Positions 1 through 64,000 of a stretch of DNA of 64,000 nt are shown piece after piece (the stretch's first letter is position 1; every line of letters begins with the position of its first letter). The DNA is from Idiomarina aquatica (GTDB taxonomy: Bacteria > Pseudomonadota > Gammaproteobacteria > Enterobacterales > Alteromonadaceae), in the NCBI RefSeq assembly GCF_004362895.1, contig NZ_SNXI01000016.1:1-64000 (forward strand), given 5' to 3'. The position numbers and the translations under genes were made by a program. The notes under the pieces are model-generated. The model was not told the DNA's origin, searched no databases, and saw only the letters and a list, made by a program, of their open reading frames with translations.

Positions 1-57
1 CCAGCGCCGATGGTAGTGTGGGGCTTCCCCATGTGAGAGTAGGACACCGCCAGACTT
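1..57 (+). rRNA. rrf: 5S ribosomal RNA, 3' end (partial)
   Basis: The first bases match the 3' third of gammaproteobacterial 5S rRNA: the GCGCCGATGGTAGTGTGGGG block, the TCCCCATG..GAGAGTAGG return strand, and the terminal GCCAGAC that closes helix I. The 5' part lies outside the window, so an rRNA operon runs in from the left and ends here. The 3' boundary is set by analogy with the E. coli 5S end and may be off by one or two bases. A strong terminator follows within 15 bases. Confidence 0.93.
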
Positions 58-69
58 CAAATAAAATAA

Positions 70-96
70 CCCCAGCCAATCGGCTGGGGTTTTTTT
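70..96 (+). terminator. Rho-independent terminator of the rRNA operon
   Basis: An 8-bp perfect stem, CCCCAGCC (70-77) with GGCTGGGG (82-89), has a 4-base loop and is followed by seven T residues (90-96). It directly follows the 5S end. A second, weaker AGCC/GGCT hairpin with its own T run lies at 110-126 and could act as a backup. The rest of the stretch to 272 shows no gene. Confidence 0.9.
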
Positions 97-272
97 ATAC
101 CTATCGCTCAGCCGTTGGCTTTTTTTACCTCACCCTTCGCGCCGCTACGCCGCTAAGCCGGTGGTTATTTATGATATGAACTCGATTGAACGTTCATTAA
201 TCGAATTGGCTGCTTTTAATTCTGCTGTTGTACGGTTAGTATTGTCTGCCATTAGTTTTAAGAGATGTTTGA

Positions 273-659
273 ATGAGTAAGACAACATTACTGGATGCGG
301 CAAAAAACGCGGCCGAAAACGCTTATGCGCCTTATAGCAAATTTAAGGTTGGTGCTGCGTTAGAAGCAGACAACGGCGAGATAATCACCGGCTGCAACGT
401 GGAAAATGTTTCGTTTGGGCTTTCGAATTGTGCTGAACGCACCGCAATCTATCGCGCTATTGCAGAAGGCATTGCGCCCAGTTCTATTAAACATATCGCT
501 ATTTACACACCAACAGACGAAATGCACAGTCCGTGTGGTGCCTGTCGCCAGGTTATTGCCGAATTTTGTAGCAAAGACACGGTGTTTATTTCGTCAAACA
601 AAACTAGTCAAAAAACATGGTCAGTGGGCGAACTATTGCCTGATAGCTTCTCGTTTTAA
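273..659 (+). CDS. cdd: Cytidine deaminase (short, tetrameric type)
   Basis: A 128-residue protein that deaminates cytidine and deoxycytidine to uridine and deoxyuridine in the cytosol, using a bound zinc. The zinc and catalytic signatures are complete: NCAERTAI (Cys and Glu of the C-A-E motif) around residue 52, and PCGACRQV with the two remaining Cys ligands around residue 87. The length matches the tetrameric Bacillus-type enzyme rather than the 294-residue dimeric E. coli form. The gene stands alone between the rRNA terminator and the convergent tamB, 13 bases away. It is functionally related to the deo genes at 7987-11274 but is separated from them. Start ATG at 273; the ribosome-binding site is weak. 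Confidence 0.95.
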   Translation: MSKTTLLDAAKNAAENAYAPYSKFKVGAALEADNGEIITGCNVENVSFGLSNCAERTAIYRAIAEGIAPSSIKHIAIYTPTDEMHSPCGACRQVIAEFCSKDTVFISSNKTSQKTWSVGELLPDSFSF

Positions 660-672
660 GCCTGCGCGAGTA

Positions 673-3600
673 TTACTTTTCTATACTGTAGATGAGGTCG
701 CCGCCCTGACTCTCTGTCGACGACGTCGATTCAAGCCAGAGATGGTCGGTCAATTGGTATCGCAAGAAAAACGAGGATGTCGACTCAACAAGACCAATAC
801 CGTACTTAATATAAAGACGTGGAGTAAGGTATTTACCGATGTATAGCGACGTATCGTTAACATCACTGGTCGCTGAGTCAATTGCGACCTCGTCAAAACC
901 GAAAGTATCTTTTAGACCCTGAGTAAATGAATCGGTCATATCGCCAGTCAATAACAGCGCAGCTTGCAACTCAAGATTACTGGACTCAGATGGCGAGTTG
1001 GGCGCACGCCCAAACATAAGGTACGATAAAACCGACGCATCCGGCATCGGCGGATTGGAAAATAAATCAAGCGTTGGTTCCTGCAGGGTTCCCTGAACTC
1101 GAGCTCCAACCCGCTCGGGGTTGCCTGTTGTTTTGGGTAAGTTGCGAACCACCTGCAAATTTAAACTTGGATTTCCGATAGGCCCGCCATTATAAACCAA
1201 CTGGCCACGCTCAATAATGAGCTCTTGCCCGTAAACTTCATAGGTACCGGTTTTAACACCAATTTCACCCTCTCCTCGAGCAACACCGGTATTTTTTTGT
1301 TTGATATTCAACTTGCCCTGCAACTGGCCCTGAAAGCCGTACGCATCGACATTAACCTTATCGCCGAGGGTTAAAGAAATATCAGCGAAGGTTTCCAGAG
1401 CCCTGCCTTTAGGCTGCTGTTGTTGTTTTATCACCACATCCGAGGAAGATCGTTGTACATTTGATAGTTGTGGTGGGGTTATTTCAGCCTCTGGAACGAT
1501 AACATCACCAGTAACCGATAGTCTGTTATCCTTTAACGTTACCTTTATGTCTGGAGTAACAGTTACCGCTAGTTTGGGTGTATCAATAAGTTGTAGCTGC
1601 TGACCATTTAACTGCGCCTTGAGTTGCTGTGAGTTTACATCGAACTCGCCGCTCAAATTGAATTTCCCGCTACCGACCATGCCATCGGCATCCAGACGGA
1701 ACGTGTTATTTGACGCGTCAGTAGCGGCAAGCGAAATTTGTGTGTCACTGATAGCAGTAGCAGTTTCTGCCAACACGAGCTCATTGATATTAGCGTTAAT
1801 ATTCGGCATTACCTGGATCGAATTAAGTGTCCCGGACAGGCCCAGGTTAGCCTTGATGTCACCTTTAGCAGAGGCAATCGCCGGGCTGAGTACCTCTAAC
1901 AGCCCAAGATCGCCGAGGCGTGATTCAAGGCTACCTGTTAACGAGCTGCCTGCGGAAAGGCTGTCTAACTGCAAGGCTCCTTTAGTGCTGAGGTCAATTT
2001 CGTTAGCTGTTGCCAGTAACCTGGCTTCGAAGCGGTCTTCATTAGGCGCTAAACTTACCGAGAATTCATCAAACGTAATCGACTCGTCCAGCCCGCTGAG
2101 CTTCAATTTTTCTACTGAGGTGTTCACGTCTACGTCGTTGAGCTTATTCTGTTGCCAATTCCAACTCGCCGTTGAGTCAGCTGTTAATCTTCCTTCAATA
2201 GTCACCGGGGCGTTTGAGATAAAAGGATTTAATAAGCTTAAATTCAAGCCACTAATAGTCGATGTCAGTTCGGTCGCGCCATTATCTGATTGAGCAGCGA
2301 CACAGGCTGCGCCGTTTTCGCCAGTTTGTTGTAAACATAAATCACTTATATTCAGATCGCTACTTTGCCAGTTATAACGGATTGCTGTTGCCTTTTTAAG
2401 ACTAAAAGGCTCTAAACTCTCATGATCAACTTGCCACTCTTTAAGTTCAATAGACACTGAAGTGTCAGCTAGTTTGTTACGAGTGCGTAATTGCCAATCC
2501 GTAGAAAACGCAGTTAGCGATGCGGTTAAGTCATGATTATCAGGCGCACCAGTTAATTGTAGGGCCAGATTGCTAAATTCTGTATCCGCTACCACCAATT
2601 GCTTGCTGTTTAACTTCATGTCCAGCCATAGCGAGCTGATATCCCCCTCAATGTCGGCATTTAGTTTTAGCTCTCCACTAGCATCTAACGGCAAGGGTAA
2701 CCCGGCTAAGTCGGTAATATCGAGCTTAACTGAGACTTTGCTGCCCGGAGATAAGCGCCCCTTGGCAGAGAGGTGCGCTGTTTGCCAGTTTAGCTCCAGC
2801 GCACTAACGTCAACATAGGGCGTGTTGTACTGCACATCAGTCAGTAATGAAAATGGCTTGCCAAGTAACTCGCCATTTATGTTCGCGTTGACCTGGATTT
2901 GTTGTTGCCAGTTAATTTTCGCCGAGCCTGATATTTCACCTTCTGTCAGCGTATCCGTGATGCGAATTGTTTCCAGCGTTAGCTGTGAAGATTCAAGCAG
3001 CGCTTTTGTTTTGGCATTGATTGTTGCTGACTGTGGTTTTTCTATCTGTGTTTCTGTAGAAGTGGAGATTTCGAGCCGATCTAACGGGCCCGTTAAAGCA
3101 ATCTTACCGGTAGTTTGAGTTTGCTCATACAGCACTTGCTTAAGCGATGCAGTTAAGTCAATAAAAGGGCTGGCAAGATCATCCACGCGACCGTTAATGG
3201 ATAGCTCGCCGCGTTCGGGCGAAGCCAAAGTGACTGATTTCAACGTCACCTGCTGGCCTTCAAGTGTGATGTTACCGGTCATCGTTGCGTCTTGCGCCGC
3301 ATAAACAACGTCCAGATCCGGTATTATTTGCACGCGTTGCGCAGCATCTCCCGTTAAGTTGACGTTACCATCTAAGCGTAACGGTTCAAGGCCGTTAATA
3401 GCGAAGGCCGAGAGCCAGTCATTAAGTGTGGTGTCGTTAATCGACAAGTCAGCTTGCCAGCTAGCCTGTTGCAATACATCTTTAAGGCTAAAACTGCCAT
3501 TGATGTTAGCACTGTCACGCACGTCAAACTGGCCTTGCAGGTTTTTCATGTCGCCCGAGCTATTCAACTTAAGTCGGGTGCCGGGGTAGTCTGGCGAGTG

Positions 3601-4227
3601 CAACGTCAGCGACGTGTTTAACTGGTGTTTAAACGGAAAGCTTAAGTCAGCCTGCGCGTCAGCACTTATCGACGCATATTGATGTTGCAGCTGTAATGAG
3701 CGCAGCGTCAGTTGGCCGCTTTGTAATACCTTTAAACTGGCTGTTGCGGCAAACTGCTGCTGTGGCAATTGATTAATAAAAAACCAGCTTTGACGGAGTT
3801 CAAACGCCTTCAAATCAATAGCGATTGGTAATGATGTCGATATTGAATCAAGCGATGATGGAGAATTGTCATCGGCAGCTGTCTGTCCCTGCCTGATTCT
3901 AATTTCACCACTACCCAGCGTCAGGTTTTCAATAACCAAGCTGGAGTCTAATAACGACCATGGCTGCCAGGCTACGCTAACGGAGTCAAAAGAGGCCGAA
4001 AAAACGGCGCTGTCGATCCGTAATTGGTCAAACGCAAAGCGGTCGGCCAAGCGCCCGTCAAAACGCGAAAAGTTGACTGTTTCGGGTAACCAGGTTTTTG
4101 CCGTATTGACCAGCCATTGACTGCCGGAGGAGCTATAAATTAGCCCCAACAATACGCTCGGCAAAACAATAAATAGCAGCACTGCCAAGCTTAGGATAAC
4201 GTATGCGAACAGGCGATAGAAACTCAT
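673..4227 (-). CDS. tamB: Translocation and assembly module inner-membrane subunit TamB
   Basis: A 1184-residue protein with one N-terminal membrane anchor (about residues 8-31) followed by a long beta-rich, low-complexity periplasmic region, as in TamB (E. coli form about 1259 residues). The C-terminal DUF490/TamB domain is recognisable by the GEGEIGVKTGTYEVYGQ stretch, the GGPIGNPSLNLQ segment, VLSYLMFGR and the final RYQLTDHLWLESTS strand. TamB spans the periplasm and works with TamA in outer-membrane protein assembly and lipid transport. Its start codon overlaps the tamA stop by 4 bases, so translation is coupled. Only 13 bases separate its end from the end of cdd, with no clear terminator in between. 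Confidence 0.95.
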   Translation of the reverse strand: MSFYRLFAYVILSLAVLLFIVLPSVLLGLIYSSSGSQWLVNTAKTWLPETVNFSRFDGRLADRFAFDQLRIDSAVFSASFDSVSVAWQPWSLLDSSLVIENLTLGSGEIRIRQGQTAADDNSPSSLDSISTSLPIAIDLKAFELRQSWFFINQLPQQQFAATASLKVLQSGQLTLRSLQLQHQYASISADAQADLSFPFKHQLNTSLTLHSPDYPGTRLKLNSSGDMKNLQGQFDVRDSANINGSFSLKDVLQQASWQADLSINDTTLNDWLSAFAINGLEPLRLDGNVNLTGDAAQRVQIIPDLDVVYAAQDATMTGNITLEGQQVTLKSVTLASPERGELSINGRVDDLASPFIDLTASLKQVLYEQTQTTGKIALTGPLDRLEISTSTETQIEKPQSATINAKTKALLESSQLTLETIRITDTLTEGEISGSAKINWQQQIQVNANINGELLGKPFSLLTDVQYNTPYVDVSALELNWQTAHLSAKGRLSPGSKVSVKLDITDLAGLPLPLDASGELKLNADIEGDISSLWLDMKLNSKQLVVADTEFSNLALQLTGAPDNHDLTASLTAFSTDWQLRTRNKLADTSVSIELKEWQVDHESLEPFSLKKATAIRYNWQSSDLNISDLCLQQTGENGAACVAAQSDNGATELTSTISGLNLSLLNPFISNAPVTIEGRLTADSTASWNWQQNKLNDVDVNTSVEKLKLSGLDESITFDEFSVSLAPNEDRFEARLLATANEIDLSTKGALQLDSLSAGSSLTGSLESRLGDLGLLEVLSPAIASAKGDIKANLGLSGTLNSIQVMPNINANINELVLAETATAISDTQISLAATDASNNTFRLDADGMVGSGKFNLSGEFDVNSQQLKAQLNGQQLQLIDTPKLAVTVTPDIKVTLKDNRLSVTGDVIVPEAEITPPQLSNVQRSSSDVVIKQQQQPKGRALETFADISLTLGDKVNVDAYGFQGQLQGKLNIKQKNTGVARGEGEIGVKTGTYEVYGQELIIERGQLVYNGGPIGNPSLNLQVVRNLPKTTGNPERVGARVQGTLQEPTLDLFSNPPMPDASVLSYLMFGRAPNSPSESSNLELQAALLLTGDMTDSFTQGLKDTFGFDEVAIDSATSDVNDTSLYIGKYLTPRLYIKYGIGLVESTSSFFLRYQLTDHLWLESTSSTESQGGDLIYSIEK

Positions 4228-5987
4228 AGATCAGGGCCTAAGGTAAAGTGAATGCGCCATGGGTTGCCCGGTTCATCGATCGCCTGGGCAAAATCAAGAC
4301 GGATAGCACCAACCGGAGATATCCACCGAAAGCCTAAGCCAACCGACTGTTTTAAAGCTTTATTAGGCTCAATCATGGTGTTACCTACATCGGTAAATAT
4401 CGCAACCCGCCAATTGCTGGCAAATTGATAGTCCAATTCGGCACTGGCCACGGCTAGATATTTGCCCCCAATAACGGCTCCGGTTTCGTCTTTTGGACCG
4501 AGTTGTTCATAGGCATAACCGCGCACACTATTGTCGCCACCGGCGAAGAATCGGAGTGTCGGCGGTAACAGCTCGAAAGTATCGGTGTAAGAGGCACCGA
4601 TTTCGATACGGTTCAGTAGCCGCCACCGAGACCCTAGTGACCACACTGATTTAAGTTCGGCATAGCCCTGAATAACATCGGTTTCTGACAACATCGATTC
4701 GCTGGCACCGCGCAACCCCAGCGCTAACCGCCAGCCATTGTTTACGTTAATACGATCATCGGCTTGTAGATAGCGCCACTCGAGTGCCGGAACCAAAAAG
4801 TTAGACTGAGTGCGTTGCTCGCCAAGGGTAAAATCTTCGCGCAACAAACTCAGCCGATATTCTCGTTGCCACCTGTCATAACTGAACACGTCAACAGCCG
4901 CAACTTTGTAGAGCCTGCTATCGAGGCTGTCGTTTTCGCGGTCGCTAACTTCCGCGCGGTATTGCCGGTAATCAGATTGTGGCTTTAAGCCCGGAATTTG
5001 ATAAACGGCGGTCGCCTGGCTTTCGTATTGTGCAAGCTGTACCAGCGAGCGAAACTGATGTCCATAGTCGTTAACCCAGCGGCGTTCGATACCGGCGGTA
5101 ACACGAGCGCCGGTATCCGTGCCATAACCAACACCAAAGCGATACTGTGTGCGTTCGTTAGGCTCTGTGGCAACGCTAACCGGCACTTGTTGATCATCAT
5201 TGGCTTGTTGCCAGTCGCCACTAACAGTAACCTGCGAGAAATAATCACTGTTGGATAAATCAACTTGCAACCGGCTTAAACTTGAATTCAAAAAAGGATC
5301 GCCCGGTTTAAAGCGAGCATAGCGTTTTAGTAAATCTGCGTTTAAATGGCTGTCTGTTACCGTTAACTCACCAACGTAATAGCGCGGGCCTGTATCAAAC
5401 CTGACATCAACCTCGGCTTCTAAAGTTTCAGTGTCGACGGTGACTGTTGAATGCTTGAAACTGGCATCCTGATAGCCTAACTGAATAGCCTGGCTCAGGA
5501 GTGCTGACTTCAGTGACTCGTAGCGGCTATGGACGAAGCGAACACCTCGCTGTAGCGGGGACTTAGCTATCAACTGTGTCAGCGCCGAGTTGTCTGCGCC
5601 TTGGCCAACAATAAGCCACTGGTTCTGAGTAACACGTACGGGATTGTTTAAGGTGATTTGGTAGTCGGCGCGCCATGCACCTGCTTCGATTGACTGCAAT
5701 TCACTACTTACGCCGACACTGTAATACCCAAACGGCTGCAAAGCTTGTTTTATTTCTTTTGCTGCCTGACGGTGCAAGTAACGAATTTGGTAGTTTACAT
5801 AGTCTCTGTTACTGTCTAAATTAGCGATCTGTAAGTACGCTTTGACATTATTAAGCAGTTCGCCTTCGACACCACTGATACGGACATCAACACGGGTTGA
5901 TGCACTAGCAGATACTGACAGTGAGAGGGTTATTAACAACAAAGCGGGGATTAACCCAAGTGTTAATCGTCTGGCCAGTGCTATCAT
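4224..5987 (-). CDS. tamA: Outer-membrane assembly protein TamA (Omp85 family)
   Basis: A BamA-like outer-membrane protein of 587 residues from the chosen start (E. coli TamA is 577). It opens with a signal peptide (LTLGLIPALLLITLSLSVSA), continues with three POTRA-type repeats to about residue 260, and ends with a beta-barrel containing the Omp85 FFAGGDNSVRGYAYEQLGP signature. An in-frame GTG at 6056 and an ATG at 6017 lie upstream, but ATG 5987 is preferred: GGAG lies 11 bases upstream and the signal peptide then begins naturally. It is translationally coupled to tamB (4-base overlap). The gene diverges from the HDOD gene, so promoters for both must lie around 5988-6068. Confidence 0.94.
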   Translation of the reverse strand: MIALARRLTLGLIPALLLITLSLSVSASASTRVDVRISGVEGELLNNVKAYLQIANLDSNRDYVNYQIRYLHRQAAKEIKQALQPFGYYSVGVSSELQSIEAGAWRADYQITLNNPVRVTQNQWLIVGQGADNSALTQLIAKSPLQRGVRFVHSRYESLKSALLSQAIQLGYQDASFKHSTVTVDTETLEAEVDVRFDTGPRYYVGELTVTDSHLNADLLKRYARFKPGDPFLNSSLSRLQVDLSNSDYFSQVTVSGDWQQANDDQQVPVSVATEPNERTQYRFGVGYGTDTGARVTAGIERRWVNDYGHQFRSLVQLAQYESQATAVYQIPGLKPQSDYRQYRAEVSDRENDSLDSRLYKVAAVDVFSYDRWQREYRLSLLREDFTLGEQRTQSNFLVPALEWRYLQADDRINVNNGWRLALGLRGASESMLSETDVIQGYAELKSVWSLGSRWRLLNRIEIGASYTDTFELLPPTLRFFAGGDNSVRGYAYEQLGPKDETGAVIGGKYLAVASAELDYQFASNWRVAIFTDVGNTMIEPNKALKQSVGLGFRWISPVGAIRLDFAQAIDEPGNPWRIHFTLGPDL

Positions 5988-6068
5988 AGCGTTTACGTCT
6001 CCAAAGCTTAAGCTCATAGTCGCATGAGGCGGGGTAAAAAGTAAAATTGTTGTCACAGGGAATTTTTC

Positions 6069-6929
6069 ATGGCGATTGTTATCACCACTAACGAAAAAAA
6101 GCTATTACAGAACGTCAATATCCCACCGCGACCACAGACATTATTGTCGGTTAGTGCGGAAGCAAAAAAAGAACATCCGGATGTTAGTGTCATTGCCGAA
6201 GCGATAGCTGCCGATGTCAGTATTGCAGCAGCGGTACTGCAAGTGGTTAATTCCGCCGCTTATCGTCGCCGACATGCGATAGACTCGATACAACAAGCGG
6301 TAATGACGCTGGGGTTCAGGCGAGTTTTTCCCATTGTCAGGGCTGTTGCACTAAAGCGCGCGCTAAACAGCGACTTTGATTTATCGGAATTCTGGCGTTA
6401 CAACGAGTGGGTTGCAGGTGCCTGCGCGCTCGTGTCTGATGCGTTGGGCAGACCGCAATTGAAAGACCACGCTTACATGCTGGGGTTGTTCCAAAATAGC
6501 GGTATACCGGTAATGCTGGAGCAATTTTCTGCCTACAGCGATTTTGTACGTCGCGCCGATACTAATTCATGGTACGACTTGCAAGCCGAAGAACAACAAC
6601 AGTTCGAGACTACACATACCACCATTGGCGCGCTGTTAGCACAACAATGGAAGCTACCCAATTTATTAGTCGAAGCTATTTATTATCTCTATGACGATAG
6701 TTCGGTAATGGGTTCTGATTCTGAGCTTCATCCTCTGGCTATTGATTTATTGTCGGTCGCTAAGTTAGCGAAATATGCGGTCGATCTACGCACCAGGAGT
6801 CTGGCGGGCAAGGCAGAATGGGAGCAGGTTGAAGATGCTGTGCTCACGCATTTCGGGCTGGATGAAGTAGAAGTAGACACCATTGTGACTGAGGTGCATG
6901 AGGCACTTTTTGAGGTTGAACAAGCTTAA
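6069..6929 (+). CDS. HDOD domain protein
   Basis: A 286-residue cytosolic protein that is almost entirely one HDOD domain. The hallmark run from SVIAEAIAADVSIAAAVLQV into VNSAAYRRR..IDSIQQAVMTLGFRRV covers about residues 38-90. HDOD proteins resemble HD phosphohydrolases without the metal site and usually act in signalling, often with GGDEF/EAL or histidine-kinase partners. No catalytic HD pair is evident, and no partner gene lies next door. It diverges from tamA and precedes tRNA-Trp. The specific role cannot be read from the sequence. Confidence 0.85.
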   Translation: MAIVITTNEKKLLQNVNIPPRPQTLLSVSAEAKKEHPDVSVIAEAIAADVSIAAAVLQVVNSAAYRRRHAIDSIQQAVMTLGFRRVFPIVRAVALKRALNSDFDLSEFWRYNEWVAGACALVSDALGRPQLKDHAYMLGLFQNSGIPVMLEQFSAYSDFVRRADTNSWYDLQAEEQQQFETTHTTIGALLAQQWKLPNLLVEAIYYLYDDSSVMGSDSELHPLAIDLLSVAKLAKYAVDLRTRSLAGKAEWEQVEDAVLTHFGLDEVEVDTIVTEVHEALFEVEQA

Positions 6930-6974
6930 TTGCCTATTTTATCCGCAGTCAGAAGGTAAAAGCGCAGTTTCTGG

Positions 6975-7002
6975 TTGCGCAAGGGCGTCAGCTCGGTATA
7001 AT
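6975..7002 (+). promoter_or_regulatory. Sigma-70 promoter for tRNA-Trp
   Basis: A -35 box TTGCGC (6975-6980) and a perfect -10 box TATAAT (6997-7002) are separated by 16 bases. The predicted start near 7009 leaves a leader of about 9 bases before the tRNA. Holo-transcription into holD and the deo genes is possible because no terminator follows the tRNA. Confidence 0.75.
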
Positions 7003-7017
7003 TCGGAGTCCTGATGC

Positions 7018-7093
7018 AGGGGCGTAGTTCCAACGGCAGAACAGCGGTCTCCAAAACCGACGGTTGGGGGTTCGAATCCCTCCGCCCCTGCCA
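7018..7093 (+). tRNA. trpT: tRNA-Trp (anticodon CCA)
   Basis: A complete 76-base cloverleaf: acceptor AGGGGCG/CGCCCCT with discriminator G and encoded CCA; D stem GTTC/GAAC; anticodon loop CTCCAAA with anticodon CCA; T stem GGGGG/CCCTC around TTCGAAT. The first anticodon-stem pair is G27 opposite A43, a mismatch; the other four pairs are sound. The reading frame open across this region is a chance ORF over the tRNA. Confidence 0.97.
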
Positions 7094-7169
7094 ATTTTCC
7101 TCGCTAGCACTCGCAATCCGCTTCGTTTACACTTATTACTCTTTCTTAGATAAACGATGGCATTACCTT

Positions 7170-7508
7170 ATGCAGGCACGATGGCGAAAACAGCAGCAAC
7201 AAGTACTGCAAGCACTCGGAATCACGGCTTACAGTTTAAATAAATCATCTGAGCTGAGCTCGGATTCGTCCACCTGTGCTTCGTTTTGTTATCGCATTGG
7301 CCCTATTTATTTACAGTCTACTGCGCCGTTACCGATAGAAACTCCGCGATGGCTGCGTGACCTTTGTCTGATTTGGGATAGCCAGCCGGTAGCGGTCAAA
7401 GCACCGGCTAGCGACGCGGTGGTGGTCGGTTACGAGCAATTAATGCAACAAGTAAGCTCAGCAGCCGGCAAACGGCAGCTATGGCAGCAACTGCAAGCCC
7501 TTGGTTGA
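7170..7508 (+). CDS. holD: DNA polymerase III psi subunit
   Basis: A 112-residue protein (E. coli psi is 137). The N-terminus (QQQVLQALGITAYSLNK) matches the psi family pattern of L-Q-x-L-G-I-x-x-W/Y-x-L, and the C-terminus has the KRQLWQQLQAL helix. Psi links the clamp loader (DnaX) to chi and thereby to SSB. The family is poorly conserved, so the call rests strongly on position directly before rimI, as in E. coli. A longer frame begins at 7014 inside the tRNA; ATG 7170 is the only sensible start. The stop falls 8 bases before the rimI start. Confidence 0.82.
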   Translation: MQARWRKQQQQVLQALGITAYSLNKSSELSSDSSTCASFCYRIGPIYLQSTAPLPIETPRWLRDLCLIWDSQPVAVKAPASDAVVVGYEQLMQQVSSAAGKRQLWQQLQALG

Positions 7509-7515
7509 TTATGGC

Positions 7516-7971
7516 ATGAGCCAGTTTTATTCGATTGTGGATGGCAGCCCCAATGCTGATTTATATCAGATTGAGCGGCAAGCACATGCGATACCCTGGT
7601 CAGAGTCCGTATTTATGCAAAGTATTGGCCCGGGTTACCGTTGGCGTCAGCTAATTGCTAACCAACAACCGCAGGGGTTTAGCATATGCCAGCAAATTGC
7701 TGACGAATTAACCTTGCACAATATTGCCGTAACGCCGTCTGCGCAGGGCAGTGGTTATGGTAAACGCCTGCTCGAAGACGTGTTGAACTACGCCCGGCAG
7801 CAATCGCTGATGGTATTCCTTGAAGTCAGACAATCAAATGCGGTTGCCATTGGGCTGTATCAGTCACTTAATTTTGCTGTGGTTGGTCGGCGGCCGAATT
7901 ATTACCCGGGCGAGAACCAGCGGGAAGATGCGCTGGTGATGCGCTGGGCCGCAACAGCACCTAACGAATAA
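7516..7971 (+). CDS. rimI: Ribosomal protein bS18-alanine N-acetyltransferase RimI
   Basis: A GNAT-fold N-acetyltransferase of 151 residues, the usual length for RimI, which acetylates the N-terminal alanine of ribosomal protein S18. The acetyl-CoA pyrophosphate loop is visible as SAQGSGYGKRLL (around residue 78). The C-terminus carries the RimI signature VGRRPNYYPG...EDALVM. The frame opens upstream at a TTG (7501), but ATG 7516, just past the holD stop, is the likely start through translational coupling. deoC follows after 15 bases. Confidence 0.92.
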   Translation: MSQFYSIVDGSPNADLYQIERQAHAIPWSESVFMQSIGPGYRWRQLIANQQPQGFSICQQIADELTLHNIAVTPSAQGSGYGKRLLEDVLNYARQQSLMVFLEVRQSNAVAIGLYQSLNFAVVGRRPNYYPGENQREDALVMRWAATAPNE

Positions 7972-7986
7972 CTTAAAGGAATGATT

Positions 7987-8715
7987 ATGCGCGAGAAAAT
8001 CGCTAATGTTGCTTCGCTAATTGATTTAACCAGTTTAAACAACAACGATACGCCGGCATCTATTGAACAGCTGGCCGATAACGCAAGTTTTCACGGTATC
8101 CAGGTTGCCGCGCTGTGTGTATTTCCGGAGCTTATCCTGGCGGCCAAACAAGCGTTATCGACACGCGGTTTGTCGTTACCCGTGGCAACGGTCACTAATT
8201 TTCCCGAGGGGCATGCCAATATTGCGCGAGCTGTGGCCGAAACAGAGCGGGCTGTAGCCGTCGGGGCGGACGAAATTGACGTGGTTTTACCGTACCGTAA
8301 CTTGCAGCAAGGCGATGCAAAACTGCCGAAACAACTGGTTGAAGAAGTAAAAACGGTTTGTGCCAATAATGCGCATTTAAAAGTCATTATTGAATCGGGC
8401 GAATTAAAAACTGCAGCGCTGATTCAACAAGCAAGCGAGCTGTCCATTGAGGGGGGCGCCGATTTTATTAAAACGTCAACCGGCAAAGTGGCTGAAAACG
8501 CGACCTTACAAGCCGCTGAAATCATGCTTACAGCCATTAAAAACTCCGGTCAGGAGTGTGGTTTTAAAGCGGCCGGCGGCATTCGTACGTTGGAAGACGC
8601 AGAGAACTATATTACGCTGGCTGAACGTATTATGGGTAATAACTGGGTAACCGCATCGCATTTTCGTATTGGTGCAAGTAGCCTGGTTAGTGATCTTAAG
8701 CAACGATTGGGATAA
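7987..8715 (+). CDS. deoC: Deoxyribose-phosphate aldolase
   Basis: Class I aldolase that splits deoxyribose 5-phosphate into glyceraldehyde 3-phosphate and acetaldehyde. With the chosen start it has 242 residues. Schiff-base Lys162 sits in DFIKTSTGK, the second active-site lysine (194) in GFKAAGGIR, and Asp98 in DEIDVV. An in-frame ATG also occurs at 7981, but the AAAGGA ribosome-binding site at 7975-7980 abuts it, so ATG 7987 with 6-base spacing is preferred. It is the first of three catabolic genes, deoC-deoA-deoB, spaced by 3 and 15 bases. Confidence 0.96.
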   Translation: MREKIANVASLIDLTSLNNNDTPASIEQLADNASFHGIQVAALCVFPELILAAKQALSTRGLSLPVATVTNFPEGHANIARAVAETERAVAVGADEIDVVLPYRNLQQGDAKLPKQLVEEVKTVCANNAHLKVIIESGELKTAALIQQASELSIEGGADFIKTSTGKVAENATLQAAEIMLTAIKNSGQECGFKAAGGIRTLEDAENYITLAERIMGNNWVTASHFRIGASSLVSDLKQRLG

Positions 8716-8718
8716 CTT

Positions 8719-10053
8719 ATGTTTTTAGCGCAGGAAGCCATCCGCACCAAACGTGACGGTAAACAGCTTAGCGAAGAGCAAATTAACGCCTTCGTTCGGG
8801 GGATTACGGACGAATCAGTTAGCGAAGGGCAAATTGCCGCGATGGCAATGGCGATTTATTTTCAGGGCATGAGTGACCCTGAAAAAGCGACTCTAACGCT
8901 GGCCATGCGTGATTCAGGTGACGTTATGGACTGGCAGTCTGCTGCGCTCGACGGCCCGGTACTGGATAAACACTCCACCGGTGGTGTTGGCGATGTGGTT
9001 AGCCTGATGTTGGGGCCCATTGTTGCTGCCTGTGGTGGCTACGTACCGATGATTTCCGGGCGCGGACTGGGTCACACCGGCGGTACACTGGACAAATTTG
9101 ATGCCATCCCCGGCTACCAGACTAAGCCGGACAATGCGTTGTTTGCGCGCACGGTCAAAGAAGCGGGCGTTGCCATCATTGGCCAAACGGGCCGGCTGGC
9201 ACCGGCGGATCAGCGCTTTTATGCGACGCGTGATATTACCGCCACGGTTGAATCGGTGCCGCTAATTACCGCTTCGATTCTGGCGAAAAAACTGGCCGAA
9301 GGCCTGGATGGCTTAGTGCTTGACGTAAAAACCGGCTCTGGCGCGTTTATGGCTGAACACGCCCAGGCTATTGAGTTGGCGAAGAGCATTACCTCTGTCG
9401 CTAATCGCGTAGGAGTTAGCACCTCAGCTATTATTACCGATATGAATGAGCCGTTGGCGAGTGCGGCCGGTAATGCCGTTGAAGTTAATCTGGCGATTGA
9501 TTACTTAACCGGTGCACATCGCGATCCACGTCTTCATCAAGTGACTAAAGCGCTTGCTGTCGAAATGCTGCTACAAGGTAAGTTATGTCAGACGACAGAA
9601 GCAGCAGAGCAACGTGTTGACCGGGCGCTTGAAAGTGGTGCTGCGGCCGAACGCTTTGCAAAAATGGTCGCCCTGTTAGGCGGGCCGAAAGACCTGCTCG
9701 ATAAGCCGGCTGCGCATTTGGCTCAGGCGAAGATAGTTAAGCCGTTGTTGGTAAAAGATACTAGCTTAAGCCCTGGGGGTTATGTAAATGCCATTGATAC
9801 GCGTGCCGTTGGTATGACAGTCGTTGAGCTTGGCGGGGGCCGCAGGGTCGCCACCGACCAGCTAAACTTTGCGGTCGGTTTAACGCAGTTAACGGGTTTG
9901 GGCGAACAATTAAGCGCTGATCATCCGCTAGCGTTTATCCACGCTGATACCGAGGATAGCTGGCAACAAGCTGCCCGACAATTAGCATCGGCGTATCAGG
10001 TTGGCGACAGCCAACCAGCGGCAAACCCAGTTATTTATCAGACGATTAGTTAA
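8719..10053 (+). CDS. deoA: Thymidine phosphorylase
   Basis: A 444-residue enzyme (E. coli DeoA 440) that phosphorolyses thymidine to thymine and deoxyribose 1-phosphate. The phosphate-binding signature [14 protein letters not shown] is intact around residue 83, followed by [14 protein letters not shown], the family motif near the active site. It follows deoC by 3 bases and precedes deoB by 15, so the three enzymes of deoxynucleoside breakdown are made together. The purine phosphorylase gene deoD, which often completes this operon, is absent here. Confidence 0.97.
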
Positions 10054-10068
10054 TCTCAGGAGTTAACC

Positions 10069-11274
10069 ATGCCCCGTGCAATCGTGGTCGTATTAGATTC
10101 ATTTGGTATTGGCAGTGCGCCGGACGCTAAAAAGTTTGGTGATGAAGGGGCTGATACCTTTGGGCATATTGCTGCTTATCGAGCCGAGCAGGGGCAGCCG
10201 TTAGTACTGCCTAACTTGTGCCGGTTGGGTCTGGCAGAAGCGCATTACGGCGCAACCGGAAACTGGGCAAAGGGCTTCGAGAATAAAACCGCAGAGTTCA
10301 GTTTTGGCTGGGCAGCAGAGCGTTCGTCGGGTAAGGACACACCGTCGGGGCACTGGGAACTGATGGGTGTGCCGGTACATTTTGACTGGGGATACTTTGC
10401 CAAGCCGGACCAATCATTCCCTCGCGAACTGCTTGATGAGTTAATTGAACGAGCGGAGCTGCCGGGGGTTTTAGGTAATTGCCATGCGTCGGGTACCACC
10501 ATATTAAGCGAATTGGGAGAAGCTCACATCAGTAGTGGCAAGCCAATCGTGTACACCTCAGCTGATTCGGTGTTTCAGATTGCCGCACATGAACAGCATT
10601 TTGGTCTGCAGCGTTTGTATGAAGTTTGTGAGATCGCCCGCGAATTGCTGGACGACTATAATATCGGGCGGGTGATTGCGCGCCCCTTCATTGGTGACAC
10701 GGCAGATAATTTTGAGCGCACTCACAACCGTAAAGACTACGCAGTTGAGCCGCCCAAGCCAACCGTGCTGGATAAATTGACTGCTGCCAAGGGACAAGTC
10801 ATCGCCATTGGTAAAATCGCAGATATTTTCGCCCATCGCGGCGTCAGTAAAACCATCAAAGCAGCGGGCAGCGACGCCTTACTGGACGAAACACTAGCAG
10901 CGATGGAGTCAGCGCCGGACAATAGCTTGATCTTCACCAACCTGGTCGATTTTGACTCGGTCTATGGCCATCGTCGTAATACCGCAGGCTATGCCAACGA
11001 GTTAGAAAAAGTTGATGCCCGCTTACCGCAGCTGCTTGACGCCATGCGCGGTGACGATTTATTAGTGCTTACTGCTGACCACGGCTGCGATCCCACCTGG
11101 CAGGGAACTGACCACACGCGCGAATTTGTGCCATTTTTAATGGCCGGCGGGATGCTTAAAAAGGGCAGTTACGGTGCTCGTGATTCGTTTGCTGATCTGG
11201 GACAAACCTTGTGTGAGCTATTCGGCCTAACACCAATGGAAGAAGGTTGTGCCATGGTGTCAGACCCTAACTAA
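10069..11274 (+). CDS. deoB: Phosphopentomutase
   Basis: A 401-residue metalloenzyme of the alkaline-phosphatase superfamily that converts (deoxy)ribose 1-phosphate to the 5-phosphate. The metal-binding N-terminus [15 protein letters not shown], the [13 protein letters not shown] nucleophile loop around residue 90 and the C-terminal [19 protein letters not shown] metal ligands are all present. The length matches E. coli DeoB (407). A good ribosome-binding site, CAGGAG, lies 9 bases before the ATG. It is the last gene of the deo run; its stop is 6 bases from the end of the convergent chemoreceptor remnant, with no hairpin seen between. Confidence 0.97.
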
Positions 11275-11280
11275 CCCAAA

Positions 11281-12422
11281 TTAATCGATACGATAGCGAT
11301 GCACTGTTGCCTCAAGCTGTTTCGCGGTATCGACCAGTTCGCGCATATGGTCGCCGGCTTGTTCGGTGCCGGCGGCAGTATCGGTAGCGATATCAACAAT
11401 TTTGGTCATATTTTGATTAATCGTTTCTGATACCGAGGTTTGCTCTTCGGCTGCCGTTGCGATCTGCGCGTTTTGGGTATTGATAGTATTAACCGAGGCT
11501 AATACCTGGCGCAAAGCTTCTTCAACTTCTGCTGCCTCTTTAACACTGGTGTTACTGCCTTGTTTTATTGCATCCATAACGGCAGACACATCCGCAGAAC
11601 CCTGCTGCAGCTTTTCAATCATGGTTTCTATTTCGTGGGTGCTGTCCTGGGTTCGCTTGGCCAGCGTACGTACTTCATCAGCAACGACTGCAAAGCCTCG
11701 ACCGGCTTCACCGGCTCGTGCCGACTCAATGGCTGCGTTCAGAGCGAGTAAATTAGTCTGGTCAGCAATGCCCCGAATTACATCCAACACACTGCCTATT
11801 TGTGCTGACTGATCAGCAAGCCGCTCGACTGACTGATTACCTTGTTCAACTTGCGTTGCCAAACCATTGATCACGCTGACTGCTCGACCCAGCCCCAGTC
11901 TTCAAGTAATTGCGCATAGCCCAGCTTGGGTGCGACGCTATCCTGGTTGTTCTGCCAGCCATAATTAACGTAACCCCCACCGGCTTGTGCTGCGTCAATT
12001 AACTCACGAATAAGGTAGGTGCCGTTGGGGTCCTGAAAATCATAAAGATTCTTGCCTTCCAGTGACTGGTTAACACCGTGTGCGATGCTGACGCCTTCGG
12101 TGTCATAGACAAACAGATAGCCGACATCGCCGGAATCATCAAAACGCAGTTGGCGCAGAATCTGTTTTGCTCGCTGTTGCCGCTCCTGCAAAGAGCCTAA
12201 CGAGGTGTCGTTAACCAGATGCTCAATCGAACTCATGGCGAGCTGCAAATAGTTAGATAGAGCGTTTTCAGCGTCTTGTTCCATTTGCTGTTTAAAATCA
12301 GTAACAGCGGAACGACCGATGTCATTGGACTGTGAAACATTGAACCAGGTTAAAAACACTGCAATGAGGACGGGAGGCACTAACGCCAGTAAAAAAACTT
12401 TAGCTTTGATGGTGAGGTTCAT
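11281..12422 (-). pseudogene. Methyl-accepting chemotaxis protein broken by an internal deletion
   Basis: Two adjacent frames make up one damaged chemoreceptor. The upstream part (12422-11871, 183 residues) has a first membrane helix (about 9-27) and a periplasmic single-Cache sensor that runs up to [13 protein letters not shown] and then meets a stop. The downstream part (11874-11281, 197 residues) begins abruptly within the signalling domain, contains the hairpin-tip block [20 protein letters not shown], and ends normally. Missing between them are the second membrane helix, the HAMP domain and the first signalling helices, roughly 160 residues. The frame also changes at the junction. The two frames overlap as GTGA, so two separate products are conceivable, but neither would be a working receptor. 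Confidence 0.85.
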
Positions 12423-12509
12423 TTGAGCTCCGGCAACAAGTCAGCAAGCGCGCGAGTCTAATACAACTGCATTCGAATAGCAGCTAGACATTTGCATAGT
12501 TAAGTTTAC

Positions 12510-12528
12510 AACTACATTAAATGTAGTT
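12510..12528. repeat. Perfect dyad upstream of prfC
   Basis: AACTACATT (12510-12518) and AATGTAGTT (12520-12528) form 9-bp arms around a single A. The site lies in the 216-base gap between the chemoreceptor remnant and prfC, about 110 bases before the prfC start. It has the form of an operator for a dimeric repressor, or of a small RNA hairpin. There is no T run, so it is not a terminator. No regulator is identified. Confidence 0.4.
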
Positions 12529-12638
12529 TGTTTAAGCGTAGTGAATAAATCCTTTATCGGCCATAACGTTGTTAATCCTTAGTAAATCAGCGAAAATAAC
12601 GGGCATTACACTTAGCGCAACGAAACTAGAGTAGCTCC

Positions 12639-14234
12639 ATGTCAGAAGCACGCAGTAAGAAAATCGCGGACGAAGTCGCCAAACGTCGAACTTTCGCCAT
12701 TATCTCTCACCCCGATGCAGGTAAAACGACCATCACCGAAAAAGTTTTGTTGCATGGTCAACAAATCCAAAAGGCGGGCACGGTAAAAGGCAAGAAGTCA
12801 GGCCAACATGCTAAATCTGACTGGATGGAAATGGAGCAGGAGCGGGGTATCTCCGTAACCACCTCGGTGATGCAGTTTCCTTATCGTGATCGCTTGGTCA
12901 ACCTGCTGGATACGCCGGGGCACGAGGACTTCTCTGAAGACACCTACCGCACATTGACGGCTGTCGATTCATGCTTGATGGTTATTGATGGCGCTAAAGG
13001 TGTTGAGGACCGAACCATTAAATTAATGGAAGTAACTCGCCTGCGTGATACGCCCATCATTACCTTTATGAACAAACTTGACCGTGATATCCGCGACCCG
13101 CTGGAGTTGTTGGACGAAGTCGAGGATGTGCTAAAAATTATGTGTGCGCCCATTACCTGGCCGATCGGCTCGGGCAAAAACTTTAAAGGCGTATACCATT
13201 TACTGAACGATGAGACGGTTTTGTACAAAACAGGGCAAGGCCACCGAATTCAGGAAGTTGACGTAATTAAAGGTCTGGATAACCCGGAGCTGGACGAGCG
13301 ACTCGGTGTTTGGGCTGAAGAGTTGCGTGAACAAATCGAGCTGGTAAAGGGCGCGTCTAATGAGTTCGACAAAGAGTTGTTTTTAGCCGGTGAATTAACT
13401 CCTGTCTATTTTGGTACCGCGCTGGGTAACTTTGGTGTCGATCACATGTTGGATGGCTTGGTCGACTGGGCACCACAACCGCAGCCGCGTGAGACCAACG
13501 AAGGTGAGTTGGTTAGTGCTGACAATAGCGACTTTTCCGGCTTTATTTTTAAGATCCAGGCGAATATGGATCCGCGTCACCGCGACCGCGTTGCGTTTTT
13601 GCGGATTGTTTCCGGTAAGTACGAAAAAGGCATGAAAATGCGTCAGGTGCGGACCGGTAAAGACGTGCGTATAAGTGATGCGCTGACCTTTTTAGCAGGT
13701 GACCGCGAGCATGTTGAAGAGGCCTACCCCGGCGATATCATTGGCTTGCATAACCACGGCACCATTCAAATTGGCGATACCTTTACCGCTAACGCAGACT
13801 TCAAGTTCAGCGGTATTCCGAACTTTGCGCCGGAGTTGTTCCGCCGTATTCGTCTTAAAGATCCGCTTAAGCAAAAGCAGTTGTTAAAAGGCCTGGTGCA
13901 GTTATCCGAAGAGGGTGCTGTACAGGTGTTCAGACCCTTGATCAGCAATGATCTTATTGTTGGTGCGGTGGGTGTGCTGCAGTTTGACGTTGTCGTACAC
14001 CGCTTGCGTACCGAGTATAAAGTGGATGCTATGTACGAAAATATTAACGTAGCAACGGCACGCTGGGTAACCGGTGACGAGCGTAAAGTTGACGAGTTCC
14101 GTCGCAAGGCGGAAGCCAATCTGGCGCTGGATGGCGGCGACAACCTGAGTTATATCGCGCCGACGATGGTTAATTTGTCACTGGCGCAGGAGCGTTATCC
14201 GGATATTACCTTCAGTCACACGCGCGAGCACTAA
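12639..14234 (+). CDS. prfC: Peptide chain release factor 3
   Basis: A 531-residue translational GTPase (E. coli RF3 529) that removes RF1/RF2 from the ribosome after peptide release. G1 is HPDAGKTT (about residue 24), the G2 region has [10 protein letters not shown]3 is [12 protein letters not shown] and G4 is NKLDRD. The RF3-specific insertion [17 protein letters not shown] follows G1. The yjjV-like gene follows after 6 bases, as a likely two-gene unit. In E. coli prfC also lies near yjjV, so the grouping is conserved. Confidence 0.98.
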
Positions 14235-14240
14235 CGGCGA

Positions 14241-15008
14241 ATGCAATTATTCGACAGTCACTGCCATCTCGATTTCGATGTCTTTGACGAGGACCGTGGA
14301 CAGGTTATTGAGAATGCCCGCGCAGCGGCTGTCGAAAAATTTATGCTGTTGGGTGTTTGCGCCAGCCAGTGGTCAAAACTAGTCCAGGTGGCCGATAGCA
14401 TAGACGGTGGATATTATGCGCTCGGCCTGCACCCGTATTTTATCCAGCAGCATCATGCCGAACACATCGATGAATTGATTGCACAGCTCGAACAGTGTGG
14501 CCCTGACCTTCGTCTGCGCGCGATTGGCGAAATCGGTTTAGATGCCGAGTGTGCTGATATGGATTTACAGTTGGTGTTGCTGCGTGAGCAGCTGCGACTG
14601 GCTAAGGATGCCCGCCTGCCGGTCATTTTGCACCATCGAAAAACGCTCGATAAATTGCTTAAACTGGTTCGTGAGTCTGGACCAGAGTGTGGTGTTATAC
14701 ATGCATTCTCGGGGAGCTATGAACAAGGCCGTGCATGGGTCGACCACGGCTATTATCTGGGGATCGGCGGAACTATCACCTATCCGCGGGCGAACAAAAC
14801 ACGTGACGCCATTAAGCGTTTGCCGCTGAATGCGATGGTGCTCGAAACCGATAGTCCCGATATGCCCATGTGTGGCTACCAGGGGCAGCGTAATGAGCCG
14901 GCGCGGCTCGTTGACGCCTTAGCTGCGCTGGCAGAACTTAAGCAGTGCGAGCAAGCAGAGGTGGCAAGCATTACCTACACGAATACAAAGCGGTTATTTT
15001 CGTTGTAA
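14241..15008 (+). CDS. TatD-family metal-dependent hydrolase (YjjV-like)
   Basis: A 255-residue TIM-barrel metallohydrolase. The metal-binding HCHLDFD (residues 7-13), the GEIGLDAE motif near residue 96, the HHRK site near 131, IHAFSG near 154 and ETDSPDMP near 205 are the full TatD set. TatD proteins are Mg-dependent deoxyribonucleases or deacylases; the YjjV subgroup is not well characterised biochemically. It follows prfC closely and overlaps the 3' end of the convergent smp gene by 15 bases. The call to the YjjV subgroup rests on context with prfC. Confidence 0.9.
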   Translation: MQLFDSHCHLDFDVFDEDRGQVIENARAAAVEKFMLLGVCASQWSKLVQVADSIDGGYYALGLHPYFIQQHHAEHIDELIAQLEQCGPDLRLRAIGEIGLDAECADMDLQLVLLREQLRLAKDARLPVILHHRKTLDKLLKLVRESGPECGVIHAFSGSYEQGRAWVDHGYYLGIGGTITYPRANKTRDAIKRLPLNAMVLETDSPDMPMCGYQGQRNEPARLVDALAALAELKQCEQAEVASITYTNTKRLFSL

Positions 15009-15635
15009 CGCATTAATATTGCGTTGCCAAAAGCGGTCACGAATACGGTTAAAGCCCAACATAATAAACACCCCGGCCAACATGGCCAGTAGCAGCAGTA
15101 CCCGGCCCTGTTGCATCAGTCCATCGTGAGCAAGGGTGCTCCCCTGCAATAATTTGGCCTGATCAAAGGTAACCTGCAGATAGCCCAGAGTTTCGCCATC
15201 TACCCGCAGTTCTCTGGTCATAAACCAGGGCGTTGCCGGTGCATCAGCGGGCCAGTCGATGACGCTATCGTAACTGCCGCTGGCAGCTATTGATTCGCCC
15301 AACGGACTACGGATAACCACGGCCACAACTTCGGCGTGCTGTTGCAGGTGTTGCGCAGTTTCAGCAAGCGCTTGTTCATCTTGTTGCCGCAGCAACTGTA
15401 GCGTTTGATGTTCTACTTGCGATAACAACAATTGCGCTAAATGACGGGTATGCTGGGTAAGTTGCTGTTGTGACTTCAAACTGGCAATATTCCATACATT
15501 GTAAATGACCAACAATAACGCAGCAGCAACTGCCAGACGCAATAACCGTTTAGTGATTAGTCGCACCCATGCCCGGGTTTGTGTTGCCGGGTTAAGCAGC
15601 GCTGTTATTCCTTTGTTGAACATCACTTTTAGCAT
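14994..15635 (-). CDS. Smp-like membrane protein, divergent from serB
   Basis: A 213-residue protein with an N-terminal membrane helix (about residues 31-50), an extracytoplasmic region of about 120 residues rich in Gln and Leu, and a second helix near residues 177-197 followed by a short basic tail. Size, topology and divergent position next to serB match E. coli Smp/YtjB. The biochemical role of that family is unsettled. The 27-base gap to serB must hold both start regions. The 3' end overlaps the hydrolase gene by 15 bases. Confidence 0.75.
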   Translation of the reverse strand: MLKVMFNKGITALLNPATQTRAWVRLITKRLLRLAVAAALLLVIYNVWNIASLKSQQQLTQHTRHLAQLLLSQVEHQTLQLLRQQDEQALAETAQHLQQHAEVVAVVIRSPLGESIAASGSYDSVIDWPADAPATPWFMTRELRVDGETLGYLQVTFDQAKLLQGSTLAHDGLMQQGRVLLLLAMLAGVFIMLGFNRIRDRFWQRNINALQRK

Positions 15636-15662
15636 AATGTTACTAGCCTACCGGAGTTATAA

Positions 15663-16310
15663 ATGGCCAATTCGCGAGCCGATAATGTCATCGTCTTTGA
15701 CATGGATTCTACCTTAATTCAAATAGAGTGTATCGATGAAATTGCCGCTTTAACAGGGGCAGGTGCGCAAGTCGCTGCAATTACTGAGCGAGCGATGCGC
15801 GGCGAACTAGACTTCGAACAGAGTTTACGCGAGCGAGTCGCCTGCTTAAAAGGCGTGTCAGTGAACGAGTTCGAAAAAATCTTTAATCCGTTGCCCCTGA
15901 CCGCAGGAGCAGAACTATTAATTAGCACATTGCAGCAGGCCGGCTGGCGCACGGTGCTGGTTTCCGGCGGTTTCGAATGGTTTGCCGAGCGTGTTGCCGC
16001 AGCCCTGAAGCTGGATGAGTATTATGCCAATGTATTAGTGACACAAGCTATGACGCTGACGGGTGATGTTGGTGAACCGGTAGTCGATGCTAACTATAAA
16101 GCAATGCAGGTATCGCGATTAAAGCAGCAGGCAGCGCATGTTGTGGCAGTGGGTGACGGTGCCAACGACATTGCGATGCTGGAGGCTGCCGATCTGGGGG
16201 TCGCATTTTGTGCGAAACCGGCGCTACGCAAGGTTGCGGATATCTGCATTGAGCAGCCTGATTTAAGCCTGCTGCTGCCCGAACTGAAAAAACTTGGGTT
16301 AATTAGCTGA
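15663..16310 (+). CDS. serB: Phosphoserine phosphatase
   Basis: A HAD-superfamily phosphatase of 215 residues that completes serine synthesis by dephosphorylating phosphoserine. Motif I is DMDST (residues 13-17, with the nucleophile Asp), motif II is VSGGF near residue 99, and motif III/IV is GDGANDIAML near 163. It lacks the N-terminal regulatory extension of about 100 residues found in E. coli SerB (322 residues); catalytic parts are complete. Start ATG 15663 follows a GGAG-containing stretch. It overlaps the convergent PilZ gene by 12 bases. Confidence 0.94.
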   Translation: MANSRADNVIVFDMDSTLIQIECIDEIAALTGAGAQVAAITERAMRGELDFEQSLRERVACLKGVSVNEFEKIFNPLPLTAGAELLISTLQQAGWRTVLVSGGFEWFAERVAAALKLDEYYANVLVTQAMTLTGDVGEPVVDANYKAMQVSRLKQQAAHVVAVGDGANDIAMLEAADLGVAFCAKPALRKVADICIEQPDLSLLLPELKKLGLIS

Positions 16311-18824
16311 CAGCCACGAGTTAAGTCGCTGCTGCTGATGTTTGATGTTTTCCAGGCTGACATCGGCAAACTTTAACACCTCTGCTGTTATATCGTGGGT
16401 GTCGGCGACCGCGTAAACCTGCCACAACTCTTCCTCTAGCTCGTTAGCGCGGTGCGAGGCATATTGTGATAAATAACTCATTTCCGCCTGAACAAATTGA
16501 ATATCCGGCCGCCCGGTGCGGCTTAATTCGACTTGCACGGCAAAAAACACGGCGTCGGGCAGACACTGGTCCACAAACGACAATATGGTTGCAGTGTCTA
16601 ATGAGTCAAACGTCTGCCACTGAGTTTGCAGAACGCTCTCGCCCTGGTCCTGATATAACTTAACCAACAACAATTTTTTGAGCGGCCGGTCGGAGCGGCT
16701 CAGCGCCTGTAATGGCGGTAATATTTCGGTAGCAAGGCTGCTGCCGCGCAACACCGGCTGAATGTTCAGGTTGTCAGCACCACTGCCGGGTAGGTGAGCC
16801 AGTAATTTGGCCCAGCCGGAACGCCATGACGACACGCCAGCACGGCGCAAGGTGACCTGTCGTTTTTTGTTCTGATACAAATACAGGGGAACGGACGGCG
16901 GTGCGGCGCAGTAGAGGTTGCGCAGGCAAAGTTCGATACCATTCAGCGAGGTGTTCTCGTGCAGCAGTTTTAGTTGATCCCGATGCTCTTTAATCAAAAA
17001 ACGGAAAAATTCAGCACCGGCATGGCGTTGTTTTTTGTCATCGGTTTTTTGTTTGGGGATTTTAAGGTTAAGCGTTGTCTGGCTAACGTCACTGTTCACC
17101 ACCAGATACGGAATATCACGCAGGTCGAATTTTTTATGGTTTTTCTCGAAACCGGTCAACGAAAGCAACACTGTATCATTGACCTGTGTATCGACAGCAT
17201 CGTCAAGCTGCACTTTTAATCCATGCACTGACAGGTCCAGAATCATGCCTTCACGAATCGCCTTACCAATGCGTAGTCGGCAACGGCTGCGGTAACTAAA
17301 ACGTTGTTCTTTGCGCAAGTCGACAAATTCCAGCCGCACGTCTTTGGTGCGAATAGGAACGGCCGGAGGATGAAGAAATACTTTTAATGCTTTGACCTGG
17401 CTTTTATCAAAGTCATTGCCCGCAAATTGCCGCATGCTGTCGGTAACATCGGTTAAGGTACCTAAATAATTGAGTGGTGCCAGCGCCTGTTTTACGCGTG
17501 GACTGGGCGGATTTAGCCGGAATGGAATTTGTACCTCAAGTGGCACCGCTTGTGGCTGCCAGGCCTGCTCAGGGTCAAGTTTGCGTAAGCGGAACTGATA
17601 GACCCGGAAAGATGACTTTTGTGCGGCAAAATTAACAAAGGTGTCCCAAAAATCGTTCTTTAATAACTCCTCTGCCAGCGCCGAGTAGTAATAGATTTTG
17701 CCACGGGCGGTAATGCTAAAGGTCAAAAAGGTTACGCTGGCTTCGGGGTGTTCAGCTAAACGCTTAATAAAATGTGCCGAGCGTCTGGGGTTAAAAAGTG
17801 AACCAATCGAGATCTGGTTGTGCTCGTTAATCCAGTCCTCAATGATATGACGGTTATTATCGGTGGTCAGAACATAATCGGCTTGTAGCTGCTTGTCACG
17901 GAACGCAAAATAAATTGGCAATACCCCCAGCCGCGGCATCAGAAACTGCTCATGTCCCTTATTCATCAGCGCGTGATAAGTATTATCGATATTCACGCGG
18001 TAACGTTTTTTGTAGCCATTAATAAACTGCTTGAGGAACTTATCCAACGAATCGGAGCTAAACTCACTTGAGCGATTTAAACTGAGGTAGGTTTTATCCC
18101 CCTGGCGCTGTACGGCAACGATGGTGTATGGAATAGCCATTTGGGGATCCAGCGTAAACTCTTTGGCTAAGCCGGTAAAATAAACATTCAGCTTGTCGCC
18201 GGTTTTTTTCTGCCAGTCCACATCCACTCGCACTCTTAAGCCGGTAACTGAAATATCACTGGTAATCGCCTTTTTACTGGTTAGCTGGTCGTCTTCCAGG
18301 CGTACTTCAACGCTAAAGTTCATCCGTTCTTCAGCGCGATAGGGATAATCGCCAAAGTGGAAGGTATCGACTAGATAGGGTGACTGGATTTCGTCATCTG
18401 CGGTATACTCTTCGCGCGTCGCAACTCGCTCAGCATGTTGATTTTTTCGCTCTAAGGCCTGTTCGCGCTCTTTTTCCTGAATCACACGGTTGTTGTTTTC
18501 GGCAGTGAGAATTTGCTCGTAGGTGTCCTGAGTAAAAACGCCGTTATAAATGCGTAAACCACGTTCAAAAATGTCTTTTGCTACTTCATCCAGGTAATGA
18601 CGGCGGCCTAAAAAGTCATAAGGCTCACAGCGACCGCTAACGCGATTACGCAAATCAACCGTCTGCAGACAGGGCGAAGCTAACCGGCGCAGCTCCATTT
18701 TTAACTGAAAACGAGTAGGCCCATCTTCGCCCTCGGTTAAGGCACGAAAAATTTTATCGAAGTCGGGCTCATTCACAACAGGTTTTAATTGTTCGATGAG
18801 TTGCTCAAAATGGGCATTCGGCAT
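16299..18824 (-). CDS. Large protein with two PilZ domains (PlzC-like)
   Basis: An 841-residue cytosolic protein with two PilZ domains, the cyclic-di-GMP-binding fold. In the first (about residues 160-250) the R-x3-R pair is in YRAEERMNF and the second motif is DISVTGLRV. In the second (about 500-600) they are RKEQRF and DLSVHGLKV. A 45-residue charged helix (about 100-145) precedes the first domain. No catalytic domain is recognised, and the C-terminal 200 residues are unassigned. From memory, a PilZ gene lies at the same place between serB and radA in Vibrio (PlzC), so the location appears conserved. It diverges from radA with 62 bases between. Confidence 0.8.
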   Translation of the reverse strand: MPNAHFEQLIEQLKPVVNEPDFDKIFRALTEGEDGPTRFQLKMELRRLASPCLQTVDLRNRVSGRCEPYDFLGRRHYLDEVAKDIFERGLRIYNGVFTQDTYEQILTAENNNRVIQEKEREQALERKNQHAERVATREEYTADDEIQSPYLVDTFHFGDYPYRAEERMNFSVEVRLEDDQLTSKKAITSDISVTGLRVRVDVDWQKKTGDKLNVYFTGLAKEFTLDPQMAIPYTIVAVQRQGDKTYLSLNRSSEFSSDSLDKFLKQFINGYKKRYRVNIDNTYHALMNKGHEQFLMPRLGVLPIYFAFRDKQLQADYVLTTDNNRHIIEDWINEHNQISIGSLFNPRRSAHFIKRLAEHPEASVTFLTFSITARGKIYYYSALAEELLKNDFWDTFVNFAAQKSSFRVYQFRLRKLDPEQAWQPQAVPLEVQIPFRLNPPSPRVKQALAPLNYLGTLTDVTDSMRQFAGNDFDKSQVKALKVFLHPPAVPIRTKDVRLEFVDLRKEQRFSYRSRCRLRIGKAIREGMILDLSVHGLKVQLDDAVDTQVNDTVLLSLTGFEKNHKKFDLRDIPYLVVNSDVSQTTLNLKIPKQKTDDKKQRHAGAEFFRFLIKEHRDQLKLLHENTSLNGIELCLRNLYCAAPPSVPLYLYQNKKRQVTLRRAGVSSWRSGWAKLLAHLPGSGADNLNIQPVLRGSSLATEILPPLQALSRSDRPLKKLLLVKLYQDQGESVLQTQWQTFDSLDTATILSFVDQCLPDAVFFAVQVELSRTGRPDIQFVQAEMSYLSQYASHRANELEEELWQVYAVADTHDITAEVLKFADVSLENIKHQQQRLNSWLSAN

Positions 18825-18886
18825 TATGGTATTTTATTCTTATAATAGATGACTTTATTTAGCATCATAGAACGAGTTGGCGGGTA

Positions 18887-20254
18887 ATGGCAAAAACAAA
18901 AACGGCGTATGTATGTAATGACTGTGGTGCAGACTTTCCGCGTTGGCTGGGGCAATGCACAGAGTGTAAAGCCTGGAACAGTCTGACTGAAGTACGCCTG
19001 AGTAATCCTAAAACGCATCCGCGGGTGGCCGAGCGTAGCGGCTTTGCCGGCGCCACACAGGCGCGTGTGCAAACCCTTAACGAAGTGTCACTGCAAGAAG
19101 TACCGCGTTTTAGCACCACCTTTAAAGAATTTGATCGGGTACTGGGCGGCGGCGTGGTGCCGGGATCTGCTATTTTAATCGGTGGCTCGCCCGGCGCTGG
19201 TAAGAGTACGCTGTTACTTCAAACTTTGTGCCGCCTGGCCGAAGGTAAACGCACCCTATATGTTACTGGCGAAGAGTCGTTGCAGCAGGTCGCGATGCGC
19301 GCTCAGCGGCTGTCGCTGCCGATGGATAAACTGCGCATGCTGGCCGAAACCTCGGTAGAAACCATTTGTCAGTTAGCTGACCAGGAGAAACCTGAAGTGA
19401 TGGTGATTGACTCGATACAGGTCATGCACCTGTCGGATGTCACGTCAGCTCCCGGCAGTGTCTCGCAAGTGCGCGAAACAGCCGCGTTTTTGACGCGTTA
19501 TGCGAAACAAAATGGCGTTGCCATTATTATGGTGGGTCATGTTACCAAAGACGGCAGTCTAGCCGGGCCTAAGGTGCTGGAGCATTGCATCGACTGTTCG
19601 GTTATTCTTGATGGCTCGTCAGACTCACGTTACCGCACCTTACGGGGTACCAAAAATCGCTTTGGCGCGGTTAACGAACTGGGTGTTTTTGCAATGACCG
19701 GCAGCGGCCTTAAAGAAGTATCCAACCCCTCAGCTATTTTCCTGCAACGTGGCGAAGAACAGGGCAATGGTTCAGTGGTTATGGTGGTATGGGAAGGCAC
19801 GCGGCCACTACTGGTAGAAATCCAGGCCTTGGTCGATTATTCGGCATTGGCCAATCCGCGCCGGGTTGCAGTAGGTTTGGAAGCAACGCGGTTAGCGCTG
19901 TTGTTAGCGGTATTGCATCGTCACGGCGGCTTGCAAATTTCTGATCAAGACGTGTTTGTGAACGTTGTCGGCGGCGTAAAAGTAACGGAAACCTCAGCTG
20001 ATATGGCGTTACTGTTGGCCATTGTGTCGAGTTTTAAAGGTGAACCGCTGCCGCGCGAGCTAATTGTGTTTGGCGAGGTGGGCCTGGCGGGCGAAATACG
20101 GCCCGTACCCAACGGCCTGGAGCGGCTGAACGAAGCGGCTAAACATGGTTTTAAGAAGGCGATTGTACCACTGGCAAATAAACCGAAAAATGCGCCTGAC
20201 GGCATGACTGTCGTCGGTGTTAAAAACTTACAAGAAGCGCTGGATGCGATTTAA
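18887..20254 (+). CDS. radA: DNA repair protein RadA
   Basis: A 455-residue RecA-related ATPase that extends heteroduplex during recombination and helps process branched intermediates. It starts with the four-cysteine zinc finger YVCNDCGADFPRWLGQCTEC (residues 7-26). Next come Walker A GGSPGAGKST near residue 101, the RadA-specific KNRFG motif (TKNRFGAVNE) near 259, and a C-terminal Lon-protease-like domain that includes the VNVVGGVKVTET strand. Length and order match E. coli RadA (460). The next gene starts inside its last codons (11-base overlap). Confidence 0.97.
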   Translation: MAKTKTAYVCNDCGADFPRWLGQCTECKAWNSLTEVRLSNPKTHPRVAERSGFAGATQARVQTLNEVSLQEVPRFSTTFKEFDRVLGGGVVPGSAILIGGSPGAGKSTLLLQTLCRLAEGKRTLYVTGEESLQQVAMRAQRLSLPMDKLRMLAETSVETICQLADQEKPEVMVIDSIQVMHLSDVTSAPGSVSQVRETAAFLTRYAKQNGVAIIMVGHVTKDGSLAGPKVLEHCIDCSVILDGSSDSRYRTLRGTKNRFGAVNELGVFAMTGSGLKEVSNPSAIFLQRGEEQGNGSVVMVVWEGTRPLLVEIQALVDYSALANPRRVAVGLEATRLALLLAVLHRHGGLQISDQDVFVNVVGGVKVTETSADMALLLAIVSSFKGEPLPRELIVFGEVGLAGEIRPVPNGLERLNEAAKHGFKKAIVPLANKPKNAPDGMTVVGVKNLQEALDAI

Positions 20255-21062
20255 ACGATACTGGTTGCTGGCGCTGGTGTTGGTTGTTACAACCGACACC
20301 AGCATAGCGCAGCAACAGCGCTGGGTATCGCTCAATCAATGTGTTGATCAGTTGCTGTTGCGCTGGGCGCCGCAACAACTGGTTGGGATTACTTACCTGA
20401 GCGCTGACGAGCCGCTGCTAAAAACAACAGCAGCCCAAGTTACTGCTCACAACGGCACGCTGGAGTCTATATTAGCGCTGCAGCCCTCGCGGGTTATCGC
20501 CACCGCATTTACTGATCCCCGCCTGGTTGAGCAGTTGCGCGAATACACGCAAGTCACGCGCTTAGCTCAACCGCAGAGTTGGGCTGATTATAAGCGCTGG
20601 CGGCAACAGCTGATTGAGCTGGGGCTGGAAGAACAGGTCAGTCAACACGCAGCTAAAACACGAGTTCAGCTGGCACGCCTGAAGAGTCAGCCACAACAGG
20701 TGGTTTTTGTTATGCCGAATCAGTGGAGCTGGGGTGAGGGCAGCTGGGCAGATACATTAATTAATCAGGCCGGCTGGCAGAATCTGAGTGCAGCCGAAGG
20801 GAGTGGGCTTGTTGCCCTGCAGCTGGAGCAATTGCTGCAATGGCAACCCGATACTGTGATTTTAGAGGGGTTTAGCGAAAATAGCTTTGCCCTGGCCAAT
20901 AGCTGGCGCCACCACCCGCTGCTTAAGCAATGGCTGCAACAACAACGCGTTACCGTCATCGATAGTGATAAAGCGGCATGCCCCGTAGTTAACATAGGGC
21001 TATATCTGGATGCTTTGGAACAAGTTCAACAACAACGAGTTAGCCATGACCCGACTACCTGA
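20244..21062 (+). CDS. Periplasmic binding protein of a BtuFCD-like ABC importer
   Basis: A 272-residue helical-backbone (type III) substrate-binding protein with a signal peptide (YWLLALVLVVTTDTSIAQ). The family start WVSLNQCVDQLLL, a GITYLS segment and a DTVILEG segment are typical of binding proteins for vitamin B12, haem or iron chelates. It is the first gene of a three-gene importer with overlapping starts. A GTG at 20217 extends the frame, but ATG 20244 places the signal peptide correctly. No cobalamin riboswitch, Fur box or TonB receptor is visible, so the cargo is undecided between B12 and an iron complex. Confidence 0.8.
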   Translation: MRFKRYWLLALVLVVTTDTSIAQQQRWVSLNQCVDQLLLRWAPQQLVGITYLSADEPLLKTTAAQVTAHNGTLESILALQPSRVIATAFTDPRLVEQLREYTQVTRLAQPQSWADYKRWRQQLIELGLEEQVSQHAAKTRVQLARLKSQPQQVVFVMPNQWSWGEGSWADTLINQAGWQNLSAAEGSGLVALQLEQLLQWQPDTVILEGFSENSFALANSWRHHPLLKQWLQQQRVTVIDSDKAACPVVNIGLYLDALEQVQQQRVSHDPTT

Positions 21063-22020
21063 CAGCCGTTGGCTGATGCTAGCGTTCAGCTTTATTTTAT
21101 TGAGTGTCTGGCACCTTAGCCAGGGGCCGGTAACGCTGCAAGTTACCGAGTTAAGTCAGTTACAGAAAACCATACTGCTGGATATTCGACTGCCTCGTTG
21201 GCTGCTTGTTATCGGCAATGGCATGGCACTGGGGCTTGCCGGAGCGACGTTACAGCTGCTACTGCGTAACCCACTGGCAGAGCCGGGGCTCATTGGTGTT
21301 TCGTCAATGTCAGCGCTGACCACGGTTGCAGTTTTATATTTTGGTATGTTGGGAATGTCCTCTTTTTTATTACCGCTGGTGGCGCTCGCCGGCGGCTTAC
21401 TCGGGTTGTTGGTGATTTTGTTGTTGGCGTGGCGACAACACGATGTTTACCGGGTTATTTTGGCCGGCGTAGCGGTGTCATCACTGGCTGCCGCGCTGAT
21501 GGGACTTATTCTGTATCTGGCACCCAATCCATTCGCATTTCAGGAATGGAGTTTGTGGACCCTGGGTACACTCGCGAACCGTAGTTGGTCACATTTATTG
21601 TTATTGCTCCCTTGCCTGGTGCTTGGTGTAGCGCTACTTGCCAGTGCCCGCCATTTATTGACCGCCTTAACCTTATCCGAGCAGACGGTTGCAACGCTGG
21701 GTTTTAAGCTGGTCAGCCAGCGCAATATGATTTTACTGGCTGTCGCGGTATTGGTGGCCGGTAGCGTGGTCAGTGCCGGTATCATCGGTTTTATCGGTTT
21801 GCTGGCGCCCCATTGTATTCGTTTGTTGGGTGAGCAGCACCCACAGCGAGTGCTGTGGTTAAGTGCGCCTGCCGGTGCCTTGTTGCTATTGAGTATGGAT
21901 ATTATCACGCGCGTGATCAGTGGGCCGCGCGAACTGCCCGTCGGTATAGTCGCTGCATTAGTGGGGGCGCCGCTGCTGATTGCGCTATTGATGCGTCAAT
22001 ATCGACAGCAGGTCATTTGA
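21046..22020 (+). CDS. ABC importer permease, FecCD/BtuC family
   Basis: A 324-residue inner-membrane protein with about ten hydrophobic segments. Family marks include RLPRWLLVIGNGMALGLAGA near residue 49, RNPLAEPGLIGVSS (the family N-P-L-A-x-P-x-x-L-G motif), and the late GFIGLLAPHCIRLLGEQHP segment that contacts the ATPase. The frame opens upstream at 21010, but ATG 21046 is favoured: it gives the usual length and overlaps the binding-protein gene by 17 bases. It forms the channel of the importer with its neighbours on both sides. Confidence 0.9.
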   Translation: MTRLPDSRWLMLAFSFILLSVWHLSQGPVTLQVTELSQLQKTILLDIRLPRWLLVIGNGMALGLAGATLQLLLRNPLAEPGLIGVSSMSALTTVAVLYFGMLGMSSFLLPLVALAGGLLGLLVILLLAWRQHDVYRVILAGVAVSSLAAALMGLILYLAPNPFAFQEWSLWTLGTLANRSWSHLLLLLPCLVLGVALLASARHLLTALTLSEQTVATLGFKLVSQRNMILLAVAVLVAGSVVSAGIIGFIGLLAPHCIRLLGEQHPQRVLWLSAPAGALLLLSMDIITRVISGPRELPVGIVAALVGAPLLIALLMRQYRQQVI

Positions 22021-22021
22021 T

Positions 22022-22780
22022 ATGGCGTTACTCGAACTTTGCGATATTCGTGTAGAGGGCTTGTCAGCACCAAGGTTGCAGAGTATCAATCTAACCCTGC
22101 ACAGCGGACAGTTAGTTGGTGTTATCGGTGCCAATGGAGCCGGCAAGAGTAGTTTGCTAAAAACTATTGCCGGGCTGTTAACGCCTGCCACGGGTCACGT
22201 TGCTATCGACCAGCAGCCGATGCAGCAAATGTCTGCCCGACAAAAAGCTGAAGTTATGGCTTACTTACCGCAACGGGAACAGCCGCAGTGGGATGTCAGC
22301 GTTATTGAATTGATAAAAATTGGTTTATTGCAGCATCGGCTGAGCCGCAGCGAGCAACAGCTTAGGATTGACCAGGTCGTCACTGAATGTGACTTAGTCG
22401 ACTTGTCAGCGCGTGCATTATCTACCTTATCGGGTGGCGAGCAGCAACGCGCACTGCTGGCACGGGCGTTAGTCGGACAACCGAAATTGTTGTTGTGCGA
22501 TGAGCCGACCAGTGCGCTGGATATTAATCATCAGCTACATACTATGCAATTACTGCAACAACGCAGCGGCCAGGGCCAGTTGGTACTTTGCTGTCTGCAT
22601 GATTTGCCACTAGCGGCACGTTTTTGTGATCAGTTGGTGTTATTAAACGAAGGCAAATTGATTGACGTTGGCGCGCCGGCTAAGGTGTTATCAGATGCTA
22701 ATTTAGCGCAGGTGTTTGGCATAAAAGCACAGTGGTTTTGTGAAGACAGCGGCGTGGCGTGGTTGCCACAGCCGCTGTGA
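22022..22780 (+). CDS. ABC importer ATPase, BtuD/FecE family
   Basis: A 252-residue ATPase that powers the importer. Walker A is GANGAGKSS (about residue 38), the Q-loop region is YLPQRE, the ABC signature is LSGGEQQRALLARAL near 140, and Walker B is LLLCDEPTSALD near 162, followed by the H-loop histidine in CLHDLPLA. The start lies one base past the permease stop. The 3' end is 11 bases from the end of the convergent ettA, with no terminator resolved between. Confidence 0.92.
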   Translation: MALLELCDIRVEGLSAPRLQSINLTLHSGQLVGVIGANGAGKSSLLKTIAGLLTPATGHVAIDQQPMQQMSARQKAEVMAYLPQREQPQWDVSVIELIKIGLLQHRLSRSEQQLRIDQVVTECDLVDLSARALSTLSGGEQQRALLARALVGQPKLLLCDEPTSALDINHQLHTMQLLQQRSGQGQLVLCCLHDLPLAARFCDQLVLLNEGKLIDVGAPAKVLSDANLAQVFGIKAQWFCEDSGVAWLPQPL

Positions 22781-22791
22781 GTAGAGCTTAA

Positions 22792-24456
22792 TTAACCAAT
22801 CGGCTTATATTTAATGCGGTGTGGCTCCATTGCCTGCTCACCGAACTTATCTTTCATGTAGGCTTCATAGTCACTGTAGTTACCTTCGTAGAAGACCACT
22901 TCGCCTTCGTCACGGTAATCCAGAATATGGGTTGCGATACGGTCAAGGAACCAACGGTCGTGCGAGATGACCATGACTGAACCCGGGAATTCCAGAATCG
23001 CTTCTTCCAGCGCGCGTAAGGTTTCGACATCGAGGTCGTTGGTTGGCTCATCCAGCAACAGCACGTTGCCACCCGCTCGCAATAACTTAGCCAGGTGAAC
23101 GCGGTTGCGCTCACCACCTGATAACTCGCCAATACGTTTTTGCTGGTCGGTGCCGCGGAAGTTAAAGCGACCAACGTACGCGCGGCCATTAACTTCAAAG
23201 TTACCAATTTTAAGGATATCGTTACCGTCGGTGATTTCCTGGAATACCGTTTTGCTGTCATCCATGTCATCGCGGAACTGATCAACGCTGGCTAATTCAA
23301 CGGTTTCACCTATCTCGATGGAGCCGCTATCCGGTTGTTCCTGACCACTGATCATGCGGAATAAGGTTGATTTACCGGCACCGTTTGGACCAATGATACC
23401 GACGATAGCGCCTTTCGGTACGCTAAAGCTCAGGTTGTCGATAAGCTGACGGTTTTCGTAGGCTTTGCTAATACCGTTAACGTCGATAACTTTATCACCC
23501 AAGCGTGGACCGGGCGGAATGAACAGTTCGTTAGTTTCGTTACGTTTTTGGTAATCACCGCTTTGCAATTCTTCAAAGCGGTTAAGACGTGCCTTGCTTT
23601 TAGCCTGGCGGCCTTTCGGGTTAGTGCGTACCCACTCCAGCTCTTGTTTGATGGTGCGTTGGCGCGCTTTTTCCTGGCGCTCTTCCTGTTCCAGGCGTTT
23701 CTCTTTTTGCTCCAGCCAGCTGGAGTAGTTGCCTTCCCAGGGGATGCCATAACCACGGTCCAGCTCCAGGATCCAGCCGGCAACATTGTCGAGGAAATAA
23801 CGGTCGTGGGTAATGGCTACCACGGTACCGTTGTAATCGTGCAGGAAGCGCTCCAGCCAGGCTACAGATTCAGCATCTAAGTGGTTAGTTGGTTCGTCCA
23901 GCAACAACATGTCAGGTTTGGACAGCAGCAGGCGGCAAATGGCTACGCGGCGACGTTCACCACCGGATAAGTTGCCAATTTTAGCATCCCATTGTGGTAA
24001 CCGCAGGGCATCCGCTGCACGCTCCAGAATGTTATCAATATTGTGGCCGTCTTTCGCCTGCAATAATGCCTCTAACTCGCCTTGTTCTTTTGATAGTGCG
24101 TCAAAGTCAGCGTTTTCATCCGCATAGGCAGCGTAAATCTCATCCAGCCGGGTTAGCGCCTCTTTAACATCGGCAACGGCTTCTTCAACCGTTGCTTTTA
24201 CGGTTTTTTCTTCGTCCAGCTGCGGCTCTTGCGGCAGATAGCCAATTTTAATACCGGCTAGCGGGCGCGCTTCGCCCTCAAAGTCCTGATCAACGCCGGC
24301 CATAATGCGCAGTAGCGTTGATTTACCAGCACCGTTTAAACCGAGTACGCCGATTTTAGCGCCCGGGAAAAATGATAATGAAATATCTTTTAGAATCGTC
24401 TTTTTGGGGGGAACAACCTTGCTCACCCGCGACATAGAATAAATGTATTGCGCCAT
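22792..24456 (-). CDS. ettA: Energy-dependent translational throttle protein EttA
   Basis: A 554-residue ABC-F protein (E. coli EttA 555) that binds the ribosomal E site and gates entry into elongation according to the ADP/ATP ratio. There are two ATPase domains, with Walker A GLNGAGKST near residue 40 and GPNGAGKST near 355, signatures LSGGERRRVA and LSGGERNRVHLA, and two Walker B segments, each ending in DEPTN. Between them lies the charged P-site tRNA-interaction motif (about residues 242-325). The N-terminus MAQYIYSMSRVSKVVPPKK is the EttA subfamily mark. It has no membrane parts and is unrelated in function to the importer next door. Confidence 0.96.
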   Translation of the reverse strand: MAQYIYSMSRVSKVVPPKKTILKDISLSFFPGAKIGVLGLNGAGKSTLLRIMAGVDQDFEGEARPLAGIKIGYLPQEPQLDEEKTVKATVEEAVADVKEALTRLDEIYAAYADENADFDALSKEQGELEALLQAKDGHNIDNILERAADALRLPQWDAKIGNLSGGERRRVAICRLLLSKPDMLLLDEPTNHLDAESVAWLERFLHDYNGTVVAITHDRYFLDNVAGWILELDRGYGIPWEGNYSSWLEQKEKRLEQEERQEKARQRTIKQELEWVRTNPKGRQAKSKARLNRFEELQSGDYQKRNETNELFIPPGPRLGDKVIDVNGISKAYENRQLIDNLSFSVPKGAIVGIIGPNGAGKSTLFRMISGQEQPDSGSIEIGETVELASVDQFRDDMDDSKTVFQEITDGNDILKIGNFEVNGRAYVGRFNFRGTDQQKRIGELSGGERNRVHLAKLLRAGGNVLLLDEPTNDLDVETLRALEEAILEFPGSVMVISHDRWFLDRIATHILDYRDEGEVVFYEGNYSDYEAYMKDKFGEQAMEPHRIKYKPIG

Positions 24457-24652
24457 GCGACGAACAATCCTTGCATTGCTGTAAAAAGTTGTCCCTAGTT
24501 TAATGCCAAATGGGGTAAATGCCCAAATTTGTTTGATGAGTCTAACTAGGCATTAGTTGTCGTTTTAGGTTAAAATGGCGGCACTATTGAGTCGTTAAGA
24601 TTCGCAGTCATGATGGAAGTTAGCCATCGCAAACCGTTAAGTGGGAGCTGTA

Positions 24653-25909
24653 ATGCAAAAATCGCAACACAATATCGCTGAATTTGATGCTGAACTTTGG
24701 GACGCTATGAGCAAAGAAGTCGAGCGTCAGGAGCAACACATTGAACTGATCGCATCAGAAAACTACACCAGCCAGCGTGTGATGGAAGCTCAAGGCTCGC
24801 AGTTAACGAATAAGTATGCCGAGGGTTATCCGCATAAACGCTACTATGGTGGCTGTGAATACGTTGATATCGTAGAGGACCTGGCGATTGAGCGCGCCAA
24901 AGAGCTATTCGGCGCCAAGTACGCTAACGTACAACCGCACTCGGGTTCACAAGCCAACACGGCTGCGTTTATGGCGTTGATGGAAGCCGGTGATACTTTT
25001 CTGGGTATGAGCCTGGCGCATGGTGGCCACTTAACTCACGGTTCAAGTGTTAACTTCTCGGGCAAACTCTATAACGCGGTGGCTTATGGTCTTTCCGAAG
25101 AGACTGGCGAAATTGATTACGAAGAAGTTGAGCGTTTAGCTAAAGAACACCAGCCTAAAGTTATTGTTGCAGGTTTTTCAGCCTATTCCGGTATTGTCGA
25201 CTGGCAGCGTTTTCGCGAAATTGCTGATGCAGTCGGCGCCTATTTATTGGTTGATATGGCACACGTTGCCGGTTTGGTTGCCGCAGGTGTTTATCCTAGC
25301 CCAATACCATTCGCAGACGTGGTCACCACCACCACACACAAAACGTTAGCCGGACCGCGTAGCGGCCTGATTTTGTCGGGTAAAGACGACGAAAAACTGC
25401 ACAAGAAATTGAACAGTGCGGTATTCCCGGGCAATCAGGGTGGTCCACTGATGCACGTGATTGCGGCTAAAGCGGTCGCATTCAAAGAAGCCTTGCAGCC
25501 TGAGTTTAAGAGCTATCAAGAGCAGGTGCTGAAAAATGCCAACGTGATGGTCGAAACACTGCAGCAGCGTGGTTATAAAATTGTTTCAAACGGTACTCAG
25601 AATCATCTGTTCCTGGTCGATTTGATCGATAAGGATATCACCGGTAAAGATGCTGATGCGGCCTTAGGTCGTGCGTTTATCACGGTCAATAAAAATGCTG
25701 TGCCTAATGACCCGCGGTCGCCGTTTGTGACCTCAGGGTTACGTCTGGGAACACCGGCCATTACCCGTCGCGGTTTTAAAGATGCTGAGGCAAAACAGGT
25801 GGCAAACTGGATTTGTGATGTCTTAGACGATATTAACAACGAAGATACGATCAACGCAGTGCGTGAACAGGTTAAAGCGCTGTGTGCAAATTTTCCGGTT
25901 TATAAATAA
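24653..25909 (+). CDS. glyA: Serine hydroxymethyltransferase
   Basis: A PLP enzyme of 418 residues (E. coli GlyA 417) that interconverts serine and glycine and feeds one-carbon units to folate. The PLP lysine is in [14 protein letters not shown] near residue 229. The substrate loop [11 protein letters not shown] and the [18 protein letters not shown] block are intact. A GTG at 24641 is in frame, but ATG 24653 with GGGAG 6-11 bases upstream is the natural start. A 5-bp GATGG/CCATC hairpin lies in the leader at about 24612-24628. nrdR follows after 26 bases. Confidence 0.98.
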
Positions 25910-25935
25910 CGCGGTAAGCTAAACGGAGAACACCG

Positions 25936-26385
25936 ATGCACTGTCCATTTTGCGGCACCCAAGACACTAAAGTGATTGATTCGCGACTGGTCGCGGATGG
26001 AGCATCGGTGCGCCGGCGGCGTGAGTGTAATCACTGCAAGGAGCGTTTTACCACGTTCGAAACGGCTGAGTTGATTATGCCGCGAGTGATTAAGTCTGAC
26101 GGTAGCCGGGAACCCTTTAACGAAGATAAACTTCGCAATGGCTTGCTAAGAGCATTGGAAAAACGTCCGGTGAGCCTGGAACTGATGGAACAGGCGATTA
26201 ATAAAATTAAGTCAGCCATACGTGCTACCGGTGAACGCGAAATCAGTAGCGACTTCATTGGTAATCAGGTAATGGATAACCTCAAGCAAATTGATAAAGT
26301 GGCTTATGTTCGCTTTGCTTCTGTCTATCGCTCGTTTGAGGATATTCGCGAGTTTGGCGAGGAGATAGCGCGCCTTAATGATTAG
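25936..26385 (+). CDS. nrdR: Transcriptional repressor NrdR
   Basis: A 149-residue regulator (the exact usual length) that represses ribonucleotide reductase genes in response to dATP/ATP. The N-terminal zinc ribbon has CPFCG (residues 3-7) and CNHC (31-34). The ATP-cone domain follows (about 49-139), with [15 protein letters not shown] at its start. It heads the riboflavin run: the ribD start overlaps its stop by 8 bases, a conserved nrdR-rib arrangement. No NrdR box is seen in the window. Confidence 0.97.
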
Positions 26386-27505
26386 CGAGCAAAGTCAGCT
26401 TGACCACCAGATGATGCATCGGGCGCTGGAACTCGGGCGTCGCGGCATCCTGACCACGTCGCCAAATCCAGCAGTCGGTTGTGTATTAACGCAAAATAAC
26501 CGTATTGTCGGCGAAGGCTGGCACCAACAAGCCGGGCAAGCTCATGCCGAGGTGAATGCCATCACTGCGGCCGGCGCCGAGGCGAAAGGTGCTACCGCTT
26601 ATGTCACCCTTGAACCCTGCAGTCACTTTGGCCGCACCCCACCGTGCGTTAATGCATTGATTGATGCTCAGGTTAAGCGTGTGGTGGTGGCGATGCAGGA
26701 TCCTAACCCGCAGGTTGCGGGAACCGGTATTGCCAATTTGCAGAAGGCCGGAATTGAAGTGCAGGTTGGTGTGTTAGAAGCCGCCGCGAAAGCCTTAAAT
26801 CCGGGCTTTATTCACCGCATGACGACCCAATTGCCGCTGTTACGATTAAAAATGGCAACCTCGTTAGATGCCAGAACCGCATTAGCCAATGGCAAAAGTC
26901 AGTGGATTACCTCAGCGGCCGCGCGCTCAGATGTACAATTTTGGCGTGCCCAGGCCGATGCAATTTTGACCGGTGCTGATACGGTACTGGCAGATAATCC
27001 AAGGTTAACGGTGCGGGCAGAACAGTGGCCGGCGACGAGAGAGCTGCCGACGCCGCTAAAACAGCCGATTCGGGTAGTCATTGACGGCCAGAATCGTATT
27101 CATGACGATTTGCAATTATTTGCCTCAGAGGCACCGGTATGGTTAATACGCCATACTGAGGCTAATGCCAGCCGCCATCCGCATTGCCACCAGATCATCG
27201 TTAAAAAGACCGCTGATAATAAAATAGATTTACATGATGCCATGCTGGAGCTGGCGCTGCGCGAGGTTAATTTAGTCTGGACTGAATGTGGTGCGAGCCT
27301 GGCCGGTGCGTTGTTGCAACAACAGCTGGTGCAGCAACTGTTTTTATATCAATCCACGCAGCTATTAGGCCCGACTGCCAGGGCTGCTTTGGAGCTCGGG
27401 GAATTTACAGAACTGTCTCAAGCGCCGCAATTTATCATCACAGATCGGCGCACTATTGGCAGCGATAATCGTATTATTGCGACGCCAAAACAGGAACAAA
27501 AATAA
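26378..27505 (+). CDS. ribD: Bifunctional riboflavin deaminase/reductase
   Basis: A 375-residue two-domain enzyme performing the second and third steps of riboflavin synthesis. The N-terminal deaminase domain has HAEVNAI (zinc His and catalytic Glu near residue 54) and [11 protein letters not shown] (zinc Cys pair). The C-terminal reductase domain (from about 150) begins [14 protein letters not shown] and includes the [23 protein letters not shown] segment. ATG 26378 overlaps nrdR by 8 bases. The gene that usually follows, ribE (riboflavin synthase), is absent; ribBX comes 8 bases later. Confidence 0.97.
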
Positions 27506-27513
27506 GGGTAACT

Positions 27514-28626
27514 ATGTCACTGCATACCACAGAAGAAATTATTGAAGATATTCGTCAGGGCAAAATGGTTATCCTGATGGATGACGAAGACCGTGAAAAT
27601 GAAGGTGATTTAATTATCGCAGCGGACTGTGTTACACCCGAAGCGGTTAATTTTATGGCACGCTACGGCCGCGGTTTGATTTGCCTGACGTTAACGGAAG
27701 AGCGTTGTAAACAACTGAACCTGCCACTTATGGTCGACAAAAATAACGCACCTTATGCGACTAACTTTACGGTTTCTATCGAAGCTGCGGAAGGCGTGAC
27801 CACCGGAATTTCAGCGGCCGATCGGGCTAAAACGGTTAAAGATGCGGTGGCCAAAGATGCGAAACCTGAAGATCTGGTGATGCCGGGTCACATTTTCCCG
27901 CTAAAAGCCAAGCAGGGTGGGGTATTGAACCGCGCCGGTCACACCGAAGCGGGTTGTGACCTGGCCAGGCTGGCAGGCTTTGAGCCGGCCTCGGTTATCG
28001 TTGAAGTACTCAACGAAGACGGCACCATGGCGCGTCGCCCGGATTTAGAAAAGTTCGCCACAGAGCATGATATTAAAATCGGCACCATCGCAGATTTGAT
28101 CGAGTATCGCTCGATGAAAGAAAAAACCGTGACCCGGGTTGCTGAATGTCGGTTACCGACCAGTGCCGGTGAATTTACCCTGGTAACTTATCAGGACTCG
28201 ATTGATCAACAGGTTCACCATGCTTTGGTGCATGGCGACATCGACGCAGACAAGCCGACCAATGTTCGGGTGCATTTGCAGGACACCTTTCACGATACCT
28301 TGCTAACAGAGCGTGCCGCAAAACGTAGCTGGCCAATTTACAAAGCGATGAAATATCTGGCAGAACACGACGGCGTGCTGGTTATTATTGGTCGTCAGCA
28401 AACCGCTGATGATATCATCGCGCAGGTAAAAGAGTTTGAAGCGCAGGATCAAGGCGAGCAAAAACCGACGGCGTCAGCCTCAAATGCGTCGCGCAACGTG
28501 GGTGTGGGTTCGCAAATTCTGGCCGACCTGGGTATTCATCAAATGCACTTGATGAGCTCACCTAAACGCTACTCGGCGTTGTCAGGGTTTGGTCTTGAAG
28601 TTGTCGACTTTATCGAAGATAAGTAA
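27514..28626 (+). CDS. ribBX: DHBP synthase fused to a degenerate GTP cyclohydrolase II domain (RibBX)
   Basis: A 370-residue protein. The N-terminal half is a complete RibB, which makes 3,4-dihydroxybutanone 4-phosphate from ribulose 5-phosphate: [12 protein letters not shown] (residues 23-34) and the [13 protein letters not shown] active-site block. The C-terminal half aligns with RibA ([12 protein letters not shown] onward) but lacks the zinc-binding cysteine cluster and the catalytic SRRCDCG-type segment. GTP cyclohydrolase activity is therefore not expected. This matches RibBX as described in Shewanella, where RibB is the active part. It is the last gene of the nrdR-ribD-ribBX run, and its 3' end overlaps the convergent panE by 58 bases. 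Confidence 0.9.
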
Positions 28627-29513
28627 CTTGCGCCTAAGGCGCAAGTCACCTTCTTGTGCAAGGGAACACTTAATCCATGCTGGCCTGCTTTTTCTACGAT
28701 AAAGCCGTTCATGGCGTAAATTTCGGTAGGACGTTGATTGTCAACGTCCACCAGCATGGATGAGCGATTTTTGGCGGTGGCGTTAATCACCGCATCCACC
28801 CTCTGTTGGGCCGAATCAAAATCAATGTCCTGACCCTCTGCGGCAGCTACTGCTATAAACTCCTCAATTAAAGCATCTTTCTCAGCCCGGAAGCGTGATT
28901 CCGCCAGCGCGCCGTTATTAACCCGGTATATTGCCGTTAATGGATTGATAACACAGTTAATTAGTAGCTTCTGCCACTGGCGTCGCTGAATGTCTTCAAC
29001 CACAGATAAGGGGGCAAATGCAGTTTTGAGCAGCTGCTGAATTGTGTCGGGTAATAATTGTTGCTGATTAACCGCAGACTGAGCCAACCAACTCTCGCCA
29101 TCGCCGTTTTTTGTTATCGCGTAACCATCGCGGCTTGCGGCCTGTGTGGTCAATAGCGCAAACAGCGGACGCTTGCTGGCAATATCTGACATGCCATTGT
29201 GGCTTATAATTACCGGGCAATTAGCATCAATGTTGAGCTGGTCGAGGCGCTGCAATGCATTGCTGAGGTCATAAGATTTAACTGCCAGTATAACCGCATC
29301 GATGCGTTGCCCGGCCGAAAAAACCGGAGTTTGGTAATGCTGGCAGCTGCTTCCTTTAGTCAACGACCAATCGATGCAAGTGTGCTGCGCTGCTGTTCGT
29401 GTCAACCAATGCACTGACTGTTGCTGTTCAAGCAGGCCTGCCGCGATCAAACCACTGATTGCCCCGGGACCTGTCACCAGCCAATTCAACTTTGAGCTTG
29501 GTTCAGCGTTCAT
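28569..29513 (-). CDS. panE: 2-dehydropantoate 2-reductase
   Basis: A 314-residue NADPH-dependent reductase of the pantothenate (coenzyme A) pathway. The nucleotide loop [10 protein letters not shown] lies at residues 13-22. The catalytic lysine is in [20 protein letters not shown], and the glutamate of the second active-site motif is in [18 protein letters not shown]. The C-terminal tail (about the last 18 residues) is encoded opposite the end of ribBX. It overlaps the upstream ampG gene by 11 bases and forms a minus-strand run yajG-ppiA-ampG-panE. Confidence 0.9.
28626..28646 (+). terminator. Hairpin at the ribBX stop codon
   Basis: ACTTGCGCC (28626-28634) pairs perfectly with GGCGCAAGT (28638-28646) around a 3-base loop. 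It begins at the last base of the ribBX stop and lies inside the convergent panE coding sequence. There is no T run, so it would be a weak terminator or a pause/stability element; the sequence is symmetric and could act on both strands. Confidence 0.5.
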
Positions 29514-30834
29514 CGCGCAAACTCTCTAAGTGAGTCAGGGTATGGCGGATATGCCACAAAAATGCCAGGCTGGGTAACACCATAATTGCGGTTAAGAAGA
29601 AGAATAACGCCCAGTTACCATCCAGTGCATCGACAACCGCGCCACTGTATGTGGATAACAATGTTCTGCCTAAGGTTCCCAAGGATGCCATCAGCGCATA
29701 TTGTGAGGCAGTGAAAGTGCGATTACAAAGTAGGCTGATAAAGGCGACAAAGGCGACTGTTGACCAGGCGCTTGTAAAGCCGTCAATAATTACCGCACTC
29801 AAAAACAGCGATTCGCTGGGTCCGGTAAAAGCAATCCAGGAAAACATCAGGTTGGACGCAGACATGGCTAATCCACCCAGGAATAAGCCTTTAACTATGC
29901 CCATGCGCAGATTAACGGCGCTTCCCAATAAAGCAAATATGATAGTCACCCACCAGGTAACCAGTTTTGAGTAAGTGCCAATTTGCTCGTTGCTAAAACC
30001 TATCTCTTTATAAAAAACAATCGACATGCGGCCCAAAAAGGCTTCGCCGATTTTAAATAAAAAGATGAACAGCAGCACAGACACAGCAAATTTAATTCCG
30101 CTACGCATAAAAAACTCGCGAATAGGCGCGATCACGATATGCTGTAGCCGTTCCAGCCAGTTTGTCCGGGCTTTGTCGCCGAGACTGTCTTGTTGATGGT
30201 ATGTTGCCTTGCGCACCACTAACACCATGATGCCAATGACCAGCATGATACCTGCCAACACGGCGTAGGCATGCTGCCATAATACTTCGGTACTATCGAC
30301 AATAAAGAAAGGTATCGCCCCCAAGCCGGCGTAGCCGGTCCACCAACCGGCGGTAGCCATAGCAGCACCGGCGCTTTGCAAACGGCCTTCGGTTACTGCG
30401 AATGATTCAATGCGGTAGGCATCGATGGCAATGTCCTGAGTTGCAGAACTAATGGCGATAGCCATTGCTAACAGGCCAACCAGGTGTACGTTATCGGTAA
30501 CATCCAGTCCGGAAAGCGCAAAGCAGGCGGCGACAATGACTAATTGACACAGTAAGATCCAACTGCGGCGCTGCCCTAACCAACGAGCCAATAAGGGAAT
30601 TTTTAAGGAGTCGACTAACGGCGACCACAAAAAATTAATCGAGTATGCGCTAAAAACGGCACCAAAGTAGCCAATGACTGAGCGTGTCATGCCGGCTTCC
30701 TGCAGCCACGCGGACAGCGCTGAGCTAATCATCACCCAGGGAAAACCACTGGCAATGCCCAGCATAAAAATGACCAGCACCCGGGGCTGTAAATATACCC
30801 GCAAATCCTGACCGAAGGACGCCGAAGCTGCCAT
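29503..30834 (-). CDS. ampG: Muropeptide permease AmpG (MFS family)
   Basis: A 443-residue inner-membrane transporter with about 12-14 hydrophobic helices. The AmpG family mark ATQDIAIDAYRIE lies near residue 131, and the start has GIASGFPWVMISSALSAWL near 21. AmpG imports anhydro-muropeptides for cell-wall recycling, and its activity governs beta-lactamase induction in species with AmpR/AmpC. In E. coli it also follows yajG; here ppiA is inserted between them. The ATG overlaps the ppiA stop as TGATG, so translation is coupled. Confidence 0.94.
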   Translation of the reverse strand: MAASASFGQDLRVYLQPRVLVIFMLGIASGFPWVMISSALSAWLQEAGMTRSVIGYFGAVFSAYSINFLWSPLVDSLKIPLLARWLGQRRSWILLCQLVIVAACFALSGLDVTDNVHLVGLLAMAIAISSATQDIAIDAYRIESFAVTEGRLQSAGAAMATAGWWTGYAGLGAIPFFIVDSTEVLWQHAYAVLAGIMLVIGIMVLVVRKATYHQQDSLGDKARTNWLERLQHIVIAPIREFFMRSGIKFAVSVLLFIFLFKIGEAFLGRMSIVFYKEIGFSNEQIGTYSKLVTWWVTIIFALLGSAVNLRMGIVKGLFLGGLAMSASNLMFSWIAFTGPSESLFLSAVIIDGFTSAWSTVAFVAFISLLCNRTFTASQYALMASLGTLGRTLLSTYSGAVVDALDGNWALFFFLTAIMVLPSLAFLWHIRHTLTHLESLRDER

Positions 30835-31445
30835 CAGTTTGCCGGCACTACTTCAATGCGTTTTAATACCGGCGGCTCAGCGGGGACATCACGCCAACCG
30901 GTCTCTTTGTCGTAGGGAAGAGATTCGATTTTAGCCAGCTGCTCTAATACATCTAAGCCGTCAACAACGCGCCCGAAAACGGTATAGCCCCAATCGCCAC
31001 TGTCCGGGTCGAGTGAGGTGTTTTCATTCAGATTAAAGAAAAACTGACGCGTCGCCGTATGCGGTTTTCGTTCACGGGCCATAGCAATGGTGCCATAGGT
31101 ATTAAGCAAGCCATTGCCGGATTCGTTTACGATGGTTTCGAAGGTTGGCTTAGCCTGGAAGTCAGCATCATAACCACCTCCCTGCAAGACAAAATCAGGC
31201 ACCAGGCGATGAAAGATAGTACCGTTGTACTGGGCTTTTTTAACGTAGCGGAAAAAATTCTCGACGGTTAACGGCGCTGCTTCGCGGTTAAGCTCTACGG
31301 TAATATCACCGGCGCTGGTGACAAAAACAACACGCGGGAATGGGTTATCAGGTTGTACCTGAGCCGCTGCCGGAGCGACAATACTTGCCGTTAGCAGGAC
31401 CAACGCAAGGAAACTTTTAACTGTCGAGAACCTCGTCATCACCAT
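30834..31445 (-). CDS. ppiA: Periplasmic cyclophilin-type peptidyl-prolyl isomerase
   Basis: A 203-residue cyclophilin with a signal peptide (FLALVLLTASIVAPAAAQ). The fold shows as APLTVENFFRYVKKAQYNGT, then IFHRLVPDFVLQGGG (catalytic Arg near residue 80) and RQFFFNLNENTSLD. It speeds proline isomerisation in the periplasm. Start ATG 31445 has GGGAG 7-11 bases upstream. Assignment as PpiA rather than cytoplasmic PpiB rests on the signal peptide. It sits between yajG and ampG in one minus-strand unit. Confidence 0.93.
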   Translation of the reverse strand: MVMTRFSTVKSFLALVLLTASIVAPAAAQVQPDNPFPRVVFVTSAGDITVELNREAAPLTVENFFRYVKKAQYNGTIFHRLVPDFVLQGGGYDADFQAKPTFETIVNESGNGLLNTYGTIAMARERKPHTATRQFFFNLNENTSLDPDSGDWGYTVFGRVVDGLDVLEQLAKIESLPYDKETGWRDVPAEPPVLKRIEVVPAN

Positions 31446-31479
31446 GTTATTCTCCCTATGATTTTTTTCTTCTTGGTTT

Positions 31480-32043
31480 CTATTCGTTATCTCTGATGCG
31501 CAATTTAGGGTCGTTACTGATGTCAGTCAGAACCCTCGCCAGTAATGCAGAGAATTCGCGCTCGATAACCGCTTCATCGGCACGTCCTATGGCGCTGGAC
31601 TCTGCCCGACCACGATACACATTGCTGTAACGTCGGTTATTATTAATTGCCGTAACACGCAACTCAATTTCATGTTTCAGCTGATACTTCAATGCGCTGC
31701 TGGTGCCTTTAACCACTGCTTCTTCAATAGTGATGATCCATTGTAAGTTGCCATTAGTGGTTGGTTTTACCAGCGTCTGAAGAGATCCCTCAATGGTAGC
31801 TTTTAGCGGCACGGAGGGGGCCGTGAACCGTGCTTTGTCTTCGCTTTTTAACTGGCGATATAAATAGCTGTGTGAACGCTGGTCGTTAACCGTGATTTGT
31901 TGCACGGATTGCGACAGCTTATTGGTTACCGGGTTTAGATTAATAATTAACGGCTGTGGTGCACTGGCACATGCGCTGAGCAGTACGCTGGTTAGCGCAA
32001 TGAGCAAGGTGCTAGATAAACGGGCTTTTACAGATCCGATCAT
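31480..32043 (-). CDS. yajG: YajG-family outer-membrane lipoprotein
   Basis: A 187-residue lipoprotein. The lipobox LLSAC places the lipidated Cys at residue 25 from the chosen start, after a hydrophobic stretch SSTLLIALTSVL. The following PQPLIINLNPV segment resembles the YajG family start; its function is unknown. The frame runs upstream to 32067, but ATG 32043 has AAGGT 8 bases before it and gives a standard signal sequence. Identity is supported by the downstream ampG, its partner in E. coli. Confidence 0.85.
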   Translation of the reverse strand: MIGSVKARLSSTLLIALTSVLLSACASAPQPLIINLNPVTNKLSQSVQQITVNDQRSHSYLYRQLKSEDKARFTAPSVPLKATIEGSLQTLVKPTTNGNLQWIITIEEAVVKGTSSALKYQLKHEIELRVTAINNNRRYSNVYRGRAESSAIGRADEAVIEREFSALLARVLTDISNDPKLRIRDNE

Positions 32044-32097
32044 TGGCGTTACCTTTAAGACGAGCATTCAACAGACTAACATTCGTGCTATGATACG

Positions 32098-32139
32098 GTA
32101 AAAAGGGCTTCTGCTAAAACGCTTTAGCAGGTTTTTTAC
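32098..32139. terminator. Terminator-like hairpin upstream of the FabH-like gene
   Basis: CTGCTAAA (32111-32118) pairs with TTTAGCAG (32123-32130) around ACGC, followed by GTTTTTTAC on the plus strand. GTAAAAA (32098-32104) can pair with the T run to extend the stem, so the element is roughly bidirectional. No plus-strand gene lies upstream; a TATGAT -10 box at 32089-32094 suggests a very short leader transcript that would end here before the gene at 32201. Confidence 0.65.
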
Positions 32140-32200
32140 GCCGTGTTTAAAAGCTGTGCGGTGACTGAGGTCGCAGCAGCCAGAGGTAAAAGGGTTCATT

Positions 32201-33289
32201 GTGAATAAATACGCAGAAATTACCGGTTGGGGCAAATGTCTCCCTCCCGCGGTTATGACCAACGATGATTTAGCGACGTTTTTAGAGACTTCCGATGAAT
32301 GGATTGTCTCGCGAACGGGAATTTCTGAACGCCGGGTAAGTCATGTTGGTACCTCTAAGCTTGCCACCGTAGCGGCTAAAAACGCGTTAGCGGCAGCTGA
32401 TCTGGATCCGGAATCAATTGACCTGATTATTGTTGGTACCTGTACCCCTGACGAAATTATTCCTAATGTCGCGTCAGCAGTGCAGCGTGATCTTGGCGCG
32501 AAAAATGCCGCCGCGTTTGATTTGAATGCCGCCTGCAGTAGCTTTCTATATGCCATGCATATGGCGACTCAGGCTATTCGTACCGGGGCTCATCAGCGCG
32601 TATTACTTATTGGTGCAGAACGGTTAACGCGTATTCTGGACTGGACTAAACGCGAGAGTGCGGTGCTATTCGGTGACGGCGCGGGCGCAATGGTATTAGA
32701 GGCTTCTGACCAGGAAAGCGGTTTAATAGCCAGCCATATTAGTTGTGATGCCGATGCGCGCGATGTATTGAGTCTCGACTTTGGCTTAAGCTTTGATCGC
32801 TTTGGTTTTGACGGCATCATGCAATTTGACTTTATCGGTCAGGAAATATTCAAGCGCGCAGTAAAAGGTATGAATGCGGCGGTTGAAAATGTATTTGCGC
32901 AAACCGGCTTAACGACTGACGACATTGACTCGCTGATTCCTCATCAGGCAAATAAACGGCTAATCGATTATCTGGCCAAACTTTGTAAAGTGCCCAGCGA
33001 AAAGACGGTCATTAATATTCAAAAATACGGCAATACTTCGTCAGCCACTTTACCGATTGCTTTTGCAGAGGCCGCAGACTCCGGTGTTATTAAACCCGGC
33101 GACAAGATTATGTCTGCGGTGTTTGGCGGCGGACTTACCTGTGGGGCAGGCTTGATCCAATGGGGGGAGCGCGTCACACCAAAACAGAATAATCAAATGC
33201 AGCTGGAGCCCAGTGATTTGTCAGCGCTGGAAATGATTGTTCCGCTACACGAAAAAACTGCGGCAGCCTGGCAAAAGCGTGAACAATAA
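32201..33289 (+). CDS. Beta-ketoacyl-ACP synthase III family protein (FabH-like)
   Basis: A 362-residue thiolase-fold condensing enzyme. The catalytic triad is complete: Cys in NAACSSF near residue 113, His in IPHQANKRL near 245 and Asn in YGNTSSAT near 276. The start SDEWIVSRTGISERR is the FabH signature. It is about 45 residues longer than E. coli FabH at the C-terminus, and stands alone rather than beside plsX/fabD, so it may be a second synthase with a special acyl substrate. The start is GTG 32201, with AGAGG and AAAGGG upstream. Confidence 0.85.
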   Translation: MNKYAEITGWGKCLPPAVMTNDDLATFLETSDEWIVSRTGISERRVSHVGTSKLATVAAKNALAAADLDPESIDLIIVGTCTPDEIIPNVASAVQRDLGAKNAAAFDLNAACSSFLYAMHMATQAIRTGAHQRVLLIGAERLTRILDWTKRESAVLFGDGAGAMVLEASDQESGLIASHISCDADARDVLSLDFGLSFDRFGFDGIMQFDFIGQEIFKRAVKGMNAAVENVFAQTGLTTDDIDSLIPHQANKRLIDYLAKLCKVPSEKTVINIQKYGNTSSATLPIAFAEAADSGVIKPGDKIMSAVFGGGLTCGAGLIQWGERVTPKQNNQMQLEPSDLSALEMIVPLHEKTAAAWQKREQ

Positions 33290-33305
33290 GTAAAAAGCTG
33301 ATAGG

Positions 33306-33348
33306 CTCGTGCTTAACAGGTACAACCAGTTAAGTACGAGGTTTTTTT
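33306..33348 (+). terminator. Terminator after the FabH-like gene whose stem holds the next ribosome-binding site
   Basis: CTCGTGCTTAAC (33306-33317) pairs with GTTAAGTACGAG (33329-33340), 12 pairs including one G-U, around an 11-base loop. A seven-T run (33342-33348) follows, then ATG of the next gene at 33351. The GAGG at 33338-33341, the only ribosome-binding site for that gene, lies in the 3' arm. The element thus both ends transcripts and masks the site in readthrough RNA. Confidence 0.8.
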
Positions 33349-33350
33349 AC

Positions 33351-34097
33351 ATGGATACTCCACAGGTAGAAGTAAGCCACGCGGACGGCGTTGTCCGGAT
33401 AAAACTGAACAGACCGGAAAAGAAAAATGCCTTTACCCAGGCAATGTATACGGCGTGCGAACAGGCGTTAATTGCGGCTGATAATGATGCGTCGGTATCT
33501 GTCGTGGTTTTTGAAGGGGCAGGCGACAGCTTCTCGTCAGGTAACGATTTAAACGACTTCCTCGCTATCGAAAATCTGGACGAAAGCGCGCCACCATTTA
33601 AGTTTCTGCATACCATTAACCGTGTCACCGTGCCCATCGTGGCTAAGGTTAACGGCTTAGCGATAGGTATTGGTACTACCTTGTTACTACATTGCGACCT
33701 AGTCTATGCCAGTGAGCATGCCACCTTTGCACTTCCTTTTGTAAAACTTGGTTTGCTACCGGAAGCGGGCTCAAGCCTGTTATTACCGCGTTTGTGCGGC
33801 CACCAGCGTGCATCGGAATTGCTCTTACTCGGTGATAACTTTAGTGCCCGACAAGCACAACAGTTTGGCTTTGTTAACGGGGTAGTGGCCGCAGACGAGC
33901 TCGATCAACACGTTGACAACGTCATTGCTAAGTTAACCTCACAGTCGCGTCAGGCACTTAGGATTAGCAAGCAATTGATTAAATCGCCGCAGCAATCAGT
34001 TGCTGATCGGATAAGCCACGAAGCCGGATATTTTGCTAAAGCCTTAAGTTCAGATGAAGCGAAACAGGCAATAGCAGCAAAGCTGCAGAAAAAGTAA
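33351..34097 (+). CDS. Enoyl-CoA hydratase/isomerase family protein
   Basis: A 248-residue crotonase-fold protein. The oxyanion-hole segments are SSGNDLNDF near residue 63 and NGLAIGIGTTLLLHCDLVYA near 100. An acidic residue at the first catalytic position is present (GLLPEAGSS). It could be a hydratase or isomerase acting on acyl-CoA; the exact substrate is not readable. The frame extends to a GTG at 33309 inside the terminator stem, but ATG 33351 is the credible start. Its ribosome-binding site is inside that terminator. The 4.5S RNA promoter follows. Confidence 0.85.
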   Translation: MDTPQVEVSHADGVVRIKLNRPEKKNAFTQAMYTACEQALIAADNDASVSVVVFEGAGDSFSSGNDLNDFLAIENLDESAPPFKFLHTINRVTVPIVAKVNGLAIGIGTTLLLHCDLVYASEHATFALPFVKLGLLPEAGSSLLLPRLCGHQRASELLLLGDNFSARQAQQFGFVNGVVAADELDQHVDNVIAKLTSQSRQALRISKQLIKSPQQSVADRISHEAGYFAKALSSDEAKQAIAAKLQKK

Positions 34098-34127
34098 TCA
34101 GTTAATCCGTTCTAGCTGAGACAGAGC

Positions 34128-34156
34128 TTGTATCAAGCCCGTGACTACGCCATAAT
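34128..34156 (+). promoter_or_regulatory. Promoter of the 4.5S RNA gene
   Basis: TTGTAT (34128-34133) and CATAAT (34151-34156) are spaced by 17 bases. The expected start near 34163 leaves a 5' leader of about 20 bases, comparable to the E. coli 4.5S precursor. Confidence 0.55.
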
Positions 34157-34181
34157 GCATGGGCTTATTCGTAAGCGTTAT

Positions 34182-34295
34182 GGTGACTCTGCGGGTCCCC
34201 TCGCAACACTAACTGGCGAACCCGGTCAGGCCCGGAAGGGAGCAGCCGTAGTCAGGGATGTGGGTGCCGGGGTGTGGCTGGTGGAGTCGCCACCC
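34182..34295 (+). ncRNA. ffs: 4.5S signal recognition particle RNA
   Basis: About 114 bases folding into one long hairpin, with GGTGACTC at the 5' end pairing GAGTCGCC at the 3' end. The conserved apex is present: GGTCAGGCCCGGAAGGGAGC, containing the GGAA tetraloop, and then AGCAGCC and GTGTGCCGGG-like return strand. It binds Ffh for membrane targeting of nascent proteins. Boundaries are estimated from pairing with the E. coli form (114 bases). Confidence 0.93.
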
Positions 34296-34315
34296 ATCTT
34301 TATTCGTTTAAATAA

Positions 34316-35218
34316 CTACTTCCAAACGTGATAGGCCGCCCGCAATAGTTGCGCATGCGCCTTGATTAAACGCGCCAAATTACGCTGGTAGCCGCCGCCG
34401 ATAACTGCCGCGCAGCTGATGTTGTGTTTTCTGGCGGTACTCAAGACCCTGTAGTCGCGGTTAAAAATTCCATTTAAGCTAATCGACAAGTGACCCAGTT
34501 CATCTTGTCGGTAGATGTCGACGCCTGCGTCGTACAAAATAAGATCAGGTTGATGGCTGACGATTAGTTGCTCAAGCGTTGCATCGACTACCGCCAGATA
34601 GTCGTCGTCGGTGGTGCCTTTGGGTAATTCAATATCAAGGTCAGATTCCGACTTAGTAAAAGGAAAATTCTTTTCGCCGTGCAATGAGCAAGTTACCACG
34701 CGAGGTTCGTCAGCAAAGAGTGTTGCGGTGCCATCGCCCTGATGCACGTCAGTATCAAAAATAAGCACTTTGCTTTGTGGACAAGCATCAATCACCGATT
34801 TTGCTGCAATCGCCAGGTCATTGAGTAAACAAAAGCCGCTTCCCCAGTCATAGTGCGCGTGGTGATAACCGCCGGAAAAATGAATTGCGCAACCATATTG
34901 CATTGCCAACATGGCAGTATCCCGGGTTCCTGCGGCAGATGTCAGAGTGCGTAACAACAGTTGCTCAGACCAGGGGAAGCCGACCCGCCGCCATTGTTTT
35001 CTGTCGATTCTATTATTAACTAACTCCGTAATGTAGTCAGGGCAATGTACACGGGTTACCTCATTCCAGTGCAACGGTGTTGGCTGTACCCATTGTTCTG
35101 GTTTGGCCCCGTGCTCGTCAGCCCACTGCTTAAGTAAGGCATATTTTTGGATAGGGTAGCGGTGGCGCGGGGGTAACTCTAATCGACTGTAACGCGGGTG
35201 ATATACAAACGGAACCAA
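34316..35218 (-). CDS. Histone deacetylase-family (class II-like) deacetylase
   Basis: A 300-residue zinc hydrolase with the HDAC/acetoin-utilisation fold. The general-base histidine pair is in GGYHHAHYDWGSGFC near residue 118. The zinc ligands come from DTDVHQGDGT near 155 and DAGVDIYRQDELG near 229, followed by a GGGYQ loop. Bacterial members deacetylate acetyl-lysine, polyamines or small molecules; the substrate here is not known. It lies 1 base downstream of priC on the minus strand and faces the 4.5S gene. Confidence 0.88.
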   Translation of the reverse strand: MVPFVYHPRYSRLELPPRHRYPIQKYALLKQWADEHGAKPEQWVQPTPLHWNEVTRVHCPDYITELVNNRIDRKQWRRVGFPWSEQLLLRTLTSAAGTRDTAMLAMQYGCAIHFSGGYHHAHYDWGSGFCLLNDLAIAAKSVIDACPQSKVLIFDTDVHQGDGTATLFADEPRVVTCSLHGEKNFPFTKSESDLDIELPKGTTDDDYLAVVDATLEQLIVSHQPDLILYDAGVDIYRQDELGHLSISLNGIFNRDYRVLSTARKHNISCAAVIGGGYQRNLARLIKAHAQLLRAAYHVWK

Positions 35219-35219
35219 A

Positions 35220-35726
35220 CTAGCGGCCTTCTTCGAGTTGTTGAATAGAAGCTTCCAGCGTAGCTAATGCCTGCTGACAACGGTTCAGCCGTTTTTCCTG
35301 TTGTTGTGCGCCGATACTGTCATGCTGGCGCCGACAGTTTTCGATATTTATTAGTAAGCGCTGTTCATAGCCGCGATAGGTAGCTAACTGTTGATGCATC
35401 TGGGCTAATCGTGACTGCTGAACCAGACGTTTATCTTTTTTCTCGACAGGTAGTGAAGACCCATTCAGGGCTGTGGTCAACGCCATAAGTTGCTGACTAA
35501 CCTGTTCAGCTAAAAAGTTTCGCACCTCGGGTCGGTTTGCATCACTCAGCTTGGCAATGAGTTGTTTTAGCTCCTGTACATAGTCGACAGCCAGGTTAGA
35601 ACGACTATGAAACAGCGACTGCGAAAACCATTGCTCGCGCAATTTACGTTGCCGTTTGCGGTTTTCAGCATCAAATTGCTGCGCTTGTTGCTCAAGCCTG
35701 GTGACAATGTTGTCGAGTTGTTGCAA
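35220..35726 (-). CDS. priC: Primosomal replication protein PriC
   Basis: A 168-residue, highly helical protein (E. coli PriC 175). An N-terminal Gln/Arg-rich helix, the LFHSRSNLAVDYVQELK segment and the C-terminal YEQRLLINIENCRRQH...LNRCQQALATLE helices follow the PriC pattern. PriC loads DnaB at stalled forks with leading-strand gaps. Sequence conservation in this family is low, so the call is moderate; no other family fits better. It probably shares a transcript with the deacetylase gene. Confidence 0.75.
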   Translation of the reverse strand: MQQLDNIVTRLEQQAQQFDAENRKRQRKLREQWFSQSLFHSRSNLAVDYVQELKQLIAKLSDANRPEVRNFLAEQVSQQLMALTTALNGSSLPVEKKDKRLVQQSRLAQMHQQLATYRGYEQRLLINIENCRRQHDSIGAQQQEKRLNRCQQALATLEASIQQLEEGR

Positions 35727-36225
35727 ACCCTTTATCCTTGCGTCATTAGTGAGCGAACCATCGTAAATTATATTATATGACGATGCGGACTAAACAAAGC
35801 GTTCTTTACATTCGGTATAAGTTTAAAGCAGAGATGTTTAAAATAAGTTAAAATTTATAACAGGCTGTTGTTCGCGGATCAAAAAGTGATACTATGCGAG
35901 TAGGAGTAGTATCCCGAAATGGGCAGTTTTTATGCTGTTTTGTGCCGGGAATGTTACCGAATAAAGATGACAGGATGTTGTCTTCAGCTGCTCTTAAATA
36001 CAACAATAACGACGCGAAAAGCGCAATCCACGGCTGTTATAACGCAGTGAACACTGGCTCAGGGCAGGTTGACAGCGTATAGCCATCGTGGGAATATTCG
36101 TGAGTTATTGCTTGTTTGTTTAAGGCAAGCAAAGAGTTGGATTTGATCTTTTCGTCACTCATAAACTGGTGTTTCGCGTCGTCTCAGACGTTGAAGCGGA
36201 AGTTAATTAAAATTGGTTGGGAACT
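35727..36225 (+). other. Gene-free stretch before the TonB cluster
   Basis: No supported gene. It holds a spaced dyad GATACTA (35888-35894)/TAGTATC (35907-35913), a weak unsupported frame at 35894-36082, the promoter at 36069-36098, a TTGCTTG/CAAGCAA hairpin (36108-36132) and the short palindrome CGTCTCAGACG (36180-36190). No Fur box was recognised. The region left of about 35890 is A/T-rich and serves the divergent priC. Confidence 0.6.
36069..36098 (+). promoter_or_regulatory. Candidate promoter of the DUF3450-TonB cluster
   Basis: A perfect -35 box TTGACA (36069-36074) with AATATT (36093-36098) 18 bases further on (4 of 6 at -10). It would give a leader of roughly 120 bases before the ATG at 36226. 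Confidence 0.45.
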
Positions 36226-37014
36226 ATGACCAAAGTAATCAAGAGAACCAAACTCGCTGCAACCCTGATGGGTGTGATGGCGTTTGCGGGCACCGGCGTC
36301 GCTGCTGCTCAGCAAGTTGATGTAGCTAAGCTACAGAACGAAGAACAAAAGATCCTGAACGCACAGGAGCAATCGCAACAAAAGATTGACTCGCTGTTCG
36401 AGCAAAGCCAGGACTTATTGATCGAGTATCGCTCAGTTGTTGCAGAGTACGAGAACTTGAAGGTCTATAACGACCACGTTGCTGGTTTGGTCGCTGACCA
36501 ACAGGCAACTATCGACTCGCTGCAGCGTCAGATCGACGGCATCGAAGAAACTAAGCAAGGCGTTGTTCCATTGATGTATGAAATGATCGACGCATTAGCT
36601 GAATTTGTTGAGCTTGACCTACCAATCCAGAAAGAGAAGCGTCTAGACCGCGTTGCTCGCCTGGAAGACTTAATGGGTAACTCAAACGTTTCTACTTCAG
36701 AGAAGTTCCGTCAGATCGTCGAAGCGTACCAAGCCGAGCTTGACTACGGTTCTGGCCTTATCTCGTATCAGGGCAACCTGAATATCGACGGTCAGGAAGT
36801 GGCTGTTGATTTCTTCCACATGGGTCGTGTGGCTTTCTTAGCACAATCATTGGACCTTAAAAACGCTTGGATTTATAACAATGAATCCAACGAGTGGACA
36901 GCGCTTGAAGATGAGTACCTTAACCCTCTGACGACAGCGATTCGTATGTCTCGTAAGCAAACAGCTTTCGATCTTGTGAAACTACCAGTATTCGCAGCGG
37001 AGAGTGCAGAATGA
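36226..37014 (+). CDS. DUF3450 periplasmic protein of the TonB2-type cluster
   Basis: A 262-residue protein with a signal peptide (LAATLMGVMAFAGTGVAAAQ) and a long coiled coil (about residues 30-110) rich in Gln and Glu, then the DUF3450 core (QGVVPLMYEMIDALAEFVEL). It is the first gene of six that encode a TonB energy system; family members co-occur with such systems, and the exact role is unknown. A TTG at 36217 is also in frame; ATG 36226 with GGGA is preferred. The next gene overlaps by ATGA. Confidence 0.85.
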   Translation: MTKVIKRTKLAATLMGVMAFAGTGVAAAQQVDVAKLQNEEQKILNAQEQSQQKIDSLFEQSQDLLIEYRSVVAEYENLKVYNDHVAGLVADQQATIDSLQRQIDGIEETKQGVVPLMYEMIDALAEFVELDLPIQKEKRLDRVARLEDLMGNSNVSTSEKFRQIVEAYQAELDYGSGLISYQGNLNIDGQEVAVDFFHMGRVAFLAQSLDLKNAWIYNNESNEWTALEDEYLNPLTTAIRMSRKQTAFDLVKLPVFAAESAE

Positions 37015-38381
37015 AACAACTAGTTAAATCGTTAATGATTGCGGCAGCAGTCAGCCTTTCTGCAGGTACGACTCTCGCTGCCAATGCGCAGGACAATACC
37101 AACGCAAAAAGCTTGGAAGAGCTGATGCAGTTGGTAGAAAAAAATCGTGTATCGTCGCGTCAATTAAGTGCCGAGCGTGAAGCTGAATTCACTGCCGCAC
37201 GTGCTGACAAGCAAGCTTTGTTAAACCAAGCTAAACAGCAATTGGCTGACGAAGAAGCACGTGGTAAGCGTTTGCAGAATCAATTCTCTGAAAACGAAAT
37301 TACCCTTGCTAATAAAGAACAAGAGCTAGAAAACGCGAAAGGTACATTGGGCGAAATGTTCGGTGTGGTTCGTGGTGCAGCTACCGAGACTATCGGTCGT
37401 ATCGCAACCTCTATCGTAAGTGCTCAATACCCAGGTCGTGAAGACGTGTTGGAAAGCTTGTCAGAAGCTAAAGAATTACCAACACTTCCTGAACTTGAAG
37501 AACTTTGGATGGCTCTGCTAACCGAAATGATTCAATCAGGCAAAGTTGTTAACTTCACTACTGACGTCTACCAATTAGACGGCGGCGCTGAAAGCAAAGA
37601 GGTCACTCGTGTTGGTGTATTCAACTTGCTTCAGCAAAATGGTGAATACCTGACTTACAATGATACTACTGAACAGGTTCAGCCACTGGGTCGTCAGCCT
37701 GAAGGTTATATCGTTAGCCAAAACAGTGAGTTCACTGGCACAGGCGAAGGCTATGAAGGTCTTTATCTTGACCCTTCTCGCGGCCAAATTTTGGGTCTGT
37801 TGACTCAAAAAGCGACTCTGGAAGAACGTTATCACCAAGGTGGTACAGTCGGTTACGTTATTACCGTGGTGTTAATCATCGGTCTACTGATTGCAGTGTA
37901 CAAGCTAGTTACTTTGACTGCTGTCGGCGGCAAGATGCGTTCGCAGCTTAAGAACATCGATAATCCTTCAGACAAAAACCCACTGGGTCGTGTATTGAAG
38001 GTATATCACGCGAACAAAAACAGCGATGCTGAGAATCTTGAGCTGAAACTTGACGAAGCAATTCTGAAAGAAACACCTAAGATCGAAAGCGGTATCAACG
38101 TAGTGAAGATTTTCGCAGCGATTGCACCTCTGTTAGGTCTATTGGGTACGGTAGTTGGTATGATTGGTACTTTCCAATCAATCACACTATTCGGTACCGG
38201 TGACCCGAAAATTATGGCAGGTGATATCTCAATGGCGTTGGTAACAACAGCTATGGGTCTTATCGCGGCAATCCCGTTGATTTTGGCTCACAGTTTTGTG
38301 GCAGGCCGCAGCAAGTCAATCGTTCACATTCTGGACGAGCAGGCGGCTGGTATCGTAGCGGCTCACTCGGAGAAGGAGTAA
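37011..38381 (+). CDS. TtpC-like MotA/TolQ/ExbB proton-channel protein
   Basis: A 456-residue protein: signal peptide (about residues 1-24), periplasmic coiled coil (30-105), a middle domain to about 275, and a C-terminal ExbB-like channel with helices near 280-300, 361-385 and 405-430. The channel motif is APLLGLLGTVVGMIGTFQ. The design, and its place before a second shorter ExbB, match TtpC of the Vibrio TonB2 system, which is required for TonB2-dependent iron uptake. It probably couples proton flow to TonB. Confidence 0.88.
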   Translation: MKQLVKSLMIAAAVSLSAGTTLAANAQDNTNAKSLEELMQLVEKNRVSSRQLSAEREAEFTAARADKQALLNQAKQQLADEEARGKRLQNQFSENEITLANKEQELENAKGTLGEMFGVVRGAATETIGRIATSIVSAQYPGREDVLESLSEAKELPTLPELEELWMALLTEMIQSGKVVNFTTDVYQLDGGAESKEVTRVGVFNLLQQNGEYLTYNDTTEQVQPLGRQPEGYIVSQNSEFTGTGEGYEGLYLDPSRGQILGLLTQKATLEERYHQGGTVGYVITVVLIIGLLIAVYKLVTLTAVGGKMRSQLKNIDNPSDKNPLGRVLKVYHANKNSDAENLELKLDEAILKETPKIESGINVVKIFAAIAPLLGLLGTVVGMIGTFQSITLFGTGDPKIMAGDISMALVTTAMGLIAAIPLILAHSFVAGRSKSIVHILDEQAAGIVAAHSEKE

Positions 38382-38385
38382 TCCC

Positions 38386-38910
38386 ATGCTTTACCTGATG
38401 GAACTTTGGGAATCTATCAGGGATTTTATTGCGACCGGTGGCGACGTCCTGTACGTCGTCATGGCGGTACTCTTTCTAATGTGGGTACTGATGATTGAGC
38501 GTTATTGGTTCCTGTCTGGCGCATTCCCTAAACTTCGCAAGAGTATTATTGCGAAGTGGGACGCCCGGAAAGATACCACCTCATGGTACGCACATAGAAT
38601 CCGTGAAGCATGGATTTCCGAAGCTAACGATAAACTGAATGCACGTATTCTGTTGATTAAAACCTGTGTTGCACTTTGTCCTCTGGTAGGACTATTGGGT
38701 ACTGTGACCGGTATGATTACGGTATTTGAAATCATGGCAGTGCAGGGTACGGGTAACCCCCGTTTGATGGCATCGGGTATTTCGATGGCAACAATCCCTA
38801 CGATGGCGGGAATGGTTGCAGCGTTATCCGGTATGTTTTTCGCAACACGTCTTGAAAGTAAAGTACGTCGTGCGAAACAGAGCCTGGTCGACAGTCTGCC
38901 ACATCACTAA
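38386..38910 (+). CDS. exbB: Biopolymer transport protein ExbB (TonB2 type)
   Basis: A 174-residue inner-membrane proton-channel subunit with three helices (about residues 18-36, 95-120 and 125-150) and the family motif CPLVGLLGTVTGMITVFE. The short length is usual for ExbB2. It lies 4 bases after the TtpC-like gene and 12 before exbD. With ExbD it converts the proton gradient into motion of TonB. Confidence 0.93.
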   Translation: MLYLMELWESIRDFIATGGDVLYVVMAVLFLMWVLMIERYWFLSGAFPKLRKSIIAKWDARKDTTSWYAHRIREAWISEANDKLNARILLIKTCVALCPLVGLLGTVTGMITVFEIMAVQGTGNPRLMASGISMATIPTMAGMVAALSGMFFATRLESKVRRAKQSLVDSLPHH

Positions 38911-38922
38911 GAGAGTAAAATT

Positions 38923-39324
38923 ATGGCACGTAATCGTATTCGCGAAGAGGAAGATGCGGCGATCGATATGACGCCGATGCTGGACATCGTCTTCATCATG
39001 TTGATCTTCTTTATCGTAACGACCTCTTTCGTCAAAGAAGCGGGTATTCAGGTAAATAAACCTGAAGCCAACCAAGCGACCAAGGAGCCTTCAGCTAACA
39101 TCTTTATCGCTATTCGTGATAACGGTGAGATCTGGATGGATAAACGACAAGTTGAAGTTGAGCGTGTTGCAGCAAACTTAGAACGTATGCTTGCTGAGCA
39201 ACCGACCGACTTGGTGGTTATCCAGGCTGACAAGGAATCTCAGCATGGTCGTGTTGTCGAAGTTATGGACCAAGTTAAGGAAGCGGGTATCGATAAGATA
39301 TCCATAGCAGCGGAGAACAACTAA
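38923..39324 (+). CDS. exbD: Biopolymer transport protein ExbD
   Basis: A 133-residue protein with a short cytosolic start, one membrane helix (about residues 20-40) and a periplasmic domain. The functional aspartate is in IDMTPMLDIVFIMLIFF, the D of the channel helix. The periplasmic part has VVIQADKESQHGRVVEVMD. The TonB gene begins 1 base after its stop. Confidence 0.95.
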   Translation: MARNRIREEEDAAIDMTPMLDIVFIMLIFFIVTTSFVKEAGIQVNKPEANQATKEPSANIFIAIRDNGEIWMDKRQVEVERVAANLERMLAEQPTDLVVIQADKESQHGRVVEVMDQVKEAGIDKISIAAENN

Positions 39325-39325
39325 T

Positions 39326-39940
39326 ATGGTTCGCTTTTTAGTATCTTTACTACTAGGTGCGGCCGTTACGTTTGCTCTGTTTGCTTTTATGGCTTACTTA
39401 ATCGGCGGAGGGGCGAAGAGTAACGAAGCTCCACCCCCAACGCCGGTCATTGAGATCGTAACGTCGCCTCCTGAGTCCGACGTTCAGCAGCGGCAGCGGA
39501 CACCACCGCCACCGCCACCGCCGCCCGAGGCTCCACCTGAGACACCTCAGGCAGAACCTGACACTAGCGATAGTGGCGGCATGAACATGAACATGGGCTT
39601 TGACGTAGACGTAGGTGGTGCAGACACCGGTTTATCCGGACCTGGTAACCTACTGAACCAAGACGGTGACGCAACGCCAATCGTGCGTATTGAACCGCGT
39701 TATCCGCCATCTGCTGCCCGCAACGGCACCGAAGGTTGGGTACAACTGCGATTCACCATTGCACCTGATGGTAGCGTAACTGACGTCGAAGTAATTGACT
39801 CTGAACCTCGTCGAGTGTTTGACCGAGAGGCTCGCCGCGCGTTGTTGCGGTGGAAGTACAAGCCGAAGGTTGTCGATGGCAAAGCTATCGCCCAACCGGG
39901 TATGACCGTTCAGCTCGACTTTACTATGGATGGGCAATAA
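39326..39940 (+). CDS. tonB: TonB protein (TonB2 type)
   Basis: A 204-residue energy transducer. It has one N-terminal membrane helix (about residues 4-26), a short proline-rich spacer with an eight-proline run near residues 55-62, an unusual MNMNMGFDVDVGG stretch, and a C-terminal TonB domain: EPRYPPSAARNGTEGWVQL, IDSEPRRVFDREARRAL and WKYKPKV. It would contact TonB boxes of outer-membrane receptors, none of which lies in the window. Confidence 0.95.
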   Translation: MVRFLVSLLLGAAVTFALFAFMAYLIGGGAKSNEAPPPTPVIEIVTSPPESDVQQRQRTPPPPPPPPEAPPETPQAEPDTSDSGGMNMNMGFDVDVGGADTGLSGPGNLLNQDGDATPIVRIEPRYPPSAARNGTEGWVQLRFTIAPDGSVTDVEVIDSEPRRVFDREARRALLRWKYKPKVVDGKAIAQPGMTVQLDFTMDGQ

Positions 39941-39943
39941 GAA

Positions 39944-41242
39944 ATGAAAGCAGCAATGAAGACATTTGTTAGTGCCCTTGCCTTTGCATCAGTGCTTGCG
40001 ACCACATCGGTCGCGGCACAGGATTTGGGATTGAACATCCCAAGCAAAGAAACCGTAGCTGCTCAAAAGGAAAGCCGTAAAAACCAAGCTGCAGGTCAAA
40101 GTACCGGGCGTGCGATTATGGATGCTTTTGAGCTATACGAGCAAGAGCAACTTCAGGAAGCGATTACGATTCTTGAAGAAGAGTATCCGGATCTTGATCA
40201 AGGTACCTATGACCGCGCTTATATGGGGCGTTTTTTAGGAACCTTGTATGCGCAAGATGAGCAGATCGAACGTGCATTGGATATCCTCAAAAGCTCAGCC
40301 GACCAAGATGTTCTGGGTTGGAATGACCAAGCCGCGGTATTGAAGCTGGTAGGTCAGTTGGCGTTGCAGGAAGAACAATATGACATGTCGATTAACTACT
40401 TGTCGCGCTGGCTTGAGTTCACCGGTGATCTTGATCCACAGGTTCTGACTTTTGTCGCTAATGCGTATTACCAGAAGAAAGAGTTCGCTCAGGTTGTTCC
40501 CTTTGCGCGCGCTGCTCTGAATAATGCGGAAGAAGCGGATAAGAATATCTACACATTGCTGATGGCGTCTTACTACGAACGTAAGATGTATCCACAAGCA
40601 ATTGAGGTATTGGAAGAAGGTATTAACCTACTGCCGGAAGTCACTTCATGGTGGCCACAACTTGCGCAGTTCTACATGATTGAAGAGAACTTCGATAAAT
40701 CATTGGCAACCATGGAAACTGCTTATTTGGCGGGTTACCTGGATAAAGAAAACCAATACAAAATGTTGGTTCAACTTTATGACAATGCAGGTATTCCTTA
40801 CCGTGCAGCGATCACTATGGCGAAGCACATCGATGAGGGTGATATCGAAGCAACTGCAAAAAACTTTGCAACCGTTGCTAATAGTTATCACCGCGCTAAA
40901 GAATTCGATGAAGCGACTGATTGGTACCTTCGTGCAGCTGAAGCGACAGACGATGCTGATGACAAAGGCGAGTATTACCGCAAACGTGGTAACTTGCTAA
41001 TGTTAGCAGAGCGCTACGCTGATGCCGTGCAGCCTTTGCGTAATGCACTGGACTACCTGGAAGGCGATGATGAAGGCCGTGTCTACATGTCGCTGGCGGA
41101 AGCTTACTTCTATAGTGAACAGTACCCGGAAGCTCTTCGTGCGGTAAACCGTGCTGCAGAGTTTGACGGTCAACGTCGCAGTGCTCGCAGTTGGCGTGGG
41201 TATATCCAGTCAACAGCAGAACGTCGGGGCGTTAGCCTGTAA
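39944..41242 (+). CDS. TPR protein closing the TonB cluster
   Basis: A 432-residue periplasmic protein: signal peptide (FVSALAFASVLATTSVAAQ) followed by tetratricopeptide-like repeats over most of the length (for example YMGRFLGTLYAQDEQIERAL and DGEYYRKRGN-type units near the end). TPR proteins at this position are found in TonB2-type clusters and may organise the complex; the exact task is not established. It is 3 bases after tonB, and a strong terminator follows its stop. Confidence 0.85.
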   Translation: MKAAMKTFVSALAFASVLATTSVAAQDLGLNIPSKETVAAQKESRKNQAAGQSTGRAIMDAFELYEQEQLQEAITILEEEYPDLDQGTYDRAYMGRFLGTLYAQDEQIERALDILKSSADQDVLGWNDQAAVLKLVGQLALQEEQYDMSINYLSRWLEFTGDLDPQVLTFVANAYYQKKEFAQVVPFARAALNNAEEADKNIYTLLMASYYERKMYPQAIEVLEEGINLLPEVTSWWPQLAQFYMIEENFDKSLATMETAYLAGYLDKENQYKMLVQLYDNAGIPYRAAITMAKHIDEGDIEATAKNFATVANSYHRAKEFDEATDWYLRAAEATDDADDKGEYYRKRGNLLMLAERYADAVQPLRNALDYLEGDDEGRVYMSLAEAYFYSEQYPEALRAVNRAAEFDGQRRSARSWRGYIQSTAERRGVSL

Positions 41243-41269
41243 CTTAAGCGCAGTTTCGACTCGCAAAAA

Positions 41270-41294
41270 GCCCTGCCTTTGAGCAGGGTTTTTT
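41270..41294 (+). terminator. Terminator of the TonB cluster, also the intron target
   Basis: CCCTGC (41271-41276) pairs with GCAGGG (41283-41288) around CTTTGA, and six T residues follow (41289-41294). The stem can be extended by G41270 and the A run before it. The group II intron begins 4 bases past the T run, exactly where group IIC introns prefer to insert. Confidence 0.92.
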
Positions 41295-41298
41295 ATTG

Positions 41299-43221
41299 GT
41301 GCGCCGGGCATGGCGCGTAGCGCCCTGATGGGAGCTGTTTCTGTACAGGTGGTGCTGGCAGAATGACTTGGAGGTGTGAGTCCTCTGTGAGCCCGGTAAG
41401 GGGAATCACTAGCTGAACCGCAAGGGTGTCCATCGCGAGGTGGAATCTGAAGGAAGCGGAAAGCAAAACACTGGCCTGACGAACAGAAACTGCATACGAG
41501 GCGGCCATAGTGGGTGAGGTAGCCATTACTGCTAAAGCCCAATACTTACACGGAAACTATGGACGTAGATGCGGCAGGCATAAGTGTGAAGGTCACGCGT
41601 ATTACCCCGGGAGGTCTGTGACTCTGCCTAAGGCTACTGATGCTGTGAAGTATCAGGATGGAGGCACAGAAGTCAGCCGATGCCGTAGTAGGTTGGTCAC
41701 CGCCAACCGAAGGGCTGAACATAGGTTATGGTTTGGATCCTGCTGATTCGATGATGTTACTTACCACAGCAAGAGCAAATGTTCACCTGAGCCAAAACGT
41801 GGAGCCAGTAGCTTGCGCGGGACGCTCAGGTTGTGCCGTACGTCAGGGCATCAGCGGGAAACACTCTGAACGGGGCTGACATGGACTTAATGTCAGCGAT
41901 ACTTGAACGGTCAAATATGCTGCAAGCCTACCATCGAGTGCGCCGGAATAAAGGCGCGCCCGGGGTAGATGGTGTGACCACAGACGAGCTGAAAGGTTAT
42001 CTGCAACAACACTGGCAGCCTATTAAACAACAACTGCTGGATGGAAGCTATCAACCTCAACCGGTGCGCAAGGTAGAGATACCTAAGCCCGGCGGCGGCA
42101 CAAGGATGCTGGGCATTCCCTGTGTGATAGACCGGCTTATCCAGCAGGCAATGCACCAGGTGTTGAGCGAGAAGTTCGAGCCGATGTTCTCACCGCATAG
42201 CTACGGCTTCAGGCCGGGCAAAAGCGCCGTGCAAGCGGTGCATCAAGCCCGGGATTATATGGAGTCGGGTAAACGCTGGGTGGTCGACATTGATATGGCG
42301 AATTTCTTTGACCGGGTGAACCACGATATTTTAATGTCGCGCATCGCCCGGATTATCAAGGACAAAGCCGTGCTCAAACTGATACGCCAGTACCTGCAAG
42401 CGGGCATCATGGACAACGGAGTCGTGATAGCACGAACGGAAGGTACACCGCAGGGTGGGCCGCTCTCGCCGTTGCTATCGAATATCCTGCTCCATGAGCT
42501 GGACATGGAGCTGACCCGGCGAGGTCATAGCTTCTGCCGCTACGCGGATGACTGCAACATCTATGTGAGCAGTGAGCGCGCAGCGCACAGAGTGCTGGCC
42601 TCAACAACGAAGTTCCTTGAACAGCGCCTGAAGCTTCAAGTCAATCGAGAAAAGAGTGCTGCCGACAGGCCATGGAAGCGCAGCTTCCTTGGCTATACGG
42701 TATGCAGCCGGAAATACAACATCCGGCTGAAAGTGACTGACAAAAGCGTGAAACGCTTTAAAGGCAACATCAAGGCGCTACTTCGAATGGCCAGAGGTTG
42801 GAATATCCGTAAAACGATAAACAAACTCACGCCCAAACTGCGTGGCTGGATAAATTACTTTTGTCACGCGACCGCTAAAGGTATCTTTAACGAACTGGAT
42901 GGTTGGCTTCGCCGCCATCTGCGAAAGATACTGTGGCGACAATGGAAGCGAGGTCTAACCCGTGCACGGATGTTGATGCGCTTCGGTATTACTGAGAAAC
43001 GAGCAGTACTGAGCACCACCAATGGGCGCGGCCCATGGTGGAACTCGGGTGCTTCGCACATGAATCAGGCCGTACCGAAGAAGTTGTTTGATAAACTGGG
43101 CCTGATATCGCTGATGGACAGTTACCATCAGTTCAAATATAACCTATGAACCGCCGTGGTACGGAACCGTACGCCCGGTGGTGTGAGAGGACGGAGGCCT
43201 AGAGGCCTCCTCCTACTCGAT
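41299..43221 (+). mobile_element. Group IIC intron (bacterial class C), full length
   Basis: A 1923-base intron. It starts GTGCGCCGGGCATGG and carries the conserved domain I blocks CGCAAGGGTGTCC and GGAATCTGAAGGAAGCGGA, close to the Oceanobacillus iheyensis IIC intron. Domain V (43148-43183) is GAACCGCCG...CGGTGGTGT with the CGC triad of IIC introns. Domain VI has an 8-bp stem (43193-43210) and a branch-point A at 43215, 7 bases from the 3' end CTACTCGAT. It encodes one maturase and sits 10 bases past a terminator stem, in the gap after the TPR gene. Its ends look intact, so it may be mobile. Confidence 0.93.
41881..43149 (+). CDS. ltrA: Group II intron reverse transcriptase/maturase
   Basis: A 422-residue intron-encoded protein. 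The reverse-transcriptase domain has GAPGVDGV near residue 27, IPKPGGGTRMLGIP, the YGFRPGKSA block, DIDMANFFDRVNHD, GTPQGGPLSPLLSNI and the catalytic YADD near 222. The maturase (X) domain follows from about 290, and there is no HNH endonuclease domain, as in class C. The frame opens at a GTG (41833), but ATG 41881, after a GGGG, gives the normal length. Its TGA stop overlaps the first bases of domain V. Confidence 0.94.
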   Translation: MDLMSAILERSNMLQAYHRVRRNKGAPGVDGVTTDELKGYLQQHWQPIKQQLLDGSYQPQPVRKVEIPKPGGGTRMLGIPCVIDRLIQQAMHQVLSEKFEPMFSPHSYGFRPGKSAVQAVHQARDYMESGKRWVVDIDMANFFDRVNHDILMSRIARIIKDKAVLKLIRQYLQAGIMDNGVVIARTEGTPQGGPLSPLLSNILLHELDMELTRRGHSFCRYADDCNIYVSSERAAHRVLASTTKFLEQRLKLQVNREKSAADRPWKRSFLGYTVCSRKYNIRLKVTDKSVKRFKGNIKALLRMARGWNIRKTINKLTPKLRGWINYFCHATAKGIFNELDGWLRRHLRKILWRQWKRGLTRARMLMRFGITEKRAVLSTTNGRGPWWNSGASHMNQAVPKKLFDKLGLISLMDSYHQFKYNL

Positions 43222-43231
43222 TCACCGATAT

Positions 43232-43260
43232 TTGTGAATTTACGGTTTCTGGAGTATGAT
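43232..43260 (+). promoter_or_regulatory. Promoter just downstream of the intron
   Basis: TTGTGA (43232-43237) and TATGAT (43255-43260) with 17-base spacing. It begins 10 bases past the intron end, so the intron falls between the preceding terminator and this promoter and spares both transcription units. Confidence 0.65.
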
Positions 43261-43290
43261 CTGCGCCGACTTTAAACAGAGGGATGTATT

Positions 43291-43413
43291 ATGGCTGCTG
43301 AAAATTACAAAGAGCCAGCGGGTTTTAAGTACCTGCTAGCGGGCTTAATTCTGTTTGTAGGCGTTAGTTGTCTGCCGCTGGTTCTGCGGATTGTACAGTT
43401 CTTTTCTGCCTAG
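43291..43413 (+). CDS. Small single-pass membrane protein, 40 residues
   Basis: An ATG frame with a good ribosome-binding site (AGAGGGA, about 8 bases upstream) and its own promoter. The product starts MAAENYKEPAGFKYLL and continues as one hydrophobic helix (about residues 14-38) ending in QFFSA. The N-terminus is expected inside the cell. I do not recognise the family. It lies 51 bases before the response-regulator gene. Confidence 0.7.
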   Translation: MAAENYKEPAGFKYLLAGLILFVGVSCLPLVLRIVQFFSA

Positions 43414-43464
43414 TAGCAGAATAATTAGCGCCAGGATTGGCGAACAATAAAGGTGAAGATTAGT

Positions 43465-43842
43465 ATGTCCGTCTCTCTACTCGTGGTCGAGGATAAAGAG
43501 CGAACTCGTCAGCAATTAGAAGCTGAAATTAACCCACTAAATTTTAATCTAACCTTTGCCCGGGATGGGCTTGATGGCTTAAGTAAAGCGAAATCCAGCG
43601 CCTTTGATATGGTTTTGATTGACCACAAAATGCCGCTTATGGATGGTCTTACGCTGTTGAAAAACTTGCGTGACTTACCCGTGTATAAGGATGCACCGGT
43701 ATTCTTTATGACCACCCAGGATCTGATTGAGGTCGAGCCGCAAGCGTTAAAGGCTGGTGCGACGCAGTGCTTTAGTAAGCCGCTAGATGGTGAACAAGTG
43801 CGGAAAACTCTTCTTGCCAATATAAAGCGTTCGGTTGCCTAG
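43465..43842 (+). CDS. Stand-alone response-regulator receiver protein
   Basis: A single CheY-like receiver domain of 125 residues with no output domain. Acidic pocket in VVEDKERTR, phosphoacceptor Asp53 in LIDHKMPLMDG, the Thr in FFMTTQD and Lys105 in CFSKPLD are all in place. No histidine kinase is adjacent. A GTG at 43453 is in frame; ATG 43465 is preferred for the usual receiver start. It precedes apt by 3 bases, which suggests co-transcription. Confidence 0.88.
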   Translation: MSVSLLVVEDKERTRQQLEAEINPLNFNLTFARDGLDGLSKAKSSAFDMVLIDHKMPLMDGLTLLKNLRDLPVYKDAPVFFMTTQDLIEVEPQALKAGATQCFSKPLDGEQVRKTLLANIKRSVA

Positions 43843-43845
43843 GTT

Positions 43846-44376
43846 ATGATGACGGTTGAGCAGATTAAAGCGACCATAGCGTCGATACCTGACTACCCGA
43901 AACCGGGTATCACTTTTAGAGATATTACCCCTTTGCTACAGGATGGCGATGCATTTGCTGCTAGCATAGAGTATTTCGCTGAGCGTTATCGCGGTAGTCA
44001 AATTACCCAAATAGCTGCAATTGAGGCGCGTGGTTTTATTTTTGGCGCGGCACTGGCAAAAGCATTGAACTGTGGTTTAACGTTACTTCGCAAACCGGGC
44101 AAACTGCCGGGCGAAGTCCTTAGTCAGCGTTACCAGTTAGAATACGGGTCCGATGAACTGCAAATTCGGGCTGATAGCTTGGATAAAAACGATCACGTGG
44201 TGATTATTGATGACTTGCTGGCTACCGGAGGAACCGTGGCGGCAGCGGTGCAGCTAATTGAGCAAACCCAGGCATCTATCCAGGAAGCAGCGTTTTTGGT
44301 TACCTTAGATGAATTACCGGGTGAACAAAAATTGCAGCAACAAGGGGTAGCATGCTATACCTTGTGTCGTTTTTAA
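43846..44376 (+). CDS. apt: Adenine phosphoribosyltransferase
   Basis: A 176-residue salvage enzyme (E. coli 183) that makes AMP from adenine and PRPP. The PRPP-binding loop is VVIIDDLLATGGTV near residue 123. The start IPDYPKPGITFRDITPLL and the EARGFIFGAALA motif are family marks. The frame opens ATGATG; either Met may start. dnaX follows after 22 bases, as in E. coli (apt-dnaX-ybaB-recR). Confidence 0.97.
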   Translation: MMTVEQIKATIASIPDYPKPGITFRDITPLLQDGDAFAASIEYFAERYRGSQITQIAAIEARGFIFGAALAKALNCGLTLLRKPGKLPGEVLSQRYQLEYGSDELQIRADSLDKNDHVVIIDDLLATGGTVAAAVQLIEQTQASIQEAAFLVTLDELPGEQKLQQQGVACYTLCRF

Positions 44377-44398
44377 TGGCTAGGTAGGTTTCGACATC

Positions 44399-46288
44399 AT
44401 GAGTTATCAGGTACTGGCACGAAAGTGGCGCCCGGCGCAATTCAACCAAGTTGTTGGCCAGACTCATGTGCTTGAACCTTTACGCCATGCCCTCGAAAAT
44501 GACCGTCTGCATCACGCGTATTTATTTACCGGAACCCGCGGTGTCGGTAAAACCACCATCGCTCGCATTCTGGCCAAAGCACTGAACTGCCAACAGGGCG
44601 TTACCTCGACACCTTGTGGTGAATGTGAAAGTTGCCTGCAAATTGACCAGGGACGCTTTGTCGATTTACTGGAAATTGACGCGGCATCGCGCACCAAAGT
44701 CGAAGACACCCGGGAACTGTTAGATAATGTCCAGTATCGGCCAACGCAGGGGCGCTTCAAAGTTTATTTGATTGACGAAGTGCACATGTTATCCCGGCAT
44801 AGTTTTAATGCGCTGTTAAAGACGCTGGAAGAGCCGCCGGAGCATGTTAAATTCCTACTGGCCACTACCGATCCGCAAAAATTGCCAATCACAGTCGTTT
44901 CCCGCTGTTTGCAGTTTAATTTAAGGGCACTGACCAGCGATCTCATCAGTGGTCAACTTGAACACGTTTTAAGCGCCGAAACCGTTCCGTATGATGCCAG
45001 GGCATTACCGTTATTAGCCCGTGCAGCGAGGGGCAGCATGCGTGATGCGCTGAGTCTTACCGATCAGGCGATAGCGCAGGGGCGTGGCCAGGTTCAGCTG
45101 GAAAGCGTGCAGCAGATGCTGGGTAACTTGCCCGTCGCTGACGTGCAGAAACTGTTGCAACACATTGTCGCAAATGATGCTAACGGCGCATTTGAGCAGC
45201 TAGAAAAAATGACTGCGTTATTGCCGGATATCAGTGTCGTTCTGACTGAATTACAAGCCTTATTACACCGTTTGGCGTTAGTTCAGCAGTTACCTGAACT
45301 AGCCAACCATGAGGAACAGTCCGCCGGCTTTAATACATTGGTACAACAAGTTCCGGCAGAGGTGGTTCAACTCTATTATCAGATCGTACTGGAAGGGCGA
45401 AAAGAGCTTCCGTACAGTGTTGACGACCGTAGCGGCGTAGAAATGACATTGTTGCGATTACTTGCATTTCGACCGACCGAGGGCTTGAATGTTGAACCAT
45501 CAGCAGACTTTGCTGCCGAGCCTACCTCATTACCAGAGCCTGTCACTAAGCCAGCGACCGCAATCGAGCCCGCGGCGGAACCAGAGCCTCAGCCGCAGCC
45601 GCAGCCGCAGCCAGAATCACAGCCAGAACTCGAACCTGGACCTGAACCCGAACCAGCGCCGCAGGCGTCAGATAATTCAGGCCTGGATGATTTGCTTAAA
45701 ACGCGGGAGCAATTGTTGCAGCAGAGCAACGACACATCGACTAGCCCGGCACCGGCAGGCGAAAAAAAAAACACCAATGAGCCATCAGCAGACGACAGTT
45801 CGCCAGATACCAAATTAACTCCTGCAACAGCCCCGGGTAACCGCGAAAAGCCCGGGAAAATGCCTGAAGCCGGCGCCGAGCTGACGCCGGATATTCGCCG
45901 CGCAGAACAGCTCGATGAATGGGCGGCGCTTATTGTCGCGACCGAAGTCACCGGTTTAGCACGGCAGTTACTGTTAAATTCTAACCTGGAAAAGATTGCT
46001 GATAATCATTGGCGAGTTGTTGTCGCGCCTGATCAACAGAGTTTATTGAGTGCTGCGACCGAGCAGACGGTTCGCGATGCACTGACTGAGGTGTTATCCA
46101 GCAATGGAAATTTTGAGTTTACGGTTGAAGAACCCCGGGTGCCGACCCCATTAATGATCCAACAACGGATTGATGCGTATCAGCATCAACTCGCGGTAGA
46201 ATGGATACATCAGAACCAAGCCGTTGCGGAGCTAAAACAACGCTTCGCGGCGGAGATAGACGACGCATCAATAACAGCGGTTTACTAA
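44399..46288 (+). CDS. dnaX: DNA polymerase III subunits tau and gamma
   Basis: A 629-residue clamp-loader ATPase (E. coli tau 643). Walker A is GTRGVGKTT near residue 43, the zinc module has CGECESC, Walker B is VYLIDEVHML near 122 and sensor 1 is LLATTDPQKLPIT. A Pro/Glu/Gln-rich linker runs over about residues 380-425. Tau links polymerase cores and binds the helicase. A ten-A run at codons 455-458 allows a -1 shift to a stop and hence a gamma-like form of about 460 residues. It is the first gene of dnaX-ybaB-recR. Confidence 0.97.
   Translation: MSYQVLARKWRPAQFNQVVGQTHVLEPLRHALENDRLHHAYLFTGTRGVGKTTIARILAKALNCQQGVTSTPCGECESCLQIDQGRFVDLLEIDAASRTKVEDTRELLDNVQYRPTQGRFKVYLIDEVHMLSRHSFNALLKTLEEPPEHVKFLLATTDPQKLPITVVSRCLQFNLRALTSDLISGQLEHVLSAETVPYDARALPLLARAARGSMRDALSLTDQAIAQGRGQVQLESVQQMLGNLPVADVQKLLQHIVANDANGAFEQLEKMTALLPDISVVLTELQALLHRLALVQQLPELANHEEQSAGFNTLVQQVPAEVVQLYYQIVLEGRKELPYSVDDRSGVEMTLLRLLAFRPTEGLNVEPSADFAAEPTSLPEPVTKPATAIEPAAEPEPQPQPQPQPESQPELEPGPEPEPAPQASDNSGLDDLLKTREQLLQQSNDTSTSPAPAGEKKNTNEPSADDSSPDTKLTPATAPGNREKPGKMPEAGAELTPDIRRAEQLDEWAALIVATEVTGLARQLLLNSNLEKIADNHWRVVVAPDQQSLLSAATEQTVRDALTEVLSSNGNFEFTVEEPRVPTPLMIQQRIDAYQHQLAVEWIHQNQAVAELKQRFAAEIDDASITAVY
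45762..45780 (+). other. Slippery A10 run with -1 stop in dnaX
   Basis: Ten consecutive A (45762-45771) read as GAA AAA AAA AAC in frame. After a -1 slip the next codons are AAA CAC CAA TGA (stop at 45778-45780), so the product ends within 3 codons. A purine AGGC precedes the run. The effect could be ribosomal frameshifting or RNA polymerase slippage on the A run. Confidence 0.75.
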
Positions 46289-46300
46289 GAGGAAATTACA

Positions 46301-46627
46301 ATGTTTAAAGGTGGTATGGGTAATATGATGAAGCAGGCGCAGCAAATGCAGGAGCGCATGCAACAAGCCCAGGAAGAAATCGCTAACATGGAAGTCACCG
46401 GTGAAGCGGGCGCAGGGTTAGTTAAGATAACTATGTTGGGCAACCATAATGTTAAGCGGGTCTCAATTGATCCAAGCTTGATGGATGACGATCAGGAAAT
46501 GCTGGAAGACTTAATCGCTGCAGCAACCAATGATGCGGTCCGTCGCGTTGAAGAAACCAGTAAAGAAAAAATGGGTGATGTTACCGGCGGTATGGGATTA
46601 CCACCGGGTTTTAAAATGCCATTTTAA
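46301..46627 (+). CDS. ybaB: YbaB/EbfC nucleoid-associated protein
   Basis: A 108-residue protein (usual length 109) that binds DNA as a dimer. The N-terminal Gln/Met-rich coiled coil ([19 protein letters not shown]) and the [20 protein letters not shown] core are typical. It lies 12 bases after dnaX and 23 before recR, the conserved set whose products all act around replication and recombination. Confidence 0.96.
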
Positions 46628-46650
46628 TCGCACACGGGGTGGAGTAATAC

Positions 46651-47262
46651 ATGGCACAGGGTTTAAGTCCTGCAATTGACGCGCTTGTTGATGACCTGAA
46701 GAGGTTACCGGGCGTTGGCCAGAAAACTGCGCAGCGGATGGCCTTTTACTTGCTGGAACGCGACCGACAAGGCGCGCTGGCCTTATCCGCTAGCCTGCAG
46801 CAGGCAGCTGACCGTGTAGGTCATTGTCAGCAATGCCGAACCTTAACCGAGGAAGCTCTGTGCCGGATTTGTGCTAACCCCGCACGACGTGAGAGCGGGG
46901 TTGTCTGTATTGTCGAAACTCCTGCCGATGTATTAGCTATTGAGCAGACATCACAGTTTAAAGGGCGCTACTTTGTATTAATGGGGCACCTGTCTCCGCT
47001 CGATGGTATCGGTCCTGCAGATATCGGTCTGGATGAGCTTGAACTGCAACTCAAGCAAGGTCCGGTTGAAGAAATTATCCTGGCTACCAACCCTACCGTA
47101 GAAGGCGACGCTACGGCCCATTACATTGCCGATATTGCCGAACAGTTGGGTATAAACACCACGCGTATTGCTCACGGTGTTCCGGTGGGTGGTGAGCTGG
47201 GCTACGTGGATCAGACAACACTTGGCCATGCGTTTAGCGGGCGCAAACAATTTTCTCGATAA
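46651..47262 (+). CDS. recR: Recombination protein RecR
   Basis: A 203-residue protein (E. coli 201). A helix-hairpin-helix DNA-binding start, [20 protein letters not shown], is followed by a four-cysteine zinc finger ([16 protein letters not shown], then the last Cys further on) and a Toprim domain with [11 protein letters not shown] near residue 88. With RecF/RecO it loads RecA onto gapped DNA. It ends the dnaX operon; the gap to htpG carries the heat-shock promoter. Confidence 0.97.
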
Positions 47263-47279
47263 ATCAGCACAGGTAAGTG

Positions 47280-47305
47280 CTTGAAATTCTCCTATCGATC
47301 CCCAT
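47280..47305 (+). promoter_or_regulatory. Sigma-32 heat-shock promoter of htpG
   Basis: CTTGAAA (47280-47286), a 13-base spacer and CCCCAT (47300-47305) match the sigma-32 consensus, with CTTGAAA identical and CCCCAT in full. The expected start is near 47312, leaving a leader of about 38 bases. Confidence 0.88.
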
Positions 47306-47342
47306 TTCTTAAGCATATTGGGTGAAATGAATGATAGGAGAA
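47287..47342 (+). promoter_or_regulatory. Inverted repeat that can mask the htpG ribosome-binding site
   Basis: TTCTCCTATC (47287-47296) is the exact complement of GATAGGAGAA (47333-47342), which contains the AGGAG site 10 bases before the htpG ATG. An inner stem CATTTC (47303-47308)/GAAATG (47324-47329) extends it. The left arm lies upstream of the sigma-32 start, so only RNA coming from recR could form this hairpin. Confidence 0.7.
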
Positions 47343-47349
47343 CATCACT

Positions 47350-49263
47350 ATGGCGGAAGCCGGTCAAACTGAAAAGCATGGATTTCAGACAGAAGTAAAG
47401 CAACTGCTGCACTTGATGATCCACTCGCTTTATTCTAATAAAGAAATCTTTTTACGGGAACTGGTCTCTAACGCCTCAGATGCGGCAGATAAGCTGCGTT
47501 TTAAAGCGTTAAGCGACAACTCGCTGTATGGCGATGACAGCGAATTGCATGTGCGCGTCTCGGTTGATAAAGAAGCCCGTACTATCACCATTAGTGACAA
47601 CGGTATCGGTATGACCCGTGACGAAGTCATGAATAACCTGGGTACTATCGCTAAATCCGGCACCGCTGAATTTTTCGGCCAACTTTCTGGTGATCAGGCT
47701 AAAGACAGCCAGCTAATCGGTCAGTTTGGCGTGGGCTTTTATTCAGCCTTTATCGTTGCCGAAGAAGTGACAGTGCGTACTCGTTCAGCGCTGGAAAAAG
47801 GCAGTGTTGGGGTACAATGGCACTCAAAAGGTGACGGCGAATTTGAGTTAGGCGAGACCGAGAAAGCCCGTCGTGGTACCGATATCATCCTGACGTTAAA
47901 AGAAGGTGAGGATGAATTTTTAGATGACTTCCGCCTGCGCGGTATCATCAATAAGTACTCTGAGCACTTAAGTATTCCGGTACAAATGTGGAAAGAACCG
48001 GTCCCTGAACAAGAAAACGAAGACGGTGAAAAGACACCGGCAGAACCGGGCCAATGGGAAACCGTTAACTCGGGCAAAGCGTTATGGACGCGCGATAAAG
48101 CTGACATCAGCGATGACGAATACAAGGAGTTTTACAAGACGGTTGCTCACGATTTTGATGATCCGCTGTTGTGGAGCCACAATAAAGTCGAAGGTACTAC
48201 TGAGTATACCAGCCTGTTGTACATCCCTAAGCGTGCGCCATGGGATCTGTGGAATCGTGAACAGCAACACGGTGTAAAACTGTACGTAAAACGCGTCTTT
48301 ATTATGGATGATGCGGAACAGTTAATGCCGACTTACCTGCGTTTTGTAAAAGGTTTAATCGACACCAACGACTTGCCACTTAACGTGTCGCGGGAAATTC
48401 TGCAGGACAATAAAGTGACCCGCGCGATGCGCAACGGTAGCACCAAGAAAGTGTTGCAGATGCTGAAAAAACTGGCCAAAGATGACAGCGAGCAGTATCA
48501 GCAATTCTGGGATACTTTCGGTAACGTCCTAAAAGAAGGTCCGGCTGAAGATAGCGGCAACCGTGAGCGAATTGCTGAATTGTTGCGGTTTGCTTCAACC
48601 CATGGCGATTCTTCTGCGCAGACAGTCAGCCTGGATGATTATCTTGAGCGCATGAAGGAAGGCCAGGACAAGATTTACTATATTGTTGCGGATAGCTACG
48701 AAGCAGCGAAAAACAACCCGGCGCTGGAAATATTCCGTAAAAAAGGCGTTGAAGTGCTGCTGTTGTCAGATCGCATCGACGAATGGTTAATGAGTCATTT
48801 AACTGAGTTTAAAGAAAAACAACTTCAGTCTGTGACCCGCGGCGACCTGGACTTGGGTGAGCTTGATGACGAACAAGACAAACAAGAGCAGGAAAAAGCC
48901 GAAGAGGCGTTTAAAGATCAGCTTAAACGGTTCGAAACTGCCTTAGGCGATAAAGTTAAAAAGGTGCGTGTAACACACCGCTTAACCGATTCGCCAGCGT
49001 GTATTATTACTGATGAACACGATATGAGCACGCAAATGGCTAAGCTGATGGAAGCAGCGGGTCAGCAGGTGCCCGAAACCAAATACATCTTAGAGGTTAA
49101 TCCAAGTCATCCTTTAGTCGTAAAAGTGACTGAAAAAGACGACGATGTATTTAAGCAGTGGGCAGAGGTTCTGCTCGACCAGGCAACCCTTGCGGAACGC
49201 GGTAGCCTTAAGGATCCCGCGTCATTTGTCAGTAAGCTAAACCGCTTGATGCTGGACGCTTAA
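47350..49263 (+). CDS. htpG: Molecular chaperone HtpG (Hsp90)
   Basis: A 637-residue Hsp90 (E. coli 624). The ATP-binding domain includes [17 protein letters not shown] (Glu and Asn of the ATPase), DNGIGM near residue 81 and [11 protein letters not shown] near 123. The middle domain has [11 protein letters not shown] with the catalytic Arg, and the C-terminal dimerisation domain follows. A dedicated sigma-32 promoter precedes it. It remodels client proteins with DnaK in heat stress. Confidence 0.98.
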
Positions 49264-49274
49264 ACATACTGACA

Positions 49275-49301
49275 CCGTGGCAGTTCGGACCACTGCCACG
49301 G
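49275..49301 (+). terminator. Hairpin after htpG
   Basis: CCGTGGCAGT (49275-49284) pairs perfectly with ACTGCCACGG (49292-49301) around a 7-base loop. It is placed 12 bases after the htpG stop and is strong, but only CCCTTCT follows, so it is an imperfect terminator or an mRNA-protecting stem. Confidence 0.6.
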
Positions 49302-49364
49302 CCCTTCTGGCTTGTAAAAACGCCCTCATCGGGGTAAAGTTCCGAACAAACTTTTTCAAATTAA

Positions 49365-50027
<663 letters not shown>

Positions 50028-50056
50028 TCGAGTTAATGCATACTCCATTGCGATTG

Positions 50057-50082
50057 AGGCTCACCCTTTGGTGAGCCTTTTT
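50057..50082 (+). terminator. Terminator after adk
   Basis: AGGCTCACC (50057-50065) and GGTGAGCCT (50070-50078) form a 9-bp stem with a CTTT loop and a T run at 50078-50082. It is placed 30 bases after the adk stop. Confidence 0.92.
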
Positions 50083-50113
50083 CATTCTAACAATAATAAC
50101 TCTAGGATAATTT

Positions 50114-50518
50114 ATGGCTCCTTCGTTAACTTATACCGGATTGTACGCAGCGTTACTGACGCTACTCTATATTATTCTGGCGGTACGAATTATTCGCTTA
50201 CGCTGGAAGTACCGTGTAGGAATAGGTTCAGGCGAAGCCGAGGAATTAAAGGCGGCGGTGCGCGTTCACGGTAACTTTATTGAGTATGTACCACTGGCAC
50301 TTATCCTGCTAGGTATCATCGAATTCAGCGGTGTTGGCGTCGTTTGGGTGCATGTTATCGGTATCGCGTTGTTGATTGCGCGCATTGCACATGCCATTGG
50401 TTTAACTTTATCGGTTGGGGTGTCGCTGCCGCGGTCAATCGGTGTATTAGGTACTTTTGCGGTGTTACTGCTGGCTGCTGGGATCTTACTGGGCCGGTTT
50501 ATCGCAACCCTGGTATAG
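50114..50518 (+). CDS. MAPEG-family membrane protein
   Basis: A 134-residue protein with four hydrophobic helices, like the eicosanoid and glutathione-metabolism (MAPEG) family. The conserved segment between helices 1 and 2 is AAVRVHGNFIEYVPLALILL, with the family RxHxNxxEYxP pattern. Bacterial members include glutathione-dependent enzymes, but the substrate is unknown. The hydrolase gene follows after 9 bases. Confidence 0.88.
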   Translation: MAPSLTYTGLYAALLTLLYIILAVRIIRLRWKYRVGIGSGEAEELKAAVRVHGNFIEYVPLALILLGIIEFSGVGVVWVHVIGIALLIARIAHAIGLTLSVGVSLPRSIGVLGTFAVLLLAAGILLGRFIATLV

Positions 50519-50527
50519 GAGTCGATA

Positions 50528-51313
50528 ATGAAGGAAGTCACTGCCGGTTGTTACTTTATCGCCGCTGAAGCGGCTGAGGCCGATACCGTGGTACTGCTGC
50601 ACAGTTCGCAAAGTGCCAGCTCGCAATGGCGGCAGCTAATGCAGCAGCTGCAGGGTAAGGTGAATCTGTTGGCCGTGGATTTACTCGGCTACGGTAATGC
50701 GCCACAACCTGAGGCTAGCGCACATTTTCGTTTGGCTACAGAGGTGCCGCGCGTGCAGCAGGCGCTGCAGGCGGCTAATATTCAAACACCGGTGATAGTC
50801 GTGGGTCATTCCTATGGCGGTGCGTTAGCATTAAAACTGGCGACCGAAGGGGCGATTGCTGTCAGTAAACTGGCACTATACGAACCGGTATCCTTTCATG
50901 TTTTGCCGGACGATTCGCCAGGCATGCAGGAGATTAGAACCGTCAGTGATGCCATGCATGGCAAGGATGCAACCGAATGTACACGCACCTTTGTTGATTA
51001 CTGGAATCAGCCGGGTTACTTCGACGCACTGCCGGCAAAAATTCAGGGCCTGATGGTAAGGCAGGCGGCAAAAGTTGCATTAGACTTTGACGCCTTGTTA
51101 AATGAACCATTGAGCTTGAAAGACTACGCGCGTTTGCAGCAGCCGTTATTATTGATGACCGGAGAATTTACCCGGCGCAGCGCTCAGGCGGTAGTGCGGT
51201 CGTTAACGACAGTGCTGACTAACGCGACTGTTAAGCAAGTGCCAGCGGGACACATGGGACCATTAACTCACCCTGCCGAAGTTAACCCGTTAATCATTGA
51301 TTTTATTCAGTAA
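50528..51313 (+). CDS. Alpha/beta-hydrolase fold protein
   Basis: A 261-residue protein. Oxyanion segment VVLLHSSQSASS near residue 20, nucleophile elbow GHSYGGALAL near 93, and a catalytic-type His in PAGHMGPLTH near the end. A small-molecule esterase or related hydrolase is likely; the substrate is unknown. It lies between the MAPEG and MATE genes, and the three may form a transport/detoxification unit, but that link is inferred only from spacing. Confidence 0.82.
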   Translation: MKEVTAGCYFIAAEAAEADTVVLLHSSQSASSQWRQLMQQLQGKVNLLAVDLLGYGNAPQPEASAHFRLATEVPRVQQALQAANIQTPVIVVGHSYGGALALKLATEGAIAVSKLALYEPVSFHVLPDDSPGMQEIRTVSDAMHGKDATECTRTFVDYWNQPGYFDALPAKIQGLMVRQAAKVALDFDALLNEPLSLKDYARLQQPLLLMTGEFTRRSAQAVVRSLTTVLTNATVKQVPAGHMGPLTHPAEVNPLIIDFIQ

Positions 51314-51326
51314 GTGACCATTAAAA

Positions 51327-52703
51327 ATGACACGCCGCACTACCGAGATCGTTAAACTAAGTCGCTTGACCGGCCCCATCCTTATCGCGCAATTAACGCA
51401 AATGTTAATGAGCGTAGTTGATACCGTGATGGCGGGCCGAAAAGGCGCGATCGACCTGGCATCGGTGTCTGTCGGTGGCAGTATATTTGTGCCAATGACG
51501 CTATTGATCTTTGGTTTAGCGCTGGCGTTAGCGCCCATTATCTCTCACTTCGATGGTGCCGGGCGTCATCGGCGTATCGCCAACATGCTGCAACAAGGGT
51601 TTTATGCTTGCGCCATGATTGGCGTGGTCACATTACTGTTGATGAGTGGCTCGCCGTACATACTCGATATGATGGAAGTCGAGCCACAGTTTCGGGAAAC
51701 GACCCTGGAGTACTTATTTTATATCGCCTGGGGCATTCCGGCATTCGTACTTTACGCGGTATTAAGGAACTTCTGTGAGGGACTTTCCAACACCATGCCA
51801 TCGCTGGTGATTGGTTTCGTCGGGCTGATGATCAATATTCCGGCGAATTACATTTTTATCTATGGCCATTTTGGCGCGCCGGAACTTGGCGGCGCCGGTT
51901 GCGGGCTTGCGTCTGCGTTAGTTTTCTGGGGTATGGCGATTGCTATGGCAGTTTATGTGTTTACTGCTAAACGCTACAAAAAACTGCGCTTACTTAGACG
52001 CTGGTATCCGCCTAACTTTGATGACGTCACCTATATCAGTCGGCTGGGTTTTCCGATATCGATGTCGTTGTTCTTTGAAGTTAGTTTATTTGCCGCTGTT
52101 GCGCTATTGATTGCGCCATTGGGACCAACGGTGGTCTCCGCTCACCAAATTGCCCTGAATATTTCGTCGCTGGTGTATATGGTGCCGTTAAGTATTGCCA
52201 TGGCCGTCACGCTACGAGTCGGTTTTGCCTTAGGCGCGGGCGACCCTAAAAACGCGATGCTGAGCTTTAAAATGGCGATGTGGATTGGGGGTGTCTTTGC
52301 CGCGGTCAATGGCTTAATCATGTGGTTAGGCGGGCAATGGCTGGCCAGCTTATATACTCCAAATCGCGAGATCATTGAGCTGGCGGGCACGTTGATGGGG
52401 CTAGCCGCTATTTTCACCTTATCAGACACCTTCCAGGTGGTCGCAATGGGTACTCTGCGCGGCTATAAAGATACCAAGTATCCGATGTTGATGGCATTTG
52501 TTTCGTATTGGCCATTCGGCCTGACTGTAGGCTATGTATTAGGGCGTACCGACTTAGTGGTGCCGGCGATGGGCGCCGCGGGCTTCTGGATAGGCTTTAT
52601 TAGTGGTTTGTCGGTGGCGGCGGTACTGCTGACGATACGCTTACGCTATATCGCCAGCCATTATGAACGGCGTCAGTTTCAGCAACAGCTGAACGAAAGT
52701 TAA
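51327..52703 (+). CDS. MATE-family multidrug efflux transporter (NorM-like)
   Basis: A 458-residue inner-membrane antiporter with about 12 helices. The first helix region LTGPILIAQLTQMLMSVVDTVMAG is the MATE start, and two homologous halves are seen, the second beginning near residue 232 (LGFPISMSLFFEVSLFAAVA). Such proteins export cationic drugs and dyes using sodium or proton gradients. Its 3' end overlaps the convergent hisIE by 4 bases, leaving no room for a terminator for either operon. Confidence 0.92.
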   Translation: MTRRTTEIVKLSRLTGPILIAQLTQMLMSVVDTVMAGRKGAIDLASVSVGGSIFVPMTLLIFGLALALAPIISHFDGAGRHRRIANMLQQGFYACAMIGVVTLLLMSGSPYILDMMEVEPQFRETTLEYLFYIAWGIPAFVLYAVLRNFCEGLSNTMPSLVIGFVGLMINIPANYIFIYGHFGAPELGGAGCGLASALVFWGMAIAMAVYVFTAKRYKKLRLLRRWYPPNFDDVTYISRLGFPISMSLFFEVSLFAAVALLIAPLGPTVVSAHQIALNISSLVYMVPLSIAMAVTLRVGFALGAGDPKNAMLSFKMAMWIGGVFAAVNGLIMWLGGQWLASLYTPNREIIELAGTLMGLAAIFTLSDTFQVVAMGTLRGYKDTKYPMLMAFVSYWPFGLTVGYVLGRTDLVVPAMGAAGFWIGFISGLSVAAVLLTIRLRYIASHYERRQFQQQLNES

Positions 52704-53308
52704 CCCTGACGCTGTTGCAATACCTTAAGCACCGCTTCCAGGTCTGTGTCTGAGGCTTGCAGAACCACCAGCAAGTGATACAGCAGGTCGGCACTTTCGT
52801 TATGCAGTTCGTCGATATCCTTAACCGCAGCTGCGAGTGCGACTTCGACGCCTTCTTCGCCGACTTTCTGGGCAGCCCGTTTAACGCCGGCATTAAAGAG
52901 CTTGGCTGTGTAACTGCTCTGCGGATCAGCGTCTTTACGTGACGCTATCACGTTATTCAGCTGCTGCAACAAGGGCGCCGGTGCATCAGCAAAGCAGCTG
53001 CGGGTGCCTAAATGGCATGTCGGGCCGTTGGGCAGGGCAGTAACTAACAAGGCATCAAGGTCACAATCGCTGTATATCCCCTGAAGCTGCAGCGTGTTGC
53101 CCGAACTCTCGCCTTTGGTCCACAGACGCTGCTTGCTGCGGCTATAAAAGATAACGCATTGCTGCTGCAGAGTTTCTGATACCGCATCCGCTGACATGTA
53201 GCCCAGCATCAGAACTTCGCCGGTTAACGCGTGCTGCACCGTGCAGGGAAGCAAACCATCCATTTTGTCCCAGGCCAACTGGGAAATCGTCTCTCGAGTA
53301 ACTTGCAT
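52700..53308 (-). CDS. hisI: Phosphoribosyl-AMP cyclohydrolase / phosphoribosyl-ATP pyrophosphatase
   Basis: A 202-residue fused enzyme (HisIE) for steps 2 and 3 of histidine synthesis. The N-terminal HisI domain has VLMLGYMSADAV and RLWTKGESSGNTL with Cys ligands in DCDLDALL..CHLGTRSCF. The C-terminal HisE domain has KVGEEGVEVALAA and ESADLLYHLLVVL. It is the last gene of the his operon. It starts 9 bases after hisF and converges with the MATE gene. Confidence 0.97.
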   Translation of the reverse strand: MQVTRETISQLAWDKMDGLLPCTVQHALTGEVLMLGYMSADAVSETLQQQCVIFYSRSKQRLWTKGESSGNTLQLQGIYSDCDLDALLVTALPNGPTCHLGTRSCFADAPAPLLQQLNNVIASRKDADPQSSYTAKLFNAGVKRAAQKVGEEGVEVALAAAVKDIDELHNESADLLYHLLVVLQASDTDLEAVLKVLQQRQG

Positions 53309-53317
53309 TCAATTTCC

Positions 53318-54103
53318 TTAAAATGATTCAATCGGTCGAATCGCTATACCCTTGTCGCTCAGCGTTTGCTTAAGGTCAGCCATGGCGATGATGTTTTTGT
53401 GAAATACCGAAGCGGCCAGCGCACCGTCCACGTTTGCCTGCTTAAACACGTCAACGAAGTGCGCAATTGAGCCGGCACCGCCGGAGGCAATCAATGGCAC
53501 ATTACAATGCGCTCGGATAGCGGCGAGTTGCTCGACGTCATAGCCCTGGCGCACACCGTCTTGATTCATGCAGTTTAAAACGATTTCGCCGGCGCCGCGC
53601 TGCACCACTTCGTTGACCCAATCTTTGGTTTGCCAGGCCGAACGCCGGGATTTAGTCTCGTCGCCGGTAAATTGATGCACCTCGTATTCACCGCTTTGCT
53701 CATTGTAAAAACTGTCGACGCCAATCACCACACACTGTTGGCCAAACTCATCGACCAGCTCATTGATTAAGTCCGGGTTCATCAGTGCCGGCGAATTAAT
53801 CGATATTTTATCAGCGCCCATAGAAAGCAATGTTTGTGCATGCTCGATACTTTTTATGCCACCGGCTACGGTGAAGGGAATATCAATTTCGCGTGCAACA
53901 CGTTCAACCCAGGACTTATCTACGGTGCGGCCATCGGCCGAGGCCGTAATGTCATAAAAAACCAATTCGTCGGCACCAATTTCGGCATAGCGGCGCGCCA
54001 GTGGCTGAATATCACCAATAATCTCGTGGTTGCGAAACTTGACGCCTTTAACTACTTGGCCATCACGTACGTCAAGGCAGGGAATTATGCGTTTTGCCAG
54101 CAT
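53318..54103 (-). CDS. hisF: Imidazole glycerol phosphate synthase, cyclase subunit
   Basis: A 261-residue TIM-barrel (E. coli 258) that, with HisH, forms the imidazole ring. The catalytic Asp pair is in [13 protein letters not shown] near residue 11 and VIGVDSF near 130; phosphate loops VAGGIKS and [11 protein letters not shown] are present. It starts 19 bases inside the end of hisA, an overlap that couples the two barrel genes. Confidence 0.98.
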
Positions 54104-54822
54104 TTGATGGCCTCCGCTAACTCAAATTGTCCGGTAAGTAAGGATTTGCCCAAAATGACGGAATCGCAATTAACCTGCTTTAAGTCAATTAAGTCCTGCA
54201 GATTACTAACACCACCTGACGCTTGCCATTGTATATTCGGGTAGAGTGCTTTGTAGCGTTGGTAAAGTTCGACATTGGTGCCGGTGAGTGTACCGTCTTT
54301 GCTTATATCGGTGCACAACACGTGGCGACAGCCAACCTCCAGATAGCGGTTGAGAACATCATCCAGGGTCAGTGAACTACTTTCCTGCCAGCCGTGCGTG
54401 GCCACCATAGCGCGGCCATCATCAGCGATATTTACGTCTAATGCCAGCACGATGGCATCGGTGCCGTATTCTGCAAACCAGTGCCGAACCAGGTCGGCGT
54501 TATTGACTGCAGTAGAGCCAATAACAACACGTTCAATACCCGCTGCAAATAAATCGTCGAGGTCTTGCTGGGTACGGATACCACCACCCGCCTGGCAGCG
54601 CAGGCCGGATTCCTGGGTTATCCGCTTTAGCAATGCCTGCTGACGTTTATCCGGGTTTTTGGCACCATCTAAGTCGACTAAATGTAACCACTCTGCGCCG
54701 GCCGCTTGATAGCTTTGAGCCTGCGCTAGGGGATCCAGCGGATACTCGGTTTTTTGATTAAAATCGCCTTGATACAGTCGCACCACGCGACCATCAATCA
54801 GATCCAATGCCGGAATTAACAT
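54085..54822 (-). CDS. hisA: ProFAR isomerase
   Basis: A 245-residue TIM barrel (E. coli 245) that isomerises the ProFAR intermediate to [23 protein letters not shown] at the start holds the first catalytic Asp, and [12 protein letters not shown] the second. Phosphate loops AGGGIR and ASGGVSN are visible. Overlaps hisH by 7 bases and hisF by 19. Confidence 0.98.
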
Positions 54823-55409
54823 GTGCCTGACTCCAAAAATCGTTTAAGTATTGCACGGCCCGCTGCGCCTGAGCGTTCGGGGTGAAATTGCGCGCCGATA
54901 AAATTGTCTTTTTTAATCATCGCAGCAAAGCTGTCACCGTAGCGGCAGCGGGCGATAGTAAATTCGTCTTCGGCAACCGCGTAACTGTGCACGAAATAGC
55001 AAAAGGGTGACTCATCGTTGTTGACCAACGGGTTGTCGTTGCCTGGCTCTATGGTATTCCAGCCCATGTGCGGCAACGGCAACTCGCCAACCTGCATACG
55101 CTTAGTTTGCGCGGGAATTACACCAAGGCAATCAACATCGCCTTCCTCGGAGTGCGACGTCATCAGCTGCATACCCAGACAGATACCCAGCACCGGCTGA
55201 GTCAATTCGCGTAACGGCTGTACCAGTTGTTTGCGCTGCAAATTACGCATAGCTGCGGCGGCGGTGCCAACGCCGGGCAAAATCACCCGTTCAGCGGCTT
55301 GTATCTCGGCAATATCATCGGTGATCACCGGTTCGATACCTAAGCGCTCAAAGGCAAAACGAACCGAGGTCAAATTGGCACACTCAGTATCGACAATGAC
55401 TAGCTTCAT
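54816..55409 (-). CDS. hisH: Imidazole glycerol phosphate synthase, glutaminase subunit
   Basis: A 197-residue class I glutamine amidotransferase (E. coli 196) that passes ammonia to HisF. Nucleophile Cys in [11 protein letters not shown] near residue 77, catalytic His and Glu in [10 protein letters not shown] near 178, and the oxyanion PGVGTA near 50. It begins in the hisB stop (4-base overlap). Confidence 0.98.
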
Positions 55410-56482
55410 GCCAGCATCCCCTTACTGGACGGTAACTGGTCATCGCCGGTACGGGCAATTGCCTGACGCAAAGCCCGGCCGAACACTTTAAACAGACTTT
55501 CGACCTGATGGTGGCTGTTACCCTCTGTAGTTGACAGGTGCAGGCTCATCGCCATGGCGTCGGTCAGCGAGCGGAAAAAGTGCTCGACCATTTCAGTGGA
55601 TAGTTCGCCGACTTTATCCCGACTGAAGTCCGCTTCCCATTTAAGGTAAGGACGGCCCGATAAATCGATCAAGCACTCGGCACGGCATTCATCCATGGGC
55701 AGGGCAAAACCAAACCGACCGATACCGCGTTTATCACCCAACGCCTGACGCAAGGCCTGACCTAATGCCAGGGCCGTATCTTCCACCGTGTGGTGGTCGT
55801 CAATGTGAAGGTCACCGGTTACTTCAACTCGCATGGCAAAACCGGCATGGGTGGCAATTTGTTCCAGCATATGATCAAAAAAACCAATGCCGGTGGCAAA
55901 TTTATGCGGGCCTGAGGCATCTAAATCAACGCTAATGTTAATATCGGTTTCGCGCGTTGTGCGAGTAACCTGAGCCGTACGAGGGCGGCTAATTAACTGA
56001 CGCGTAATCGCATCCCAGTTAAGGTTTTCGCGGTCATAACGCAGTCCCTGAATACCCATTGCTTCGGCCAACTGCATGTCGGTTTCGCGATCGCCAATGA
56101 CATAGCTATCGGTAAAATCAATTAATCCCTGTTGTAGATAGTCTTTGACCAGGCCGAGTTTAGGCTTGCGACAGCTACAGTTGTCTTGTTCGAAGTGTGG
56201 GCAAATCAACTGTTCTTTAAAGCGCACGCCTTGTGACTCAAAAACAGCCATCATCAGTTGGTGAGGCCCGTCAAAATCTTGCTGCGGAAAGCTATCGGTG
56301 CCCAGGCCGTCCTGATTACTGATCAAAACCAACTGGTAACCGGCTTGTTGTAATTTTAATAAAGCCGGGATCACGGCAGGCTCGAAGACCAGCTTATCGA
56401 AACGATCTAATTGCTTATCGACAGGCGGTTCTTCGACTAAGGTGCCGTCGCGGTCAATAAATAGCCAGCGTTGTTGGGTCAT
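55406..56482 (-). CDS. hisB: Histidinol-phosphatase / imidazoleglycerol-phosphate dehydratase
   Basis: A 358-residue bifunctional enzyme (E. coli 355). The N-terminal HAD phosphatase has [13 protein letters not shown] (residues 7-19) and a [15 protein letters not shown] zinc segment. The C-terminal dehydratase has [14 protein letters not shown] and [12 protein letters not shown] metal-binding motifs. The fused form is typical of Gammaproteobacteria. Overlaps hisC and hisH by 4 bases each. Confidence 0.98.
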
Positions 56483-57552
56483 TGTGATACTCCAGCAAAG
56501 AATGATTGTAGTGCGGTGATCAGTGCGTCATTTTGTTCGGTATCACCGACACTGATGCGTACGCAGTTGGGTAAGTTACGTTGGGCCGACTGGTTGCGAA
56601 TAAGAATGCCTTGCTCACTTAATTGCTTAATTAGGGCGTCGGCCTGTTCGGTGGCATATAACAGAAAATTGGTATCGCTGTTAGCAATAGGCGTTAGTGG
56701 CAACTCGGCAAGTGCGGTGGTTAAGCGGGTGCGTTGCTCAAGCAATTGCTGTACCTGGCCTCGCATGCGCTCTAAACCTGAGCTGCTCAATGCCTGGGTG
56801 GCAACCTGTACCGTCAAATCAGGCAATGGATAAGGCGCTAAAACCTTTTTCAGCACGCTGATAATATCGGTGTTGGCAAGCGCAAATCCGCAGCGGACTC
56901 CTGCCAGCGCAAACGCTTTGGATAGCGTGCGTAACACCACCAGGTTGGCAAAATCATTCAGCCAGCTGCTGACGCTGCTATCTGGACAGAACTCAATATA
57001 GGCTTCATCAACCACGATGAGAGTGTCGGGACAGGCAGTCAATACCGCCTTGATATCGTCAGCATTGAGCCGATTACCTAAGGGGTTAGACGGTGAGCAT
57101 AAAAACACCAGTTTTGCCTTACCCGCGGCCGCAATGACGTTATCAAGGTCAAGTTGCCAATCGTCGGTGCGTAACGGAACTTGGTCCACCTGCGCGCCGT
57201 GGGTTTGTGCTGAGATCGCATACATCCCGTACGTGGGGGGACAAATGACAATGCGGTCCGTCGCCGGCTCACAAAAAGCGCGAATTAACAGCTCAATAGC
57301 TTCGTCCGAGCCACGACAACTCATGACCTGTTCAATATCAACGTTGGCATAGTCAGCATAAGCATGATTAAGCGCTGTCGACTGGAATGACGGATAACGA
57401 TTAAGCTGACTCGAGTCGATCGCATATTCATTACTATAGGGCGACTCGTTTGCGTTTAGCCACACGGTACCGCCACTCATACTGCGACGAGCGGACGCGT
57501 AGGGAACCAGTTCTGCCAAGTGTTGGCGTTGCAATTTCTCGGCTATGCTCAT
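56479..57552 (-). CDS. hisC: Histidinol-phosphate aminotransferase
   Basis: A 357-residue PLP aminotransferase (E. coli 356). The PLP lysine is in [15 protein letters not shown] near residue 215; the phosphate-binding DEAYIEF lies near 185, and the cofactor-stacking PPTYGMY near 106. Overlaps hisD and hisB by 4 bases each. Confidence 0.97.
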
Positions 57553-58862
57553 TGCACGTCCTCCGTGCGAATGGTAACAGCGCGTTTGTGCGCATCCAGA
57601 CCTTCAAGTTCCGCTAAGGTGGTAATGGCATCAGCTAACTGCTTAAGCCCGTCGGCGGTTGCTTCTTGTACCGTATAACGACGATAAAAGTCGGTCAGCC
57701 CCAGACTGCTGTAGTTGCGCGCATAACCGTAAGTGGGCAGCACGTGATTAGTGCCGGTTGCATAGTCACCACCGGATTCGGGCGTGTAATGGCCGACAAA
57801 TATAGAGCCCGCGCGGGTCAATTGTGGCAATGCATCGCGGGCGTTATCAAACTGCAGGGATAAATGTTCCGGCGCATAGCGCTCGGATACATCAAGTGCC
57901 TGCATTAAGTCAGTGGTTACCAGCAAACGACTGTTAGCGAGCGCTTGTGCGGCGATGTCTTTGCGTGAAAGCTGCGCGCATTGCGCAAGTAATTGCTCGC
58001 GCACTCGTTCAGCCATGTTGGCCGATGGCGTCAGTAAGATCACTTGGGAATCTGCGCCATGTTCAGCTTGAGATAACAAGTCGGCAGCTACAAACGCAGG
58101 GTTCGCCGTGTCATCGGCAATAACCAGCAGTTCTGATGGGCCCGCAGGCATATCAATGGCAACAGCCGAATCATCCTGGCTGACCTGTAATTTTGCTTCG
58201 GTAACGAAGGCATTGCCGGGGCCGAATATTTTATCGACCGGCGCAACAGATTCGGTGCCGTAGGCGAGTGCGGCAATAGCTTGTGCGCCACCGCATAGAA
58301 TAATGTCATCAATTTCACATAGCTCGGCGACGTAGGCAATGGCAGCCGGAATCGAACCATCTTTGGCCGGCGGTGTGGCCAGAACTTTGCGGCTACAACC
58401 GGCGAGCTGGGCAGGTACGCCTAACATTAAAGCCGTCGATGGCAGCGTAGCGGTGCCGCCGGGGATGTAAAGGCCCACGGACTTTAGTGGCGCGTAACGA
58501 GATTCACAAACCACCCCAGTCGCGGTCTCTACCATCAAGTCCTGCGGTGTTTGCGCCGCATGAAAACGGGTAATGGTGGCGTAGGCGGTATCAATCGCCT
58601 GTTTCACCTTGGGCTGAAGCTGTTCGATAAGCTCGGCACGTTGTTGTGAGCTTAGTGCCAGCGACTGCGCCGCCGGGTAATCAAACTGTTGCGTTAACCG
58701 AATAACCGCGTCATCGCCCTGATTTCGAACCTGCGACAATATATCGGTGACAATGCTTTTTAGCTCAGCTGACCGACTTTGTTGTGGTCGGGCTAGCTGT
58801 TGTCGCTGCTCGCTTTCACTCAGCTCATTCCAGCGTTGAACCTTAATGTCTAACGTCGACAT
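57549..58862 (-). CDS. hisD: Histidinol dehydrogenase
   Basis: A 437-residue zinc enzyme (E. coli 434) that oxidises histidinol to histidine with NAD. KIFGPGNAFVTEAK near residue 215, DMPAGPSELLVIAD near 239, ERYAPEHLSLQ with the catalytic Glu-His near 330, and the TGTNHVLPT zinc segment near 370. It starts 11 bases after hisG. Confidence 0.98.
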   Translation of the reverse strand: MSTLDIKVQRWNELSESEQRQQLARPQQSRSAELKSIVTDILSQVRNQGDDAVIRLTQQFDYPAAQSLALSSQQRAELIEQLQPKVKQAIDTAYATITRFHAAQTPQDLMVETATGVVCESRYAPLKSVGLYIPGGTATLPSTALMLGVPAQLAGCSRKVLATPPAKDGSIPAAIAYVAELCEIDDIILCGGAQAIAALAYGTESVAPVDKIFGPGNAFVTEAKLQVSQDDSAVAIDMPAGPSELLVIADDTANPAFVAADLLSQAEHGADSQVILLTPSANMAERVREQLLAQCAQLSRKDIAAQALANSRLLVTTDLMQALDVSERYAPEHLSLQFDNARDALPQLTRAGSIFVGHYTPESGGDYATGTNHVLPTYGYARNYSSLGLTDFYRRYTVQEATADGLKQLADAITTLAELEGLDAHKRAVTIRTEDVQ

Positions 58863-58873
58863 TATCTGTCTCC

Positions 58874-59767
58874 TTAGCCCATCATTTTTTCGATAGGTAA
58901 TACAAGAATCGAACTACAACCGATCGCTTTTAGATCTTCCATTGTTTCCCAGAATAGCTTTTCGGTGCTGACCATGTGCACGGCAACCTGATCATCAGTG
59001 TGGCTTAGTGGCAACACGGTTGGCGTTTCGGCACCAGGTAATAACGAAATCACCTCGTCCAGCGATGCTTTAGGTGCGTGCAGCATAATATACTTGCTTT
59101 CTTTGGCTAACTGTACGCCATCAATACGCGGTAATAACTGATCGATCATCGCTTGTTTATCGGCGCTCAAGGTATCGTTACACTGGATTAGCTGTGCCGT
59201 TGAGCGGAAAATAACTTCTTTCTCTTCGAGTCCGTTGGCTTCGAGTGTAGCACCCGTTGAAACCAGGTCACAGACAGCGTCTGCGAGCCCAGCTCTGGGG
59301 GCTACTTCTACCGATCCTGTCAGGTTAACGTTCTTAGCCGCTACGCCATTTTCTTTTAAATAGCGCTGTAACAAATAAGGGTAGGTGCTGGCGATGCGTT
59401 TACCATTTAAATCAGATAGTTTATTAAAAGGTGTCTCGCGCGGTACCGCAATCGATAAACGACAGCCACCAAAGTCCAGCGCGCGCAAGTTCTTGTAATC
59501 CGCTGCATCACCAACAGCTTCGCGTTCTAAACGAACTTCCTCTAGCACGTTTTCGCCTACTAATCCCAAGTCGACCACACCGTCCATAACCAAGCCGGGT
59601 ATATCGTCATCGCGAACGCGCAGTAAATCGATAGGGTGGCTGGTGCTGTGAGCGATGAGACGCGCCTCGTTTATGCTGAACTTAACGCCGCATGCGTTTA
59701 ATAGCGCTAACGACTCTTTACTCAAACGGCCTGATTTTTGAATTGCAATGGTTAAACGTTCAGTCAT
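58874..59767 (-). CDS. hisG: ATP phosphoribosyltransferase (long form)
   Basis: The first committed enzyme of histidine synthesis, 297 residues (E. coli 299), with the C-terminal regulatory domain of the long, histidine-inhibited form. [10 protein letters not shown] at the start, the [14 protein letters not shown] strand, and the PRPP loop [14 protein letters not shown] near residue 170 are typical. The frame runs on to 59827 through the attenuator, but ATG 59767 with GGAG 5-9 bases upstream is the true start, 16 bases past the attenuator T run. Confidence 0.97.
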
Positions 59768-59783
59768 AAAAGCTCCTAAATGT

Positions 59784-59817
59784 AAAAAACCCTTCGAAAG
59801 TTGCCTTTCGAAGGGTT
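59784..59817 (-). terminator. Histidine operon attenuator
   Basis: On the transcribed (minus) strand ACCCTTCGAAAG and CTTTCGAAGGGT form a 12-bp perfect stem with a 4-base loop, then a run of six T (59784-59789). An upstream segment GCCTTTCG (59829-59836) can pair CGAAAGGC (59803-59810) of the 5' arm and so act as antiterminator. Confidence 0.93.
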
Positions 59818-59828
59818 GTATAGTCATG

Positions 59829-59878
59829 CGAAAGGCTAGCGTATAATAGGCTAGCCCACGAACAAACCGATGGCTAGC
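59829..59878 (-). promoter_or_regulatory. Alternative-pairing segments of the his leader
   Basis: Three copies of the self-complementary GGCTAGC core lie at 59834-59840, 59849-59856 and 59872-59878, the last overlapping the leader-peptide stop. A ribosome stalled on the His codons would free the middle copy and shift pairing so that GCCTTTCG captures the terminator arm. Confidence 0.75.
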
Positions 59879-59927
59879 TCATGTAGAACCAATGATGATG
59901 GTGCTGCTGGCGCATTTCGGCTTGCAT
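59874..59927 (-). CDS. hisL: his operon leader peptide
   Basis: A 17-residue leader, [17 protein letters not shown], with four consecutive histidine codons (CAC CAT CAT CAT) near its end. An AGGAG site lies 8 bases before the ATG. Charged tRNA-His controls whether the ribosome stalls here and thus whether the attenuator forms. Four His codons is fewer than the seven of E. coli. Confidence 0.93.
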
Positions 59928-59989
59928 TGCATAACTCCTGAATTCGTAATATTTGTAGAAATAGGGTTTTTCTTCAAAACTTGTATAGC

Positions 59990-60017
59990 ATGATACCAAT
60001 AAAAAATGTAAATGCAA
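59990..60017 (-). promoter_or_regulatory. Candidate his operon promoter
   Basis: On the minus strand TTGCAT (60012-60017) and TATCAT (59990-59995) are separated by 16 bases, with the start about 55 bases before the leader peptide. Confidence 0.5.
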
Positions 60018-60028
60018 CCCTATAGTTA

Positions 60029-60057
60029 TTGCCGATGCTGACGATACACTGTTTAAT
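60029..60057 (+). promoter_or_regulatory. Candidate promoter of the poly-Gln gene
   Basis: TTGCCG (60029-60034) and TTTAAT (60052-60057) with 17-base spacing, divergent from the his promoter and about 100 bases before the ATG at 60160. Confidence 0.35.
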
Positions 60058-60159
60058 AACTGTGCAATAATTAGGCAATACCAGTGAACTTGTATAACCA
60101 ACCGTGGTCAGTAGAGGTATGAAGGCCACTCGGCTAATGACTGTCAGAGACGTGTAAAA

Positions 60160-60417
60160 ATGGCTAATTTTGATGCAATGGTACCTCTAATCCCCCGCGA
60201 TGTGCGGGTTCCGGTTGATCACGAGCGTGACCAGTTGCGGGTTAACCAGGTAGAAAAAACAAAAGAAGTCGAAAAAATCAGCGACGAAGAAACCAATACC
60301 ATTACCGAACACGACTCGCGTCGCCAGCAGCAACAGCAACAACAGCAACAACAGCCATCGCAGCAGTCGTCTGATGACGAGGTTGATAACGATGGTCATA
60401 TCGATACCTATGTCTAG
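60160..60417 (+). CDS. Small acidic protein with a poly-glutamine run
   Basis: An 85-residue, soluble, probably disordered protein. Order: a short motif VPLIPRDVRVPVDHERDQLR (residues 8-27), a Lys/Glu helix (31-46), ten glutamines (56-65) encoded by mixed CAG and CAA, and an acidic tail. I do not recognise a family. The mixed codons argue that the tract is kept by selection rather than by repeat slippage alone. It lies 86 bases before yoaA. The ribosome-binding site is weak, so this remains a tentative gene. Confidence 0.6.
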   Translation: MANFDAMVPLIPRDVRVPVDHERDQLRVNQVEKTKEVEKISDEETNTITEHDSRRQQQQQQQQQQPSQQSSDDEVDNDGHIDTYV

Positions 60418-60503
60418 CCGCTCGTAGCCGTCCTTTCCTACCGTGTTGCGGCTGTGTCATAATAGACGCTTTATTTAAGTCGTAACAAGGAACCGCGTCT
60501 GTC

Positions 60504-62423
60504 ATGAGCAAAGTCGCCGATGTATTTAAGCCGGGTGGCGCCTTGTCGGCCGCTTTGACGGGGTTTCAGCCAAGGGATGCGCAATTGCAGATGGCGAGTG
60601 CCATCGAAAAAACAATCCGTAACGGTAAGCAACTGGTGGTTGAGGCCGAAACCGGCACCGGTAAGACATTTGCGTATCTCGCACCTATTTTACTGGCTAA
60701 AGACAAAGCGGTTGTCTCCACCGGTACTAAAAACCTGCAAGAACAGCTTTTCCATCGCGATTTACCCACCTTACGTAAAATACTGGCGCCTAAAAAAGTC
60801 ATCGCGTTGCTGAAAGGTCGTGCTAATTATTTGTGCCTTTATCGTTTAGAGCAGGCACAGGTACAAGCAGGCCAACTGCCCAAAACCACCCAGCATCAAC
60901 TCGTCAAAATCAAGCGCTGGTCGACTATGACACGCAGTGGTGATATCGGTGAGCTCAATGAATTGCAGGAAGATGCACAAGTTATGCCGCTGGTCACCAG
61001 TACTAAAGACAATTGTCTGGGTCGTGATTGCCCGGTTTATGAAGACTGTCATTTAGTCCAGGCCCGTGAGGAAGCTAAAAAAGCGGATATCGTGGTGGTT
61101 AATCATCACCTGTTTTTTGCAGATTTGGCGGTTAAAGATACGGGTTTTGGCGAGATCATTCCGAACAGTGAGGTGGTGGTTTTTGATGAGGCGCATCAGG
61201 TGCCTGACATTGCCAGTCAGTATTTTGGTGACGCCGTGTCGTCGCGGCAACTGCTTGAACTCTCCGAAGAAGTTATTCGTTTGTGTCTTACTGAACTGAA
61301 AGACTTGTCGCAGGCTACGCAAATGGCACGGACGTTCGAGCAGGTTGTGAAGGATTGGCGGCTGCAGTTTCCGCGAGATCCCATGCGCGGTAACTGGCGT
61401 GACTGGCGACAACAGGAGGCGATGGTCGAAGCTACTGATCGGCTGGGTGAAAAGCTGGAGCTTTTAGTCAATGTACTGCGCACTGCACGCGGTCGGCACA
61501 AAGACATGGATAATCTGATCGAGCGCGCAGAAGAGTTTTTGGCTCTGTGGCAACAACTCATGAATACCAGTGAAACAGGCTATAGCTATTGGTTCGAGAC
61601 TACCGCCAGGCATGTTGTGGTGCACCAGACTCCCTTAAGTGTGGCAAAAAAGTTTGGCGGTCTGGTGCGGCATAGTCAACGTTCCTGGGTGTTCACCTCT
61701 GCAACTATCGCTGTTAACGAGAAGTTTGAACACTTTACCCATCGGTTGGGTATTTATGATGCCGAGACGCTACTGTTGCCGAGTCCATTCGACTTTGCCC
61801 AACAAGCGCTGTTGTGTTTACCACGTTATTTACCCGAGGCTAATGACTACCACCGGCATACACAATTAGCGGATATTGCCAGTCAGTGTATAAAGCACAA
61901 TCATGGTGGTACCTTTCTGTTGTTTACCAGCCATAGGATGCTACAGCAGATGGCTGAGCTGCTGCGTGACAAATTAGACCGTAAGGTGCTGGTGCAGGGC
62001 GATGCCGGTAAAACTGAATTGATTAATCAATTTACCGAAGCGGGCAACGCGGTGCTGTTAGGTACCTCGTCGTTTTGGGAAGGCGTGGATGTTCGGGGTG
62101 ATGCATTACGCTGCGTAATTATCGATAAGTTGCCGTTTGCGTCGCCGGACGATCCACTGCTGAATGCCCGGGTTGAAGACGCCAAGTTGCGTGGCGTAGA
62201 TGCATTTAATACCATTCAACTGCCGCAGGCTATTATTGCGCTTAAGCAGGGTGCCGGGCGCCTGATTCGCGATCAGCGTGACCGTGGCGTATTGCTGGTC
62301 TGTGATAACCGCCTGGTTAATCGTTATTACGGCGCGCGCTTCCTTAAAAGCCTGCCGCCAATGCGGCGCACCCGTGATCTCACCAATGCGTTAACTTTTT
62401 TAGATGAGAAAGACAATGACTAA
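60504..62423 (+). CDS. yoaA: ATP-dependent DNA helicase YoaA (XPD/DinG family)
   Basis: A 639-residue iron-sulphur helicase (E. coli YoaA 636). Walker A is EAETGTGKTFAYL near residue 47. Fe-S cysteines are in NYLCLY, NCLGRDC and EDCHL. The DEAH box is VVFDEAHQVPD near 227, and the later motifs include GTSSFWEGVDVRGD and QGAGRLIRDQRDRG. In E. coli YoaA works with the Pol III chi subunit in repair of stalled forks. tsaB overlaps its end by 8 bases, as the same pair is ordered in E. coli. Confidence 0.96.
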   Translation: MSKVADVFKPGGALSAALTGFQPRDAQLQMASAIEKTIRNGKQLVVEAETGTGKTFAYLAPILLAKDKAVVSTGTKNLQEQLFHRDLPTLRKILAPKKVIALLKGRANYLCLYRLEQAQVQAGQLPKTTQHQLVKIKRWSTMTRSGDIGELNELQEDAQVMPLVTSTKDNCLGRDCPVYEDCHLVQAREEAKKADIVVVNHHLFFADLAVKDTGFGEIIPNSEVVVFDEAHQVPDIASQYFGDAVSSRQLLELSEEVIRLCLTELKDLSQATQMARTFEQVVKDWRLQFPRDPMRGNWRDWRQQEAMVEATDRLGEKLELLVNVLRTARGRHKDMDNLIERAEEFLALWQQLMNTSETGYSYWFETTARHVVVHQTPLSVAKKFGGLVRHSQRSWVFTSATIAVNEKFEHFTHRLGIYDAETLLLPSPFDFAQQALLCLPRYLPEANDYHRHTQLADIASQCIKHNHGGTFLLFTSHRMLQQMAELLRDKLDRKVLVQGDAGKTELINQFTEAGNAVLLGTSSFWEGVDVRGDALRCVIIDKLPFASPDDPLLNARVEDAKLRGVDAFNTIQLPQAIIALKQGAGRLIRDQRDRGVLLVCDNRLVNRYYGARFLKSLPPMRRTRDLTNALTFLDEKDND

Positions 62424-63162
62424 ACCGCTGCTAGCTATCGATACGTCTACCGAAAACTGTTCTGCGGCAGTTTATGCCAATGAACAACTCTACCAATGTG
62501 TGGCCGAGAGTCCGCGTGAGCACTCGCAACGCCTATTGCCCTTCGTTGATGACGTAATGCACAAGGCTGGTATTGAATTGTCGCAGCTGGGGGGATTGGT
62601 GGTTGGCTGCGGCCCCGGCAGTTTTACCGGCGTTCGTATTGGCGTCTCGGTTGGGCAGGGCCTGGCATTTAGTGGCAACCTTGCGATATACCCGATACCT
62701 AGCTTGCAGGCGCTGGCGCAAAAATGTATTCGCTTAAATGCGGCCGCTTCTGGTACCGATGCGCAGCAGCCACCAGAACTTATTCTGGCAGCAATTGATG
62801 CGCGCATGAATGAGGTTTACTACGCGGTTTACGAAAATGTAAACGGTATAGCTGTAGCGATAACCGAACCCGCTGTCACCAGGCCGGAAGAAAACCCGTT
62901 TAAGGCGGCACTGGCGGCGCTAAATATTAGTGACTCGGTTAGAGTTACCGCCGCTGGCACCGGCTGGGATAACTATAGCGACTTATTGGCTAAGGATTTG
63001 CCGGTAACGGTTAATCTATCGCATTCATGCCGTTTACCCGAAGCACAGGACATGCTGACGCTGGCGCAGGCCGGACAAAGTAAAGCGGTTAGTGCAGAGC
63101 AGCTGGAACCATTATACGTTCGCAATGAGGTCACCTGGAAAAAGTTACCGGGGCGAAATTAA
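62416..63162 (+). CDS. tsaB: tRNA threonylcarbamoyladenosine biosynthesis protein TsaB
   Basis: A 248-residue ASKHA-fold protein (E. coli 231) that pairs with TsaD and TsaE to make t6A37 in tRNAs reading ANN codons. LLAIDTSTENCSAAVY at the start, then VVGCGPGSFTGVRIGVSVGQ near residue 65 and ELILAAIDARMNEVYYAVY near 120, are the family marks. An in-frame ATG at 62404 exists; ATG 62416 matches the usual start. Its own downstream gene has a separate promoter. Confidence 0.96.
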   Translation: MTKPLLAIDTSTENCSAAVYANEQLYQCVAESPREHSQRLLPFVDDVMHKAGIELSQLGGLVVGCGPGSFTGVRIGVSVGQGLAFSGNLAIYPIPSLQALAQKCIRLNAAASGTDAQQPPELILAAIDARMNEVYYAVYENVNGIAVAITEPAVTRPEENPFKAALAALNISDSVRVTAAGTGWDNYSDLLAKDLPVTVNLSHSCRLPEAQDMLTLAQAGQSKAVSAEQLEPLYVRNEVTWKKLPGRN

Positions 63163-63169
63163 CAAAGGC

Positions 63170-63198
63170 TTGGCAATTTTAATTGAACCCGCCATAAT
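63170..63198 (+). promoter_or_regulatory. Strong sigma-70 promoter downstream of tsaB
   Basis: TTGGCA (63170-63175) and CATAAT (63193-63198), each 5 of 6 to consensus, with ideal 17-base spacing, 53 bases before the GTG at 63251. Confidence 0.75.
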
Positions 63199-63250
63199 AA
63201 AAGCAGTCATAAACATGGAGACTACTGATTAAGTAGCGTCACTAAGTAAC

Positions 63251-63553
63251 GTGGTTAATATAAACGGTTTAGGCATTCAATCGGTTGATCGCTATGCGTC
63301 GCAAGCGCCGCAGCGTCAACGCGTGCCTGAAACAGCAAACAACCCGGAGCAGCGGGAAAACGCACGCTCTGCACCTATTGTTGTTAGCGTTGAAGACAGT
63401 CGTCAGCGCGCGCAGCGTTGGCAGCAGCTAAATACTGTTTATGATGAACCACCTCAATCTTCGCGTCGCGCGCTGGAAGCCTATCAGGGAGTTCAGTTAA
63501 GCGAACGCAAAGAGGAAGTAAAATCCATGTTCGGGGTTGACCTATACGCGTAA
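63251..63553 (+). CDS. Small hydrophilic protein of unknown function
   Basis: A 100-residue soluble protein with a GTG start, rich in Gln, Arg and Glu. A hydrophobic start (VNINGLGIQSVDRYA) is followed by a disordered middle and a C-terminal segment RRALEAYQGVQLSERKEEVK..MFGVDLYA that looks conserved in style (YQ..Q..RE...GVDLYA). No family is recognised. A good promoter precedes it, which supports reality; no clear ribosome-binding site is seen before the GTG. It lies between tsaB and the Slp gene, adjacent in E. coli. Confidence 0.7.
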   Translation: MVNINGLGIQSVDRYASQAPQRQRVPETANNPEQRENARSAPIVVSVEDSRQRAQRWQQLNTVYDEPPQSSRRALEAYQGVQLSERKEEVKSMFGVDLYA

Positions 63554-63615
63554 GGTAGGCCGTATTATCTTACTGTGATAGTAAATCAACCTAACAATAG
63601 CAGGCGGTGATATTT

Positions 63616-64000
63616 ATGAAACTTGGCCTTATGTTGTCCGCAGCACTTCTTCTGACTGGCTGTAGTACAATTCCTGAACCCATTAACACGTCTGATGACA
63701 CTTCCTTAGCGAGCTACCAGGGCGTGGCTAATAATCCCGAACAGTTTGTCGGTCAGCAGGCGCGCTGGGGCGGCGTCATCGCTGACGTTCGCAACGGCGA
63801 AGACTACACCATTATCGAAATGGTCAACTTTCCGCTGAAAAGTTGGGGCCGTCCGACGGTAGGTGATGATAGTGATGGTCGCTTTCTTGCTCTAATCGAT
63901 GGCTTTATTGACCCTGCGGTATACGAGCAAGGCCGCAGTTTGACAATACTCGGTACCGTGCAAGAAGTGCGTACCGGTAAAATCGATGACTACACCTATA
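63616..64000 (+). CDS. Slp-family outer-membrane lipoprotein (partial)
   Basis: The first 128 residues of a lipoprotein that runs off the window. Signal LGLMLSAALLLTGC gives a lipobox with Cys at residue 16. The body has the Slp/YeaY features LASYQGVANNPEQFVGQQARWGGVIADV, FPLKSWGRP and GRFLALIDGFIDPAVYEQGR. In E. coli YeaY also lies right after tsaB. Such proteins are starvation- or stationary-phase-related; the role is unknown. Confidence 0.88.
   Translation, partial: MKLGLMLSAALLLTGCSTIPEPINTSDDTSLASYQGVANNPEQFVGQQARWGGVIADVRNGEDYTIIEMVNFPLKSWGRPTVGDDSDGRFLALIDGFIDPAVYEQGRSLTILGTVQEVRTGKIDDYTY

What the first reader, a model, noticed from the sequence alone, without database searches (positions are those of the whole stretch)
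47280..47349. Heat-shock promoter nested in a hairpin that hides the htpG start only in readthrough RNA
The 10-base arms TTCTCCTATC (47287-47296) and GATAGGAGAA (47333-47342) are perfectly complementary, and the right arm contains the htpG ribosome-binding site. The left arm lies between the -35 and -10 boxes of the sigma-32 promoter, so RNA started near 47312 lacks it. Transcripts running in from recR carry both arms and can fold to block translation. Heat-shock mRNA would be translated freely and readthrough mRNA silently ignored. This is a promoter-dependent translation switch, read directly from sequence; its operation is inferred.
Basis: partly seen in the sequence, partly recalled or inferred. 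Interest (0 to 1): 0.72.

Follow-up and report, generated by a model that had tools for sequence, protein, structure and literature searches.

The report
Promoter strand masking htpG ribosome site
The switch that turns on a heat-shock chaperone gene seems to double, when it is copied into RNA from the gene next door, as a flap that covers the chaperone's ribosome landing site, so that only heat-made messages would be translated; the pairing shows in the sequences of many relatives, but nothing here has been tested at the bench.

Summary
Alone it is a modest oddity (22 of 20,000 shuffles). Comparison strengthens it. In all 19 Idiomarina genomes examined the predicted readthrough leader pairs the SD/start region mainly with the promoter strand, though lineages use different bases. 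Across Alteromonadaceae, promoters pair better with their own ribosome site than with those of other genera for htpG (50 genera) and clpB (27), p=5e-5 each; grpE and dnaK do not. For htpG the signal is confined to the stretch from -35 to the predicted start; flanking segments and reversed promoters show none. A third gene, hslV, predicted in advance, missed its criterion (p=0.08); after correcting start codons, post hoc, p=0.006. In 21 other families htpG shows no excess. Readthrough, start sites and silencing remain untested. The architecture matches phage T4 gene e; ten library searches listed no sigma-32 example that I recognised.

The parts
46651..47262 (+). recR, the upstream gene from which readthrough RNA would come
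   Evidence: ORF of 203 aa; C-terminus [17 protein letters not shown] matched in the genus; gene name given by me
47280..47285 (+). -35 box CTTGAA of the sigma-32 promoter; its TGA (47282-47284) pairs with TCA 47345-47347 in the predicted readthrough fold
47287..47296 (+). left arm TTCTCCTATC, in the promoter spacer
47300..47305 (+). -10 box CCCCAT; CCCA 47301-47304 pairs with TGGG 47319-47322 in the predicted readthrough fold
47312..47317 (+). likely sigma-32 transcription start (prediction, not mapped)
47333..47342 (+). right arm GATAGGAGAA with the SD AGGAG (47336-47340)
47350..49263 (+). htpG, 637 aa
   Evidence: relatives

Best explanation
The htpG promoter doubles as an RNA strand that closes the htpG ribosome-binding site. 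RNA that reads in from recR carries the promoter sequence, which folds back on the SD/start region, so htpG is translated poorly or not at all from it. RNA started by sigma-32 begins downstream of that strand, leaves the SD more open and is translated. Shown here by computation: the sequence, the predicted folds, the co-adaptation of promoter and ribosome site across genera, and for htpG its restriction to the DNA between the -35 box and the predicted start. Inferred: readthrough, start-site position, translational silencing, and the purpose (tying chaperone synthesis to sigma-32 although the gene sits right behind a housekeeping operon).
For: Folds of long and short RNA; SD unpaired 0.00 long, 0.57 short in this genome. 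All 19 Idiomarina htpG leaders pair SD-to-ATG with the promoter side (0.43-0.71) and little with the rest (0.00-0.19), with different bases in different lineages. Promoter-shuffle p<=0.05 in 14 of 19 htpG loci, 0 of 19 grpE, 1 of 18 dnaK. Across genera own pairing beats swapped: htpG n=50 p=5e-5, clpB n=27 p=5e-5; grpE n=27 p=0.38, dnaK n=27 p=0.73. Reversed promoters, the 45 nt upstream of -35 and the transcribed htpG leader show no excess; cutting the promoter at CCCCAT leaves p 0.004 and 0.007. recR ends 0-17 nt before the -35 in all 19 Idiomarina. Sense strand pairs better than antisense, relative to shuffles, in 19 of 19 Idiomarina htpG loci. hslV p=0.0056 with corrected starts. The same architecture silences long transcripts of T4 gene e (PMC3014915, passage).
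Against: No transcript or translation data. Whole-fold promoter-side pairing beats shuffled promoters at p<=0.05 in only 6 of 19 Idiomarina htpG loci. SD exposure with own promoter differs little from that with foreign promoters across 50 genera (0.213 v 0.256, p=0.039). The spacer part by itself, where this window's arm lies, is not significant across genera (p=0.35). Pairing does not track recR distance (p=0.46) and tracks terminator absence only weakly (p=0.074). hslV missed its stated criterion in the first run (p=0.081). groES, divergent from its neighbour in this genome, is intermediate. Antisense duplexes are significant too, for grpE p=0.009. No excess for htpG in 21 other families. 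In L004-L007 and L018 the SD stays about 0.40-0.44 unpaired in the long RNA.
Confidence: 0.6

Rival explanations
1. Coincidence of composition: sigma-32 promoters are C-rich and SDs G-rich, so they pair in any readthrough RNA without selection for it.
For: Foreign sigma-32 promoters also close the SD (0.256 unpaired against 0.492 in the short RNA). The 10-bp stem alone has shuffle p about 0.001 among many places a reader could notice.
Against: Own beats swapped promoters, which keep the same boxes; reversed promoters do not; grpE and dnaK in the same pipeline do not.
Confidence: 0.1
2. The helix is a 3'-end or processing structure of the upstream mRNA (recR, yfiH), protecting it from decay or marking a cut; closing the ribosome site is a by-product.
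For: The helix forms in the upstream gene's RNA, 0-17 nt after recR in Idiomarina. Some Enterobacteriaceae loci have another hairpin just before the -35 (seen by eye).
Against: Partners are specifically promoter and ribosome site; the 45 nt upstream and the htpG leader show no co-adaptation. dnaK, behind grpE, would need the same protection and shows none.
Confidence: 0.12
3. RNA thermometer: the true sigma-32 start lies further upstream, so the heat-shock mRNA itself carries the helix and melts with heat.
For: Across genera most of the signal is in the -10 plus discriminator part (p=0.001 htpG, 5e-5 clpB), close to the start.
Against: In this window the left arm lies between -35 and -10 and cannot be transcribed from that promoter. 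Signal persists when the promoter is cut at CCCCAT. No Rfam family matches.
Confidence: 0.07
4. DNA-level symmetry: the arms are half-sites of a DNA-binding regulator.
For: Antisense duplexes are also significant (htpG p=5e-5, clpB p=0.00045).
Against: Arm sequence, register and spacing differ between lineages of one genus, unlike an operator; in Idiomarina htpG the sense strand does better in 19 of 19.
Confidence: 0.05

Closest known systems
Phage T4 gene e (lysozyme) leader (PMC3014915, passage read)
   Same: Long transcripts from upstream fold the SD shut; transcripts from a promoter just before the ribosome site lack the 5' strand and are translated.
   Different: Phage late promoters and lysis timing, shown by experiment (100-fold per the review); here a bacterial sigma-32 promoter, predicted only.
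I-TevI, segB and phage Aeh1 mobE leaders (PMC2988022, passages read)
   Same: Promoter placed so that late transcripts lack part of the SD-closing hairpin that early or middle transcripts form.
   Different: Homing endonuclease genes of phages; no heat-shock regulon.
IS10/IS50 protection against readthrough (recalled; papers opened showed no such passage)
   Same: RNA entering from outside folds over the transposase ribosome site, RNA from the inner promoter does not (recalled).
   Different: Transposon ends supply the arms; here promoter elements do.
ROSE and FourU RNA thermometers (recalled; ROSE paper PMC3669281 seen in a listing only)
   Same: SD closed by a helix in a heat-shock leader.
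   Different: There the heat-shock mRNA itself carries the helix; here the predicted heat-shock mRNA lacks its left arm.
Long undecoded transcript isoforms of yeast (recalled; listing only)
   Same: A longer isoform from an upstream promoter is not productively translated (recalled).
   Different: Upstream ORFs and chromatin in eukaryotes (recalled).

Membership tests
T4 gene e-type promoter-nested SD hairpin | SD and/or AUG lies in a helix in the long transcript | tested here: met
   By prediction:
T4 gene e-type promoter-nested SD hairpin | Gene-proximal promoter placed so that its transcript lacks the 5' strand of the helix | tested here: met
   Left arm lies between -35 and -10; start predicted, not mapped
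T4 gene e-type promoter-nested SD hairpin | Long readthrough transcripts exist | not testable with these tools
   No RNA data; recR is close and no terminator-like site was found
T4 gene e-type promoter-nested SD hairpin | Long transcript is translated less than the short one | not testable with these tools
   Needs reporters
T4 gene e-type promoter-nested SD hairpin | Arrangement kept in relatives | tested here: met
   19 of 19 Idiomarina folds and co-adaptation over 50 genera, with changed bases
sigma-32 promoter | CTTGAA, 13-15 nt, CCCCAT | tested here: met
   12 of 12 bases, spacer 14; consensus recalled
sigma-32 promoter | Heat-induced start about 7-12 nt after CCCCAT | not testable with these tools
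   No 5'-end data
RNA thermometer (ROSE, FourU) | Heat-shock mRNA itself hides the SD | tested here: not met
   Predicted short RNA: z 0.3, SD 0.57 unpaired; depends on the predicted start
RNA thermometer (ROSE, FourU) | Match to a known thermometer family | tested here: not met
   No Rfam match at gathering scores in 46000-49700

The most novel reading that the evidence does not exclude
Alteromonadaceae use their sigma-32 promoters as built-in translational insulators: where a heat-shock gene follows a same-direction housekeeping gene (htpG, clpB, hslV), promoter bases are under a second selection to close the gene's own ribosome site in readthrough RNA, so one promoter works twice, as DNA and as RNA.
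Probability: 0.5. Interest if true: 0.82.

Novelty: new variant of a known kind. Interest (0 to 1): 0.7.

Why it matters
If true, bacterial promoters can carry a hidden RNA function that shields stress genes from leaky neighbours without a terminator. It would explain how a chaperone gene can sit tens of bases behind a housekeeping operon and still answer to sigma-32 alone, it would mean that counts of readthrough RNA do not predict protein, and it gives a sequence test for such insulators in any genome.

Tried and rejected
Rfam scan of 46000-49700: no family. A generic sigma-32 spacer motif as the source of TTCTCC: the grpE promoters printed do not carry it. Link of pairing with recR distance: none (p=0.46); with terminator presence: weak (p=0.074, 8 against 42 genera). 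Spread of the htpG signal beyond the family: not found. SD-unpaired probability as sole measure: weak, because foreign C-rich promoters also close SDs. An E. coli recR match was listed and not followed. Ten answered paper searches were judged by titles and starts of abstracts; the library lacks most subscription papers. Papers opened, passages only: PMC8450116, PMC3014915, PMC2988022, PMC4265352, PMC9610160.

Rows dropped: htpG, 112 of 119 loci (19 genus, 100 family) passed the promoter threshold; of the 141 out-of-genus genomes with a match I fetched 100. clpB across genera, 27 of 29 loci (L343 no start found, L348 no promoter). grpE 27 of 30 and dnaK 27 of 29. hslV 29 of 30 (L469 no promoter). 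groES 10 of 19 and dnaK 18 of 19 in the genus; clpB 18 loci there, 17. Order-level htpG 37 of 40 fetched. L020-L099 were printed and read by eye only. The hslV prediction was written first; in its first run 6 of 29 starts sat on a TTG of the SD region, and the corrected run is post hoc; htpG, clpB and dnaK starts were set by different rules, grpE and dnaK starts checked by eye.

Full report
What is there. The window comes from an unnamed Idiomarina; its HtpG is 95% identical to that of I. aquatica. The order is dnaX, ybaB, recR, htpG, adk (names given by me from the sequences). Between the recR stop (47262) and the htpG start (47350) lie 87 bases. The simple scan found no terminator-like site in 46900-47500. 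A review says that in E. coli ybaB and recR are probably one transcription unit, with htpG next to them (PMC9610160, passages).

Folding. The stretch 47263-47380 folds at -31.6 kcal/mol with the arms paired; 47312-47380 has no such helix. In the ensemble the SD is 0.00 unpaired in the long RNA and 0.57 in the short one.

Chance. One 10-mer inverted pair with a 20-60 nt loop exists in the window; my arithmetic for random sequence gives about 2.5. With promoter boxes fixed, 22 of 20,000 shuffles give at least 10 bp between promoter and ribosome site. By itself this would be a curiosity.

Genus. I compared the htpG leaders of the 19 Idiomarina genomes held. Sequences around the SD differ (GATAGGAG, GCAGGAG, GTAGGAG, GTAAGGAG) and so do the partners: TTCTCCTATC here; TCTCCTGC in L008-L012; TTTCCTGC with a G-U pair in L014; CCTAC in L013 and L015-L017; CCATAGTGT against ACACTATGG, over the start codon, in L007; a 12-bp helix just before the SD in L018. 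Yet in each of the 19 folds the SD-to-ATG stretch pairs with the promoter side (0.43-0.71) far more than with leader or coding sequence (0.00-0.19). These are about six lineages by eye, not 19 independent events.

Genus controls. Own promoter-to-ribosome-site duplexes average -16.4 kcal/mol for htpG, against -7.9 with partners from other heat-shock genes; grpE (-6.9 against -7.6) and dnaK (-6.1 against -7.5) show no excess; clpB (-11.9 against -7.3) and groES (-12.4 against -8.1) lie between. Promoter-shuffle p<=0.05: htpG 14 of 19, clpB 11 of 18, groES 4 of 10, dnaK 1 of 18, grpE 0 of 19. A stricter measure, promoter-side pairing in the whole fold against shuffled promoters, reaches p<=0.05 in 6 of 19 htpG, 4 of 17 clpB, 3 of 10 groES, 1 of 18 dnaK and 0 of 19 grpE loci. 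Relative to shuffles, the sense strand pairs better than the antisense strand in 19 of 19 htpG loci, which speaks for RNA.

Family. With one locus per genus the htpG promoter pairs better with its own ribosome site than with those of other genera: -11.2 against -9.2 kcal/mol, n=50, p=5e-5, the floor of 20,000 permutations; without Idiomarina n=49, the same p; five random draws of representatives agree, p=0.0002 each, the floor of 5,000. clpB behaves alike (n=27, p=5e-5). grpE (n=27, p=0.38) and dnaK (n=27, p=0.73) do not. Controls for htpG and clpB: reversed promoters 0.21 and 0.24; the 45 nt upstream of -35 0.50 and 0.76; the transcribed leader of htpG 0.53 (n=43; for clpB only 3 loci had enough leader, 0.67). 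Most of the signal is in the -10 plus discriminator part (p=0.001 and 5e-5); the -35 plus spacer part, where this window's arm lies, is not significant by itself across genera (0.35 and 0.13). Cutting the promoter right after CCCCAT leaves p 0.004 and 0.007, so an error of some bases in the start does not remove the result. Antisense duplexes are significant too for htpG (5e-5) and clpB (0.00045), and grpE antisense gives 0.009; I cannot explain the last.

Context. clpB had a same-direction frame as its longest close upstream frame in 27 of 27 loci (a crude count); in this genome the region holds an rluD-like gene and yfiH-like frames (names by me). htpG follows recR, 0-17 nt before the -35 in all 19 Idiomarina. 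grpE is divergent from nadK in this genome (name by me), and its longest upstream frame was on the other strand in 18 of 28 loci. dnaK follows grpE, itself a heat-shock gene, in this genome. I wrote down in advance that hslV should show the excess at p<0.05 if a same-direction non-heat-shock gene precedes it; a same-strand frame of 90 aa or more lay upstream in 28 of 29 loci, its identity unchecked. The first run missed the criterion, p=0.081. Six of 29 starts had been placed on a TTG in the SD region; with starts corrected p=0.0056. That correction is post hoc. groES, divergent from a cutA-like gene in this genome (name by me), is intermediate, which does not fit the rule cleanly.

Limits. 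Outside the family htpG shows no excess: 37 loci of 21 families average rank 0.461, se 0.063, expected 0.5. Within the family pairing does not track recR distance (p=0.46), and terminator absence only weakly (p=0.074). SD exposure with own promoter differs little from that with foreign promoters (0.213 against 0.256, p=0.039; short RNA 0.492), because any sigma-32 promoter with its run of C tends to close an SD once transcribed. This suggests how such insulators could arise: readthrough RNA of a sigma-32 gene is partly shut from the outset, and selection improves it (inference).

Known kinds. Leaders of T4 gene e, I-TevI, segB and Aeh1 mobE are described as working in the proposed way (PMC3014915, PMC2988022; passages). 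So the mechanism is known in phages. Ten searches of an open-access library listed no sigma-32 or chromosomal heat-shock example that I recognised from titles and starts of abstracts (calls listed under Tried and rejected). I call it a new variant of a known kind: same working principle, in bacterial stress genes, with arms made of promoter elements and re-evolved in different lineages.

Noticed in passing
window 45762-45771: Run of ten A in dnaX, in the stretch between its N-terminal and C-terminal parts; dnaX A-runs are slippage sites for the short subunit in other bacteria (recalled).
   Followed up: no
window about 45575-45665: Pro/Gln/Glu-rich repeat in the DnaX protein (EPQPQPQPQPESQPELEPGPEPEPAP).
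   Followed up: no
   Followed up: partly
L089, L093-L097, L367, L369, L370, upstream of htpG: Enterobacteriaceae-type loci carry CCTCAAC just after the -10 box, complementary to the SD GTTGAGG; here the arm straddles the likely start.
   Followed up: partly
L093-L097, L099, upstream of htpG: A strong hairpin lies immediately before the -35 box, perhaps another way to limit recR readthrough.
   Followed up: no
L195 and L170, upstream of htpG: The -10 box and discriminator pair with the SD or start region: L195 at -24 kcal/mol, L170 ATATCTGAAACA with TGTTTCAGAT.
   Followed up: partly
L263 about 3984-4754 (own genome, upstream of clpB): The yfiH-like gene appears in two reading frames in the ORF list, a possible frameshift or sequencing error.
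   Followed up: no
grpE loci: grpE promoter and ribosome site show an excess of pairing on the antisense strand only (p=0.009).
   Followed up: no
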